Part shown: positions 1-36,554 of the stretch, one piece after another | Position numbering within the stretch: position 1 is the first letter of the stretch | How the letters are laid out: every line of letters starts with the position of its first letter | Assembly (NCBI GenBank): GCA_009380005.1 | Contig: WHSQ01000030.1 | Span: 1-36,554 of the forward strand | Direction of reading: 5' to 3' | From: Actinomycetota bacterium | GTDB taxonomy: Bacteria; Actinomycetota; CADDZG01; WHSQ01 | DNA length: 36,554 nucleotides | Notes under the pieces: model-generated | Database searches by the model: none | What the model was told of the DNA's origin: nothing | Seen by the model: the letters and a program-made list of their open reading frames with translations, nothing else | Program-made: the position numbers and the translations under genes

Positions 1-48
1 GGCACGTGGCGTGTCCAACCGGACGAGGATCGTCGCCGCGGGAGAGCC
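1..48 (-). repeat. partial copy of dispersed repeat, inverted
   Basis: The reverse complement of these 48 bases is identical to positions 33309-33356, the first part of the tandem repeat downstream of lpd. The copy continues past the left edge of the window. Reading on the minus strand it begins 42 bases after the stop codon of the Mce-associated gene, so it has the same orientation and a similar distance to the upstream gene as the copy behind lpd. No coding potential is claimed. Confidence 0.9.
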
Positions 49-89
49 AGGCCGGCGGACGACGTGTGACAGCGGAGGGCGTTCGGGGG

Positions 90-638
90 TTAGGCCACTT
101 CGCCGGAGAGGATCTCGATCCGGTCGGCCTTCCACTCGTCACCGCTTCGGACGAGCGTCAACCGCACCAGGTACGTGAAGGTGCGGCCTTCCGGGTTCTC
201 GCCCGACCTGGTCGTCTGCTCGACGCTGGCCAGCGAAACCGCTCGCGACGCCGAGGCGAAGGTCACCTGGGGGCCCTGCAGGATCTTGCCCTCCGACGAT
301 GCGGAGGCTTCCGAGATGGCGTCGTTGAGGCCCCGGGTCACGATCTCTTCGTACTGTTCCCGGAAGTTGCCGGTCGAGATGGCGAGCATGTCGTCGATCA
401 CGCCTTCGAGCGTCTCGGCGTCGTAGTTCACGAGCAGGTCCAGGACCTCTTCGGATCGTTGTTCGACGCCGGGGGATTCCCGCTTCAGGTAGCCGGTGAC
501 GTCGGCGGCGGTCGGACCTTGGTCCCTGCCCAAGAAGAGCATCAGGGGCACGAGGATCGCGGCGGCGATCAGAGCCCAGACCACCGCGGTGATAGGGCGC
601 GGGCGGGCGCTTCGTGGTCCGGCGCCCTCGTCGCTCAT
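90..638 (-). CDS. Mce-associated membrane protein (second copy)
   Basis: This 182-residue protein has a basic, Pro-rich N-terminus, one transmembrane helix at about residues 16-37 and an extracytoplasmic alpha/beta domain. It resembles the other Mce-associated protein of this operon (1012-1560): both end in a strand ending GDEW/GGW-K followed by a short hydrophobic strand. Such proteins accompany mce operons and are thought to stabilise or assist the Mce transporter; the exact role is unknown. The start ATG at 638 was chosen over upstream in-frame codons because the MSDEG start sits 7 nt after a TACACT -10-like box (646-651, minus strand), which suggests a leaderless transcript separate from the main operon. 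It is the last gene before the repeat at 1-48. Confidence 0.75.
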   Translation of the reverse strand: MSDEGAGPRSARPRPITAVVWALIAAAILVPLMLFLGRDQGPTAADVTGYLKRESPGVEQRSEEVLDLLVNYDAETLEGVIDDMLAISTGNFREQYEEIVTRGLNDAISEASASSEGKILQGPQVTFASASRAVSLASVEQTTRSGENPEGRTFTYLVRLTLVRSGDEWKADRIEILSGEVA

Positions 639-645
639 GGGCGTG

Positions 646-651
646 AGTGTA
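646..651 (-). promoter_or_regulatory. putative leaderless -10 box of the second Mce-associated gene
   Basis: TACACT lies 7 nt before the ATG at 638, matching the TANNNT-N6/7-start pattern seen before eight other genes in this window. It would place transcription initiation at or next to the start codon. Confidence 0.4.
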
Positions 652-700
652 GGGCGGGGTGGGACCAGCAAGCTCGCCGCCGGTGCCGGCGTGGGACGCG

Positions 701-844
701 CTAGCCGGCGATCCGAACCGTGTCCGACACCCCCCACATGAACGATGAGAGCATCAGGTTCAGGACGTTGACGGCGAAGATGGCGGCTTTGATCAGCGTG
801 ATAGCGAACATGTTGCCCGTCTCGGTGACGAGACGTCCGACCAT
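701..844 (-). pseudogene. YrbE/MlaE C-terminal remnant (47 codons)
   Basis: The last 21 residues, beginning VLNLMLSSFMWG and ending DTVRIAG, match the C-terminus of the intact YrbEB in this window (VLNLFLSLLMWG...DTVSIAG) at 15 of 21 positions. Only the final membrane helix and tail of an MlaE-family permease remain; a full member has about 240-280 residues. The reading frame is open from an ATG at 844, which has an AGGAAGG ribosome-binding site about 8 nt upstream, so a 47-residue one-helix peptide could still be made. It sits between the two Mce-associated genes, after a 167-base gap (845-1011) that is unusual in an operon otherwise without gaps. It is most simply the scar of a lost second yrbE-mce block; a functional micropeptide is the alternative. 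Confidence 0.65.
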
Positions 845-1011
845 CCGACGATCCTTCCTGGGAGCCTGACGTGCGCATCCGGGTGACGCCGCCACGCCTA
901 TCGATCTATGCCATCGTCTATCGACCCAGGCTCATCGTTCCTCGCTCCGAAAGCAAGGGCCATCGCCGGAAATGCTGAGGCCGGTGGGGTGGGCGGGTTG
1001 CCGGAGGTGCG

Positions 1012-1560
1012 CTAGGGCTGGGTCGTTCCGGTTCCACCCAGCAGGCCCCCGCCCGGCGCCTGCAGGACCTGGACGCTTTCGACCTTCCAGCCCCCGGTCG
1101 TCTCGATGAGGTCGATCTCGAGCCGGAGGGTGTCCGTCTGCGGTTCGGAGAGGGATGCGTTCGTCACCGTCTCCGAGACGAGCACGAACACCGAGCCGGA
1201 GGCTTCTCCGACGTGCTGGACGAAGAGCCCTTCGATCTCGCCATCGCTGGTCGCCTCGGCTTCCTTCACCGCGGCCACGGTCTCGTCGCCGAAGAAAGTG
1301 TCGACCTCGTCGGAGAAGGATCCGACCGCGAAGGACTTGATCTCCCTGACGTCCTCTTCGATCGTCTCGGCGGAGAAGTGGGTCAACGCTCGGGTGAACT
1401 CCGCGGCTACCTGCTCGATCTCTCGACGCGCGTTGTCCTCGGATCTGTAGTCCCACCAGAGGTACGCGAAGATCGCCGCGATCGCGAGCGTGATCCCGAG
1501 CAACAACCAGGGGAGCCACCGCCGCACCCAGGACCAGGCGCGACGCAGCCACCCGATCAA
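1012..1560 (-). CDS. Mce-associated membrane protein (first copy)
   Basis: This 182-residue protein has a Trp/Arg-rich N-terminus, one membrane helix at about residues 15-36 and an extracytoplasmic domain of the Mas type. Mycobacterial homologues are encoded at the 3' end of mce operons and interact with or stabilise the Mce complex. The start is a TTG at 1560 that overlaps the TGA of mceF as TTGA, which implies translational coupling. The tail is rich in Gly and Thr. It ends the tightly packed part of the operon; the downstream 167 bases hold no gene that I can support. Confidence 0.75.
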   Translation of the reverse strand: MIGWLRRAWSWVRRWLPWLLLGITLAIAAIFAYLWWDYRSEDNARREIEQVAAEFTRALTHFSAETIEEDVREIKSFAVGSFSDEVDTFFGDETVAAVKEAEATSDGEIEGLFVQHVGEASGSVFVLVSETVTNASLSEPQTDTLRLEIDLIETTGGWKVESVQVLQAPGGGLLGGTGTTQP

Positions 1561-2651
1561 CGGCCTGCCACGCCCGAATCGGGGACGGTCGCGACATCGC
1601 CCGTGGTGGGACCGACCCCCCGTCCGAACCGGCTGTTGCAGCCCCGGCCGGGATAGACGTTCGGCGGGTCTCGGTGGGGAGCATACGAGGCGCCCGCCGG
1701 CTCCTGGTGGGGCAGCAGCTGAACCCTGAACCAGGTCCCCTCATCGAGGCCCACCTGCACGGACTGTTCGACCGCGCCGAAGAAGAAGTGGTTCTTGTCC
1801 AACGTGCCGGCCAGGTCTCTTCGGTGGGCGGCGATCTCGGCGTTCACGTCGGCGAAGTCTGACAGGAGACAGGAGAGGTTCGCCTTGTCTCGTGCAAGCA
1901 GGCGGCCGGCCGTAGTGGTGAAGTCGGCGGCGTTGCGGTTCAGCGAGATCAGGTCGTAGCGCTCGTCGCGAAGCAGGTCGGCAAGTTCCGCGGTCTGGGT
2001 CAAGTCATCGGCGAGGACGTCGGCGTTCTCGGCCAGGACTCCGGTTAGCTCGGGACCGGTCTCGATAAGCGCGCGGAGCTCGGTCTCGATCTCGAGCAGT
2101 CGCTCGGGCAACTTCACGCCGGCTTCGCTCAAGGCGGCCAGATCGGTCGCTCGGCCGTCGAGCGCTTGTGACAGCTCCGAGATGACGGTGTCGAGGTTCT
2201 CCGCCGGCACCGCATGCAGGAGATCGGCCAGGGTCTCCAGCGTCTTGGACACGTCGGGAGGCGGAAGCGTGTCCTCGACATCGATCGTCGTCCCGTTCTC
2301 GAGCGGTTCGCCGTCCCCGGGGTTGAGCTCCATCGTGAGTTCCCCGATAGGGCTACGCCTGACGATCTCCGCTACCGATCCCTCCGGGACCTCGACACCT
2401 TCGTCCAGGAGGATCTCGACGTCGACCACGCCCTCGTCGTCCAATTCCACCGCCCCGACGGCACCGACCGGGATGCCTTGCATCGTGACGTCGTTACGGG
2501 GGAGGAGACCGGACGCGTCGGTGAACTTCGCGTGCATGACCGAGCCCTGGTCTCGGACGAAGACGAGGTTCTGGGCCCCCAGATAGGCGAGGAACACCGA
2601 CGCGATGATGAAGGTGACCACGTTGACGATGACCTTCTTGTTCTGATGCAT
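1557..2651 (-). CDS. mceF: Mce family protein MceF
   Basis: The sixth Mce protein of the operon, 364 residues. An N-terminal membrane anchor (about 7-25) is followed by an MlaD/Mce domain (about 37-112), which in this family forms hexameric rings that carry lipid. A long helical region rich in Leu, Glu and Ala (about 130-270) fits the coiled-coil tunnel of Mce proteins. The C-terminus is Pro/Gly-rich with one Cys. The ATG at 2651 shares its A with the TGA of mceE. Position after the lipoprotein gene matches the A-F order of actinobacterial mce operons. The transported lipid cannot be read from the sequence. Confidence 0.9.
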   Translation of the reverse strand: MHQNKKVIVNVVTFIIASVFLAYLGAQNLVFVRDQGSVMHAKFTDASGLLPRNDVTMQGIPVGAVGAVELDDEGVVDVEILLDEGVEVPEGSVAEIVRRSPIGELTMELNPGDGEPLENGTTIDVEDTLPPPDVSKTLETLADLLHAVPAENLDTVISELSQALDGRATDLAALSEAGVKLPERLLEIETELRALIETGPELTGVLAENADVLADDLTQTAELADLLRDERYDLISLNRNAADFTTTAGRLLARDKANLSCLLSDFADVNAEIAAHRRDLAGTLDKNHFFFGAVEQSVQVGLDEGTWFRVQLLPHQEPAGASYAPHRDPPNVYPGRGCNSRFGRGVGPTTGDVATVPDSGVAGR

Positions 2652-3613
2652 CAGTGGCCCTCTCCCGTGCAGCGACGGGCCGGATCGCGGGGATTGTCGT
2701 TCAGGCCGCAGATGACCAAGTCCTGCACGACCTGGTTGAACTCCACGTACTCCACTCGTTGGGTGTTGGCGTTGTGGCCCGGGGCCCATCTGAGGAACAG
2801 CTCGATGGAGTCCTGTTCGCGCGCGAGCACCTTCATGATCCTGGCCGTCTGGTCGAAGAACCGGATCATCTCGTCCGAGTGAGCGCGAAGGATCTGGCTG
2901 CCACCGACCGCCAGGCGGTTGAGGGACTCGATGGCGATCTGCAGACGTTCGCTCTCTTCGTTCAACATGGCGACCGATCGGTTGCTGTTGATGACCGCTT
3001 GCTCGTGGGCGGGCGCCTCTGCGGCCAGCGTCTCGTTGAAGGTGGCCATCGAGTCGATGAGCCGGTTTAGCTGCTTGGAACGGTCGGCGTATGCATCCAC
3101 GATCTCGCCGTAGTTGCTCAGCAGCCCCTTCAGCTCCTCGCCCTGGCCCCCGAAGCCGCGCGCACCCTCATCGATCATCGTGGCGAGGTCGCTGGCGGCC
3201 ACTGCCCCGAGCAGCTCGCTTCCTTCCTCCACGAGGTCCTCGAGGTCCGACCGAACCGAAGTCTCCCGGATGACGTCGCCGCTCGCGAGCTCCCCGGACC
3301 CGTCCGTTCCTTCCGGGATCGTGAGGTCGATGATGCGCTCGCCCAACACGCTGGTGCGCCGAACGCGCGCCTCGACGTCGCGGGGGATCTGCGCGTCGGG
3401 ATCCAGCTCCATCTCCACCAGCGCCTGCGTCCCGTCGAGCCTGATCCCCGTCACCTTCCCCACGGTGATGTCGGACAGGTGCACGGGGGCCTGGGTGTAT
3501 AGATCACCCACATCGTCGAACCGGGCCGAGACCTCCAGCATCTCGTCGCTCCCGCCGCACGCGCCGGCGAAGAACGCGGCCACCACGGACAGACCGATCA
3601 GCGTCTTCTTCAT
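2651..3613 (-). CDS. mceE: Mce family lipoprotein MceE
   Basis: A 320-residue Mce protein that starts with a lipoprotein signal: basic MKK, a hydrophobic stretch and the lipobox AGAC with the lipidated Cys at residue 19. MceE of mycobacteria (LprK/LprN type) is the lipoprotein member of the six Mce proteins, and this is the fifth mce gene, as expected. The MlaD/Mce domain spans about residues 25-100, followed by a helical region to about 290. The ATG at 3613 overlaps the TGA of mceD by 4 nt (ATGA). Confidence 0.9.
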   Translation of the reverse strand: MKKTLIGLSVVAAFFAGACGGSDEMLEVSARFDDVGDLYTQAPVHLSDITVGKVTGIRLDGTQALVEMELDPDAQIPRDVEARVRRTSVLGERIIDLTIPEGTDGSGELASGDVIRETSVRSDLEDLVEEGSELLGAVAASDLATMIDEGARGFGGQGEELKGLLSNYGEIVDAYADRSKQLNRLIDSMATFNETLAAEAPAHEQAVINSNRSVAMLNEESERLQIAIESLNRLAVGGSQILRAHSDEMIRFFDQTARIMKVLAREQDSIELFLRWAPGHNANTQRVEYVEFNQVVQDLVICGLNDNPRDPARRCTGEGH

Positions 3614-5022
3614 AGCCCGAGTCCCTCCAGGCTCCCGGCGACGTCGTCGAGATCGATCTCGGCTCCGGTCGCCGACTCGATCTGCCGTTCGAGCTTCCGG
3701 ATGACTTCCCGGCGCGTCAGGTTGGGGTACTTGTCGAGCACGGCTTCCTTGCGCGCGCGGCAGCGATCGGGATCGTCGGCCTCGGAGCAGTCGCGGGTCA
3801 GGATCTTCAGCTCCTTGATCCGGCAAGCGGTCGGATCCTCGGCGTCCTCGCAGTCCTCTTCGAGGATCCCCAAGGCATCACGGAGGATGTCGCCGGTGGG
3901 TCCCGGGATGTCTCGAAGCGAGTCCTGCAGGCGCTCCGCGGGCGATTGCCGCCGAGCCGCCTTGGGACACGAACCCTCGAGACAGAACAGATCCGGCATC
4001 CGGGCGGCCCAATATCGCTGGGTGGAGCACTGATCCAGACCGAGGCGCAGGCACACTCCCACCAGCCGATCACGCAGACGGAACTGGAGCAGCTCGAAGA
4101 GCGGCTTCCCCTGGTTCCCGAGGCGCAACCAGTCGCGGTCGTAGTCCGCGGCGCGCGAGGCCGCACCGAAGAGCCGCGTCGCGTGAGATCCCGTCCTGGC
4201 GAACCGGTCGACGTTCCTCGCCAACGTTCGCGATGTCTTCGTCAACGCGTCGATGTCGAAGTCGAGGGGATCGTCGTGAGCGATGAGGAGATCGGACAGC
4301 TGCAGTGCGGCCTGGTTCAAGCCGTCGATCGTTCCCTCCACCGCGGTGCGGTTCTCGTTCACGACCCGAGAGAGATCGTTGTAGTCGTTGATGAGTCGGG
4401 CGAGGTTCTTCTGGCGCGTGGACAATGCCTGGGTGACCTCGTTGAACTGGACGATCATGTCGGCGAGGGAGTTCCTCTTGTCCGACAGGGTTCCCACGAC
4501 CCCGGAGGCGTGCTCGATCAGCTCGTTGAGCTCCGCCCCGTTGCCCTCGAGGATCTCGGCCGTGTTGGCGACGAACTCGGCGACCTTCTCCGGATCCAGC
4601 TCGCCGAAGTAGTCCTGAAGGCCGCGCAACAACTCGTCCTGTTCGGTCGGGACACTGGTTCGATCGAGAGGGATCTCACTGCCCTCGAAGCTCTCGCCCC
4701 CGTCGTACGCGGGGAAGAGCTGAATGTAGCGCTCCCCTAGAAGCGATACCGGGACGATCGTGGCCTGGACGTCGGCGGGGAGCTCGATCTCGTCGTCGAG
4801 CTCGAACGTGACCTTGACGCTACCCTCGACGTTCTCGACGGCCTCCACGCGACCCACGTCCACACCCAGCACGCGCACCGAGTTTCCCGGGAAGACCTGA
4901 ACGGCGCGGCTGAAGTAGGCATCCATGTGACGCGAAGAGGTGGCACCTCTCGCCACCGAGAACGCGGACGCGGCGAGAGCTGCGATCGCGATCAGGAGCA
5001 TCAGCTTGCGAGGGATCCTCAC
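3610..5022 (-). CDS. mceD: Mce family protein MceD with cysteine-rich tail
   Basis: A 470-residue Mce protein: membrane anchor (about 7-25), MlaD domain (about 33-105) and a long helical part (about 125-290). It is longer than its five neighbours because of a C-terminal extension of about 150 residues containing eight Cys (324, 332, 347, 352, 391, 400, 412, 421). Within it, a unit with DC at 390/411 and a C-x8-C spacing followed by Arg occurs twice with a 21-residue period. If periplasmic, these Cys could form disulfides. The start is GTG at 5022, overlapping the TGA of mceC (GTGA). Confidence 0.88.
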   Translation of the reverse strand: MRIPRKLMLLIAIAALAASAFSVARGATSSRHMDAYFSRAVQVFPGNSVRVLGVDVGRVEAVENVEGSVKVTFELDDEIELPADVQATIVPVSLLGERYIQLFPAYDGGESFEGSEIPLDRTSVPTEQDELLRGLQDYFGELDPEKVAEFVANTAEILEGNGAELNELIEHASGVVGTLSDKRNSLADMIVQFNEVTQALSTRQKNLARLINDYNDLSRVVNENRTAVEGTIDGLNQAALQLSDLLIAHDDPLDFDIDALTKTSRTLARNVDRFARTGSHATRLFGAASRAADYDRDWLRLGNQGKPLFELLQFRLRDRLVGVCLRLGLDQCSTQRYWAARMPDLFCLEGSCPKAARRQSPAERLQDSLRDIPGPTGDILRDALGILEEDCEDAEDPTACRIKELKILTRDCSEADDPDRCRARKEAVLDKYPNLTRREVIRKLERQIESATGAEIDLDDVAGSLEGLGL

Positions 5023-6281
5023 GACGACCCTCCTCGCAGCTCGGTCATCAGATCGGCGTCACCGATCGCGTTCCCGAGGATGTCTCCGAGGTCGCCGGAT
5101 GCAGAGTCGTCCGAGGAGGTTTCCGTGCCCGCGCTCTCCCGCGGCGCGAGCGTCGTGGAGTCGCCGAACTGCGGGTCACCGTCGGACTGATCGCCGTACT
5201 CGGCGCGCTCGGTGCACGGGCGGTCGTCCTCCCCGAGCAGGTCGTCGAGGGCCTGGTCGAAGGCTCCACAGGGGCCTGCGAAGGCGTCGATGCCGAGCGG
5301 TCCGAGCGACTGCACGAAGATGTTGGCCCAGCGGTTCTCGACGCCCTGCGAATAACCAACGCTGGCGTATCCCTTCACGGCTTGCTCCAGGTACGAGATC
5401 GTGGCGGCCAGATCGATCTGATGACCGTTCAGAACCTGAAGGGACCGATGCAGTCCGGCCAGGGCCCCGTCCAGGGCGACGCGGTTGCGCCCCACCATCG
5501 AGGCAGTCTCGTGCGCTGCGGAATCGGTGGCCTGGAGGAGACGTTCGACCTCCGTCCGGCGCTCCGCGAGATTGGCCAGCACGATGTCGAGATCGTCGAT
5601 CAACGTCACCAACGTGTCGTCCCGGTCGGCGAAGGTCTTGCTCAGCGTGTCGAGTGAGTCCAGCAGGCGAGACAGCTCGGCGCCGCGTTCGTCGACGGCG
5701 CGGGTGGTATCGCCGAGTCCTTCGATGAGCTCGGTTATCTGGGCGCGTTTGCCCTCGGTCACGGAGGTGATCTCGTTCAGCATGGTTTGGAACGCGTCTG
5801 CGTCGGATCTCTCGAGCACCGGCACCGAAGCGTCCTGCAGGTCCAGGATCTCGATCGGCGTCCGGGTCTGGGCCAGGGGGATCACGTCCCCATCGCCGAG
5901 CTTGGGACCCTCCGGGGTGCCGCCACTCAGCTCGACGGCCTTCTTGCCCATCAGTGTCTGTACGACGATCTCGGCGCGCGCGTCCCGAGGCATCTCGATG
6001 TGCTCGTCGACCTTGAGGATGGCTTCCACGGCCCCGTCCTGGATCCGGACGCCCTCGACCGTTCCGGCCTCGAGGCCCGCCACGAGGACGTCGTCGCCGC
6101 TCTTGATGCCGGCCGCGTCCGCGAAGCTCGCCGTCACGGTGTACGCCTTGCGGAAGGCTCCCGAGGAGAGCATCAGCGCGAAGGCGGATCCGCCCAGGAC
6201 CAACAGGGCTGCGATCGCGCCGATCAGGATCTGGTTCCGCTCCAGGAAGGAGCGCTGGAGGCCGTCACGCACGCGGCCCAT
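5019..6281 (-). CDS. mceC: Mce family protein MceC
   Basis: A 420-residue Mce protein with a membrane helix at about 18-40, an MlaD domain at about 45-121, a helical region to about 310 and an acidic Ser/Thr/Asp-rich tail that is probably disordered. Two starts are possible: GTG at 6284 and ATG at 6281. ATG was chosen because the strong site GGGAGGT lies about 5 nt before it and only 2 nt before the GTG. The ATG shares its A with the TGA of mceB. It is part of the mceA-F set of a lipid-import complex. Confidence 0.9.
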   Translation of the reverse strand: MGRVRDGLQRSFLERNQILIGAIAALLVLGGSAFALMLSSGAFRKAYTVTASFADAAGIKSGDDVLVAGLEAGTVEGVRIQDGAVEAILKVDEHIEMPRDARAEIVVQTLMGKKAVELSGGTPEGPKLGDGDVIPLAQTRTPIEILDLQDASVPVLERSDADAFQTMLNEITSVTEGKRAQITELIEGLGDTTRAVDERGAELSRLLDSLDTLSKTFADRDDTLVTLIDDLDIVLANLAERRTEVERLLQATDSAAHETASMVGRNRVALDGALAGLHRSLQVLNGHQIDLAATISYLEQAVKGYASVGYSQGVENRWANIFVQSLGPLGIDAFAGPCGAFDQALDDLLGEDDRPCTERAEYGDQSDGDPQFGDSTTLAPRESAGTETSSDDSASGDLGDILGNAIGDADLMTELRGGSS

Positions 6282-7396
6282 CACTCACCTCCCTGCAAAA
6301 CGAACCCGATGAACGAGCCGAGGTCTTGCGAGGTGGAGGGGCCGGAGGTCTGCGAACCGCCGGAGCTCCCACCGCCGGGCCCTCCGCCCGAATCGCCGTG
6401 TTGGTTGTCGGTTTCTTCGACGGTCTGGATCGTCGAGCTGTTGCGGTCGCGCACCAGGAGCTTGGTGATGCGGACGTTGAACCACTCACCCCAGCTCGTG
6501 GTCTGGAAGTAGCCGGCGACTCCGAGAGGAAGGGTCCGCAGGGTGCGCCTCAGATGCTTCCTGTTCTCGGACAGCGTGCCGGCCACCGTGTCGAGGTCGC
6601 GCAGCGACGAATCGATGTTCCCCCGACTGCGCGTCAGGACGTTATCCAGCTGCTCCTGGACGACGGCGAAGTTCTCCACGAGGCTGTTGATGTCGTCGGT
6701 ATCGCCGGCGAGGTCGGTGCTGAGCTGCTGCAGGTTATCGATGAACGCGCCGATCTGATCGTCCTGGTTCGCATAGGCCGCCATGATCGTGTCCGCCGAC
6801 TCGAGCAGGCGTGAGATGTCTTCGTCGTTGGCGCCCAGCTCCTCGGCCAGAACCGCTCCGCTATCGAAGAGGCGGCGGACGGTCTGCTCGTTGCCGACCA
6901 GGGCGGTGTTGATCGCGTCGACGAAAGCGTTGGCCTTCTCCGGATGGATCGCCTGGAGGATGGGGCCCGCCCGGTTCAGGAATTCGCCGATGTCGGCCGG
7001 GGGCCGGGTCTGTTCGGCCGGGACGAGGTCCTCCTCCTCGTAGAAGGGCTTCTCTTCGCCCGGGTACACGTAGATGAAGCGTTGGCCGACGACGTTGCGC
7101 CACCGGATGCCGACCGAGGAGTCCCTGCCGAGCTTCACGTCCCGGTCGATGTTGAAGCTGACGATCGCCTTCCCGTCCTCTACCCGGGTGCTCTCCACCC
7201 GGCCCACGTCGACGCCGGCGACCTTGACGGCATCACCCTTTAGCACGCCGAGCGCGTCGTCGAACTGCGCCTCGAGCACGTAGGTGTCGCTGAAGAGGCG
7301 GGAGTTGGCGAGCTTCACGCCCAGCCCCACCGTCATCAGCACGGCGATGACGGTGAAAGCGATCACCTTGACGAAGATGCGCATCGTTATCTTCAT
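6281..7396 (-). CDS. mceB: Mce family protein MceB
   Basis: A 371-residue Mce protein with a membrane anchor at about 5-28, an MlaD domain at about 37-113 including the GVDVGRVE strand typical of the family, a helical region at about 130-290, and a Gly/Ser-rich linker-like tail (about 325-360). It begins at ATG 7396, overlapping the TGA of mceA by 4 nt. Six different Mce proteins are expected to assemble into one heterohexameric periplasmic tube. Confidence 0.9.
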   Translation of the reverse strand: MKITMRIFVKVIAFTVIAVLMTVGLGVKLANSRLFSDTYVLEAQFDDALGVLKGDAVKVAGVDVGRVESTRVEDGKAIVSFNIDRDVKLGRDSSVGIRWRNVVGQRFIYVYPGEEKPFYEEEDLVPAEQTRPPADIGEFLNRAGPILQAIHPEKANAFVDAINTALVGNEQTVRRLFDSGAVLAEELGANDEDISRLLESADTIMAAYANQDDQIGAFIDNLQQLSTDLAGDTDDINSLVENFAVVQEQLDNVLTRSRGNIDSSLRDLDTVAGTLSENRKHLRRTLRTLPLGVAGYFQTTSWGEWFNVRITKLLVRDRNSSTIQTVEETDNQHGDSGGGPGGGSSGGSQTSGPSTSQDLGSFIGFVLQGGE

Positions 7397-8448
7397 CGTG
7401 TCGCCTCTGCACATGCCGGGATCTGGTCTCGGACCTCCACGGGGAACGCGGTGCAGATCTGGTTCTCTTCTTCCTCCTGATCGTTGCCGCCCATGAAGTT
7501 GACGAAGCCGGCCCCCGCGCTGCCGTCGGAGATCATGAAGAAGTCACCTATGGGTTGCCCGAGCTTGTACACGTACCGGTAGAGACCGTGCACGAGGTTC
7601 CGGAGTCCCTCGGGACGAGCGGCGATCGTCGAGAGAACGACGTCTCCTTCGTCCATCATGCGGTCCCAGTCGTCGAGCTGGAGGATCAGGAGGTCGGCGA
7701 GATCGTCCGCGAACGGCACGACGGCCTCGAGCGCCCGCCGGAGGTTCGCCTGAGCCTCTTCCGAGGCGTAGACGGGGGCGCCCTCGTTCATCGCCGCAGC
7801 GAGCATGTTCAGATCGACGCCCTTCGACTCGAGGGCGCCGAAGATCGTCTCGAAGTCCTCGATCGCTCGCGTCTGCGGTTCCAGGGTGTTGGCGAACAGG
7901 GATGAGAGCTCGTTGTTCAGCTGCAGGCCGCGAGCGATCACCTCACCGCGACCGCGACTCGCATCCGCGAGCGTGCCGATCACGTTGGCGAGCTCGTCGG
8001 CATCGACGGCATCCATGAGGTGGGTGCCATCGTCGAGCAGGTCCTCCAGCTCCGGCCCGACATGAGAGTCGGCGATCGTGTCGCCGTCGGCGAGGAAGGG
8101 ACCGTCCAGCGAGCCTTCGAACTGGAGGTCGACGTACTTGGCGCCGAGCGGGGTTTTCAGCGACACCACCGCTCTGACGTCCTCCGGCACCTTGTAGTGG
8201 TCCTCTATCTGCAACCGGATGCGGGCCCGGCGATCGACCAGCCGGATGTCGACGACCTTGCCGATCTCCACGCCGCGCATCCGCACGTCGGACTCGACCT
8301 GCATCCCCTGACCTGCGCGATCCAGATCGGTCGTCAGGTAGTAGTAGTCCCCGTACGCGCCGTAAGCGGCACGCACGCTGTAGTAGATCCCCGCGGTGAT
8401 CAGCGCGAGACCCAACAGACCGGCAACCACGACGTAGAGCCGTCTCAT
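7393..8448 (-). CDS. mceA: Mce family protein MceA
   Basis: The first Mce protein of the operon, 351 residues. It has a membrane helix at about 4-24, a Tyr-rich junction, an MlaD domain at about 36-112 and a helical region to about 290. The C-terminal part contains two Cys. The ATG at 8448 overlaps the TGA of yrbEB by 4 nt, and the order YrbEA-YrbEB-MceA is the standard actinobacterial one. Confidence 0.9.
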   Translation of the reverse strand: MRRLYVVVAGLLGLALITAGIYYSVRAAYGAYGDYYYLTTDLDRAGQGMQVESDVRMRGVEIGKVVDIRLVDRRARIRLQIEDHYKVPEDVRAVVSLKTPLGAKYVDLQFEGSLDGPFLADGDTIADSHVGPELEDLLDDGTHLMDAVDADELANVIGTLADASRGRGEVIARGLQLNNELSSLFANTLEPQTRAIEDFETIFGALESKGVDLNMLAAAMNEGAPVYASEEAQANLRRALEAVVPFADDLADLLILQLDDWDRMMDEGDVVLSTIAARPEGLRNLVHGLYRYVYKLGQPIGDFFMISDGSAGAGFVNFMGGNDQEEEENQICTAFPVEVRDQIPACAEATR

Positions 8449-9293
8449 CCGGCGATGCTCACCGTGTCGCCGCCACCCCACATCAAGAGCGACAGGAAGA
8501 GATTGAGCACGACCACGACGACGATCGACATCCGGATCGCCTTACCCGTTGCGACGCCCACGCCGGCCGGTCCACCGCTGGCGGTGTAGCCGTAGTAGCA
8601 GTGGATGAGCACGACGACGACCGCAAAGATAATGGCCTTGATCAGGCTGTAGACGATGTCGATGGGTGGGAGGAACAACTGGAAGTAATGCGTGTAGGTG
8701 CCGGAAGAGAGCTGGAAGAACTTCGTGACGATCGCTTGTGTCGCCAGGTAAGAGGAGAACAGGGCGGCGAGGTACAGAGGGATCATCGTTAACAGCGCCG
8801 CCCAGATGCGCGTCGCCACCATGTAGACCATCGACGGGATCGCCATGACCTCCAGGGCGTCGATCTCCTCGGAGATGCGGGCCGCTCCCAGCTCCGCCGT
8901 GTAACCGGCTCCCACCTGAGCGGCGAGGGCGACCCCCGCGACGAGGGGGGTGATCTCACGCGTGTTCGCCCACGACGATACGAGTCCGACGAACGCTTCT
9001 GCTCCGATCTGCTGCAGACCCTGGAAGCCTTCCAGACCAACCTGAGTCCCGGTGAAGAACGACATCGAGAAGATGACGAAGAACATCCCGGCGCCCATGA
9101 CCAATGCCCCGACACCGATCGTGATGTCGGAGATGAGCTGCAAGATCACGTTGCGATACTTGAGCCCCCCCGGCATCGAGGCGACGGCCTTCCGGTAGAA
9201 ACCCGCTTGTACCGCGGCTTCCTCGAAAGGCGCGGAGGCCCTGCGACCGATCCGTCGCGGGGCGAAGGCGAGGGGCAATCGTCTCGTGGCCAT
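8445..9293 (-). CDS. yrbEB: YrbEB, MlaE-family ABC permease
   Basis: A 282-residue integral membrane protein of the MlaE/YrbE family with about five to six hydrophobic segments. The conserved coupling region reads ELGAARISEEIDALEVM, the ATPase-contact helix of the family. It pairs with YrbEA to form the membrane part of the Mce importer and is driven by the MlaF-type ATPase at 10245-11201. It starts at ATG 9293, directly abutting the TAG of yrbEA. Its C-terminal 21 residues are the template for the remnant at 701-844. Confidence 0.92.
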   Translation of the reverse strand: MATRRLPLAFAPRRIGRRASAPFEEAAVQAGFYRKAVASMPGGLKYRNVILQLISDITIGVGALVMGAGMFFVIFSMSFFTGTQVGLEGFQGLQQIGAEAFVGLVSSWANTREITPLVAGVALAAQVGAGYTAELGAARISEEIDALEVMAIPSMVYMVATRIWAALLTMIPLYLAALFSSYLATQAIVTKFFQLSSGTYTHYFQLFLPPIDIVYSLIKAIIFAVVVVLIHCYYGYTASGGPAGVGVATGKAIRMSIVVVVVLNLFLSLLMWGGGDTVSIAG

Positions 9294-10022
9294 CTATAGC
9301 TTCTGGGGGACGAAGTTGAAATAGAGGGCCGTCAGGATGAAGTTCAGGAAGAACAGCAGGATGAAAGTGATGACGACGGCCTGGTTGACGGCATCGCCGA
9401 CCCCCTTGGGTCCGCCTCTGACGAAGAAACCTTTGTAGCAGGCGACCATCCCGGCGACCCATCCGAAGATCGCAGCCTTGAGGAGCGCCATCCACAGGTC
9501 GGCCAGCTGCGAGAGCTCGTTGAAGGAGGCGAAGTAGCTGGAGGTGGTGCCGTGTTTGACGATCACGGCGAAGAACCAGCCGCCCGCGATGCCGGCGATG
9601 CTGACGATCGCGTCCAGCAGCACGGCGACGACGGATGCCGCCACCAGGCGAGGCATGACGAGCCTGTGGATCGCGTCGATGCCCAGGACGGCCATCGCGT
9701 CGATCTCGTCCCGGATGCGCCTCGAACCGAGGTCGGCACACATCGCCGAGCCGCCGGCTCCCGCGATCAGGAGAGCGGTCGCGACGGGAGCTTCCTCGCG
9801 GACGACGGCCAGCACCATGGCGGCGCCCATGTGAGCCTGCGCTCCGAGCTCGGTCAGGAACGACCCGACGTGCAGCGAGATGATCATCCCGAACGGGATC
9901 GAGACGAGGATCACGGGGACCGTCGTCACCTTGATCAGGAACCAAACCTGTTCGAGGAACTCGCCCTTCGGCCACGGCCTGCGGAACATGACGTGGATCG
10001 ATTCCAGGCCGATGGAGAACAT
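9294..10022 (-). CDS. yrbEA: YrbEA, MlaE-family ABC permease
   Basis: An integral membrane permease of the MlaE family with the coupling motif DLGSRRIRDEIDAMAVLG. From the ATG at 10022 it has 242 residues, short for the family. The frame stays open upstream, and residues such as HKKASGILFETGR fit the amphipathic N-terminus of YrbE proteins. A good ribosome-binding site (GGAGGGG, 10090-10096) lies 7 nt before an in-frame ATA at 10082, with no ATG/GTG/TTG in frame there; an out-of-frame ATG follows it. The true start may therefore be the rare ATA at 10082 (262 residues), or there is a sequence error. I list the conservative ATG. Confidence 0.85.
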   Translation of the reverse strand: MFSIGLESIHVMFRRPWPKGEFLEQVWFLIKVTTVPVILVSIPFGMIISLHVGSFLTELGAQAHMGAAMVLAVVREEAPVATALLIAGAGGSAMCADLGSRRIRDEIDAMAVLGIDAIHRLVMPRLVAASVVAVLLDAIVSIAGIAGGWFFAVIVKHGTTSSYFASFNELSQLADLWMALLKAAIFGWVAGMVACYKGFFVRGGPKGVGDAVNQAVVITFILLFFLNFILTALYFNFVPQKL

Positions 10023-10244
10023 GCGGCCGGTCTCGAAGAGGATGCCGGAGGCCTTCTTATGTATGGCCAGATCGCTGGCTATGGCCCATCCCCTCCTGAT
10101 GCCCGCCTGGGTGGTGGCCCCAACGGCTGGAACGGAGCGTTATTACCCAGCTCCGGAACGCGGCCAACCATCCCTGCTCGCCGCCGCCGACAGGTTTCCT
10201 CTTCCTGGGAGATGGCTTCGGCGCCCGTCCCCCGGTACCTGCCC

Positions 10245-11201
10245 CTAGACCTGCTTCTTGCGCCCGCCGGTCTCCGCGGGGGCCCCGTGAGGAGCCCCGG
10301 CGGCTCTTTCCATCTCTTCGGTCTCGGCCGCCGTCAGACCGCGGCTGGACCTCACTTCGGAGGCCGGCTCGGAACCGTCGCCCCCCGCCGCCACCTCCGA
10401 GGGGCTCTTCATCGCGTCTGCGGTCTTGCTCGAGTCCTTCTCCTCGGACATGCCGATCGGGCCGTCGACGGCCCCGGCCAGGAACTGCTTCACGACCGGG
10501 ATATCCGATTCGAACATCTCCTTCGCGGGGCCGAACTTGACCAGGTTGCGGCGGTAGAGCATCCCGATGAAATCGGCCACCCGACGCGCCGTCGCGATGT
10601 CGTGGGTGACCACCATGAAGGTGGCCTTGAGCTGGCGGTTGAGGTCCAGGATCAACTCGTTCAGGAATGCGGTCCGGACCGGGTCGAGACCGGAGTCGGG
10701 CTCGTCGAAAAGGACGATCTCCGGATCCAGCACCAATGCCCGGGCCAGGCCGGCGCGTTTCTTCATCCCACCCGAGATCTCGCCCGGTAGCTTCTTCTCG
10801 GCCCCCTGGAGCCCCACCATCTCCAGCTTCTCGCTGCAGATGTCCTTTATCTCCTTCTCGCTCTTCTTCGTGTGCTCGCGAAGAGGGAAGGCGACGTTGT
10901 CGTAGATGTTCATCGAGCCGAACAGGGCGCCGTCCTGGAACAGCACCCCGAACTTGCGGCGAACCTTGTACATCTCTTTCTCGTTGAGGGCCGGGACGTT
11001 CTTGTCGCCGATCCAGATCTCACCCCGGTCCGGCTTGAGGAGGCCCACGAGATGCTTGAGGAAGACGGACTTGCCCGTGCCGGACGGGCCCAGGATCAGG
11101 GTGACGTGGCCTTTGGGCACGTCGAAAGTGATGTCTTCCAGGACGGTCTGCGCACCGAACGATTTCGTCAGTCCGCGGATGCTGATCTCTGCTTCGGGCA
11201 T
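10245..11201 (-). CDS. mlaF: MlaF/Mkl-type ABC ATPase of the Mce system
   Basis: A 318-residue ABC ATPase. Walker A is GPSGTGKS (38-45), the Q-loop Gln is residue 89, the signature ISGGM (142-146), Walker B VLFDEP (163-168) and the switch His 200. The signature GGMKKRAGLARAL is typical of MlaF/Mkl (MceG) proteins that energise YrbE/Mce import. A C-terminal extension (about 245-318), rich in Ser, Glu, Ala and Gly, follows the catalytic domain. The start at 11201 has an AAGGGAGA ribosome-binding site, so upstream in-frame codons were discarded. It leads the minus-strand operon; the 222 bases between it and yrbEA (10023-10244) contain no other gene that I can see. Confidence 0.92.
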   Translation of the reverse strand: MPEAEISIRGLTKSFGAQTVLEDITFDVPKGHVTLILGPSGTGKSVFLKHLVGLLKPDRGEIWIGDKNVPALNEKEMYKVRRKFGVLFQDGALFGSMNIYDNVAFPLREHTKKSEKEIKDICSEKLEMVGLQGAEKKLPGEISGGMKKRAGLARALVLDPEIVLFDEPDSGLDPVRTAFLNELILDLNRQLKATFMVVTHDIATARRVADFIGMLYRRNLVKFGPAKEMFESDIPVVKQFLAGAVDGPIGMSEEKDSSKTADAMKSPSEVAAGGDGSEPASEVRSSRGLTAAETEEMERAAGAPHGAPAETGGRKKQV

Positions 11202-11278
11202 TCGGTCTCCCTTACCGGGCGAGAAGCGCCTGACGGCTCGAACACGAGCGCGCAAGCCTAACCGGGCCCGTCGAGCGC

Positions 11279-11291
11279 ATACGTTTCGTAT
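11279..11291. promoter_or_regulatory. inverted repeat in the mlaF/acyl-CoA dehydrogenase divergent region
   Basis: ATACG-TTT-CGTAT is a perfect 5-bp dyad in the 152 bases between the divergent mlaF and acyl-CoA dehydrogenase starts. It is a candidate operator for a shared regulator (for example a TetR-type lipid sensor), but nothing shows which protein would bind. Short dyads also occur by chance. Confidence 0.25.
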
Positions 11292-11340
11292 CCGCGCGGT
11301 GACGTTCGTGTCGCCCTCCGAGGCCGGCCTCGTCCGGGCT

Positions 11341-11346
11341 TAGGAT
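11341..11346 (+). promoter_or_regulatory. putative leaderless -10 box of the acyl-CoA dehydrogenase pair
   Basis: TAGGAT lies 7 nt before the GTG at 11354, which begins the family-typical MDFRDT sequence. The box overlaps the alternative ATG at 11345, so if this is the promoter that ATG is not in the mRNA. Confidence 0.4.
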
Positions 11347-11353
11347 GCCGCAG

Positions 11354-12532
11354 GTGGATTTCCGAGACACCCCCCAAGAGGCGGAGTTCCGGACGCGATT
11401 GCGCCGGTGGCTCCGGGACAACGTCCCCACTGATGCTGGTTTCGATCCCGCCCATCCGCGCGGCGACGTTGCGGTATCGAGAGAGTGGTCCCGCAAGCTG
11501 TACGAGGCGGGCTACGCGGGCCTGACCTGGCCCAAGGAGTACGGGGGAGCCGGCGCCCCCTACACGCACCAGGCCATCTTCCTGGAGGAGAGCGCTCGGG
11601 CGGAGACGCCGGAGCACATCGGGATCATCGGGCTCGGGATGGCCGGGCCGACGATCATCGCCCACGGAAACGACGAACAGAAGAAGCGGCACCTCGCGAA
11701 GATCCTCTCCGGGGAAGAGGTGTGGTGTCAGGGGTTCTCGGAGCCGGGGTCCGGTTCCGACCTGGCGTCCCTCCGCACCCGAGCCGTGCGGGACGGCGAC
11801 GACCTGGTGGTGAACGGCCAGAAGGTCTGGTCGTCGTTCGCTCATATCGCCGACTTCTGCATCCTCATGGTGAGGACCGACTCCGACGCTCCGAAGCACC
11901 AGGGGATCACCTACCTGTTGGCGGACATGAAGGCGCCCGGCGTCGAGGTCCGGCCGCTTCGCCAGATCACCGGGGAGCCGGAGTTCAACGAGATCTTCTT
12001 CACCGATGCCCGCTTCCCGGTGTCTTCCGTCCTGGGCGAGATCAACGACGGTTGGAAGGTCGCGATGACGACGTTGCTGCACGAACGCGGCACCCTCGGT
12101 TTCGCGCTGACGGCGCGTCTCGAGGTCGAGGTGCGCAAGCTGGTCGACCTGGCCAAGGAGACGCCGCTCAACGGGGGCCGGGCCGCCGACGATCCCCTGA
12201 TCCGAGATCGCATCGCACAGCAGTGGATAGATCTCCAGGCCCTCAGGTTCACGAACTACCGCGCTCTGACGACGTTGATGAAGACGGGAGTTCCGGGGCC
12301 CGAGGGCTCGGTGGCCAAGTTGCACTGGTCGGAGACCAACCAGCGGCTGACGAAACTCGCGCTCGACATCCTCGGCGCTCAGGCGCAGCTCGACGGCGAT
12401 GACGCCGTGGAGCGCGGCTACTGGCAGTACCAGCAGCTGCGAAGTCGAGGCAACACGATCGAGGCGGGAACGTCGGAGATCCTCCGGAACATCATCTCCG
12501 AGCGCGTCCTGGGCCTCCCCCGCAGCCGATGA
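11354..12532 (+). CDS. acyl-CoA dehydrogenase, FadE type, catalytic subunit
   Basis: An FAD-dependent acyl-CoA dehydrogenase (392 residues from GTG 11354). The FAD/substrate motif WCQGFSEPGSGSDLASL and the C-terminal IEAGTSEI are present; the Glu of this last motif (about residue 370) occupies the catalytic-base position. The GTG start gives MDFRDTPQEAEFR, the usual N-terminus of the family, and follows a TANNNT box by 7 nt; an ATG at 11345 would add three residues. With the next gene it forms a tandem pair like the alpha2-beta2 FadE pairs of steroid side-chain oxidation in mycobacteria. The steroid link is an inference from this pairing and from the divergent mce operon. Confidence 0.88.
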   Translation: MDFRDTPQEAEFRTRLRRWLRDNVPTDAGFDPAHPRGDVAVSREWSRKLYEAGYAGLTWPKEYGGAGAPYTHQAIFLEESARAETPEHIGIIGLGMAGPTIIAHGNDEQKKRHLAKILSGEEVWCQGFSEPGSGSDLASLRTRAVRDGDDLVVNGQKVWSSFAHIADFCILMVRTDSDAPKHQGITYLLADMKAPGVEVRPLRQITGEPEFNEIFFTDARFPVSSVLGEINDGWKVAMTTLLHERGTLGFALTARLEVEVRKLVDLAKETPLNGGRAADDPLIRDRIAQQWIDLQALRFTNYRALTTLMKTGVPGPEGSVAKLHWSETNQRLTKLALDILGAQAQLDGDDAVERGYWQYQQLRSRGNTIEAGTSEILRNIISERVLGLPRSR

Positions 12533-12559
12533 CCAACACCGACGTATCCCGGCTCGGCA

Positions 12560-12580
12560 CGATCGAGATGTTCTCGATCG
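12560..12580 (+). terminator. stem-loop between the paired acyl-CoA dehydrogenases
   Basis: CGATCGAGA-TGT-TCTCGATCG is a perfect 9-bp stem with a 3-nt loop in the 84-base gap between the two dehydrogenase genes. No T-run follows, so it is more likely an mRNA processing or attenuating hairpin than a full terminator. An alternative reading is chance self-complementarity of a short ATGA-overlapping frame that ends at 12594. Confidence 0.45.
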
Positions 12581-12616
12581 GGTCGACGAAGTAGCGGATC
12601 GGAGAAGAGGAGAACA

Positions 12617-13714
12617 GTGGATTTCGCCTTCTCGGAAGAACAAGAGCTGCTGCGCTCGTCGGCGCGCGACTTCTTGCGCGACCGTTCGGCTCCGGAGCGC
12701 GTCGCCGAGCTCGCCGATTCCGACGCCGGCTGGGATCCGGCGACGTGGAAGCAGATCACCGAGCTCGGGTGGGTCGGCCTCTCCGTACCGGAGGACCGCG
12801 GCGGGTCGGGCATGAGCTTGCTGGACGAGGCCGTGCTCTTCGAAGAGACGGGGCGCGCCCTCTATCCCGGACCGTTCTTGTCGACGGTCGTCCTCGCGCA
12901 GCCCGCTCTGGGGGCATCGGCGGACGGTTTCTCCGCGGTGCTCGAAGCCGGCGGCGCGGCGACCCTGGCGTGGGTGGAGCCGGGGGGCGTTTCGAGCCTC
13001 GCCGAGCTGGACGGTGTGAAGACCGAGGCGAGGGCATCCGGGGACGAGTGGAAGCTCACGGGTGAGAAGGTCCTCGTTCCCGACCTCGCGCTGACCTCCA
13101 ACGTCGTCGTCGTGGCGCGTTCGGCCGATGGGCTGGGGTTGTGGTTGGTCTCCCGCCCCGACGACTTCAAGACGCAAGGAACCGTGGACGGCACGAGACG
13201 GTTCGGTCGTTTCGAGCTGGACGGCGATCCGGGGACGCTGCTCGTCGGATCGGACGAGGTGGGAGATGTGCTCGAGCAGATCCGACTTCGCTCGCTGGCG
13301 GCACTGGCGTTGGAGGCCGTCGGCGTCGCCCAGTTCGCGCTCGACAGCGCGGCCGCCTACGTGAAAGAACGCAAACAATTCGACAAGCCCATCGGTACCT
13401 ACCAGGCCGTCTCTCATCAGGTGGCCGACATCTACGTGGATACCGAGCTGGCGCGGTCCCTCGCGTACTGGGCCGCGTGGTGCGTCGCGGAGGGCGATCG
13501 GCAGGCCTCGACGGCAGCACTCGCGGCCAAGGCGTTCGCGGCCGACGCCGCGGTGAAGGCATGCGAACGCTCGATCCAGGTTCACGGTGGCATCGGCTTC
13601 ACCTACGAACACACCCTTCATCGCTATTACAGGCGCGCTCAGTGGATCCAATCGTTCGACGGTTCCGGACGGGTTCATCGTGCGGCGGTGGCGGCCGCGC
13701 TCCTCGACGCGTAG
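12617..13714 (+). CDS. acyl-CoA dehydrogenase-like, probable non-catalytic partner subunit
   Basis: A 365-residue acyl-CoA dehydrogenase homologue starting at a GTG with a GAGGAG ribosome-binding site 4 nt upstream. The N-terminal helical domain and the C-terminal YVKERKQFDKPIG and IQVHGGIGFTYEH motifs are clear. The middle domain lacks the usual FAD/substrate signature, and the position of the catalytic Glu is Asp348 in SFDGSG. In mycobacterial FadE heterotetramers one of the two subunits is similarly degenerate, so I infer that this protein pairs with the product of the gene just upstream. The genes are co-oriented with an 84-base gap. Confidence 0.85.
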   Translation: MDFAFSEEQELLRSSARDFLRDRSAPERVAELADSDAGWDPATWKQITELGWVGLSVPEDRGGSGMSLLDEAVLFEETGRALYPGPFLSTVVLAQPALGASADGFSAVLEAGGAATLAWVEPGGVSSLAELDGVKTEARASGDEWKLTGEKVLVPDLALTSNVVVVARSADGLGLWLVSRPDDFKTQGTVDGTRRFGRFELDGDPGTLLVGSDEVGDVLEQIRLRSLAALALEAVGVAQFALDSAAAYVKERKQFDKPIGTYQAVSHQVADIYVDTELARSLAYWAAWCVAEGDRQASTAALAAKAFAADAAVKACERSIQVHGGIGFTYEHTLHRYYRRAQWIQSFDGSGRVHRAAVAAALLDA

Positions 13715-13735
13715 CACCGGCCGGAAGGGGGATGG

Positions 13736-14143
13736 ATGATCAAGCGCCACCAGACCCGGGCGAACATCGGAGTCGGCCTCGGCATCGTGCTGCTGATCGG
13801 CGCGAGCCTGGCCAGCATCGAAGGCGAATCCCGTGCCACGGACGGCGGCGTCCTGCCTACCTCGATGGTCGTGTTCATGTTCTTGTCGATCGCTCTCGGC
13901 CTCGCGGGAGCCGTCTTCTACATCTGGGGCTGCGTCAACTACACGCAGGGCAAGGGTTACAGCGGCTGGCTCGGGCTCCTGGGACTGCTGTCGCTGGTGG
14001 GCCTGCTCATCCTCGTCGTCATGCCGGATCGGCGGAAGCACGGCGAGCCACCGGCGGCTCCGTCTTCCAACCTCCCCCCGCACCGCTACCCGCCCCCTCC
14101 GGGTCCGCCGCCCACGCCCAGTGGCACGAGTGAGCCGTCCTAG
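13736..14143 (+). CDS. small membrane protein with proline-rich tail
   Basis: A 135-residue protein with three predicted membrane helices (about 10-28, 44-65 and 76-95). It has a WGCVNYTQGKGYSGWLGLLG loop between helices two and three and a Pro-rich cytoplasmic-type tail (about 104-135). The start at 13736 has an AAGGGGG site 4 nt upstream. I do not recognise a named family; small proteins with a KGYSGWLGLLGLL-like turn are common in bacteria without known function. Its TAG stop lies within CTAG (14140-14143), which also contains the TAG of the convergent acyl-CoA dehydrogenase. Confidence 0.7.
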   Translation: MIKRHQTRANIGVGLGIVLLIGASLASIEGESRATDGGVLPTSMVVFMFLSIALGLAGAVFYIWGCVNYTQGKGYSGWLGLLGLLSLVGLLILVVMPDRRKHGEPPAAPSSNLPPHRYPPPPGPPPTPSGTSEPS

Positions 14144-15291
14144 AAGAAGGCGTTCTCGCCCGTCAGCGTCCTTCCGATGATGAGCTTCTGTATCTGGCTG
14201 GTGCCCTCGTAGAGGGTCGCCACGCGAGCGTCGCGTAGGTACTTGCCGACCGGGTACTCGTCGACGTAGCCGTAACCACCGTGCACCTGCACCGCATTGT
14301 TGGCGGCGCGCACGGCCGTCTCGCTGGCGAAGTACTTGGCGTAGGAGGACTGCAGCGTGTGTTTCTCGCCGCGATCCGCCAGGTAGGCGGCCTTCCATAC
14401 GAGCAACCGCGCGGCCTCGATCTCGACGGCCATGTCGGCGATCAGCTCCTGCACCAGTTGGAAACGTGCGATGGAACGGCCGAACTGTTCCCGTTCCTTT
14501 GCGTACGCGATCGAGGCGTCGAGGCATCCCTGCGCGATCCCGACGCTGCCCGCCGCGAGCGACATGCGGCCCTTGTCGAGGGCCGACATCGCGACCTTGA
14601 AGCCTTCGCCGAGGCCCCCGATCCGGTTGCGATCCGGGACCCGCACGTCCTCGAGGATCAACTCGCCCGTGTCCTGCGAACGGAGACCCAGCTTCCCCGT
14701 GACCGACCGCGAGCTGTAGCCGGGCGTGTCCGTGGGAACCAGGAACGCGCTGATGCCTCGAGCCCCTTCTTCGCCCGTGCGCGCGAATATCAGTGCGAGG
14801 CCCGCCCACGTGCCGTTGGTGATGAACATCTTCGAGCCGTTCAGGACCCAGTCGTCGCCGTCCTGCTTGGCGCTCGTCTTCAGGCTGGCGGCGTCCGAGC
14901 CCGAGCCCGGCTCGGTCAGGCCGTAGCAACCGAGCGCCTCGCCGGTGGCGAGCTTCGGCAGCCATTCTTCCTTCTGCTCCTCCGAGCCCCACTTCTCGAT
15001 CGTCTTGGCGACGAGCCCGACGTTCACCGACACGATGCCGCGCACCGATGAATCGGCGCGGCCCAGTTCCTCGACCACGAGGCAGTAGGAGAGGTTGTCG
15101 AAGCCGGAGCCCCCGTGGCGCTCGGGCAGGGGGCCGCCCAGGAACCCGATGTCGGCGAGCTTCTGAACGATCCCGCGGTCCATCTGCTCGGAGCGGTCCC
15201 AATCGCGCACGTAGGGCGCGATCTCCCTGTCGCAGAAATCGCGCGCCGTCTTGCGCACCATCTCCTGTTCGGCGCTGAGGCCCAGATCCAT
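14140..15291 (-). CDS. acyl-CoA dehydrogenase, short/medium-chain type
   Basis: A 383-residue acyl-CoA dehydrogenase with all hallmarks: YGLTEPGSGSDAASL for FAD and substrate, KMFITNGTWAGL, REQFGRSIARFQ, QVHGGYGYVDEYPV and the catalytic Glu at residue 362 in LYEGTSQIQ. It oxidises an acyl-CoA to the enoyl-CoA and passes electrons to ETF; the chain length is not decidable here. The ATG at 15291 was chosen because it begins MDLGLSAEQ and lies 7 nt after a TAGGAT box. It is divergent from the ygfZ-type gene with only 40 bases between start codons and convergent with the small membrane protein. Confidence 0.9.
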   Translation of the reverse strand: MDLGLSAEQEMVRKTARDFCDREIAPYVRDWDRSEQMDRGIVQKLADIGFLGGPLPERHGGSGFDNLSYCLVVEELGRADSSVRGIVSVNVGLVAKTIEKWGSEEQKEEWLPKLATGEALGCYGLTEPGSGSDAASLKTSAKQDGDDWVLNGSKMFITNGTWAGLALIFARTGEEGARGISAFLVPTDTPGYSSRSVTGKLGLRSQDTGELILEDVRVPDRNRIGGLGEGFKVAMSALDKGRMSLAAGSVGIAQGCLDASIAYAKEREQFGRSIARFQLVQELIADMAVEIEAARLLVWKAAYLADRGEKHTLQSSYAKYFASETAVRAANNAVQVHGGYGYVDEYPVGKYLRDARVATLYEGTSQIQKLIIGRTLTGENAFF

Positions 15292-15331
15292 GGGTCGCAT
15301 CCTACGCACGGGCCCCCGGTAGGCTCGATGG
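15292..15331. promoter_or_regulatory. 40-bp bidirectional leaderless promoter
   Basis: Two start codons face away from each other across 40 bases. On the minus strand TAGGAT (15299-15304) is 7 nt before the ATG at 15291; on the plus strand TAGGCT (15320-15325) is 6 nt before the ATG at 15332. Each polymerase footprint would cover the other promoter, so the two genes may exclude each other. Confidence 0.5.
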
Positions 15332-16171
15332 ATGGAAGTGGACGAGTTGATCTACGCGGACCGATCGAGCCGGGGCAAGCTGCGGGTGACCGGGCCGCAG
15401 GCGGCGTGGTTCCTCGATCAGATCCTGACCCAACGCTTCGAAGGCGTGGCACCCGGAGAACCCATAGAGACCGCCATGTTGACGGTGCACGGACGGATAA
15501 CCGCGTACGCGGAGTGCATCTTCACCACCGACGAAACGATCCTGTGCCACTTCGAGCCCGAATTGCGACCGGGCTTCCAGGAGGAGCTGCAGCGTTACGT
15601 GTTCGCGACCCAGGTGGAACTGGAAGACGTCACCGACGAGCACGGCTTGGTCCTCCTGGCGGGGCCCGGCCACGAGAAGGCCGCCGAGGATCTCGGTGGT
15701 CTCGTGCATCCGACCGGTGCCCTCGGCGTGCCGGCCGCATACGTGTGGGTCGATAGGGACTCCCTCGACGGAGCCAGGGGCGGGATCGCCGGCCGCCGGG
15801 TCGCCGAGGGCGAGCTCGAAGCGATCCGCATCGCGAACGGTGTCCCGCGCTGGGGCCGTGACATGGACGCCAAGACGCTCCCGCAAGAGGTCGGCATCGA
15901 TGCTCGAGCCGTGCACTTCGAGAAGGGTTGCTACCTGGGCCAGGAGGCGATGGCCAAGATCCACTTCCGCGGCAAGGTCAACCGCAAGCTCGTGCGCATC
16001 GAGACCGCGCAGGAGCTGGAGCCGGGAACCGAGCTGAACGATGCCGAGGGCTCCAAGGCGGGCCGCGTCACCAGCGTCAGCGGTCGCAGCGCCCTGGCCG
16101 TCGTCCGCCGCACGGTCGAACCACCCGCGGTGCTCCACGCCGGCGGGGTGGAGGCCAAGGTCGTCGCGTAA
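15332..16171 (+). CDS. ygfZ: YgfZ/GcvT-like folate-binding protein
   Basis: A 279-residue protein of the YgfZ family, tetrahydrofolate-dependent proteins that support assembly or repair of certain Fe-S enzymes. The diagnostic motif KGCYLGQE is at residues 198-205, with Cys200 as the conserved functional Cys. The N-terminal half carries the aminomethyltransferase-like fold (for example GKLRVTGPQAAWFLDQILTQ) and the C-terminal part a small beta-barrel. It starts 6 nt after a TAGGCT box. The neighbouring FAD and molybdenum enzymes fit a redox setting, but no direct partner is shown. Confidence 0.88.
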   Translation: MEVDELIYADRSSRGKLRVTGPQAAWFLDQILTQRFEGVAPGEPIETAMLTVHGRITAYAECIFTTDETILCHFEPELRPGFQEELQRYVFATQVELEDVTDEHGLVLLAGPGHEKAAEDLGGLVHPTGALGVPAAYVWVDRDSLDGARGGIAGRRVAEGELEAIRIANGVPRWGRDMDAKTLPQEVGIDARAVHFEKGCYLGQEAMAKIHFRGKVNRKLVRIETAQELEPGTELNDAEGSKAGRVTSVSGRSALAVVRRTVEPPAVLHAGGVEAKVVA

Positions 16172-16209
16172 CGGCCGTAGGCACTGTAGGGATACGCGAA
16201 GCTAGGCCG

Positions 16210-16809
16210 ATGGCACATCACTACGAAGGCGACGACCTCATCGTCCGCAAGATCGAGATCGGCGACATGGAGAACAACACCTATGTCCTCGAGGACCCCG
16301 AGACCCACCAGGCGTTGCTGATCGACGGCTGTTTCGAGGCGGACAAGATCATCGCCGGGGCCGAGGGGGCCGAAGTGGTCGCCATCGTTCAGACGCACGG
16401 GCACTTCGATCACGTGCAGGCTCTCGCCGCGCTGAAGGATCACTACGGCGTCCCCGTCTATGCCCATCCCGCCGAGGAGTACCCGGTGCCGATCGACGAA
16501 GAGCTGGCGGACGGAGACACCATCCCGTTCGGCGAACGAGAAGCAGGGGTCATCTTCACGCCCGGCCACACCTCCGGCGGGGTCTGCGTCCTCGTCGGCA
16601 AGCACCTCGTTTCGGGCGACACGTTGTTCCCCGGAGGTCCGGGCAATACGTGGGGCGACGCGGAGAAGTTCGCCCAGATCATCGAGAACATCGAGGACAA
16701 ACTGTTCACGCTCCCCGACGACACGGTCGTCTACCCGGGCCACGGCAAGGACACGACGATCGGCAACGAGAAGCCCCAGCTCCAGGAGTGGAAGGACCGG
16801 GGCTGGTAG
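16210..16809 (+). CDS. metallo-beta-lactamase-fold hydrolase (glyoxalase II-like)
   Basis: A 199-residue MBL-fold protein with the complete metal motif THGHFDH (H63, H65, D67, H68), H120 in TPGHTSGG, D137 in SGDTLF and H178 in YPGHG. This set binds two metal ions and hydrolyses thioesters or related substrates in glyoxalase II-like proteins; it lacks the long C-terminal domain of true glyoxalase II. The ATG at 16210 was chosen because the family-like sequence starts there; the frame is open further upstream only as a shadow of ygfZ. It follows ygfZ by 38 bases and may share its transcript. Confidence 0.85.
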   Translation: MAHHYEGDDLIVRKIEIGDMENNTYVLEDPETHQALLIDGCFEADKIIAGAEGAEVVAIVQTHGHFDHVQALAALKDHYGVPVYAHPAEEYPVPIDEELADGDTIPFGEREAGVIFTPGHTSGGVCVLVGKHLVSGDTLFPGGPGNTWGDAEKFAQIIENIEDKLFTLPDDTVVYPGHGKDTTIGNEKPQLQEWKDRGW

Positions 16810-16876
16810 GCGTAGTAGCCCGCCGGCGAGGGCCGAGCTCACCGCAGCTGAAGACTCGCTGAAGGCCCGGACATAG

Positions 16877-16896
16877 ATCCTCTCCGGGCGGAGGAT
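16877..16896 (+). promoter_or_regulatory. hairpin that may cover the oxidoreductase ribosome-binding site
   Basis: ATCCTC and GAGGAT pair across 8 bases just before the ATG at 16903. The right arm contains the GGAGG-type ribosome-binding site, so folding would hide it. The stem has only 6 bp, so this is tentative. Confidence 0.25.
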
Positions 16897-16902
16897 GGTG
16901 GG

Positions 16903-18462
16903 ATGCGACCTGGGTCCCAGCCCGTGACGCCCGGCTCCGAGCGCACCCGCAACGACCTTCGGCGCGCCGGAGCTCTGGCTACCGCCGTGGCTCTCGGCGG
17001 TATGTGGACGGCGTCGGCGCTCATCCCCTCGTCGGTCTTCCCGCCCGCCGCGGTGGCCGATGCGGTCATCCGCTTCACCCCGGGCGACGTCGCGACGTTC
17101 TTCATCGAGTCGCTCGGGCACTGGGCGATGCGACTGCTCGCCGTCGGCGTGCTGGCCGCGGTCGTGGTCCTGGGGGCGCAGGTGTTGGTCTGGACCCGTA
17201 TGGGGGCCGGGCCCCGGCCCTTCGTGGCCGGCGCCGTGTTGGCGGGGCTCGCGGCTCTGTTGTTCCTGGTCCCGCCGGTGACGGGATCCGACGTCGCGAC
17301 GATCGTCGTCGGCGCGATCGGTGGCCTCGTCTACGCGCTGGCGGCGCGGTCGCTGCTGGAGAGCAGAACGGAGGAGGGCGACGACGTACCGGTCGACGCG
17401 ACGCGACGAAGCTTCCTGCGGATCGGCACGGGCGGAGCGATCGCGCTCGCAACCACCGGGGGAGTCGTTGGGTGGTTGGCGCGGAAGTTAGAGGGGCCGG
17501 ACACCAACGTGACCCTCGTCCCTCCCGCGGCGCGCGCCGAGGTTCCCGCGCGCGGCGATTTCCCCGACATCCCCGGGTTGTCCCGCGAGGTCACACCCGT
17601 TCCCGATCACTACGTCGTCGACATCAACCTCCTCCAGCCCTCCGTCGACGCGACGGGTTGGAAGCTGGAGGTCTTCGGCGAGGTCGAGAAGCCCCTGACG
17701 CTCGACTTCGCCCAGCTCCAGCAACGCTTCGACGTGGTCGAGGAGTTCTCGGTGCTGAGCTGCATCTCCAACGAGGTCGGCGGCGACCTGATCGGGAACT
17801 CGGCGTGGGGAGGCGTCCGGTTACGCGACGTCCTCGAGGCCGCGGGCGTGAAACCCGGCGGCACCGAGCTGGTGCTGCGCGCCGCGGACGGCTACAGCGA
17901 CTCGTTCCCGGTCGAGCTGGGGATGGACGAGTCCGTTCTACTGGCGGTCTCACAGAACGGCCGACCCCTCACCCAGGAGCATGGGTTCCCGTGTCGCGTT
18001 CGTATCCCTCGCCTGTATGGGATGGAAAACGTCAAGTGGCTCGAGTCGATCGAGGTCGTCCGGTCCGACTACGCGGGGTACTGGCAGCAGCGGGGGTGGA
18101 AGGACACCGCCGAGGTACGCACCCAGTCGCGCATCGACGTCGCGGGTGAGGATTCGAAGGCCACCCTCGGAAAGGAGACGTGGATCGCCGGGGTCGCGTG
18201 GGCGGGTGCACGCGGCGTTGCCAAGGTGGAGGTCTCGACCGACGACGGCGGCACCTGGGCCGAGGCCCAGCTCAAGGACCCGGTCGCCGACAACGCGTGG
18301 CGCCTGTGGGCCTACCGCTGGACGCCGATCCGACGCGGCGAGGCCACGATCGTGTGCCGGGCGACCGATGGCGACGGCGACGTCCAGACCGCCGAGCTCG
18401 CCCCGCCACACCCCGCCGGCGCCACCGGATGGCACTCCGTGAAGGTGAAGGTCGAGGCCTGA
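16903..18462 (+). CDS. membrane-anchored molybdopterin oxidoreductase, sulfite-oxidase family
   Basis: A 519-residue protein. The first about 150 residues hold four hydrophobic segments. A twin-arginine-like motif RRSFLRIG (168-175) with a further hydrophobic stretch precedes a sulfite-oxidase-type molybdopterin domain (about 235-390), with the Mo-ligating Cys at residue 287 in VLSCISNEVGG. The C-terminal Mo-co dimerisation domain (about 395-519) has the KVEVSTDDGGTW motif. The catalytic domain is probably outside the membrane. The substrate is unknown. Its last 134 codons recur, at about 88% nucleotide identity by my count, at 22904-23309. The stop codon lies inside a strong hairpin. Confidence 0.87.
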   Translation: MRPGSQPVTPGSERTRNDLRRAGALATAVALGGMWTASALIPSSVFPPAAVADAVIRFTPGDVATFFIESLGHWAMRLLAVGVLAAVVVLGAQVLVWTRMGAGPRPFVAGAVLAGLAALLFLVPPVTGSDVATIVVGAIGGLVYALAARSLLESRTEEGDDVPVDATRRSFLRIGTGGAIALATTGGVVGWLARKLEGPDTNVTLVPPAARAEVPARGDFPDIPGLSREVTPVPDHYVVDINLLQPSVDATGWKLEVFGEVEKPLTLDFAQLQQRFDVVEEFSVLSCISNEVGGDLIGNSAWGGVRLRDVLEAAGVKPGGTELVLRAADGYSDSFPVELGMDESVLLAVSQNGRPLTQEHGFPCRVRIPRLYGMENVKWLESIEVVRSDYAGYWQQRGWKDTAEVRTQSRIDVAGEDSKATLGKETWIAGVAWAGARGVAKVEVSTDDGGTWAEAQLKDPVADNAWRLWAYRWTPIRRGEATIVCRATDGDGDVQTAELAPPHPAGATGWHSVKVKVEA

Positions 18463-18493
18463 TCACACGGCGCACGTATGATCGGGCCTCGAC
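18451..18493 (+). terminator. stem-loop overlapping the oxidoreductase stop codon
   Basis: A 14-base arm (18451-18464), which includes the TGA, pairs with 18480-18493 with one G-T pair across a 15-base loop. It is followed by a pyrimidine-rich CTCTCTT. It is the likely terminator of the oxidoreductase gene. The duplicate at 23298-23311 keeps only the left arm, which marks where homology ends. Confidence 0.55.
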
Positions 18494-18535
18494 CTCTCTT
18501 GACCGACGAGCCACCGCGGGGCGCGCCGACTCGAA

Positions 18536-18862
18536 CTAGTCCTGGTGGTCCCGGATGATCCAAGTCTCGCCTTTGCATAACGGCGGCTCGACGCGATCTA
18601 TCTCCTCGCCTTCTTCGTCCAAGGCGATCATGGGGCCATCGATGCATTGCCCTACGCCCGGGCCGGCATTCCGTGCCCCCGAGGGCATCACGATAGGAAC
18701 GGTTCGTCGGCCGGAGTATTCACCCTGCACAACGAGCGTGCGAACCGTTTGGCTCGAGCCATTACGGATCGTGATGTAATCATCCGGCGTGGATCCCTCG
18801 GCGCATCTCGCTGATCCGCTCGATAGGCCCAGAATGAGCACCAGCCCAAGCTTAGCGATCAT
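18536..18862 (-). CDS. small secreted hypothetical protein
   Basis: A 108-residue protein with an N-terminal signal peptide (basic MIAK, hydrophobic core, ARCA region near residues 18-21). The mature part is short and beta-rich with Cys at about 20, 74 and 96, a pattern that fits exported proteins with a disulfide. I do not recognise a family. The ATG at 18862 has GAGG about 7 nt upstream. It lies alone on the minus strand at the left edge of island 1, and its codon use is visibly less G/C-biased than that of the flanking core genes. Confidence 0.55.
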   Translation of the reverse strand: MIAKLGLVLILGLSSGSARCAEGSTPDDYITIRNGSSQTVRTLVVQGEYSGRRTVPIVMPSGARNAGPGVGQCIDGPMIALDEEGEEIDRVEPPLCKGETWIIRDHQD

Positions 18863-19029
18863 GAGATCGCCTCGCCGCGTCGGAGATAGCTGATTCAGGC
18901 TGGGCTGAACAGTGCTGGGAATTAACCGGACCGCTCATCGTCATGACGAGGGCATACCAGTTAACGATGTGGGACGTGACCTGTGGAGGCGGGACCGTGC
19001 ATGGCATCGATCGGACCTTGCTCCTCGTT

Positions 19030-19035
19030 TAGCGT
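19030..19035 (+). promoter_or_regulatory. putative leaderless -10 box of the APH-like gene
   Basis: TAGCGT lies 6 nt before the ATG at 19042. No ribosome-binding site is visible for this gene, which supports leaderless translation. The region 18863-19029 shows nothing else that I can name. Confidence 0.4.
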
Positions 19036-19041
19036 TGCGCG

Positions 19042-19800
19042 ATGAGGCCAACGAAGCCGGTTGTCCAGGTGGGAAACACTATTCGCCGGCCGATGCGATC
19101 GTGGTCTCCTGCAATCGAATCGCTGCTTAAGCATCTCGCGGCACAAAGGTTCGACGCTGCTCCCCGATGGATCGGAGTCGATGAGGAGGAGCGTGAGGTA
19201 CTCACATACGTCGAGGGGGACGTTCCGGAATATCCGTTGCCCGACTACTGCTGGAGCGAGGAGGCCCTGGTCGCAGTGGCGCGACTTCTTCGGGGTTTCC
19301 ATGACGCCACGATGTCATACCGGGGGGTGGGCGACGCGTGGCGATTCCATTATCCCGGTTCTAACCCCAGCGAAGTGATCTGTCACAACGACATCGCTCC
19401 GTACAACACGGTCTATCGAGAGCGGCTGCCGGTGGCGTTCATCGACTTCGACACCGCAGGTCCGGGGCCACGAGTCTGGGATGTCTCTTACGCCGCCTAC
19501 CGCTTCGTCCCGCTGATCCCGAAAGAAGACTACGAACGGCACGGGGTGCCGGATGACCTCGACATTCCGCGACGTCTGCGTGGCTTCACCCGAGCCTACG
19601 GAGGTTTAGAGGGTGCCCTCATCGAGGAGCTGATCCTGAGACTCGGGGTGCTCGTCTCCCACATTCGGAGCGAAGCAAAGAAGGGCGTGCCCTGGCATGT
19701 CGATGATCTCGCTAGGGGACACGTAGAGCTCTATGAGCGCCACGTGGATTGGCTTCGTGCACAAGGAGATCTGCTGTCTCGGGCGCTCATGGACCGATAG
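19042..19800 (+). CDS. APH/choline kinase-family phosphotransferase
   Basis: A 252-residue protein of the aminoglycoside-phosphotransferase fold. The catalytic loop HNDIAPYN (H115, D117, N122) and the metal-binding FIDFD (D135, D137) are intact, as is the VWDVSYAAYRF region that follows in the family. The N-terminal nucleotide-binding lobe is short. Such proteins phosphorylate aminoglycosides, choline, homoserine or other small hydroxylated molecules; the substrate cannot be assigned. It is the first plus-strand gene of island 1. Confidence 0.75.
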   Translation: MRPTKPVVQVGNTIRRPMRSWSPAIESLLKHLAAQRFDAAPRWIGVDEEEREVLTYVEGDVPEYPLPDYCWSEEALVAVARLLRGFHDATMSYRGVGDAWRFHYPGSNPSEVICHNDIAPYNTVYRERLPVAFIDFDTAGPGPRVWDVSYAAYRFVPLIPKEDYERHGVPDDLDIPRRLRGFTRAYGGLEGALIEELILRLGVLVSHIRSEAKKGVPWHVDDLARGHVELYERHVDWLRAQGDLLSRALMDR

Positions 19801-19826
19801 ATGCTTGCGTCGTCGGTAGAGAGGGA

Positions 19827-20055
19827 TTGAGCGAGATTGGATCCGCGCATCAAGAAGCCTGGGATGCAGAATATGAGGTGGGCCGCTACGAGGATGGGCC
19901 ACCGGTCGAATTCGTCCAGGACATCATCGCGGCTGCTCAACGTACAGGTCTGATTCGAGCCGAGGGGCTCTACATCGGTTGTGGGAACGGCCGCAACTAC
20001 CTTCCGTTGGTCGCCGGTGGTCTAAATCTGACCGGCCGTGATGTATCGGCCGCCG
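19827..20055 (+). pseudogene. truncated class I SAM-dependent methyltransferase
   Basis: From a TTG at 19827 the frame encodes about 76 residues resembling the N-terminus of a small methyltransferase: WDAEYEVGRYEDGPPVEFV followed by motif I, GLYIGCGNGRNYLPL, and LTGRDVS. The similarity stops at about 20055, in the middle of the Rossmann fold, just before the 3' end of the D-tartrate dehydratase gene (stop at 20064). The remaining two thirds are not found elsewhere in the window. The next cassette has apparently replaced the 3' part. Without motifs II-IV it cannot be active. Confidence 0.7.
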
Positions 20056-20063
20056 CGCGGTCT

Positions 20064-21254
20064 TCAGCTCTCGACGAGCGGCTTGAGCACCGTACGGTAC
20101 AACTCTGACTTCGCCTCCATGCCGATGCCGGGCTCTTCGGGCAGTGTGACGTAGGAGTCTTCGACCGCGATGTCGTCGGCGAAGCCGTTGAACGGCTCGA
20201 AGACGTCTGGATAGGATTCGTTGCCACCCAACCTCAACCCGGCTGCGATGTTGAGAGACATCTGATGGCCACCGTGCGGGATACAGCGCCGTGCGGACCA
20301 GCCGTGGCGGTGGAGCATGTCGAGCGTACGCAGGTACTCCACGAGGCCATAAGACAGCGCGCAATCGAACTGCAGAATGTCCCGGTCCGGTCGCATACCG
20401 CCATAGCGGATCAGATTGCGCGCGTCCTGGTGGCTGAACAGATTCTCGCCGGTGGCCATCGGCCCGGCATAGCTCTCGGTCAGAGCGCTCTGCAGGGCAT
20501 AGTCCAGCGGGTCGCCGGGCTCCTCGAACCAGCGCAGGCCCAGTGGCGCCAACGCGTCGGCATAGCGGAAGGCGGTACGCCGATCGAAACGGGCATTGGC
20601 ATCCACAGCCAGGCGGCTCGCGTCGCCGTCGAGCACGCCATCGACCACGGCCTCGATCCGTCGCAGGTCTTCAGCCAGCGGAGCCCCCCCAATCTTCATC
20701 TTGACGACCGAGTAACCGCGGTCAAGATAGGAGCGCATCTCATCCTGGAGGGCAGCGTTTCCCTTGCCGGGGTGGTAATAACCGCCGGCCGCGTAGACGA
20801 ACACTCGCTCGTCGAACTGGCCGCCTTGCATTCGGTCCGCGAGCAGGCGCCAAAGGGGCACTTCGGCGATCTTGGCCGTGGCGTCCCACAGCGCCATGTC
20901 CAGCACGCCCACGGCAACCGAGCGCTCCCCGTGCCCCCCGGGCTTCTCGTTGCTCATCAGAAGTCGCCAGATCGCTGTCGGATCCAGGTTCGTCTGGGAG
21001 TCGTCCAGCAATGAGGTGGGGTGGGCGCGAGCGGCGTCTACCAGGCGGGGGATGAAGCGCTCGCGCAGTAGCCCTTGTGGCGCGTAGCGGCCATTGGAGT
21101 TGAAACCGAAGCCGATCACAGGGCGACCCTCACGGACGACATCCGTAACGACCGCGACGACTGAGACGTTCATCCTGCTGAAGTCGATGTAGGCGTTACG
21201 GATGCGCGATTGGATCGGTACAACGATGTCGCGCACATCCACAACTGCGACCAT
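20064..21254 (-). CDS. tarD: D(-)-tartrate dehydratase-like enolase-superfamily enzyme
   Basis: A 396-residue enolase-superfamily protein that I recognise as close to Bradyrhizobium TarD. Shared stretches include RNAYIDF, INSNEKPGGHGERSVAVG-like sequence, FVYAAGGYY, GPMATGENLFSHQDARN and CIPHGGHQMSLNIAAGL. Key residues are present: K185 and K187 (KMK), metal ligands D218, E244 and E270, and H327 of PHGGH. TarD dehydrates D-tartrate to oxaloacetate. The ATG at 21254 was chosen: GGGAGGT lies 9 nt upstream and directly abuts the alternative ATG at 21263. It is the second gene of a two-gene minus-strand operon. Confidence 0.85.
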   Translation of the reverse strand: MVAVVDVRDIVVPIQSRIRNAYIDFSRMNVSVVAVVTDVVREGRPVIGFGFNSNGRYAPQGLLRERFIPRLVDAARAHPTSLLDDSQTNLDPTAIWRLLMSNEKPGGHGERSVAVGVLDMALWDATAKIAEVPLWRLLADRMQGGQFDERVFVYAAGGYYHPGKGNAALQDEMRSYLDRGYSVVKMKIGGAPLAEDLRRIEAVVDGVLDGDASRLAVDANARFDRRTAFRYADALAPLGLRWFEEPGDPLDYALQSALTESYAGPMATGENLFSHQDARNLIRYGGMRPDRDILQFDCALSYGLVEYLRTLDMLHRHGWSARRCIPHGGHQMSLNIAAGLRLGGNESYPDVFEPFNGFADDIAVEDSYVTLPEEPGIGMEAKSELYRTVLKPLVES

Positions 21255-21299
21255 TCGCCTCATACCTCCCTTGCGTGCGGAAGCAGTTGTTCCCGGGAT

Positions 21300-22415
21300 T
21301 CACGTGCCCGCGACGCGAGTCTCGCGTAACGCGTCACGATCTACGACCAGGCCGAGGCCGGGGCGGTCCGGGATGACGATCCTGCCGTTCACCGGATCGG
21401 GCGCATCGGGAAAGAGCAACTCGCCAACCTGCACCATGCCCAAGTGCCACTCAACCAACCAACCGTTCATCAGGCCGGCCATGGTGTGCATGTTGAACAA
21501 GGGCCAGCCGCCGCCGTTGGCGATCGGTAGGTTGTAGACCTGCGCCAAGTGGGCGGCCTTGCGCGCTTCCGTATAGCCTCCGCAATAGCAGACGTTGGGC
21601 TGCAGGATATCCACGGCCTGACGCTCGACCAGCTCACGCAACCGCCAGCGGTGGCCCTCCATCTGGCCCGCGGCGATGGGGATCGAGGTGTGCGCACGGA
21701 GCTCGGCCATGGCCCGGGCATCGTTCTGGTGTAACGGCTCCTCGAACCAGGTGATGCCGTAGTCCTCGATAGCCCTGCACAGGTACCTGGCCTGGACTGG
21801 CGTAAAGAGGTAATTGGCATCGACCATGATGTCGATTCCCTCGCCGACCTCTTCGCGCACGGCACGGATGCGTGCGACATCCTCGCGCCACCCACCCTTG
21901 TCCACGGCCACGATGAGCTTTAGCGCAGTAAAGCCGTTGTCTACCTGCAGGCGCGCAGCGGCGGCCAACTGTTCCCGGTCGTACTGGGGGAAGCCGAACG
22001 TGACGTAACTGTCGACCTCGGTACGCGCGTTGCCCAAGAGTCCGGCGACCGAGCGTCCGGCCGCCTGACCGTGGATGTCCCACAGGGCGATGTCCAGCAG
22101 AGACAGGGCGCTGGAAACCACGCCCGTCATGGCCCGGGGATTAAGCTTGCGGCCCACTCGCCAGTGGATCGCCTCGACATCCCGCACGTCCATGTCCTGC
22201 ACCGCGGGTAAGAAGTGTTCCTGCAGTGCAGCCACTACCGCTCGCGTCAGAAAGTGACCAGTGATCGCCACGCCCGTGAGTCCTTCGTCTGTCTCCACTT
22301 CGCAAAAAACGAACTCCTGCTGCTCCGCGCGTCCGTAGCCGCTGACCCTGTCGGTAAGGAGTGGCACGGCTATGGAAGTAGTGTGAATGCTCGCCCGGAT
22401 GTCCTTGATCTTCAT
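21300..22415 (-). CDS. mandelate racemase-group enolase-superfamily protein, atypical active site
   Basis: A 371-residue enolase-superfamily protein with the capping domain (about 1-125) and barrel. The metal ligands D199 (MVDAN) and E225 (FEEP) are present. Three usual positions differ: the second Lys of the KxK motif is Ile168 (K166-L-I), the third ligand, normally Glu, is Gln251 (IAAGQMEG), and the Asp of the Asp-His dyad region is Asn274 (LQPNV). The conserved IANGGGWPLFNMH stretch suggests a defined subgroup rather than decay. Substrate unknown; an acid sugar is likely from the family. The ATG at 22415 has GAGG about 7 nt upstream. It lies 45 bases before tarD and probably shares its transcript. 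Confidence 0.75.
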   Translation of the reverse strand: MKIKDIRASIHTTSIAVPLLTDRVSGYGRAEQQEFVFCEVETDEGLTGVAITGHFLTRAVVAALQEHFLPAVQDMDVRDVEAIHWRVGRKLNPRAMTGVVSSALSLLDIALWDIHGQAAGRSVAGLLGNARTEVDSYVTFGFPQYDREQLAAAARLQVDNGFTALKLIVAVDKGGWREDVARIRAVREEVGEGIDIMVDANYLFTPVQARYLCRAIEDYGITWFEEPLHQNDARAMAELRAHTSIPIAAGQMEGHRWRLRELVERQAVDILQPNVCYCGGYTEARKAAHLAQVYNLPIANGGGWPLFNMHTMAGLMNGWLVEWHLGMVQVGELLFPDAPDPVNGRIVIPDRPGLGLVVDRDALRETRVAGT

Positions 22416-22647
22416 TCTTCGCCTCTCGCGCCCGCTCAACACCGCGGCCGTCGGCATCGCCTCGACAGGCCCCGCGGTGCCATCATGTTTTCGCCTCGAT
22501 CCACCAGGCTAGCGTTTAGCGTTGGGCACTTGTCCCGGCGACGACAAATGCTCTTGACCTGGGCGAGAGCGTCCCTGCGGGCCGCAGCCGTCAAAGGCCG
22601 GTTTTGGACGCCGGGGCTTGTATGCCTTATAGCGCGGGCGGGCACAT
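22416..22647. other. upstream region of the enolase-superfamily operon, no gene seen
   Basis: These 232 bases should hold the promoter of the minus-strand enolase operon. A heptamer TAGCGTT occurs twice in tandem (22510-22523) and could be a regulator site, but no palindrome accompanies it. A plus-strand frame is open through the region; its sequence resembles no protein I know, so I treat it as non-coding. Confidence 0.4.
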
Positions 22648-22681
22648 CTTTGCTCAGGTGGCCCCCGACGCGCCGGCCTGA
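22648..22681 (+). pseudogene. 3' relic of a DUF3151 gene
   Basis: The last 10-11 codons of a DUF3151 gene are recognisable: 21 bases are identical to the end of the intact gene (25045-25065), followed by a stop. It is followed, 34 bases on, by the CDF fragment, the same order as the intact pair at 24663-26519 (where the gap is 66 bases). The adjacency makes chance similarity unlikely. Confidence 0.65.
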
Positions 22682-22715
22682 GGTCGAGCCGGGACCCGTC
22701 GTTCGGATCCGGCGC

Positions 22716-22907
22716 TCAGCCGCTCGGCTCGAAGTGGAACAGGACCTGGGCCAATTCGGGTTTGGCCACGAGCACCCTCTTCTCAATCCGGTCGGAGGCC
22801 TCGTGGATCCGCGCCAGCGGCAGGTCGCGCCGGGCGTGGACGTGAGCGACCACGGAGGTATCGGCCCCCGCCGACGTCACCAGGACCTCGTGGCAATCCA
22901 GGACGTC
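22716..22907 (-). pseudogene. 3' fragment of the CDF transporter gene
   Basis: Positions 22716-22907 align without gaps to 25134-25325, the last 64 codons of the intact CDF gene, with 8 differences that I count (about 96% identity). They end abruptly at CGTC (22904-22907), where the oxidoreductase fragment begins in the opposite orientation. Most of the transporter, including all membrane helices, is missing, so it is non-functional. The stop codon is retained. Confidence 0.85.
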
Positions 22908-23309
22908 CGATCCGACTACGCGAGGTACTGGCAGCAGCGGGGGTGGAAGGACACCGCCGAGGTACGCACCCAGTCGCGCAACGACGTCGCGGGAGAAGAC
23001 CGCTCCGCGAGAGCGGGCGCCGACACGTGGATCGCCGGGGTCGCGTGGGCCGGTGCGCGCGGAGTCTCGAAGGTGGAGGTCTCGACCGACGACGGCGACA
23101 CCTGGGCCGAGGCCCAACTCAAGGATCCCGTCGCCGCAAACGCGTGGCGTCTATGGGCGTACCGCTGGACCCCGACGACCCGCGGTGAAGCGACGGTCCT
23201 GTGCCGGGCCACCGATGGCGACGGCGACGTCCAGACCGCCGAGCTCGCCCCACCTCACCCCGCCGGCGCCACCGGATGGCACTCGGTGAAGGTGAAGGTC
23301 GAGGCCTGA
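22904..23309 (+). pseudogene. 3' fragment of the molybdopterin oxidoreductase gene
   Basis: Positions 22904-23309 align without gaps to 18057-18462, the last 134 codons of the intact gene, at about 88% nucleotide identity by my count. Many differences are at third codon positions and the frame is intact to the stop. The fragment covers only the Mo-co dimerisation domain, without the molybdenum site. Homology continues about 15 bases past the stop and then ends; the right arm of the terminator hairpin is absent. The frame is open upstream through the antisense CDF fragment, but that chimeric ORF is not a credible gene. Confidence 0.85.
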
Positions 23310-23446
23310 TCACGCGACGCACGACCGCCCGCTTGTATCAGAACGTTCCTATTTTGAAGAGTCCTCAGGGAGTGGGCCGGTTCCGGAGTCGACTAGGACC
23401 CGGATCCATAACCTCCCGCCGGACCAGAGCGTGTCCAGGGTTTGTG

Positions 23447-23488
23447 CTGGATTTCCAATGGAAAAAGGGTAGACTTTCCCCTGGATTT
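23447..23488 (+). promoter_or_regulatory. candidate operator of the toxin-antitoxin pair
   Basis: TTTCCA-A-TGGAAA (23452-23464) is a 6-bp dyad, with a further half-site TTTCC at 23475-23479. CTGGATTT occurs twice (23447-23454 and 23481-23488). The cluster lies 46-87 bases before the antitoxin start, in an A/T-richer stretch with TAGACT as a possible -10 element. Autoregulation by the antitoxin at such sites is usual for toxin-antitoxin operons. Confidence 0.4.
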
Positions 23489-23533
23489 GAGCTGGATACC
23501 GCTTGTGAATAGCTTGTGGGAAAGGAGACCTGA

Positions 23534-23926
23534 ATGGCGGTTTCGACACGTCCACGCCCAGACTTGGAGGCTCACACCACGGCCATGAGACTGGACTTTC
23601 CCGTCGTCGTTAAGGAGCTTCGCGAGCTACTCGGGCCTCGCCTAGTTGCGTATATCGCCGGTGTCAGAGAGACAAGAACCGTTCGGGAGTGGACCGAAGG
23701 CGCCGCCGTGAAACGCTCGGACATCGAGCTCCGCCTCCGCACGGCATTCCATATCGCCGGCTTCATCGGCGAGCATGACGCGCCCAGCGTGGTCCAGGCC
23801 TGGTTCCAGGGCTTGAACCCGCAGCTCGAGGATCAGTCGCCCGCTCGACTCATTCGGGAGGAAGACTTGACCGAGGCTGGCCCCAAGGTTCTGGCTGCTG
23901 CGCGTGCCTTTGTTGTCGGTGGATGA
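23534..23926 (+). CDS. Xre/MbcA/ParS-type antitoxin
   Basis: A 130-residue protein with an N-terminal helix-turn-helix region (about 25-60, VRETRTVREWTEGAAV) and a C-terminal toxin-binding domain of the DUF2384/MbcA-ParS type (about 65-130). The motif VVQAWFQGLNPQL is characteristic of the latter. It would bind and silence the RES toxin encoded next and repress the operon. The ATG has an ideal AAAGGAG site 6 nt upstream. Its stop overlaps the toxin start (ATGA), so the two are translationally coupled. It lies in island 2, between duplicated core-gene fragments, which fits a mobile accessory module. Confidence 0.82.
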   Translation: MAVSTRPRPDLEAHTTAMRLDFPVVVKELRELLGPRLVAYIAGVRETRTVREWTEGAAVKRSDIELRLRTAFHIAGFIGEHDAPSVVQAWFQGLNPQLEDQSPARLIREEDLTEAGPKVLAAARAFVVGG

Positions 23927-24627
23927 CCTGCGAGATTGACGGCGCGTCGCCTTCAGCGCGGCTGTTCCGCCTAGGTCGTGCTCCTGATCCGTGGTCGTGG
24001 AATGACTGGTCTCACGCGCATTCGGACGGCACCTTCGGAAACAGGTGGGACGACCCAGAATCCGAATACAGAGTGCTGTACGCGAGCACGCAACGGCTTG
24101 GGTGTTTCATGGAAACGATCGGGAGGTTTGCCAAGGATCCAGAAGTCCAAGCTGGGCTCGAGAGGATAGAACTCGAGGCAGGTGAGACAGACCACGCCGT
24201 TGGCCCCGGTCGCCTCGTTGTGAACGATTGGCTGCCACCTCGAAGAATCGGTACGGCGGCCGTGGAAGGACATTTCGCTGTCGTCGGAAGCAGCGTTTCT
24301 CTCGCTTATCTGCACGACGAGGTGGCGCACCTGCTCTCAGACTTTGGGTTGGATGAACTGGATGCCGGCGCACTTCGTTTGGTGCAGCGCGAGCTAACGC
24401 AAGCCATATCCCGGATCGTCTTTGAGTGCTCAGCCGAAGGCAGGCGTCAATTCGATGGCATTCGCTACCTGTCGAGGTATGGCGATGAATTTGAGAACTG
24501 GGGCGTTTTCGAGCCTGCCCTCGTAGATTCCGGTCAGCCAAGAGAGATCGCCGAGGAGACCCCGACCTTATCGAGGCAGCGCGACGCCTGGGTGTGGTCC
24601 TGCAGTAGGCCATTGCCGTCTTGTTAG
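23923..24627 (+). CDS. RES-domain toxin (NAD-degrading type)
   Basis: A 234-residue RES-domain protein. The residues that name the family are visible: Arg41 in GNRWDDP, Glu64 in CFMETIG and Ser184 in YLSRYGDEFENWGVFE; Tyr53 in YRVLYAST is also typical. RES toxins such as mycobacterial MbcT deplete NAD+. It overlaps the antitoxin gene by 4 nt. The C-terminal about 30 residues are Ser/Arg-rich and less conserved. With its partner it forms a type II toxin-antitoxin operon that could stabilise the island or act in phage defence. Confidence 0.85.
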   Translation: MTCEIDGASPSARLFRLGRAPDPWSWNDWSHAHSDGTFGNRWDDPESEYRVLYASTQRLGCFMETIGRFAKDPEVQAGLERIELEAGETDHAVGPGRLVVNDWLPPRRIGTAAVEGHFAVVGSSVSLAYLHDEVAHLLSDFGLDELDAGALRLVQRELTQAISRIVFECSAEGRRQFDGIRYLSRYGDEFENWGVFEPALVDSGQPREIAEETPTLSRQRDAWVWSCSRPLPSC

Positions 24628-24630
24628 GGC

Positions 24631-24656
24631 GCCGGGCCGACCGGCCCGGCTAGCAT
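24631..24656 (+). promoter_or_regulatory. hairpin and putative leaderless -10 box of the DUF3151 gene
   Basis: GCCGGGCC-GACC-GGCCCGGC (24631-24650) is a perfect 8-bp stem, four bases after the toxin stop, and may end the toxin transcript. Immediately after it TAGCAT (24651-24656) lies 6 nt before the ATG at 24663, the leaderless pattern of this window. Confidence 0.45.
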
Positions 24657-24662
24657 GCAGGG

Positions 24663-25067
24663 ATGACCCTTCCCGTGGGCGAGCCTCTCGAGACCACGAT
24701 CGAGGAGCCGGAGGGCTCGCTCGAGGCGCTGGCCGCGGCGAGCTCGAGCGAAGCCCGGCGCGAGGTCGCGGCTCGGTATCCGGAGTGCCTCGCCGCGTGG
24801 GCAACGCTGGGCGAAGAGGCCCTCGCCGGCGGCCGGTCCGTCGAGGCGTACGCGTACTTCCGTGTGGGCTATCACCGGGGGCTCGATCGGATCCGCAAGG
24901 CCGGGTGGCGCGGCGAAGGGAAGGTGCCGTGGTCGCACGAGCCCAACCGGGGCTTCCTCCGCTCCCTGCGCGGCCTGGGCCGGGCGGCGGGAGCGATCGG
25001 CGAGACGGCGGAAGAGACCCGCTGCGCCGAATTCTTGGCTCAGCTGGCCCCCGACGCGCCGGCCTAG
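24663..25067 (+). CDS. DUF3151 family protein
   Basis: A 134-residue protein of the actinobacterial DUF3151 family, recognised by PECLAAWATLGEEAL, AYFRVGYHRGLDRIRKAGWR, VPWSHEPNRGFLRSLRGLGR and the ending GETAEETRCAEFL. The protein is mostly alpha-helical and cytoplasmic with a repeat-like character; no function is known. The ATG at 24663 follows a TAGCAT box by 6 nt, with no clear ribosome-binding site. It converges with the CDF gene 66 bases downstream. Its 3' end recurs at 22648-22681. Confidence 0.85.
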   Translation: MTLPVGEPLETTIEEPEGSLEALAAASSSEARREVAARYPECLAAWATLGEEALAGGRSVEAYAYFRVGYHRGLDRIRKAGWRGEGKVPWSHEPNRGFLRSLRGLGRAAGAIGETAEETRCAEFLAQLAPDAPA

Positions 25068-25133
25068 CCCCCAGGGCGGGGCGGTTTCCCATCTGCGAGG
25101 GATGTAGGGCGAGCCCCGTCGCCCCCGGCGCGC

Positions 25134-26519
25134 TCAGCCGCTCGGCTCGAAGTGGATCAGGACCTGGGCCACGTCGGGTTTGGCCACGAGCACCCTCTTC
25201 TCGATCCGGTCGGAGGCCTCGTGGATGCGCGCCAGCGGCAGGTCCCGCCGGGCGTGGACGTGCGCGACCACGGAGGTATCGGCCCCCGCCGACGTCACCA
25301 GTACCTCGTGGCAATCCAGGACGTCGGGTTCCTCGAGCGCCGCCTCGACCACCGCGTCGACGATGTCCCCGCGCGCCGCGGTCCTGTCCTCGCCGTAGGA
25401 CGTTGGTGCTAGCGGCTCGATATGCGTATCGACCCGAACGGCGTCTCCGAGCTCCCCGGTAACGGCATCTTCGATGTCGTCGGAGAGATCGTGAGCTTGG
25501 GCGACCGACGTACCCAGAGCCATCTTGGCGTGCAGCGTCACGTGCAGCTTGCGATGGCCACGGTCGTGGAACGCGTGGACGTGAACGTTGTGAACCTCGT
25601 GCACACCTTCGATGCGGCTCGCGGCAGCTTGAGCGCGCTCGACCAGGCCGGTCGTCTCGGATATGGGCTCGACGTGAACCACCACGTCGGTTCCGGGCAC
25701 GGTGCGTTCGATCTCGCGTTCGACCTGTTCGGCGATGTCGTGGGCGCGCTCGAGCGACGCCGTGCGCCCGGCGGCGACGGTCACGTCGGCGAACAACTCA
25801 TCGGCCGTTCCGCGCACGCGCACACGTCGGATCTCGCTCACCCCGGGAACGCGCGCGGCCGCCTGCTCGATCTCCCAGACGCGCGGTTCGGGTGCACGAT
25901 CCATCAACACGTCGATCGAACGGCGGGCGAGTCGAACCGCTGCGAACGCGACGACCGCGGCCACGAGGAGGGCTCCGATCGCGTCCGCTTGCTCCGCACC
26001 TCTTCGCACGAGCACCAGACTGCCGAGGGCGATCAGAACCGTGCCCAGGTCTCCGGCGATGTTGATCGCGCCCGCCTTCAGCGCCTCCGACCTCTCGCGT
26101 CGCGCCGTGCGCACGAGTATGAAGACCCGGAAGAGGTCGACGATCGCGGAGAACCCCAGCAACGCCAGCGCGTACCCGGGCGCTTCGACCGGATGCCTCT
26201 CACCGGCCAGACGCGAGACGGCCTGGAACGCGACCACGAGCACGAGCGATCCGAGGAAAACCGTCTGACCGAACGCGACCAGGTTCTCGGCCTTCGTGTG
26301 GCCGTAGTGGTGCGATTCGTCGGCCGGCTTGTCCGCGATCCGGACGGCGACCAGCACCAGGCTCAAGGCCACGACGTCGATCAGGGAGTCCAGGGTCTGG
26401 GACAGCATCGCCAGGGACGAGGTGGCCAGCCACGCGGCCGCTTTCGCCAGCGTGAGCACCAGGGTGATCCCGAGGGCGAGGAGCGCGACTCGACGAGCCT
26501 GTCGTCGGGGGGCTTGCAT
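25134..26519 (-). CDS. CDF-family metal transporter with three C-terminal domains
   Basis: A 461-residue cation diffusion facilitator. Metal-site residues are D44 and D48 (DSLID) in helix 2 and N153 and D157 (NIAGD) in helix 5; the HHYGHTKAE motif (70-78) is present. CDFs export divalent metals using the proton gradient. N-x3-D in helix 5 instead of H-x3-D argues for Mn2+ or Fe2+ rather than Zn2+, as an inference. The usual single cytoplasmic domain is present three times (about 213-286, 292-370, 381-461), making the protein about 150 residues longer than a standard CDF. It diverges from the DtxR-type regulator, with a TACCCT box 7 nt before its ATG. Confidence 0.88.
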   Translation of the reverse strand: MQAPRRQARRVALLALGITLVLTLAKAAAWLATSSLAMLSQTLDSLIDVVALSLVLVAVRIADKPADESHHYGHTKAENLVAFGQTVFLGSLVLVVAFQAVSRLAGERHPVEAPGYALALLGFSAIVDLFRVFILVRTARRERSEALKAGAINIAGDLGTVLIALGSLVLVRRGAEQADAIGALLVAAVVAFAAVRLARRSIDVLMDRAPEPRVWEIEQAAARVPGVSEIRRVRVRGTADELFADVTVAAGRTASLERAHDIAEQVEREIERTVPGTDVVVHVEPISETTGLVERAQAAASRIEGVHEVHNVHVHAFHDRGHRKLHVTLHAKMALGTSVAQAHDLSDDIEDAVTGELGDAVRVDTHIEPLAPTSYGEDRTAARGDIVDAVVEAALEEPDVLDCHEVLVTSAGADTSVVAHVHARRDLPLARIHEASDRIEKRVLVAKPDVAQVLIHFEPSG

Positions 26520-26592
26520 GTCCCAAAGGGTAGGGCGAGGCCCCCGGGGCGGCCCGGTTGCGCCCTGGATTAGTCTCGGCTAAATTTCAACT
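26520..26592. promoter_or_regulatory. divergent metal-responsive promoter region
   Basis: Between the CDF and regulator genes. Minus strand: TACCCT (26527-26532) is 7 nt before the CDF ATG. Plus strand: TTGCGC (26558-26563), a 17-base spacer, then TAAATT (26581-26586), 6 nt before the regulator ATG. The inverted repeat TTAG-N6-CTAA (26570-26583) overlaps the plus-strand spacer and -10 box. Its geometry matches SirR/MntR-type DtxR-family operators (TTAGG-N4-CCTAA). Autoregulation by the adjacent regulator is likely. Confidence 0.55.
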
Positions 26593-27267
26593 ATGCTGAG
26601 CCAAACTTCCTCTGCGATCCAGGACTACCTCAAGGCGCTCTACGTGCTCGAGGTCGAGCGGGAGCCGGACGGCACTGCCATCCCCACGACCGCCCTGGCG
26701 CAGCGGCTCGGCGTCTCGGCCGCGTCGACCACCAACATGCTCAAGAAGCTGGCCACGCTGGGGCTCGTTCGGCACGCCCCATATAGAGGCGCGGAGCTGA
26801 CCCCCGATGGGCGCACCGTCGCCCTCGAGGTGATCCGCCACCACCGTCTGCTCGAGACCTATCTGGCCGAGGTGATGGGCGTGCCGTGGGACGAGGTCCA
26901 TGCCGAGGCCGAGGTGCTCGAGCACGTCCTGTCCGAACGGTTGGAGGACCGGATCGCGTCGATGCTCGGCGACCCGTCCTTCGACCCCCACGGCCACCCG
27001 ATTCCGGGGAAGGACGGATCGGTGGCCCAGGCTTCGACCCGCACCTTGTGGGAGGTCGCCGAAGGCGACTCGGCCGCGGTGGAGCGCGTCTCGGACGACG
27101 TGCCGGAGGCGCTGCGCTACCTGGCACGCATCGGGGTCCTGCCGGGGGCGGCGATCACGGTTCTGCGAAGGGGCCCCCTGGAGGGCCCGCTGTTCATCGA
27201 GGTCGAGGGCCATGACGGCTCCGACGCGCTATCGAAGGAGGTCGCAAGCACAGTATGGGTTCGCTAG
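26593..27267 (+). CDS. DtxR/MntR-family metal-dependent regulator
   Basis: A 224-residue DtxR-family repressor. The winged helix (about 5-65) contains TTALAQRLGVSAASTTNMLK, followed by the dimerisation domain with HHRLLETYLAEVMG and the metal-ligand region VHAEAEVLEHVLSERLEDRI (about 98-118). A C-terminal SH3-like FeoA domain (about 150-224) is present, as in full-length DtxR/IdeR proteins. It should sense Fe2+ or Mn2+. The ATG at 26593 follows a TAAATT box by 6 nt and an operator-like repeat. Its last 13 bases overlap the multicopper oxidase gene, so it is encoded in one operon with its probable targets. Confidence 0.88.
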   Translation: MLSQTSSAIQDYLKALYVLEVEREPDGTAIPTTALAQRLGVSAASTTNMLKKLATLGLVRHAPYRGAELTPDGRTVALEVIRHHRLLETYLAEVMGVPWDEVHAEAEVLEHVLSERLEDRIASMLGDPSFDPHGHPIPGKDGSVAQASTRTLWEVAEGDSAAVERVSDDVPEALRYLARIGVLPGAAITVLRRGPLEGPLFIEVEGHDGSDALSKEVASTVWVR

Positions 27268-28292
27268 ATCGACGCCGGTTCCTGAAGAGGTTCGGGATCG
27301 CCGGCGCCCTGGGGGGCGCCGCGGCCGTGACGCACGCCGTCGTCCCGCACACGCACCAGAACGGCGGCATCGCCCTGGCTCAGGACGACGGACACGACGC
27401 GACCAAGCGTCCCGAGATGCACGGTGGCCATATGGTCGTCGGAGAGGTCGACCATGCGCGCAACGGCTTCAGTCCCTACGAGATCCTCACGGACTTCGAC
27501 GGCGGCGAGGTATCGACCGACACCCGCGGCCGGACCGTACGGGAGTACGAGTTCGTCGCCGTGAACAAGGAGATCGAGGTCGCGCCCGGGGTGTTCTTCC
27601 CCGCCTGGACCTACAACGGACGCGTTCCGGGTCCGACGATCCGCGCGACCGAGGGCGACCGCATCCGGATCCAACTCGTCAATACGACGGAGCATCCCCA
27701 CTCGATCCACTTCCACGGGTTCCACACGTCGGGGATGGACGGCGTTCCGGGCCAAGGAGAGGCGCTCGCGGGCGAGACGTTCACGTACGACTTCATCGCG
27801 GCCCCCTTCGGTACGCACCTGTACCACTGCCACACGCTGCCTCTCGTGCAGCACATCCACCGCGGCTTGTACGGAGCCTTCATCGTCGATCCCAAGCAGG
27901 GCCGTCCCGAGGCGAACGAGATGGTCATGGTGATGAATGGGTTCGACACGAACTTCGACGGCGAGAACGAGATCTACGCCATCAACTCGATCGCGTTCGC
28001 CTACGCCGTCAAGCCGATCGAGATCGAACGCAACGCGCTGCAGCGAGCCCACGTCCTCAACATCACGGAGTTCGATCCGATCAACTCGATCCACATCCAC
28101 GCGAACTTCTTCGACCTCTACCGGACGGGGACATCGCTCGAGCCCGATGAATTCACGGACACGATCTCCATGGGTCAGGCGGAGCGACACATGATCGAGT
28201 TCACCTATCCCGAGGCCGGTCACTTCATGTTCCACGCGCACCAGACAGAGTTCGTCGATCTCGGCTGGCTGAGCGCCTTCGAGGTGAAGTGA
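27255..28292 (+). CDS. Tat-exported two-domain multicopper oxidase
   Basis: A 345-residue multicopper oxidase. A Tat signal (RRRFLK, residues 6-11, then a hydrophobic stretch) indicates folded export. Copper ligands in domain 1: HPHSIHFHGFH (H147-H157) and HLYHCHTLPLVQHIH (H188-H202), with C192 as the type 1 Cys. In domain 2: NSIHIHANFF (H280, H282) and FMFHAHQTEF (H327, H329), with no second type 1 Cys. This is the two-domain type with the blue copper in domain 1, related to copper nitrite reductase and two-domain laccases. In this cluster, oxidation of Fe2+ or Mn2+ outside the membrane is a reasonable guess. It overlaps the regulator by 13 nt and abuts the ZIP gene. Confidence 0.87.
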   Translation: MGSLDRRRFLKRFGIAGALGGAAAVTHAVVPHTHQNGGIALAQDDGHDATKRPEMHGGHMVVGEVDHARNGFSPYEILTDFDGGEVSTDTRGRTVREYEFVAVNKEIEVAPGVFFPAWTYNGRVPGPTIRATEGDRIRIQLVNTTEHPHSIHFHGFHTSGMDGVPGQGEALAGETFTYDFIAAPFGTHLYHCHTLPLVQHIHRGLYGAFIVDPKQGRPEANEMVMVMNGFDTNFDGENEIYAINSIAFAYAVKPIEIERNALQRAHVLNITEFDPINSIHIHANFFDLYRTGTSLEPDEFTDTISMGQAERHMIEFTYPEAGHFMFHAHQTEFVDLGWLSAFEVK

Positions 28293-29464
28293 TGACGACC
28301 GCTACCGCTCGTTCCGCGCGGTTCCCGCTCTGGGTCGGTGCGCTCTTGCCGTTGGTGCTCGTAGGGATACTGACGGCCTTGCTCCTCGGGCTGGACCCGA
28401 TCGGCGACCTCCGTCCAACGCCCCCGGTCGAATCCGTCGCGTTCGAACGCGTGACCCTGGAGAGGGATTCGATCGAGCTGAAGATCCGTAACGACGGGCC
28501 CGACCCAGTCACGATCGCCCAGGTGCTCGTGAACGAGGCGTACTGGGATTACGAGATCGACGATCGGGAGCTCGGACGTCTCGAGCGGACCTCCCTGCGT
28601 CTCGCGTACCCCTGGGAGGAGGGACTGCCGGTGGTGATCGGTCTCGTCACCGAGACCGGCGTGGTGATCGATCACGAGATCGAGGCCGCCGCGCTCACGC
28701 CTCAGGCCGATGTATCCACCGTCGGCGTCTACGCGCTCCTCGGTGTCTACATCGGCGTCATCCCGGTCGCGGTCGGCTTGCTGTGGTTCCCCGCGCTCGC
28801 CCGTGCGGCGCGCAAGTGGGTGCTCTTCTTCCTGGCCTTCACCGTGGGACTCCTGGCCTTCCTCCTCGTCGACACGGTCGCCGAGGGTCTGGAGCTCGCA
28901 ACCGACGCCGCGGCGTTCGACGGACTGGGCCTCTTCGCTATCGGAAGCATCGGCGCCGTCCTCGGCCTCGTGGCGCTCGAGTCCTTCATGGAGCGTCGAC
29001 GTGCGGCGAGCACCGGGCTGCGCGTCGCGTACCTGATCGCGATGGGCATCGGCCTCCACAACCTGGGCGAGGGCCTGGCCGTCGGGTCCGCGATCGCCGC
29101 CGGCGAGCTGGCCCTGGGAACTTTCCTGGTGCTCGGCTTCGCGCTGCACAACACGACCGAGGGCCTCGCGATAGTCGCCCCGCTCGGCGGCGAACAGGAA
29201 CGTCCATCGCTGTGGCACTTCGCCGGTCTGGGCGCGGTTGCCGGCGCTCCGACGATCCTCGGGGCCTGGCTCGGAGGTTTCGCCTTCTCGCCGTCGTGGG
29301 GAGCGGTGTTCTTCGGTGTTGCGGCCGGTGCGATCGCGCAAGTCATATGGGTGATCGGTCGTAACATGCGCACCGATAAGGAGCCGCTTAGCGGCCTCGT
29401 CGCCGCCGGCTTCATGTTCGGACTCGTGATCATGTACCTAACGGGGTTGTTCGTAGCCGCATGA
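28292..29464 (+). CDS. ZIP-family metal transporter with N-terminal extracytoplasmic domain
   Basis: A 390-residue ZIP permease. After one N-terminal helix (about 12-34) comes a beta-rich domain of about 100 residues (about 45-140), probably outside the membrane, which ordinary ZIPs lack. The transport core has about seven helices, with the metal-site motifs HNLGEGLAVG (H256, E260) and HNTTEGLAI (H286, E290). ZIPs import Zn2+, Fe2+ or Mn2+. ATG 28292 was preferred to the adjacent GTG at 28289 because it shares its A with the oxidase TGA and lies better behind GAGGTGA. Its 3' end overlaps the cupredoxin gene by 4 nt. Confidence 0.88.
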   Translation: MTTATARSARFPLWVGALLPLVLVGILTALLLGLDPIGDLRPTPPVESVAFERVTLERDSIELKIRNDGPDPVTIAQVLVNEAYWDYEIDDRELGRLERTSLRLAYPWEEGLPVVIGLVTETGVVIDHEIEAAALTPQADVSTVGVYALLGVYIGVIPVAVGLLWFPALARAARKWVLFFLAFTVGLLAFLLVDTVAEGLELATDAAAFDGLGLFAIGSIGAVLGLVALESFMERRRAASTGLRVAYLIAMGIGLHNLGEGLAVGSAIAAGELALGTFLVLGFALHNTTEGLAIVAPLGGEQERPSLWHFAGLGAVAGAPTILGAWLGGFAFSPSWGAVFFGVAAGAIAQVIWVIGRNMRTDKEPLSGLVAAGFMFGLVIMYLTGLFVAA

Positions 29465-29853
29465 AACCACTATCGCTGGCGATCCTCGTGGTCGCCATCT
29501 TGCTGACCGGGTGCTCGCAGAAGGAGCGACCGCCGGGCCAGATCGGCATGACGTCGGGCCACGCCTTCGATCCCGTGACGGTGACGATCGATGCCGGCGA
29601 GACGGTGACCTGGATCAACGACTCGTCCGAGTCCCACACCGTGACCGCTTTCGACGACGGCATCCCCGAGGGCGCGGAATACTTCGCCAGCGGTGGGTTC
29701 TCGTCGGAGGAGGAAGCCCGCGATGAGGTTGGTGATGGCCTCATGAAGGAGGGAGAGACGTTCGAGGTGACCTTCGAGGTTCCGGGCACTTATCGATATC
29801 TGTGCATCCCCCACGAATCCCACGGCATGACGGGCACGGTCACCGTCCGCTGA
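29461..29853 (+). CDS. cupredoxin lipoprotein
   Basis: A 130-residue plastocyanin-like protein with a lipoprotein signal (lipobox LTGC, Cys18). The type 1 copper ligands are H59 (SESHTVTAF), C115 and H118 (YLCIPHESHG) and M123. It would be a membrane-attached one-electron carrier outside the cell membrane. It is the last gene of the regulator-oxidase-ZIP operon (ATGA overlap), so it probably carries electrons to or from the multicopper oxidase. An acidic insertion (about 70-95) separates the two copper-binding parts. Confidence 0.87.
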   Translation: MKPLSLAILVVAILLTGCSQKERPPGQIGMTSGHAFDPVTVTIDAGETVTWINDSSESHTVTAFDDGIPEGAEYFASGGFSSEEEARDEVGDGLMKEGETFEVTFEVPGTYRYLCIPHESHGMTGTVTVR

Positions 29854-29873
29854 CCGAAGCGCCGGAACGCGCA

Positions 29874-29879
29874 TAGCGT
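29874..29879 (+). promoter_or_regulatory. putative leaderless -10 box of the alpha/beta hydrolase
   Basis: TAGCGT lies 7 nt before the ATG at 29887; no ribosome-binding site is seen. This suggests that a new transcript starts after the cupredoxin gene. Confidence 0.4.
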
Positions 29880-29886
29880 CTACGCC

Positions 29887-30639
29887 ATGACCACACCGAG
29901 TATCAGGTTGCCGGTCGTCTGCGATGGGCTCCGGCTGAGCGCCGGGGCCTGCGTCCCCGAGGAACCCCGCGGTCTGGTCGTGTTGCTGCACGGCATCCCG
30001 TCCGTCAATCCGCCCGACCCCGACGACAGGGGCTACCCGGGCGTGGCCGAGGGCCTGGCTGCCGGGGGGTGGGCGGCCGCGTGGGCCGACATGCGGGCGG
30101 TGAGGGCGTCGCCGGGCTACTTCTCGATCGAGGGTTGGGTGCGCGATGCCCGCGCCGTCGTCGACGCGGCGCGGTCCCTGGAGGGCGCCGGCGACCTACC
30201 CGTCGCGCTCGTGGGCTCGTCCGCCGGAGGCGCGGTCTCGGCCGAGGTCGTTCGCCGGGGAGCGCCGGTGAACGCGCTCGCGATGCTGGCGGCCCCGGCG
30301 ACGTGGATCACCTTCGCCGGAGACCCGGCTGCGGGAGTACGACGCGTGATCGATCAGGCAGGCATGAAGCTGGCCCCGGGGGTCGAGGAGGACCCGAGGG
30401 CGTGGGCCGACGAGTTCGAGAGGGTGTCGGCCGAGGACACGATCGCGCACGTGAAGATCCCGACCCTTATCATGCATGGTTCGGCGGACGACGTCGTCCC
30501 CGTCGATCATGCCCACCGCTTGGCCAACCGGGCCCCCAAGGCCGATCTCCGCATCATCGAGGGGGCACATCACCAACTCAGACGCATCCCCGAAGCGCTC
30601 GACATCCTCGACGGTTGGCTGCGTCAGGTTTTGCGTTGA
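29887..30639 (+). CDS. alpha/beta hydrolase
   Basis: A 250-residue alpha/beta-hydrolase. The oxyanion region is LLHGIPS (34-39), the nucleophile elbow GSSAGG (S112), the acid D201 or D202 in MHGSADDVVP and the His 228 or 229 in EGAHHQL. This is a dienelactone-hydrolase/BAAT-like single-domain fold; the substrate is unknown. It begins 33 bases after the cupredoxin gene but with its own leaderless-type box. The stop overlaps the next gene (TTGA). Confidence 0.82.
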   Translation: MTTPSIRLPVVCDGLRLSAGACVPEEPRGLVVLLHGIPSVNPPDPDDRGYPGVAEGLAAGGWAAAWADMRAVRASPGYFSIEGWVRDARAVVDAARSLEGAGDLPVALVGSSAGGAVSAEVVRRGAPVNALAMLAAPATWITFAGDPAAGVRRVIDQAGMKLAPGVEEDPRAWADEFERVSAEDTIAHVKIPTLIMHGSADDVVPVDHAHRLANRAPKADLRIIEGAHHQLRRIPEALDILDGWLRQVLR

Positions 30640-30908
30640 AGGCCCTGGTACCTGCCCTCGTCGTGATCGGAGTGATCGCATGCACCGGCGCCGCGGTGGC
30701 CGCCGGCCTCGACGCGATGGGTGTCGGGATACTGGTCGCGATAGTCATCGTGGGTGCGGCGGCCATCGCCGGGACCCGCAAGATGGGACGCGTAGAGCCG
30801 GGCCGGTGCGAGGAGTGCGGAGGTCTGATCTCACCGAACGCGCCCTACTGCAAGCACTGCGGCGCGAGGCTCCGGCCCGGAGCTAGAGCAGCGAGGACTG
30901 GTTCCTAG
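30636..30908 (+). CDS. small zinc-ribbon membrane protein
   Basis: A 90-residue protein that starts at a TTG overlapping the hydrolase stop (TTGA). Two hydrophobic helices (about 5-24 and 29-47) are followed by a cytoplasmic zinc ribbon: CEEC (58-61) and CKHC (72-75) spaced by ten residues. The tail is basic. Zinc ribbons on membrane anchors are common in small bacterial proteins of unknown function. Its last 26 bases overlap the 3' end of the convergent gene at 30883. Confidence 0.65.
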   Translation: MKALVPALVVIGVIACTGAAVAAGLDAMGVGILVAIVIVGAAAIAGTRKMGRVEPGRCEECGGLISPNAPYCKHCGARLRPGARAARTGS

Positions 30909-31143
30909 CCCGCCGCCTCTCGCGGCCCTCGTCTTCGCTGGGATGCTCGATGACGGCTACCACTCGTGCGGCCATGAACCGACCCGACCTGACCGGGTTG
31001 CCGGTTCGGGTCACCTCGGCCACCTCGATGACCCCGCGGGCCTGAGCGATCTCGACCCTCCGACCCGCCCTGGTAGCGGCGATCTCGTACGTCTTCGTCC
31101 CGTCGCCGATGTCGACGACTATCTCCACCCTGTCGCCCTTCAT
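30883..31143 (-). CDS. small beta-rich hypothetical protein
   Basis: An 86-residue protein. The first about 70 residues alternate charged and hydrophobic residues, as in a small beta-barrel (GDRVEIVVDIGDGTKTYEI, RRVEIAQARGVIEVAEVTR). The C-terminus is basic and acidic by turns. I do not recognise a family, but the pattern and codon use look like a real gene rather than a shadow. It is divergent from the ferritin gene (128 bases between starts) and overlaps the zinc-ribbon gene by 26 bases at the 3' end. Confidence 0.55.
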   Translation of the reverse strand: MKGDRVEIVVDIGDGTKTYEIAATRAGRRVEIAQARGVIEVAEVTRTGNPVRSGRFMAARVVAVIEHPSEDEGRERRRARNQSSLL

Positions 31144-31181
31144 AGGGTCATCGTCGCACAGTCATGACCCGTTCGGTATGG

Positions 31182-31198
31182 CGAAGGCCGGGCCTTCG
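31182..31198. other. hairpin in the ferritin upstream region
   Basis: CGAAGGC-CGG-GCCTTCG is a 7-bp stem in the 128-base divergent region before the ferritin gene. It could be a 5'-UTR structure or an operator; no TTAG-N6-CTAA site like that of the regulator gene is present here. Confidence 0.3.
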
Positions 31199-31271
31199 GC
31201 GTCCCCTCGTTGCACTGGTGCACCGCCGGCGTCATCCTGTGAACAAGGCCCGCATGAGGAACGGAGGAACG

Positions 31272-31772
31272 TTGACTACCAAGGATCTACACGCAGTGAT
31301 GAACGAGCACCTGGTGAAGGAGCTCTACGCCGCTTACCTGTACCTGTCGATGGCCGCTTACTTCGAGTCGGAGAACCTGCCGGGCATGGCCGGTTGGATG
31401 CGGGCACAGTCGGGCGAGGAATACCAGCACGCGATGAAGTTCTGGGAGCACATCTCCGACCGTGGCGGCCGCGTTCGGCTTCTGGCGATCGACGAGCCCC
31501 CATCCGACTTCAAGGGAGCGATCGACGCGTTCGAGCAAGCGCTGGAGCACGAGAAGCAGGTGTCGGCGGAGATCGACAAGCTCTACGAACGGGCCGAGGA
31601 AGAACACGACCATGCTGCGGAGGTCTTCCTCCAGTGGTTCATCACCGAACAGGTGGAAGAAGAGAAGACCGCTCAACAGATGGTGGACACCCTCAAGATG
31701 GCGGAGGACAGCCCCGCGGCGCTGCTCATGGTCGACAGAGAGTTCGGCTCCCGCGGCACCGCAACCGGATAA
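31272..31772 (+). CDS. ftnA: ferritin
   Basis: A 166-residue non-haem ferritin. Starting at TTG 31272 (ribosome-binding site GGAGGA just upstream) the ferroxidase residues fall at the classical numbers: E17, E50, H53, E94, Q127 and E130. This strongly supports that start over the upstream in-frame codons. It oxidises and stores iron as ferric mineral in a 24-subunit shell. It lies about 1.4 kb after the metal-transport operon, which is consistent with a regional iron-handling theme, but it has its own promoter region. Confidence 0.92.
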   Translation: MTTKDLHAVMNEHLVKELYAAYLYLSMAAYFESENLPGMAGWMRAQSGEEYQHAMKFWEHISDRGGRVRLLAIDEPPSDFKGAIDAFEQALEHEKQVSAEIDKLYERAEEEHDHAAEVFLQWFITEQVEEEKTAQQMVDTLKMAEDSPAALLMVDREFGSRGTATG

Positions 31773-31790
31773 ACCTCTTGCAGAGCGGGG

Positions 31791-31807
31791 GTAGGGTCGC
31801 GACCTAC
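31791..31807 (+). promoter_or_regulatory. near-perfect dyad between ferritin and lpd
   Basis: GTAGG-g-TCGCGA-CCTAC is palindromic apart from one extra G. It sits 19-35 bases after the ferritin stop and 30-46 bases before lpd. It may be a terminator stem or an operator for lpd; there is no T-run. Confidence 0.3.
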
Positions 31808-31836
31808 GTCTAACCCTCTCCGCCCGGAGGTTCGAG

Positions 31837-33249
31837 ATGGCCGATCGGTTCGACGTCGTGATCCTCGGCGGTGGCAACGCCGGGTATTCGTTCGCGTTCA
31901 GGGCCGCCGCGCTCGGCATGAGCGTCGCCATGGTCGAGAAGGACAAGGTCGGTGGAACCTGTCTCCACCGCGGATGCATCCCGACCAAGGCTCTGCTTCA
32001 TGCGGCCGACCTGGTGGACGAGATCAAAGGGGCCGGCGAGTTCGGCATCCTGACCCACGAGCCCGACGTCGACTGGGGCAAGGTCCAGGGCTTCAAGGAA
32101 AGCGTGGTCGCACGCATGTACCGAGGCGTGTCCGGGCTCGTGAAGAAGAACAAGGTCGAGCTCGTCGAGGGCGAGGGCCGGCTGACGGACGCTAAGACCA
32201 TCATCGTCTCGACGGGTGACGGCGAACGCACGCTCTCGGCAGAGCGCGGCGTGGTGCTGGCTCCGGGCAGCATCCCGCGCGAGCTGCCGTTCATCGAGTC
32301 CAACGGGAACAGGATCCACAACTCCGACCACGGGCTCGAGGCCAAGGACATCCCCTCGTCCGTGATCGTGGTCGGCGGCAACTACATCGGGCTGGAGTTC
32401 GCCAGCATGTACCGGTCGTTCGGCGTCGAGGTGCAGGTCGTAGAGATGCTGCCCAAGATCGCGCCGGCGGAGGACGACGACATCTCCGAGGCTCTCTACC
32501 GGGTCCTGCAGAAGCGCGGGATCAAGTTCCACCTCGGCGTGACGGTGACGGGAGCGCAGGAGACGGACCAGGGCGTGGAGGTCACGTTCGAGAAGGAGGG
32601 CGAGAACAAGACCCTCAGCGCCGAGCGCATGTTCGTGGCCATCGGACGCGCCCCGCGGACCGAGGGCATCGGGCTCGAAGAGGTGGGCGTCGCCACGGAT
32701 CGCGGTTTCATCACGACGACCTCGAACTTCAAGACCAGCGTGGACGGCGTCTTCGCGATCGGCGACGCGGTGTTCATCCCGGACGCCGATTGGCCCCACC
32801 CGCAGCTCGCACACGTGGCCTTCATCGAAGGCATCACCCTGGCCGAGCACATCGCCGGACAGGAGACGCCGCCGGTGGACTACAAGAACATCCCTCACGT
32901 CATCTATTGCCAGCCGGAGGTCGCATCCGTCGGGCTCACCGAGGGGAAGGCCAAGGATCTCGGCATGGACGTGACGTCGAAGCGTTACCCGTTCTCGGCG
33001 AACGCTCGAGCGCTCATGCTGGGCGGCGGCCAGGGCTTCGTGAAGACGGTCGCGGAGAAGGACGGTGCCGTCGTCGGCGTGCACATCGTCGGGCCGCGCG
33101 CGTCGGATCTGATCTCCGAAGCGATGCTGGCGACGACGTGGGAGGCGTACCCGTCCGAGCTCGCCGCGCTGATCCATCCGCACCCGACGCTGTCCGAGGT
33201 CGTCGGCGAGACCTTCCTGGAGCTGGCCGGCAAACCCCTGCACGGCTAA
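31837..33249 (+). CDS. lpd: dihydrolipoyl dehydrogenase (E3)
   Basis: A 470-residue flavoprotein disulfide reductase. The FAD motif GGGNAG (11-16), the redox disulfide GGTCLHRGCIPTK (C42, C47), the NAD-domain motif VVGGNYIGLEF and the C-terminal His-Glu pair (H449, E454 in HPHPTLSE) are all present. It reoxidises dihydrolipoamide of 2-oxoacid dehydrogenase E2 subunits. The NAD motif has Asn where Gly is common (GGNYIG). GGAGG lies 6 nt before the ATG. It precedes the E2, lipB and E1 genes, with a repeat-filled gap of 495 bases in between. Confidence 0.93.
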   Translation: MADRFDVVILGGGNAGYSFAFRAAALGMSVAMVEKDKVGGTCLHRGCIPTKALLHAADLVDEIKGAGEFGILTHEPDVDWGKVQGFKESVVARMYRGVSGLVKKNKVELVEGEGRLTDAKTIIVSTGDGERTLSAERGVVLAPGSIPRELPFIESNGNRIHNSDHGLEAKDIPSSVIVVGGNYIGLEFASMYRSFGVEVQVVEMLPKIAPAEDDDISEALYRVLQKRGIKFHLGVTVTGAQETDQGVEVTFEKEGENKTLSAERMFVAIGRAPRTEGIGLEEVGVATDRGFITTTSNFKTSVDGVFAIGDAVFIPDADWPHPQLAHVAFIEGITLAEHIAGQETPPVDYKNIPHVIYCQPEVASVGLTEGKAKDLGMDVTSKRYPFSANARALMLGGGQGFVKTVAEKDGAVVGVHIVGPRASDLISEAMLATTWEAYPSELAALIHPHPTLSEVVGETFLELAGKPLHG

Positions 33250-33280
33250 CGGATTCGCGCGGCTAACCGACCCGCGCGGC

Positions 33281-33305
33281 CCCGCTCCCGCGGCCACCGA
33301 GCGGG
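33281..33305 (+). terminator. GC-rich stem-loop after lpd
   Basis: CCCGCTC (33281-33287) pairs with GAGCGGG (33299-33305). An alternative pairing of GACCCGC (33269-33275) with GCGGGTC (33301-33307) overlaps it. No T-run follows. It ends just before the first repeat copy and may terminate or stabilise the lpd transcript. Confidence 0.4.
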
Positions 33306-33308
33306 TCA

Positions 33309-33624
33309 GGCTCTCCCGCGGCGACGATCCTCGTCCGGTTGGACACGCCACGTGCCGCACAGCTTCGCCGTGCGGAACTTCGCTCCGTCCGGGGCGCGGC
33401 CTGCGGCGGCGCCCCTCCCGAGATCCCCCGGACGAGAACCGCCGCCGCCTGGGGGCTCAGGATCGGGCCTGACTCTCCCGCGGCGACGATCCTCGTCCGG
33501 TTGGACACGCCACGTGCGGCACAGCTTCGCCGTGCGGAACTTCGCTCCGTCCGGGGCGCGGCCTGCGGCGGCACCCCTCCCGAGGTCCCCCGGACGAGAA
33601 CCGCCGCCGCCTGGGGGTTCAGGA
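33309..33624 (+). repeat. 162-bp structured repeat, two tandem copies
   Basis: Copy 1 starts at 33309-33311 and copy 2 at 33473; the period is 162 bp and I count 4-5 mismatches over about 150 bases. Each copy has the inverted repeats CTCGTCCGG (33330-33338; 33492-33500) and CCGGACGAG (33428-33436; 33590-33598) near its ends. These enclose a CCGCAC/GTGCGG hairpin in copy 1 and a GTCCGGGG/CCCCGGAC hairpin. The first 48 bases recur inverted at 1-48. The frames across it are compositionally open in several phases and are not genes. The rest of the 33250-33744 gap holds the lpd stem-loop and the E2 leader. Confidence 0.9.
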
Positions 33625-33744
33625 GCCGGCGCGAGCGAAGCGGTGGCGCGCGTGGGGGGCGGTAGTCTGGGGCATTCCAACGCGATCCCTATGGGTGGGG
33701 TTCGTTACCTCGCCGCCTAGATCTCGAAGGGGAGGTTTGGCCGC

Positions 33745-35268
33745 ATGGCGACCGAGATCAAGATGCCTCAACTCGGCGAGAGCGTCGTCGAGGGCACGAT
33801 CACGAAGTGGTTGAAACAAGAAGGTGACACGATCGAGGAGGACGAGCTCCTCGTCGAGATATCCACCGACAAGGTCGACTCGGAGGTCCCCTCGTCGACC
33901 GCCGGAACCCTTCAGAAGATCCTCGTCCCGGAAGGCGAGACCGTGAAGGTGGGCACGCCCATCGCCATGGTCGGGGAGGCCGGCGAAGCGGCTGCGGAGG
34001 AAGACGGCGGCGAGACCGAGGCCGAAGAGAAGCCGGCCGCCGAAGCCGAGGCGGAAGAGGCTCCGAAGGGGCAGGCTCCCGCCGAGGAGGCCGAGACCGG
34101 CGAGGCCGCCGTCGCGGAAGCCGAGCGCAACCAGGCCGAGGCCGGGGGCACCGAACAGGCGCAGGGCGATGGTGTTCAGCCGTCGGGGGAAGCCGAGGAG
34201 GAGGCGCCCAAGACTGCAGCGAAGCCCGAGGGCAAACCATCGCAGAAGCCGTCCGAGGCCAAGCGTCCCGGCGGCAAGCCCGGCGATACATCGAAGCGCG
34301 GGATCATCTCGCCGTTGGTGCGTCGTCTCGCCGACGAGCACGGCGTCGACCTCGACCAGATCGACGGCACCGGGACGGGTGGCCGGATCCGCAAACAGGA
34401 CGTCCTGAAGTTCGTGGAGTCGGGCAAGGGCAAGACGCAGGCTCGGCCCGCGGCCTCCGCGGAGGAAGCGCCTCAGCCGGAGGAGAAGCCGGCTGCCGAG
34501 CGCGAGGCGGCGCCCGGCCGGGCCGAACCTTCGGTCACGTCGGCCGGTGGACGCGAGGAGCTCGTGCCGTGGACGAACATCCGCCGCCGCACGGCCGAGC
34601 ACATGGTCGCCGCACACCTGGAATCGGCCCGGGCATGGAACGCGGTCGAAGCCGACTGGACGCACATCGTCAAGCTCCGGTCGAGCGTGAAGGATGCGTT
34701 CAAGCAGCGTGAGGGCTTCAGCCTGACATACATGCCGTTCCTGGCCCGAACGCTGTGCGACACGTTGCTGGAGATGCCGGAGGTCAACGCGGCCTACAGC
34801 GAGGAGCAGCAGGGGAACATCGTCAAGCACTACGTGAACCTGGGGATCGCGGTCGCGCTCGAGGGAGGCGGTCTGATAGTCCCCGTCATCAAGGGAGCGG
34901 ACGAGAAGAACCTGGTCGGTCTCGCTCGGGCGATCAATGATGTCGCGACGCGGGCCAGGACCAAGAAGCTGTCGCCGGACGACCTGACCGGCAGCACGTT
35001 CACGATCACCAATCCGGGGCCGTTCGGCTCGATCATCTCCGTGCCGATCATCCCCAGAGGGACCACGGCGATCCTCGGGTTCGAGGCGATCGAGAAGCGC
35101 GTGGTCGTGGGAGATGACGATTCGATCGCCATCCGCAGCATGGGCTTCCTGTCGATGTCATGGGATCACCGCGCTATCGACGGAGCGGAAGCCGCTAGAT
35201 TCCTCGCGCGGCTACGCGAACGCATCGCCAGCAGTGATTACTCGGCCGAGCTAGCCCAATACGCGTAG
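33745..35268 (+). CDS. bkdC: 2-oxoacid dehydrogenase E2 (probably branched-chain type)
   Basis: A 507-residue dihydrolipoyl acyltransferase. One lipoyl domain (about 2-76) has the lipoylated K43 in EISTDKVDSEV. A very long Ala/Glu/Pro linker (about 77-195) precedes the E3/E1-binding domain (about 196-232, ISPLVRRLADEHGVDLDQI). The catalytic domain (about 275-507) ends with SMSWDHRAIDG (H475, D479). It transfers the acyl group from E1 to CoA. The neighbouring E1-alpha looks like the branched-chain type, so BkdC/DBT is the best assignment; SucB-like proteins share the architecture. GGAGG lies 9 nt before the ATG. LipB begins directly after the stop. Confidence 0.87.
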   Translation: MATEIKMPQLGESVVEGTITKWLKQEGDTIEEDELLVEISTDKVDSEVPSSTAGTLQKILVPEGETVKVGTPIAMVGEAGEAAAEEDGGETEAEEKPAAEAEAEEAPKGQAPAEEAETGEAAVAEAERNQAEAGGTEQAQGDGVQPSGEAEEEAPKTAAKPEGKPSQKPSEAKRPGGKPGDTSKRGIISPLVRRLADEHGVDLDQIDGTGTGGRIRKQDVLKFVESGKGKTQARPAASAEEAPQPEEKPAAEREAAPGRAEPSVTSAGGREELVPWTNIRRRTAEHMVAAHLESARAWNAVEADWTHIVKLRSSVKDAFKQREGFSLTYMPFLARTLCDTLLEMPEVNAAYSEEQQGNIVKHYVNLGIAVALEGGGLIVPVIKGADEKNLVGLARAINDVATRARTKKLSPDDLTGSTFTITNPGPFGSIISVPIIPRGTTAILGFEAIEKRVVVGDDDSIAIRSMGFLSMSWDHRAIDGAEAARFLARLRERIASSDYSAELAQYA

Positions 35269-36015
35269 ATGTCGGAGAAGGCGGTGCTCCGGGAGGGTCC
35301 AACCGGCCCGCTGTTGCGGCCGAGCACCGGGACGCTCGACACGATGTGGTTGGGGCGCGTCGATTACGAGCGCGCCTGGGCCCTGCAGCGCGAGACGTTC
35401 TTCGCACGGCTCGACGATGAGCGGAACGACTCGCTGCTCCTTCTGGAGCACCCGCACACCTACACTCTCGGCAAGCGTAGCCAGCCCGGCGATCTCGTTT
35501 ACAACGAGCAGGTGCGGATCGCCAAGGGGGTAGCGGTTCACGAGGTCGACAGGGGGGGTCGCGCTACTTACCACGGGCCCGGTCAGCTGGTCGGGTATCC
35601 GATCATGGCACTGGGCGAGCGGTACGACGTGATGAGTTACCTTCGCAGGCTCGAAGACGTGCTGGTCCGAACGGCCGCCGACATGGGAGTCGAGGCCCAT
35701 CGCGACCCCGAGCACACGGGGGTCTGGGTGGGCCGCAACAAGATCGGCGCCATCGGCGTCAAGATCACCCGGGGTATAACGATGCACGGTTTCGCGTTCA
35801 ACGTCGACACCGATCTCACGATGTTCGAGGGCATCGTTCCCTGCGGCATCCGCGATCGGTGGGTTACGTCGGTAGCAGCCGAAGCCGGGACGGCGCCCAC
35901 CGTGGAGCGTGCGGCCACTATCACCGCTACCCATCTCGCGGACGTGTTCGATCGCACGCTCGTGTGGACGAACCCGGCGCTTCCCGCGTCGGAGGAGGAA
36001 CCGGTTCTCGGTTGA
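35269..36015 (+). CDS. lipB: lipoyl(octanoyl) transferase LipB
   Basis: A 248-residue octanoyltransferase. Signature stretches are LLLLEHPHTYTLGKR, DRGGRATYHGPGQLVGYPI, GAIGVKITRG with catalytic Lys165, and IVPCGIRD with catalytic Cys192. It moves octanoate from acyl carrier protein to the lipoyl domains, here presumably including the E2 encoded immediately upstream (no gap: TAGATG). The N-terminus has about 25 residues more than is usual before the WLGRVDYERAW start of the domain, so an internal start at 35344 is possible. Confidence 0.92.
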   Translation: MSEKAVLREGPTGPLLRPSTGTLDTMWLGRVDYERAWALQRETFFARLDDERNDSLLLLEHPHTYTLGKRSQPGDLVYNEQVRIAKGVAVHEVDRGGRATYHGPGQLVGYPIMALGERYDVMSYLRRLEDVLVRTAADMGVEAHRDPEHTGVWVGRNKIGAIGVKITRGITMHGFAFNVDTDLTMFEGIVPCGIRDRWVTSVAAEAGTAPTVERAATITATHLADVFDRTLVWTNPALPASEEEPVLG

Positions 36016-36038
36016 CGGGGGGCTCTCGAGGAGGAGAG

Positions 36039-36554
36039 ATGGCCAAGGGCAAGGACAGACATACCGACCTGGGTCTCAAGGAGGAAGACCTCCTGGGGAT
36101 GTATCGGGTCATGCTGCTGGCTCGGTTCTGCGACGAGAGGCAATGGGCATTGAACCGCATGGGAAAGGTGCCTTTCGTGGTGCCCGTGTCGGGTCACGAG
36201 GCGGCTCAGGTCGGTTCGATCTGGGCCTTCGAGCGGCAGAAGGACGTCTTCTGTCCCTACTACCGGGACATGGCCCTCGTCCTGGCGGCGGGTCTCACCC
36301 CCCGCGACGTATTCCTGGGCCTGTTCGGGAAGGCCGACGACCCGTCGTCGGGCGGTCGGCAGATGCCGGCCCACTGGGGCTCTCGCAAGTACAACATCAT
36401 CACCGGCTCGTCACCGATCGCGACCCAGGTGCTGCACGCGGCGGGAGTGGCGTACGCGAAGAAGTACAAGAACTCCGACCAGGTCGTCGGCACGTGGTTC
36501 GGCGAAGGCGGTACGTCCGAGGGCGACTGGCACGGCGCCATGAACTTCAGCAGT
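36039..36554 (+). CDS. bkdA: 2-oxoacid dehydrogenase E1 alpha subunit, partial at window end
   Basis: The first 172 residues of a thiamine-diphosphate-dependent E1 alpha subunit; the gene runs off the right edge. SSGGRQMPAHWGSRKYNI, SSPIATQVLHAAGVAYAKK and the ThDP/Mg motif GEGGTSEGDWHGAMN (155-169) resemble branched-chain 2-oxoacid dehydrogenase E1-alpha more than pyruvate dehydrogenase. It would decarboxylate branched 2-oxoacids from Val, Leu and Ile. The ATG has a GAGGAG site just upstream. An E1-beta gene is expected next. Confidence 0.88.
   Translation, partial: MAKGKDRHTDLGLKEEDLLGMYRVMLLARFCDERQWALNRMGKVPFVVPVSGHEAAQVGSIWAFERQKDVFCPYYRDMALVLAAGLTPRDVFLGLFGKADDPSSGGRQMPAHWGSRKYNIITGSSPIATQVLHAAGVAYAKKYKNSDQVVGTWFGEGGTSEGDWHGAMNFSS

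Follow-up and report, generated by a model that had tools for sequence, protein, structure and literature searches.

A composite scar of three gene 3' ends in an actinobacterial draft genome and its possible origin in a partial merodiploid

Homology-facilitated illegitimate recombination is known from Acinetobacter, Pseudomonas stutzeri and Streptococcus pneumoniae, and from conjugation in E. coli (PMC3240628), and homology-assisted one-sided illegitimate joining has been discussed for small variable segments (PMC2884548). The locus we describe resembles such events in its single microhomology joint and, on the reading favoured below, would also share with them a homologous stretch at the opposite side and the gain of foreign genes without a mobile element; unlike the events that have been observed, however, it is reconstructed from a single genome in which the homologous crossover point is not located. 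Transformation of S. pneumoniae makes merodiploids with duplication joints, one of them a small duplication without flanking repeats (PMC3784515). Our locus would share with these a tandem-duplication joint that arose while DNA was being exchanged and that keeps the alleles of donor and resident together, but its unit is small and decayed and the joint is fixed in the draft genome of an uncultured actinobacterium. In the orphan immunity-gene arrays of the Vibrio cholerae T6SS, 3' remnants are pushed aside, and homology-facilitated illegitimate recombination has been proposed (PMC5361080); here too a new module displaces an older one and leaves 3' gene remnants, although there are no secretion or immunity modules and the relics are the tails of the two housekeeping-type genes that flank the site. 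Hotspots of integration that lack mobile elements and whose flanking genes recombine have also been described (PMC5635113), and they are like this locus in their variable content between conserved flanks and in the traces that recombination has left in a flanking gene; those are strain-level hotspots, whereas the variability here is across genera and not among strains of one species.

Anatomy of the scar and its cargo

The window, i.e., the whole 36,554-nucleotide stretch that was analyzed, is a complete contig of a 639-contig, 3.8-Mb assembly, and its source is therefore a draft genome, most likely a metagenome-assembled one. On the left lies an intact molybdopterin oxidoreductase gene (OXR), which is syntenic in relatives of the family and whose domain architecture is SorA/SoxC-like (sulfite dehydrogenase), with scores under the NCBIfam SorA/SoxC cut-offs; intact DUF3151 and CDF genes lie on the right, as a preliminary description had stated. 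Table 1 lists the features in gene order.

Table 1. Features of the locus, from the intact OXR gene to the intact CDF gene
Feature	Position	Strand	Remarks
Intact molybdopterin oxidoreductase (OXR)	16903..18462	+	Pfam Oxidored_molyb 2.6e-41, Mo-co_dimer 3.4e-7
OXR 3' parent segment of scar (A)	18040..18476	+	Exact junction base 18057
First cargo, older layer	18477..20063		Small ORF, APH-fold phosphotransferase, methyltransferase 5' fragment; GC about 60%
Small ORF	18536-18862	-	Lower-GC cargo
APH-fold phosphotransferase	19042-19800	+	First cargo, older layer
Methyltransferase 5' fragment	about 19803-20063	+	Weak match, Methyltransf_12 E 0.005
First cargo, later layer	20064..22646	-	Enolase-superfamily (MR_MLE) genes 20064-21263 and 21300-22457
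DUF3151 3' relic	22647..22679	+	33 bp, 94% to 25033-25065, E 6e-7
CDF 3'-end relic (B')	22712..22907	-	196 bp, 96% to 25130-25325, E 1e-87
Junction CGTC	22904..22907	+	Common to OXR 18057-18060 and CDF 25322-25325
OXR 3'-end relic (A')	22904..23323	+	22887-23323 vs 18040-18476, 87%, E 4e-138
Second cargo	23324..24640	+	Xre-like antitoxin candidate 23534-23926; RES-domain toxin candidate 23923-24627
Intact DUF3151	24663..25067	+	Genome's only intact copy; Pfam 2.4e-44; single copy in this genome (G000)
Intact CDF cation efflux gene	25134..26519	-	3' end is the parent of relic B'

A self-BLAST of the window showed that 22647-23323 is a composite of three gene 3' ends, all matching their parents on the plus strand far better than chance would allow, and in the order DUF3151, CDF and OXR that had been read from the sequence; no further copies of the scar segments were found elsewhere in the 3.8-Mb genome beyond the window's parents and relics. 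The DUF3151 relic that had been noted is present; codon comparison, however, reduced it to the last 11 codons with the stop TGA next, and the spacer between it and the CDF tail is 32 bp, half the 64 bp that separate the intact genes. The CDF relic covers the last 192 bases of its gene and 4 bases beyond, and the similarity to OXR in A' runs 14 bp beyond the stop codon. An identity of about 88% had been given for the OXR part, which is correct as an average (~87-88%) of a mosaic with ~97% identity at both ends and ~79% in 18133-18363. Within the scar the end of the right parent (CDF) stands before the start of the left parent (OXR) in the same orientation, which is a duplication-type novel joint; thus this order and orientation, together with the different cargo in the two units, confirmed the tandem-duplication topology put forward earlier, the duplicated parts being the ends only (OXR tail, DUF3151 3' end and CDF tail). 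An ORF of 22215-23309, considered as an antisense or chimeric protein, was rejected, as it crosses enolase-gene antisense and relic DNA in the manner of long spurious ORFs at 66% GC.

At the joint itself the two parents agree at 14/20 positions centred on CGTC (p = 0.0003 against random site pairs in both genes, and p about 0.01 given pairs that already share 4 bp), which fits end-joining or slippage at microhomology as a possible mechanism. The exact joint sequence was sought in viral contigs without a match. A strong near-perfect hairpin (18449-18495; 21-nt arms, 90% complementary) lies across the stop codon of the intact OXR, and its right arm is gone from relic A', so that the cargo boundary may fall inside a former terminator.

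The cargo has a GC content of about 57-66%, compared with about 67-74% in the flanks. The first enolase gene cuts the methyltransferase at 20064, and the first copy of DUF3151 breaks off at 22647, which lies about 190 bases past the second enolase gene; a single insertion-deletion that brought in the enolase pair would account for both cuts. No family match was found for the small ORF, and the best matches in a sample of the phylum were distant only, at 35% identity for the second enolase-family gene and 45% for the APH gene. A second APH-like fragment in the genome, on another contig (C7), is unrelated to the scar. In the second cargo, the RES gene matched Pfam RES (2.9e-11), and the Xre-like and RES genes have paired counterparts with 67-83% identity in G008 and G013, which represent two further genera of the family, at sites not established as the OXR/CDF gap. 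At the thresholds applied, neither PADLOC nor NCBIfam gave a match for this pair, and PADLOC identified no defence family over the cargo.

We found no tRNA at the locus and identified no recombinase family, integrase or transposase among the scanned genes of 18477-24640, and the regional repeats, inspected for mobile-element terminal repeats, were the scar parents or short ones only. Integron cassettes were considered based on GTT-type core-site-like motifs near 19030 and 22521, and were rejected, as by eye the inner boxes are non-complementary and the gene orientations are mixed. Ku and ComEC are encoded in the genome; both are common, and while they are compatible with end-joining and uptake routes they are not evidence that either acted here.

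Divergence between the copies and gene order in relatives

Over their shared length the two OXR copies differ with dS 0.39 and dN 0.08 (dN/dS 0.20), and equal rates were rejected (p = 2e-8). The divergence is uneven, with dS of 0.06 in 18061-18132, 0.69 in 18133-18363 and 0.13 in 18364-18459, a pattern that recombination between strains produces. A change-point permutation along OXR gave p about 0.01 with all codon differences and 0.09 with the synonymous ones alone, and thus the synonymous changes by themselves hint only weakly at a mosaic. The CDF copies gave dS 0.107 and dN 0.022 (Fisher p = 0.03), and the OXR flanks and CDF, short relic samples taken together, hold 9 synonymous versus 4 non-synonymous differences, which has p = 0.0009 against neutrality and p = 0.024 against neutral evolution of just one of the copies ("half-neutral"). 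The intergenic DNA by the CDF tail has large indels, while the coding parts are 94-96% alike. Differences in the OXR centre are at sites that vary in relatives, in which the A' residues often occur; A' shows, in addition, a G-to-R and an I-to-N change at positions invariant in 11 relatives. These comparisons suggest that the copies diverged mostly as functional genes, to about the distance between strains or sister species, that one OXR copy probably bears a more distant tract, and that the truncated OXR has apparently since begun to decay as a pseudogene. The view that the OXR part diverged while functional, which had been based on its third-position differences, is thus upheld by both the dN/dS of OXR and the test on the OXR flanks and CDF.

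The relatives that we compared belong to other genera of the same family, none of them being of the same genus. In seven of the family genomes (G002, G003, G005, G006, G007, G010 and G014) OXR and CDF adjoin each other directly in convergent orientation, and the content of the gap between them varies by genus. About 26-84 bp separate the two genes in G003, G010 and G005, whereas differing small genes occupy the gap in the other four: a RidA-like ORF (G002), a gene for a small membrane protein (G006), and an NAD-epimerase-like gene together with a membrane protein gene (G007 and G014). Gene names in these four genomes were read from the sequence and are not profile-based. OXR is missing beside CDF in G001, as is CDF beside OXR in G011 and G015 (loci L035, L044 and L049), and the family can thus lose one or the other of the two genes.

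DUF3151 was never seen in the OXR/CDF gap of the relatives. Of the 16 family genomes searched, 13 have the gene, this genome among them; it is single copy here and in the 12 relatives, where it stands at unrelated places beside differing genes. As the relatives have OXR and CDF adjacent and DUF3151 elsewhere, the position of DUF3151 here is private to this lineage, and as the relic already has DUF3151 beside the CDF tail, this linkage predates the scar. An uninterrupted order of OXR, DUF3151 and CDF had been anticipated in related genomes; the neighbourhood of OXR and CDF was found as expected, but DUF3151 is not their ancestral neighbour. A genome-contig search with OXR did not find a close relative or donor, the best match having 58% amino-acid identity.

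Origin of the joint

Starting from the scar anatomy, the sequence relations, the divergence pattern, the synteny in relatives and the single DUF3151, we infer a direction, a donor, an order of events and the enzymes for the history that follows. We hold, with somewhat better than even confidence, that horizontal recombination at an insertion site tolerant of additions produced a partial merodiploid, and that the scar is its new joint. On the resident chromosome the small ORF, APH and methyltransferase genes would have stood between OXR and DUF3151-CDF, and a fragment from a close relative would have had the same flanks with other cargo, namely Xre-RES between its own OXR (OXR') and DUF3151-CDF. 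The incoming fragment would have integrated by homology on the CDF side, while its other end, inside OXR', would have joined the 3' end of the resident CDF illegitimately at the 4-bp CGTC microhomology, so that both cargo sets came to lie in line with a CDF-tail/OXR-tail scar between them. Later, the two enolase-family genes would have taken the place of the methyltransferase end and of the first DUF3151, by then redundant, of which the last 11 codons stayed behind, and the OXR tail (A') would have decayed as a pseudogene. Because the gene is single copy here and present in 13/16 family genomes, the first DUF3151 was presumably lost after the second had arrived. Import is the best reading in that it explains the topology, the microhomology, the mosaic and the selective pattern by one event followed by one cargo replacement. 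The replacement of both copies of the intervening DNA, which had been part of the preliminary description, is not needed, since differing cargo in donor and recipient and one later MR_MLE replacement suffice.

The same final structure, and also the divergence under purifying selection, would result if the whole OXR-DUF3151-CDF unit had been duplicated in tandem within this lineage, with both units functional and diverging while they gained separate cargo, and a deletion had then run from within the first CDF copy into the second OXR copy. Such a history does not by itself give the uneven dS (0.06-0.13 versus 0.69 in the OXR centre), and no relative with two OXR-CDF units was found. It also counts against this history that copies in tandem are generally lost or homogenised before they differ this much, and we regard this explanation as unlikely, ranking it second to import. 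A duplication in place of 18057-25325 only, with islands replacing both inner segments, agrees with the junction topology; it predicts, however, that the truncated ends A' and B' drifted as pseudogenes, whereas the differences are strongly synonymous (see the p values above for OXR and for its flanks with CDF). It also requires two separate island replacements, and divergence in the intergenic part far exceeds that in the coding parts, making this version very improbable. Import had been rated as likely as duplication in place; given the dN/dS and the excess of synonymous differences, it fits better than a duplication of gene ends followed by drift.

If import is correct, this natural joint shows the accessory sets of two sister lineages brought into series on a single chromosome with no mobile element involved, a step that is usually only inferred because normal homologous exchange swaps the sets and leaves no mark, and it offers a route by which a RES/Xre-like toxin-antitoxin candidate pair becomes fixed at such a site. 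The scar most likely stems from uptake of a close relative's DNA, an event of a type that is already known and is rarely preserved so clearly; the donor is plausible, not proven, and a single case in a draft genome is illustrative, not decisive. A wider proposal, that the OXR/CDF gap is a recurrent site in this family for one-sided illegitimate joining, where the cargo sets of strains pile up in series and each leaves a gene-tail scar, we consider quite doubtful.

The draft state of the genome has its own bearing on these readings. Contigs C233 (the window) and C399 start with the same 55 bases, of which C22 shares 54, suggesting an assembly k of 55. As A and A' share an exact run of 57 bases, the assembly graph is ambiguous at this node, and with 639 contigs in a probably metagenome-assembled genome the structure might be an artefact of assembly or of strain mixture. 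The CDF/OXR joint, however, shares only 4 bases and cannot be made by k-mer merging, no contig with an alternative allele was binned, a gene found in most of the family genomes searched would be missing from a strain whose sole DUF3151 was the truncated one, and A' has pseudogene-type changes; an artefact is, we think, rather improbable. The ambiguity at A and A', direct repeats 4,847 bp apart, also means that the first cargo unit (about 4,847 bp, from the OXR tail to the scar) would look the same in the graph if it were at least partly excised as a circle or present in several tandem copies, of which the contig shows one; no replication, recombinase or mobility gene was identified in the unit, and we consider this extremely improbable.

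Elsewhere in the window, a 162-bp intergenic repeat occurs in two tandem copies (95%) at 33299-33624; it is dispersed in the genome on C222, C333, C210 and C22, and is also found at the starts of C233 (window 1-55), C399 and C22.

Follow-up and report, generated by a model that had tools for sequence, protein, structure and literature searches.

A probable MITE-type palindromic repeat family, mostly behind stop codons and present as a tandem pair behind lpd, in an actinobacterial genome

The gap between lpd and the E2 gene in the window (the whole stretch of DNA that was analysed, 36,554 nt) carries two direct tandem copies of a palindromic repeat, here named family A. This family is probably a lineage-restricted, non-autonomous repeat of the MITE type, an imperfect palindrome located mostly behind gene stops, which was then duplicated in tandem at lpd. 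Four properties fit the MITE-like reading: the length of the repeat, its palindromic structure, the near identity of copies found in unrelated neighbourhoods, and its narrow range.

The two units, each 162 nt long, are arranged head-to-tail and are 95% identical; a BLAST search of the genome with one unit recovers the second at an E-value of 2.7e-69, in agreement with the first-pass annotation, which had described two nearly identical 162-bp units. That annotation also had the pair filling the gap between lpd and E2, which is not the case: the lpd stop lies at 33249 and the E2 start at 33745, and an outer motif at 33280-33299 belongs with the pair too. The lpd gene (31837-33249) encodes Pyr_redox_2 and dimerisation domains according to Pfam, and the E2 gene (33745-35268) lipoyl, E3-binding and acyltransferase domains. 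The G+C content reaches 75% across the tandem pair, compared to 66% for the whole window. The family A features of the window are as follows.

33280..33299, + strand: outer motif, common to other family A copies and to a second repeat family, B
33299..33460, + strand: repeat unit 1 (family A), 162-nt period, left end near 33304 when compared with other copies
33318..33338, + strand: left palindrome arm of unit 1, in an 86% complementary pair with the right arm
~33354..33376, + strand: inner hairpin 1 of unit 1 (equivalent in unit 2 at ~33516-33538)
~33391..33415, + strand: inner hairpin 2 of unit 1 (equivalent in unit 2 at 33553-33577)
33428..33448, + strand: right palindrome arm of unit 1
33461..33622, + strand: repeat unit 2 (family A), extending from near 33466 to near 33627 when compared with other copies
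33480..33500, + strand: left palindrome arm of unit 2
33590..33610, + strand: right palindrome arm of unit 2
1..56, - strand: another family A copy following the stop of ORF 90-878 (-), truncated at the contig end to its left half

Each unit folds as an imperfect palindrome, in which 21-nt arms (86% complementary) surround two inner hairpins. The arms start ~14 nt inside the unit ends, and the pairing of the outermost bases is imperfect. The 9-bp inverted repeats and inner hairpins noticed at first pass are both present, the former as a perfect pair, CTCGTCCGG/CCGGACGAG, at 33330/33428 in unit 1 and 33492/33590 in unit 2; instead of lying near the ends, as had been proposed, this pair sits ~30 nt inside them, within the 21-nt arms. 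Comparison of copies places the left end of family A at GGCCTGGCTCTCC, that is at 33304 and 33466 in the window, and the left ends of the copies concur on GGCCTGGCTCTCCCGCGGCG. The right end lies near GGGGGYTCAGGAG, the boundaries being uncertain by some bases. The length of the repeat is therefore 162 nt as judged by the tandem period and ~160 nt by copy comparison.

Units 1 and 2 differ at five of 149 aligned core columns, and with this level of divergence an assembly artefact is an unlikely source of the tandem. Among the five complete copies of the genome, only these two units possess an A at alignment column 63. This private substitution points to a local duplication, at lpd, of one inserted copy. 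Unit 2 and the copy of contig C222 have a common right end as well as ~20 nt beyond it.

The first-pass annotation had suggested a search of the whole genome (3.8 Mb in 639 contigs, scored 100% complete) with the unit. This search uncovers nine copies dispersed over eight places, so that the refuting outcome named at first pass, a unit present here only, is not observed. Five of the copies are complete and four truncated by a contig end:

The two units of the window, complete
C222:75087-75247, complete
C333:73140-73293, complete
C210:14440-14588, complete
Both ends of C22, each cut by the contig end
Start of C399, cut by the contig end
Start of C233, cut by the contig end, corresponding to the beginning of the window

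Unit 1 is 94-97% identical to the other four complete copies. A 21-nt core pattern, searched with up to three mismatches, yields nine matches in the genome, whereas its reversed control yields none. Each of the four truncated copies is a left half; a query with the right half returns the five complete copies as its only strong matches, and no right half is found at contig ends.

All eight places are intergenic. At six of them, the left end lies 8-79 nt behind a stop codon of the same direction: 54 nt for lpd, 79 nt for a BFN_dom gene, 36 nt for nadA, 21 nt for a small zinc-ribbon-like ORF, 8 nt for a 115-amino-acid ORF and 36 nt for ORF 90-878 of the window. For three of the genes preceding these six left ends, either no Pfam family is assigned or the assessment was by eye only. 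At the two exceptions, which are intergenic too, the left end points towards a NAGPA gene start (C333) or towards rpsL (start of C22). Since intergenic spacers adjoining stops are common, the placement behind stop codons is an apparent tendency. The genes flanking the complete copies are unrelated to each other: BFN_dom/MerR, 3HCDH/NAGPA, nadA/LysM-SLT and lpd/E2. To note, the contig of the window starts inside a family A copy (1-56, - strand), and MlaD/Mce4_CUP1 genes are located beyond ORF 90-878 (-).

The proposal that the unit is a small non-autonomous element and not decayed coding DNA is supported by these eight intergenic places. Pfam analysis of the four ORFs across the repeat returns no match, and the C222 copy contains frame-shifting single-base insertions, although the GC-rich core is free of stops in all six frames in all five complete copies. 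Decayed coding DNA is rejected in view of this absence of Pfam matches together with the near identity of copies in unrelated neighbourhoods. No known RNA family is recognised either, Rfam 15 yielding no match in the window at the gathering score.

Regarding its origin, family A would have reached no fewer than eight sites between genes, for the most part shortly after stop codons, at positions that tolerate insertions; its palindromic ends would have been the substrate of a transposase supplied in trans. Once inserted at lpd, the unit would have been duplicated in tandem. The first-pass annotation had suggested that the repeat may set transcript ends; the folded RNA might at most modulate the 3' ends of adjacent transcripts. 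A target-site duplication is typical of MITEs, and none is seen here: wherever complete copies lie (four places), the longest common flank words are 5-6 nt long and stand at non-matching offsets, with copy boundaries uncertain by some bases. This stands against the MITE reading, as do the low copy number, the imperfect terminal inverted repeats and the absence of any match to PF01797 (Y1/RAYT transposases) in the genome, PF01797 being the only transposase family searched; the same profile matches in five of 14 control genomes.

MITEs are described in the relevant part of PMC3733652 as 70-300 bp long, with 15-30 bp terminal inverted repeats and no coding capacity, and family A falls within this length range by both estimates. 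It is alike in size to ERIC/RU-1 (127 bp), RU-2 (168 bp) and the MITEs RUP, NEMIS, Bcr1 and Nezha, and shares with ERIC/RU and other bacterial MITEs a palindromic fold, the lack of a recognisable gene and dispersed intergenic places, the likeness to all of these being one of description (PMC2759123 and PMC3733652, in the parts that describe them). It differs from them by its low copy number, by showing no target-site duplication and by having no known mobilising element.

A second palindromic repeat bears on how family A dispersed. Outside the left end, the copies of lpd, C210 and C222 carry CCCCGCTCCC, as does, in a less clear form, the one at the C22 end; in C210 and C222, an approximate complement of this left outer motif is also found on the right side. 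The outer motif (33280-33299) has 22 matches in the genome with up to three mismatches, against five for the reversed control, and it leads to family B, a palindromic repeat of ~123 nt (for instance at C222:6411-6532). Family B gives 11 matches at E ≤0.01, of which five cover at least two thirds of the query, the remaining six being partial or consisting of the outer motif alone. Family B copies are also located at contig ends. Mosaics of both families exist: the B copy at C22:53135 bears an A-like right end, while a tenth, mosaic A copy (C455:19512-19701) assembles an exact left end of A followed by a B repeat, the segment in between reading as an inverted and shortened inner part of A. About 26 nt of the left flank of this mosaic are common to the copy at the window start. 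Moreover, the rpoC contig ends within a B copy, with Ns between rpoC and the contig end, and the rpsL contig begins within an A copy. As rpoC and rpsL are generally neighbouring genes, we infer a mixed A/B site between them. The A/B mosaics suggest another route of dispersal, in which GC-rich hairpins between genes may have recombined or undergone gene conversion.

A host regulatory element, in which a palindrome is retained downstream of genes because it terminates transcripts or protects their 3' ends and in which copies spread as 3' regions recombine with each other, is an unlikely alternative to the MITE-type repeat. It would account for the stop codon just upstream of the repeat at six of the eight places and for the strong fold of the minus strand. 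Folding of the unit, a check proposed at first pass, was compared with dinucleotide shuffles: for unit 1 RNA, the minus strand reaches -100.7 kcal/mol (z -4.1), while the plus strand, at -85 kcal/mol, is only weakly better than its shuffles (z -1.6); the plus strand folded as DNA has a z of -1.3. In the relative L020, moreover, the 75% identical lpd gene is followed at ~6430-6465 by an apparent intrinsic terminator, identified by eye, where the species of the window has the repeat instead; a transcript end behind lpd would thus be normal. The repeat itself, however, contains no intrinsic T-tract terminator by simple scan, two of the eight places have their left end in front of genes, and none of the relatives searched has a copy. 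Covariation does not argue for a conserved RNA either: on the plus (mRNA) strand, a single pair is changed on both sides, which is equalled by 202 of 500 shuffles, and on the minus strand no pair is changed on both sides. Covariation as RNA proof is thus unsupported.

The difference between the strands raises another alternative, improbable in our view, in which the minus strand is the working strand and is recognised when folded, either as RNA or as DNA, as in strand-specific recombination or IS200/IS605-type transposition. Besides the z-scores (-4.1 versus -1.6), this would be consistent with the 136-nt core, where seven variable pairs persist as wobbles on the minus strand of every copy, while no variable pair is maintained throughout on the plus strand. 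This asymmetry of the core pairs is a hint only, coming from five sequences: the minus strand loses three other variable pairs, those of the outer stem (alignment columns 8-12) are in most cases maintained on the plus strand, and family B is devoid of such a bias. Furthermore, no Y1 transposase (PF01797) is found in the genome. The integron attC site is also an imperfect palindrome behind a gene stop whose bottom strand folds better, with RYYYAAC and GTTRRRY cores at its ends. Family A resembles it in its position behind stops and in the better fold of the minus strand, but RYYYAAC is missing, the GTTRRRY match is internal, and no cassette array is present; of the two attC-type core sites, only one therefore exists, and not at an end. 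On these features, family A does not qualify as an attC site.

Slightly less probable still is a longer mobile element, in which the left arms at contig ends would face each other around an unbinned transposon, the 162-nt unit being a deletion product. Both the four cut copies, all left halves, and the right-half query, with its five complete copies as sole strong matches, would fit such an element; yet four left halves out of four may arise by chance (1 in 16, one-sided) or from assembler breakage, and no element body is seen. The least probable proposal combines several of these features: a strand-specific mobile palindrome, its folded minus strand recognised by some enzyme, would swap cores and ends with family B and prefer sites behind stops, and would amount to a mobile module of gene 3' ends distinct from the REP/RAYT systems.

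The MITE-type family A may also be compared with other bacterial repeats. The MIRUs of mycobacteria are intergenic repeats of 40-100 bp that can adjoin stop codons in direct tandem. Family A is likewise actinobacterial and intergenic, with a direct tandem by a stop, whereas MIRUs are not known to have such a palindrome. The first-pass likening to REP/BIME sequences holds loosely: family A is extragenic and palindromic, as are REPs, REPINs and BIMEs, and tandem clusters of near-identical units have been reported for REPINs (PMC3116915, in the portion dealing with them). Length, orientation, end tags and transposase argue against membership. A REP measures 20-40 bp, so that family A, at ~160 nt, is 4-8 times longer; the GTAG tag of REPs and REPINs is absent from its ends, the one GTAG at 33662 lying outside the units, and CGTC occurs internally only, never as an unpaired end. 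BIMEs alternate REPs in orientation, whereas units 1 and 2 are head-to-tail. No RAYT transposase is found in this genome with PF01797, although CGTC-type REPs without it are reported in the corresponding section of PMC3733652. On these features, family A belongs neither to the REP/RAYT nor to the BIME class.

The search of related genomes, also proposed at first pass, returns no family A copy in 60 relatives by BLAST, among the best candidates (up to 13 per genome), nor in 40 relatives with a covariance model built on the five complete copies, among the best 81 of up to 5587 candidates; diverged copies could escape both searches. Four of the 60 relatives give BLAST matches of 29-37 nt, some resembling coding sequence, around which no such palindrome is recognisable, and these are treated as chance. 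With three mismatches, the core pattern has single matches in two of 23 other genomes, against three of 23 for the reversed control, and no match to family A is found in the plasmids, phages or viral contigs searched. Family A thus appears lineage-restricted within the genomes searched, among which there is no second genome of the same genus. Among named records, the nearest lpd proteins, from MAGs of an uncultured actinobacterium and an Actinomycetota bacterium, are 75% and 74% identical. The lpd-E2 spacing varies widely among relatives, so that no clean empty site is obtained at lpd. For family B, short and weak matches are found in 13 of 40 relatives.

Family A looks like an addition, unnamed as far as searched, to the known class of small intergenic palindromic repeats; the literature searched provides no name for it, which does not establish its absence from print. 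It represents a repeat of actinobacteria that have been little sampled. For this lineage, the REP survey PMC3733652, in the part covered, lists no tagged REPs, while mentioning untagged REP-like sequences in M. tuberculosis. If family A moves, a MITE-like element would be added to this lineage without tagged REPs in that part of the survey. The A and B copies at contig ends also help to explain the break-up of the genome in assembly.
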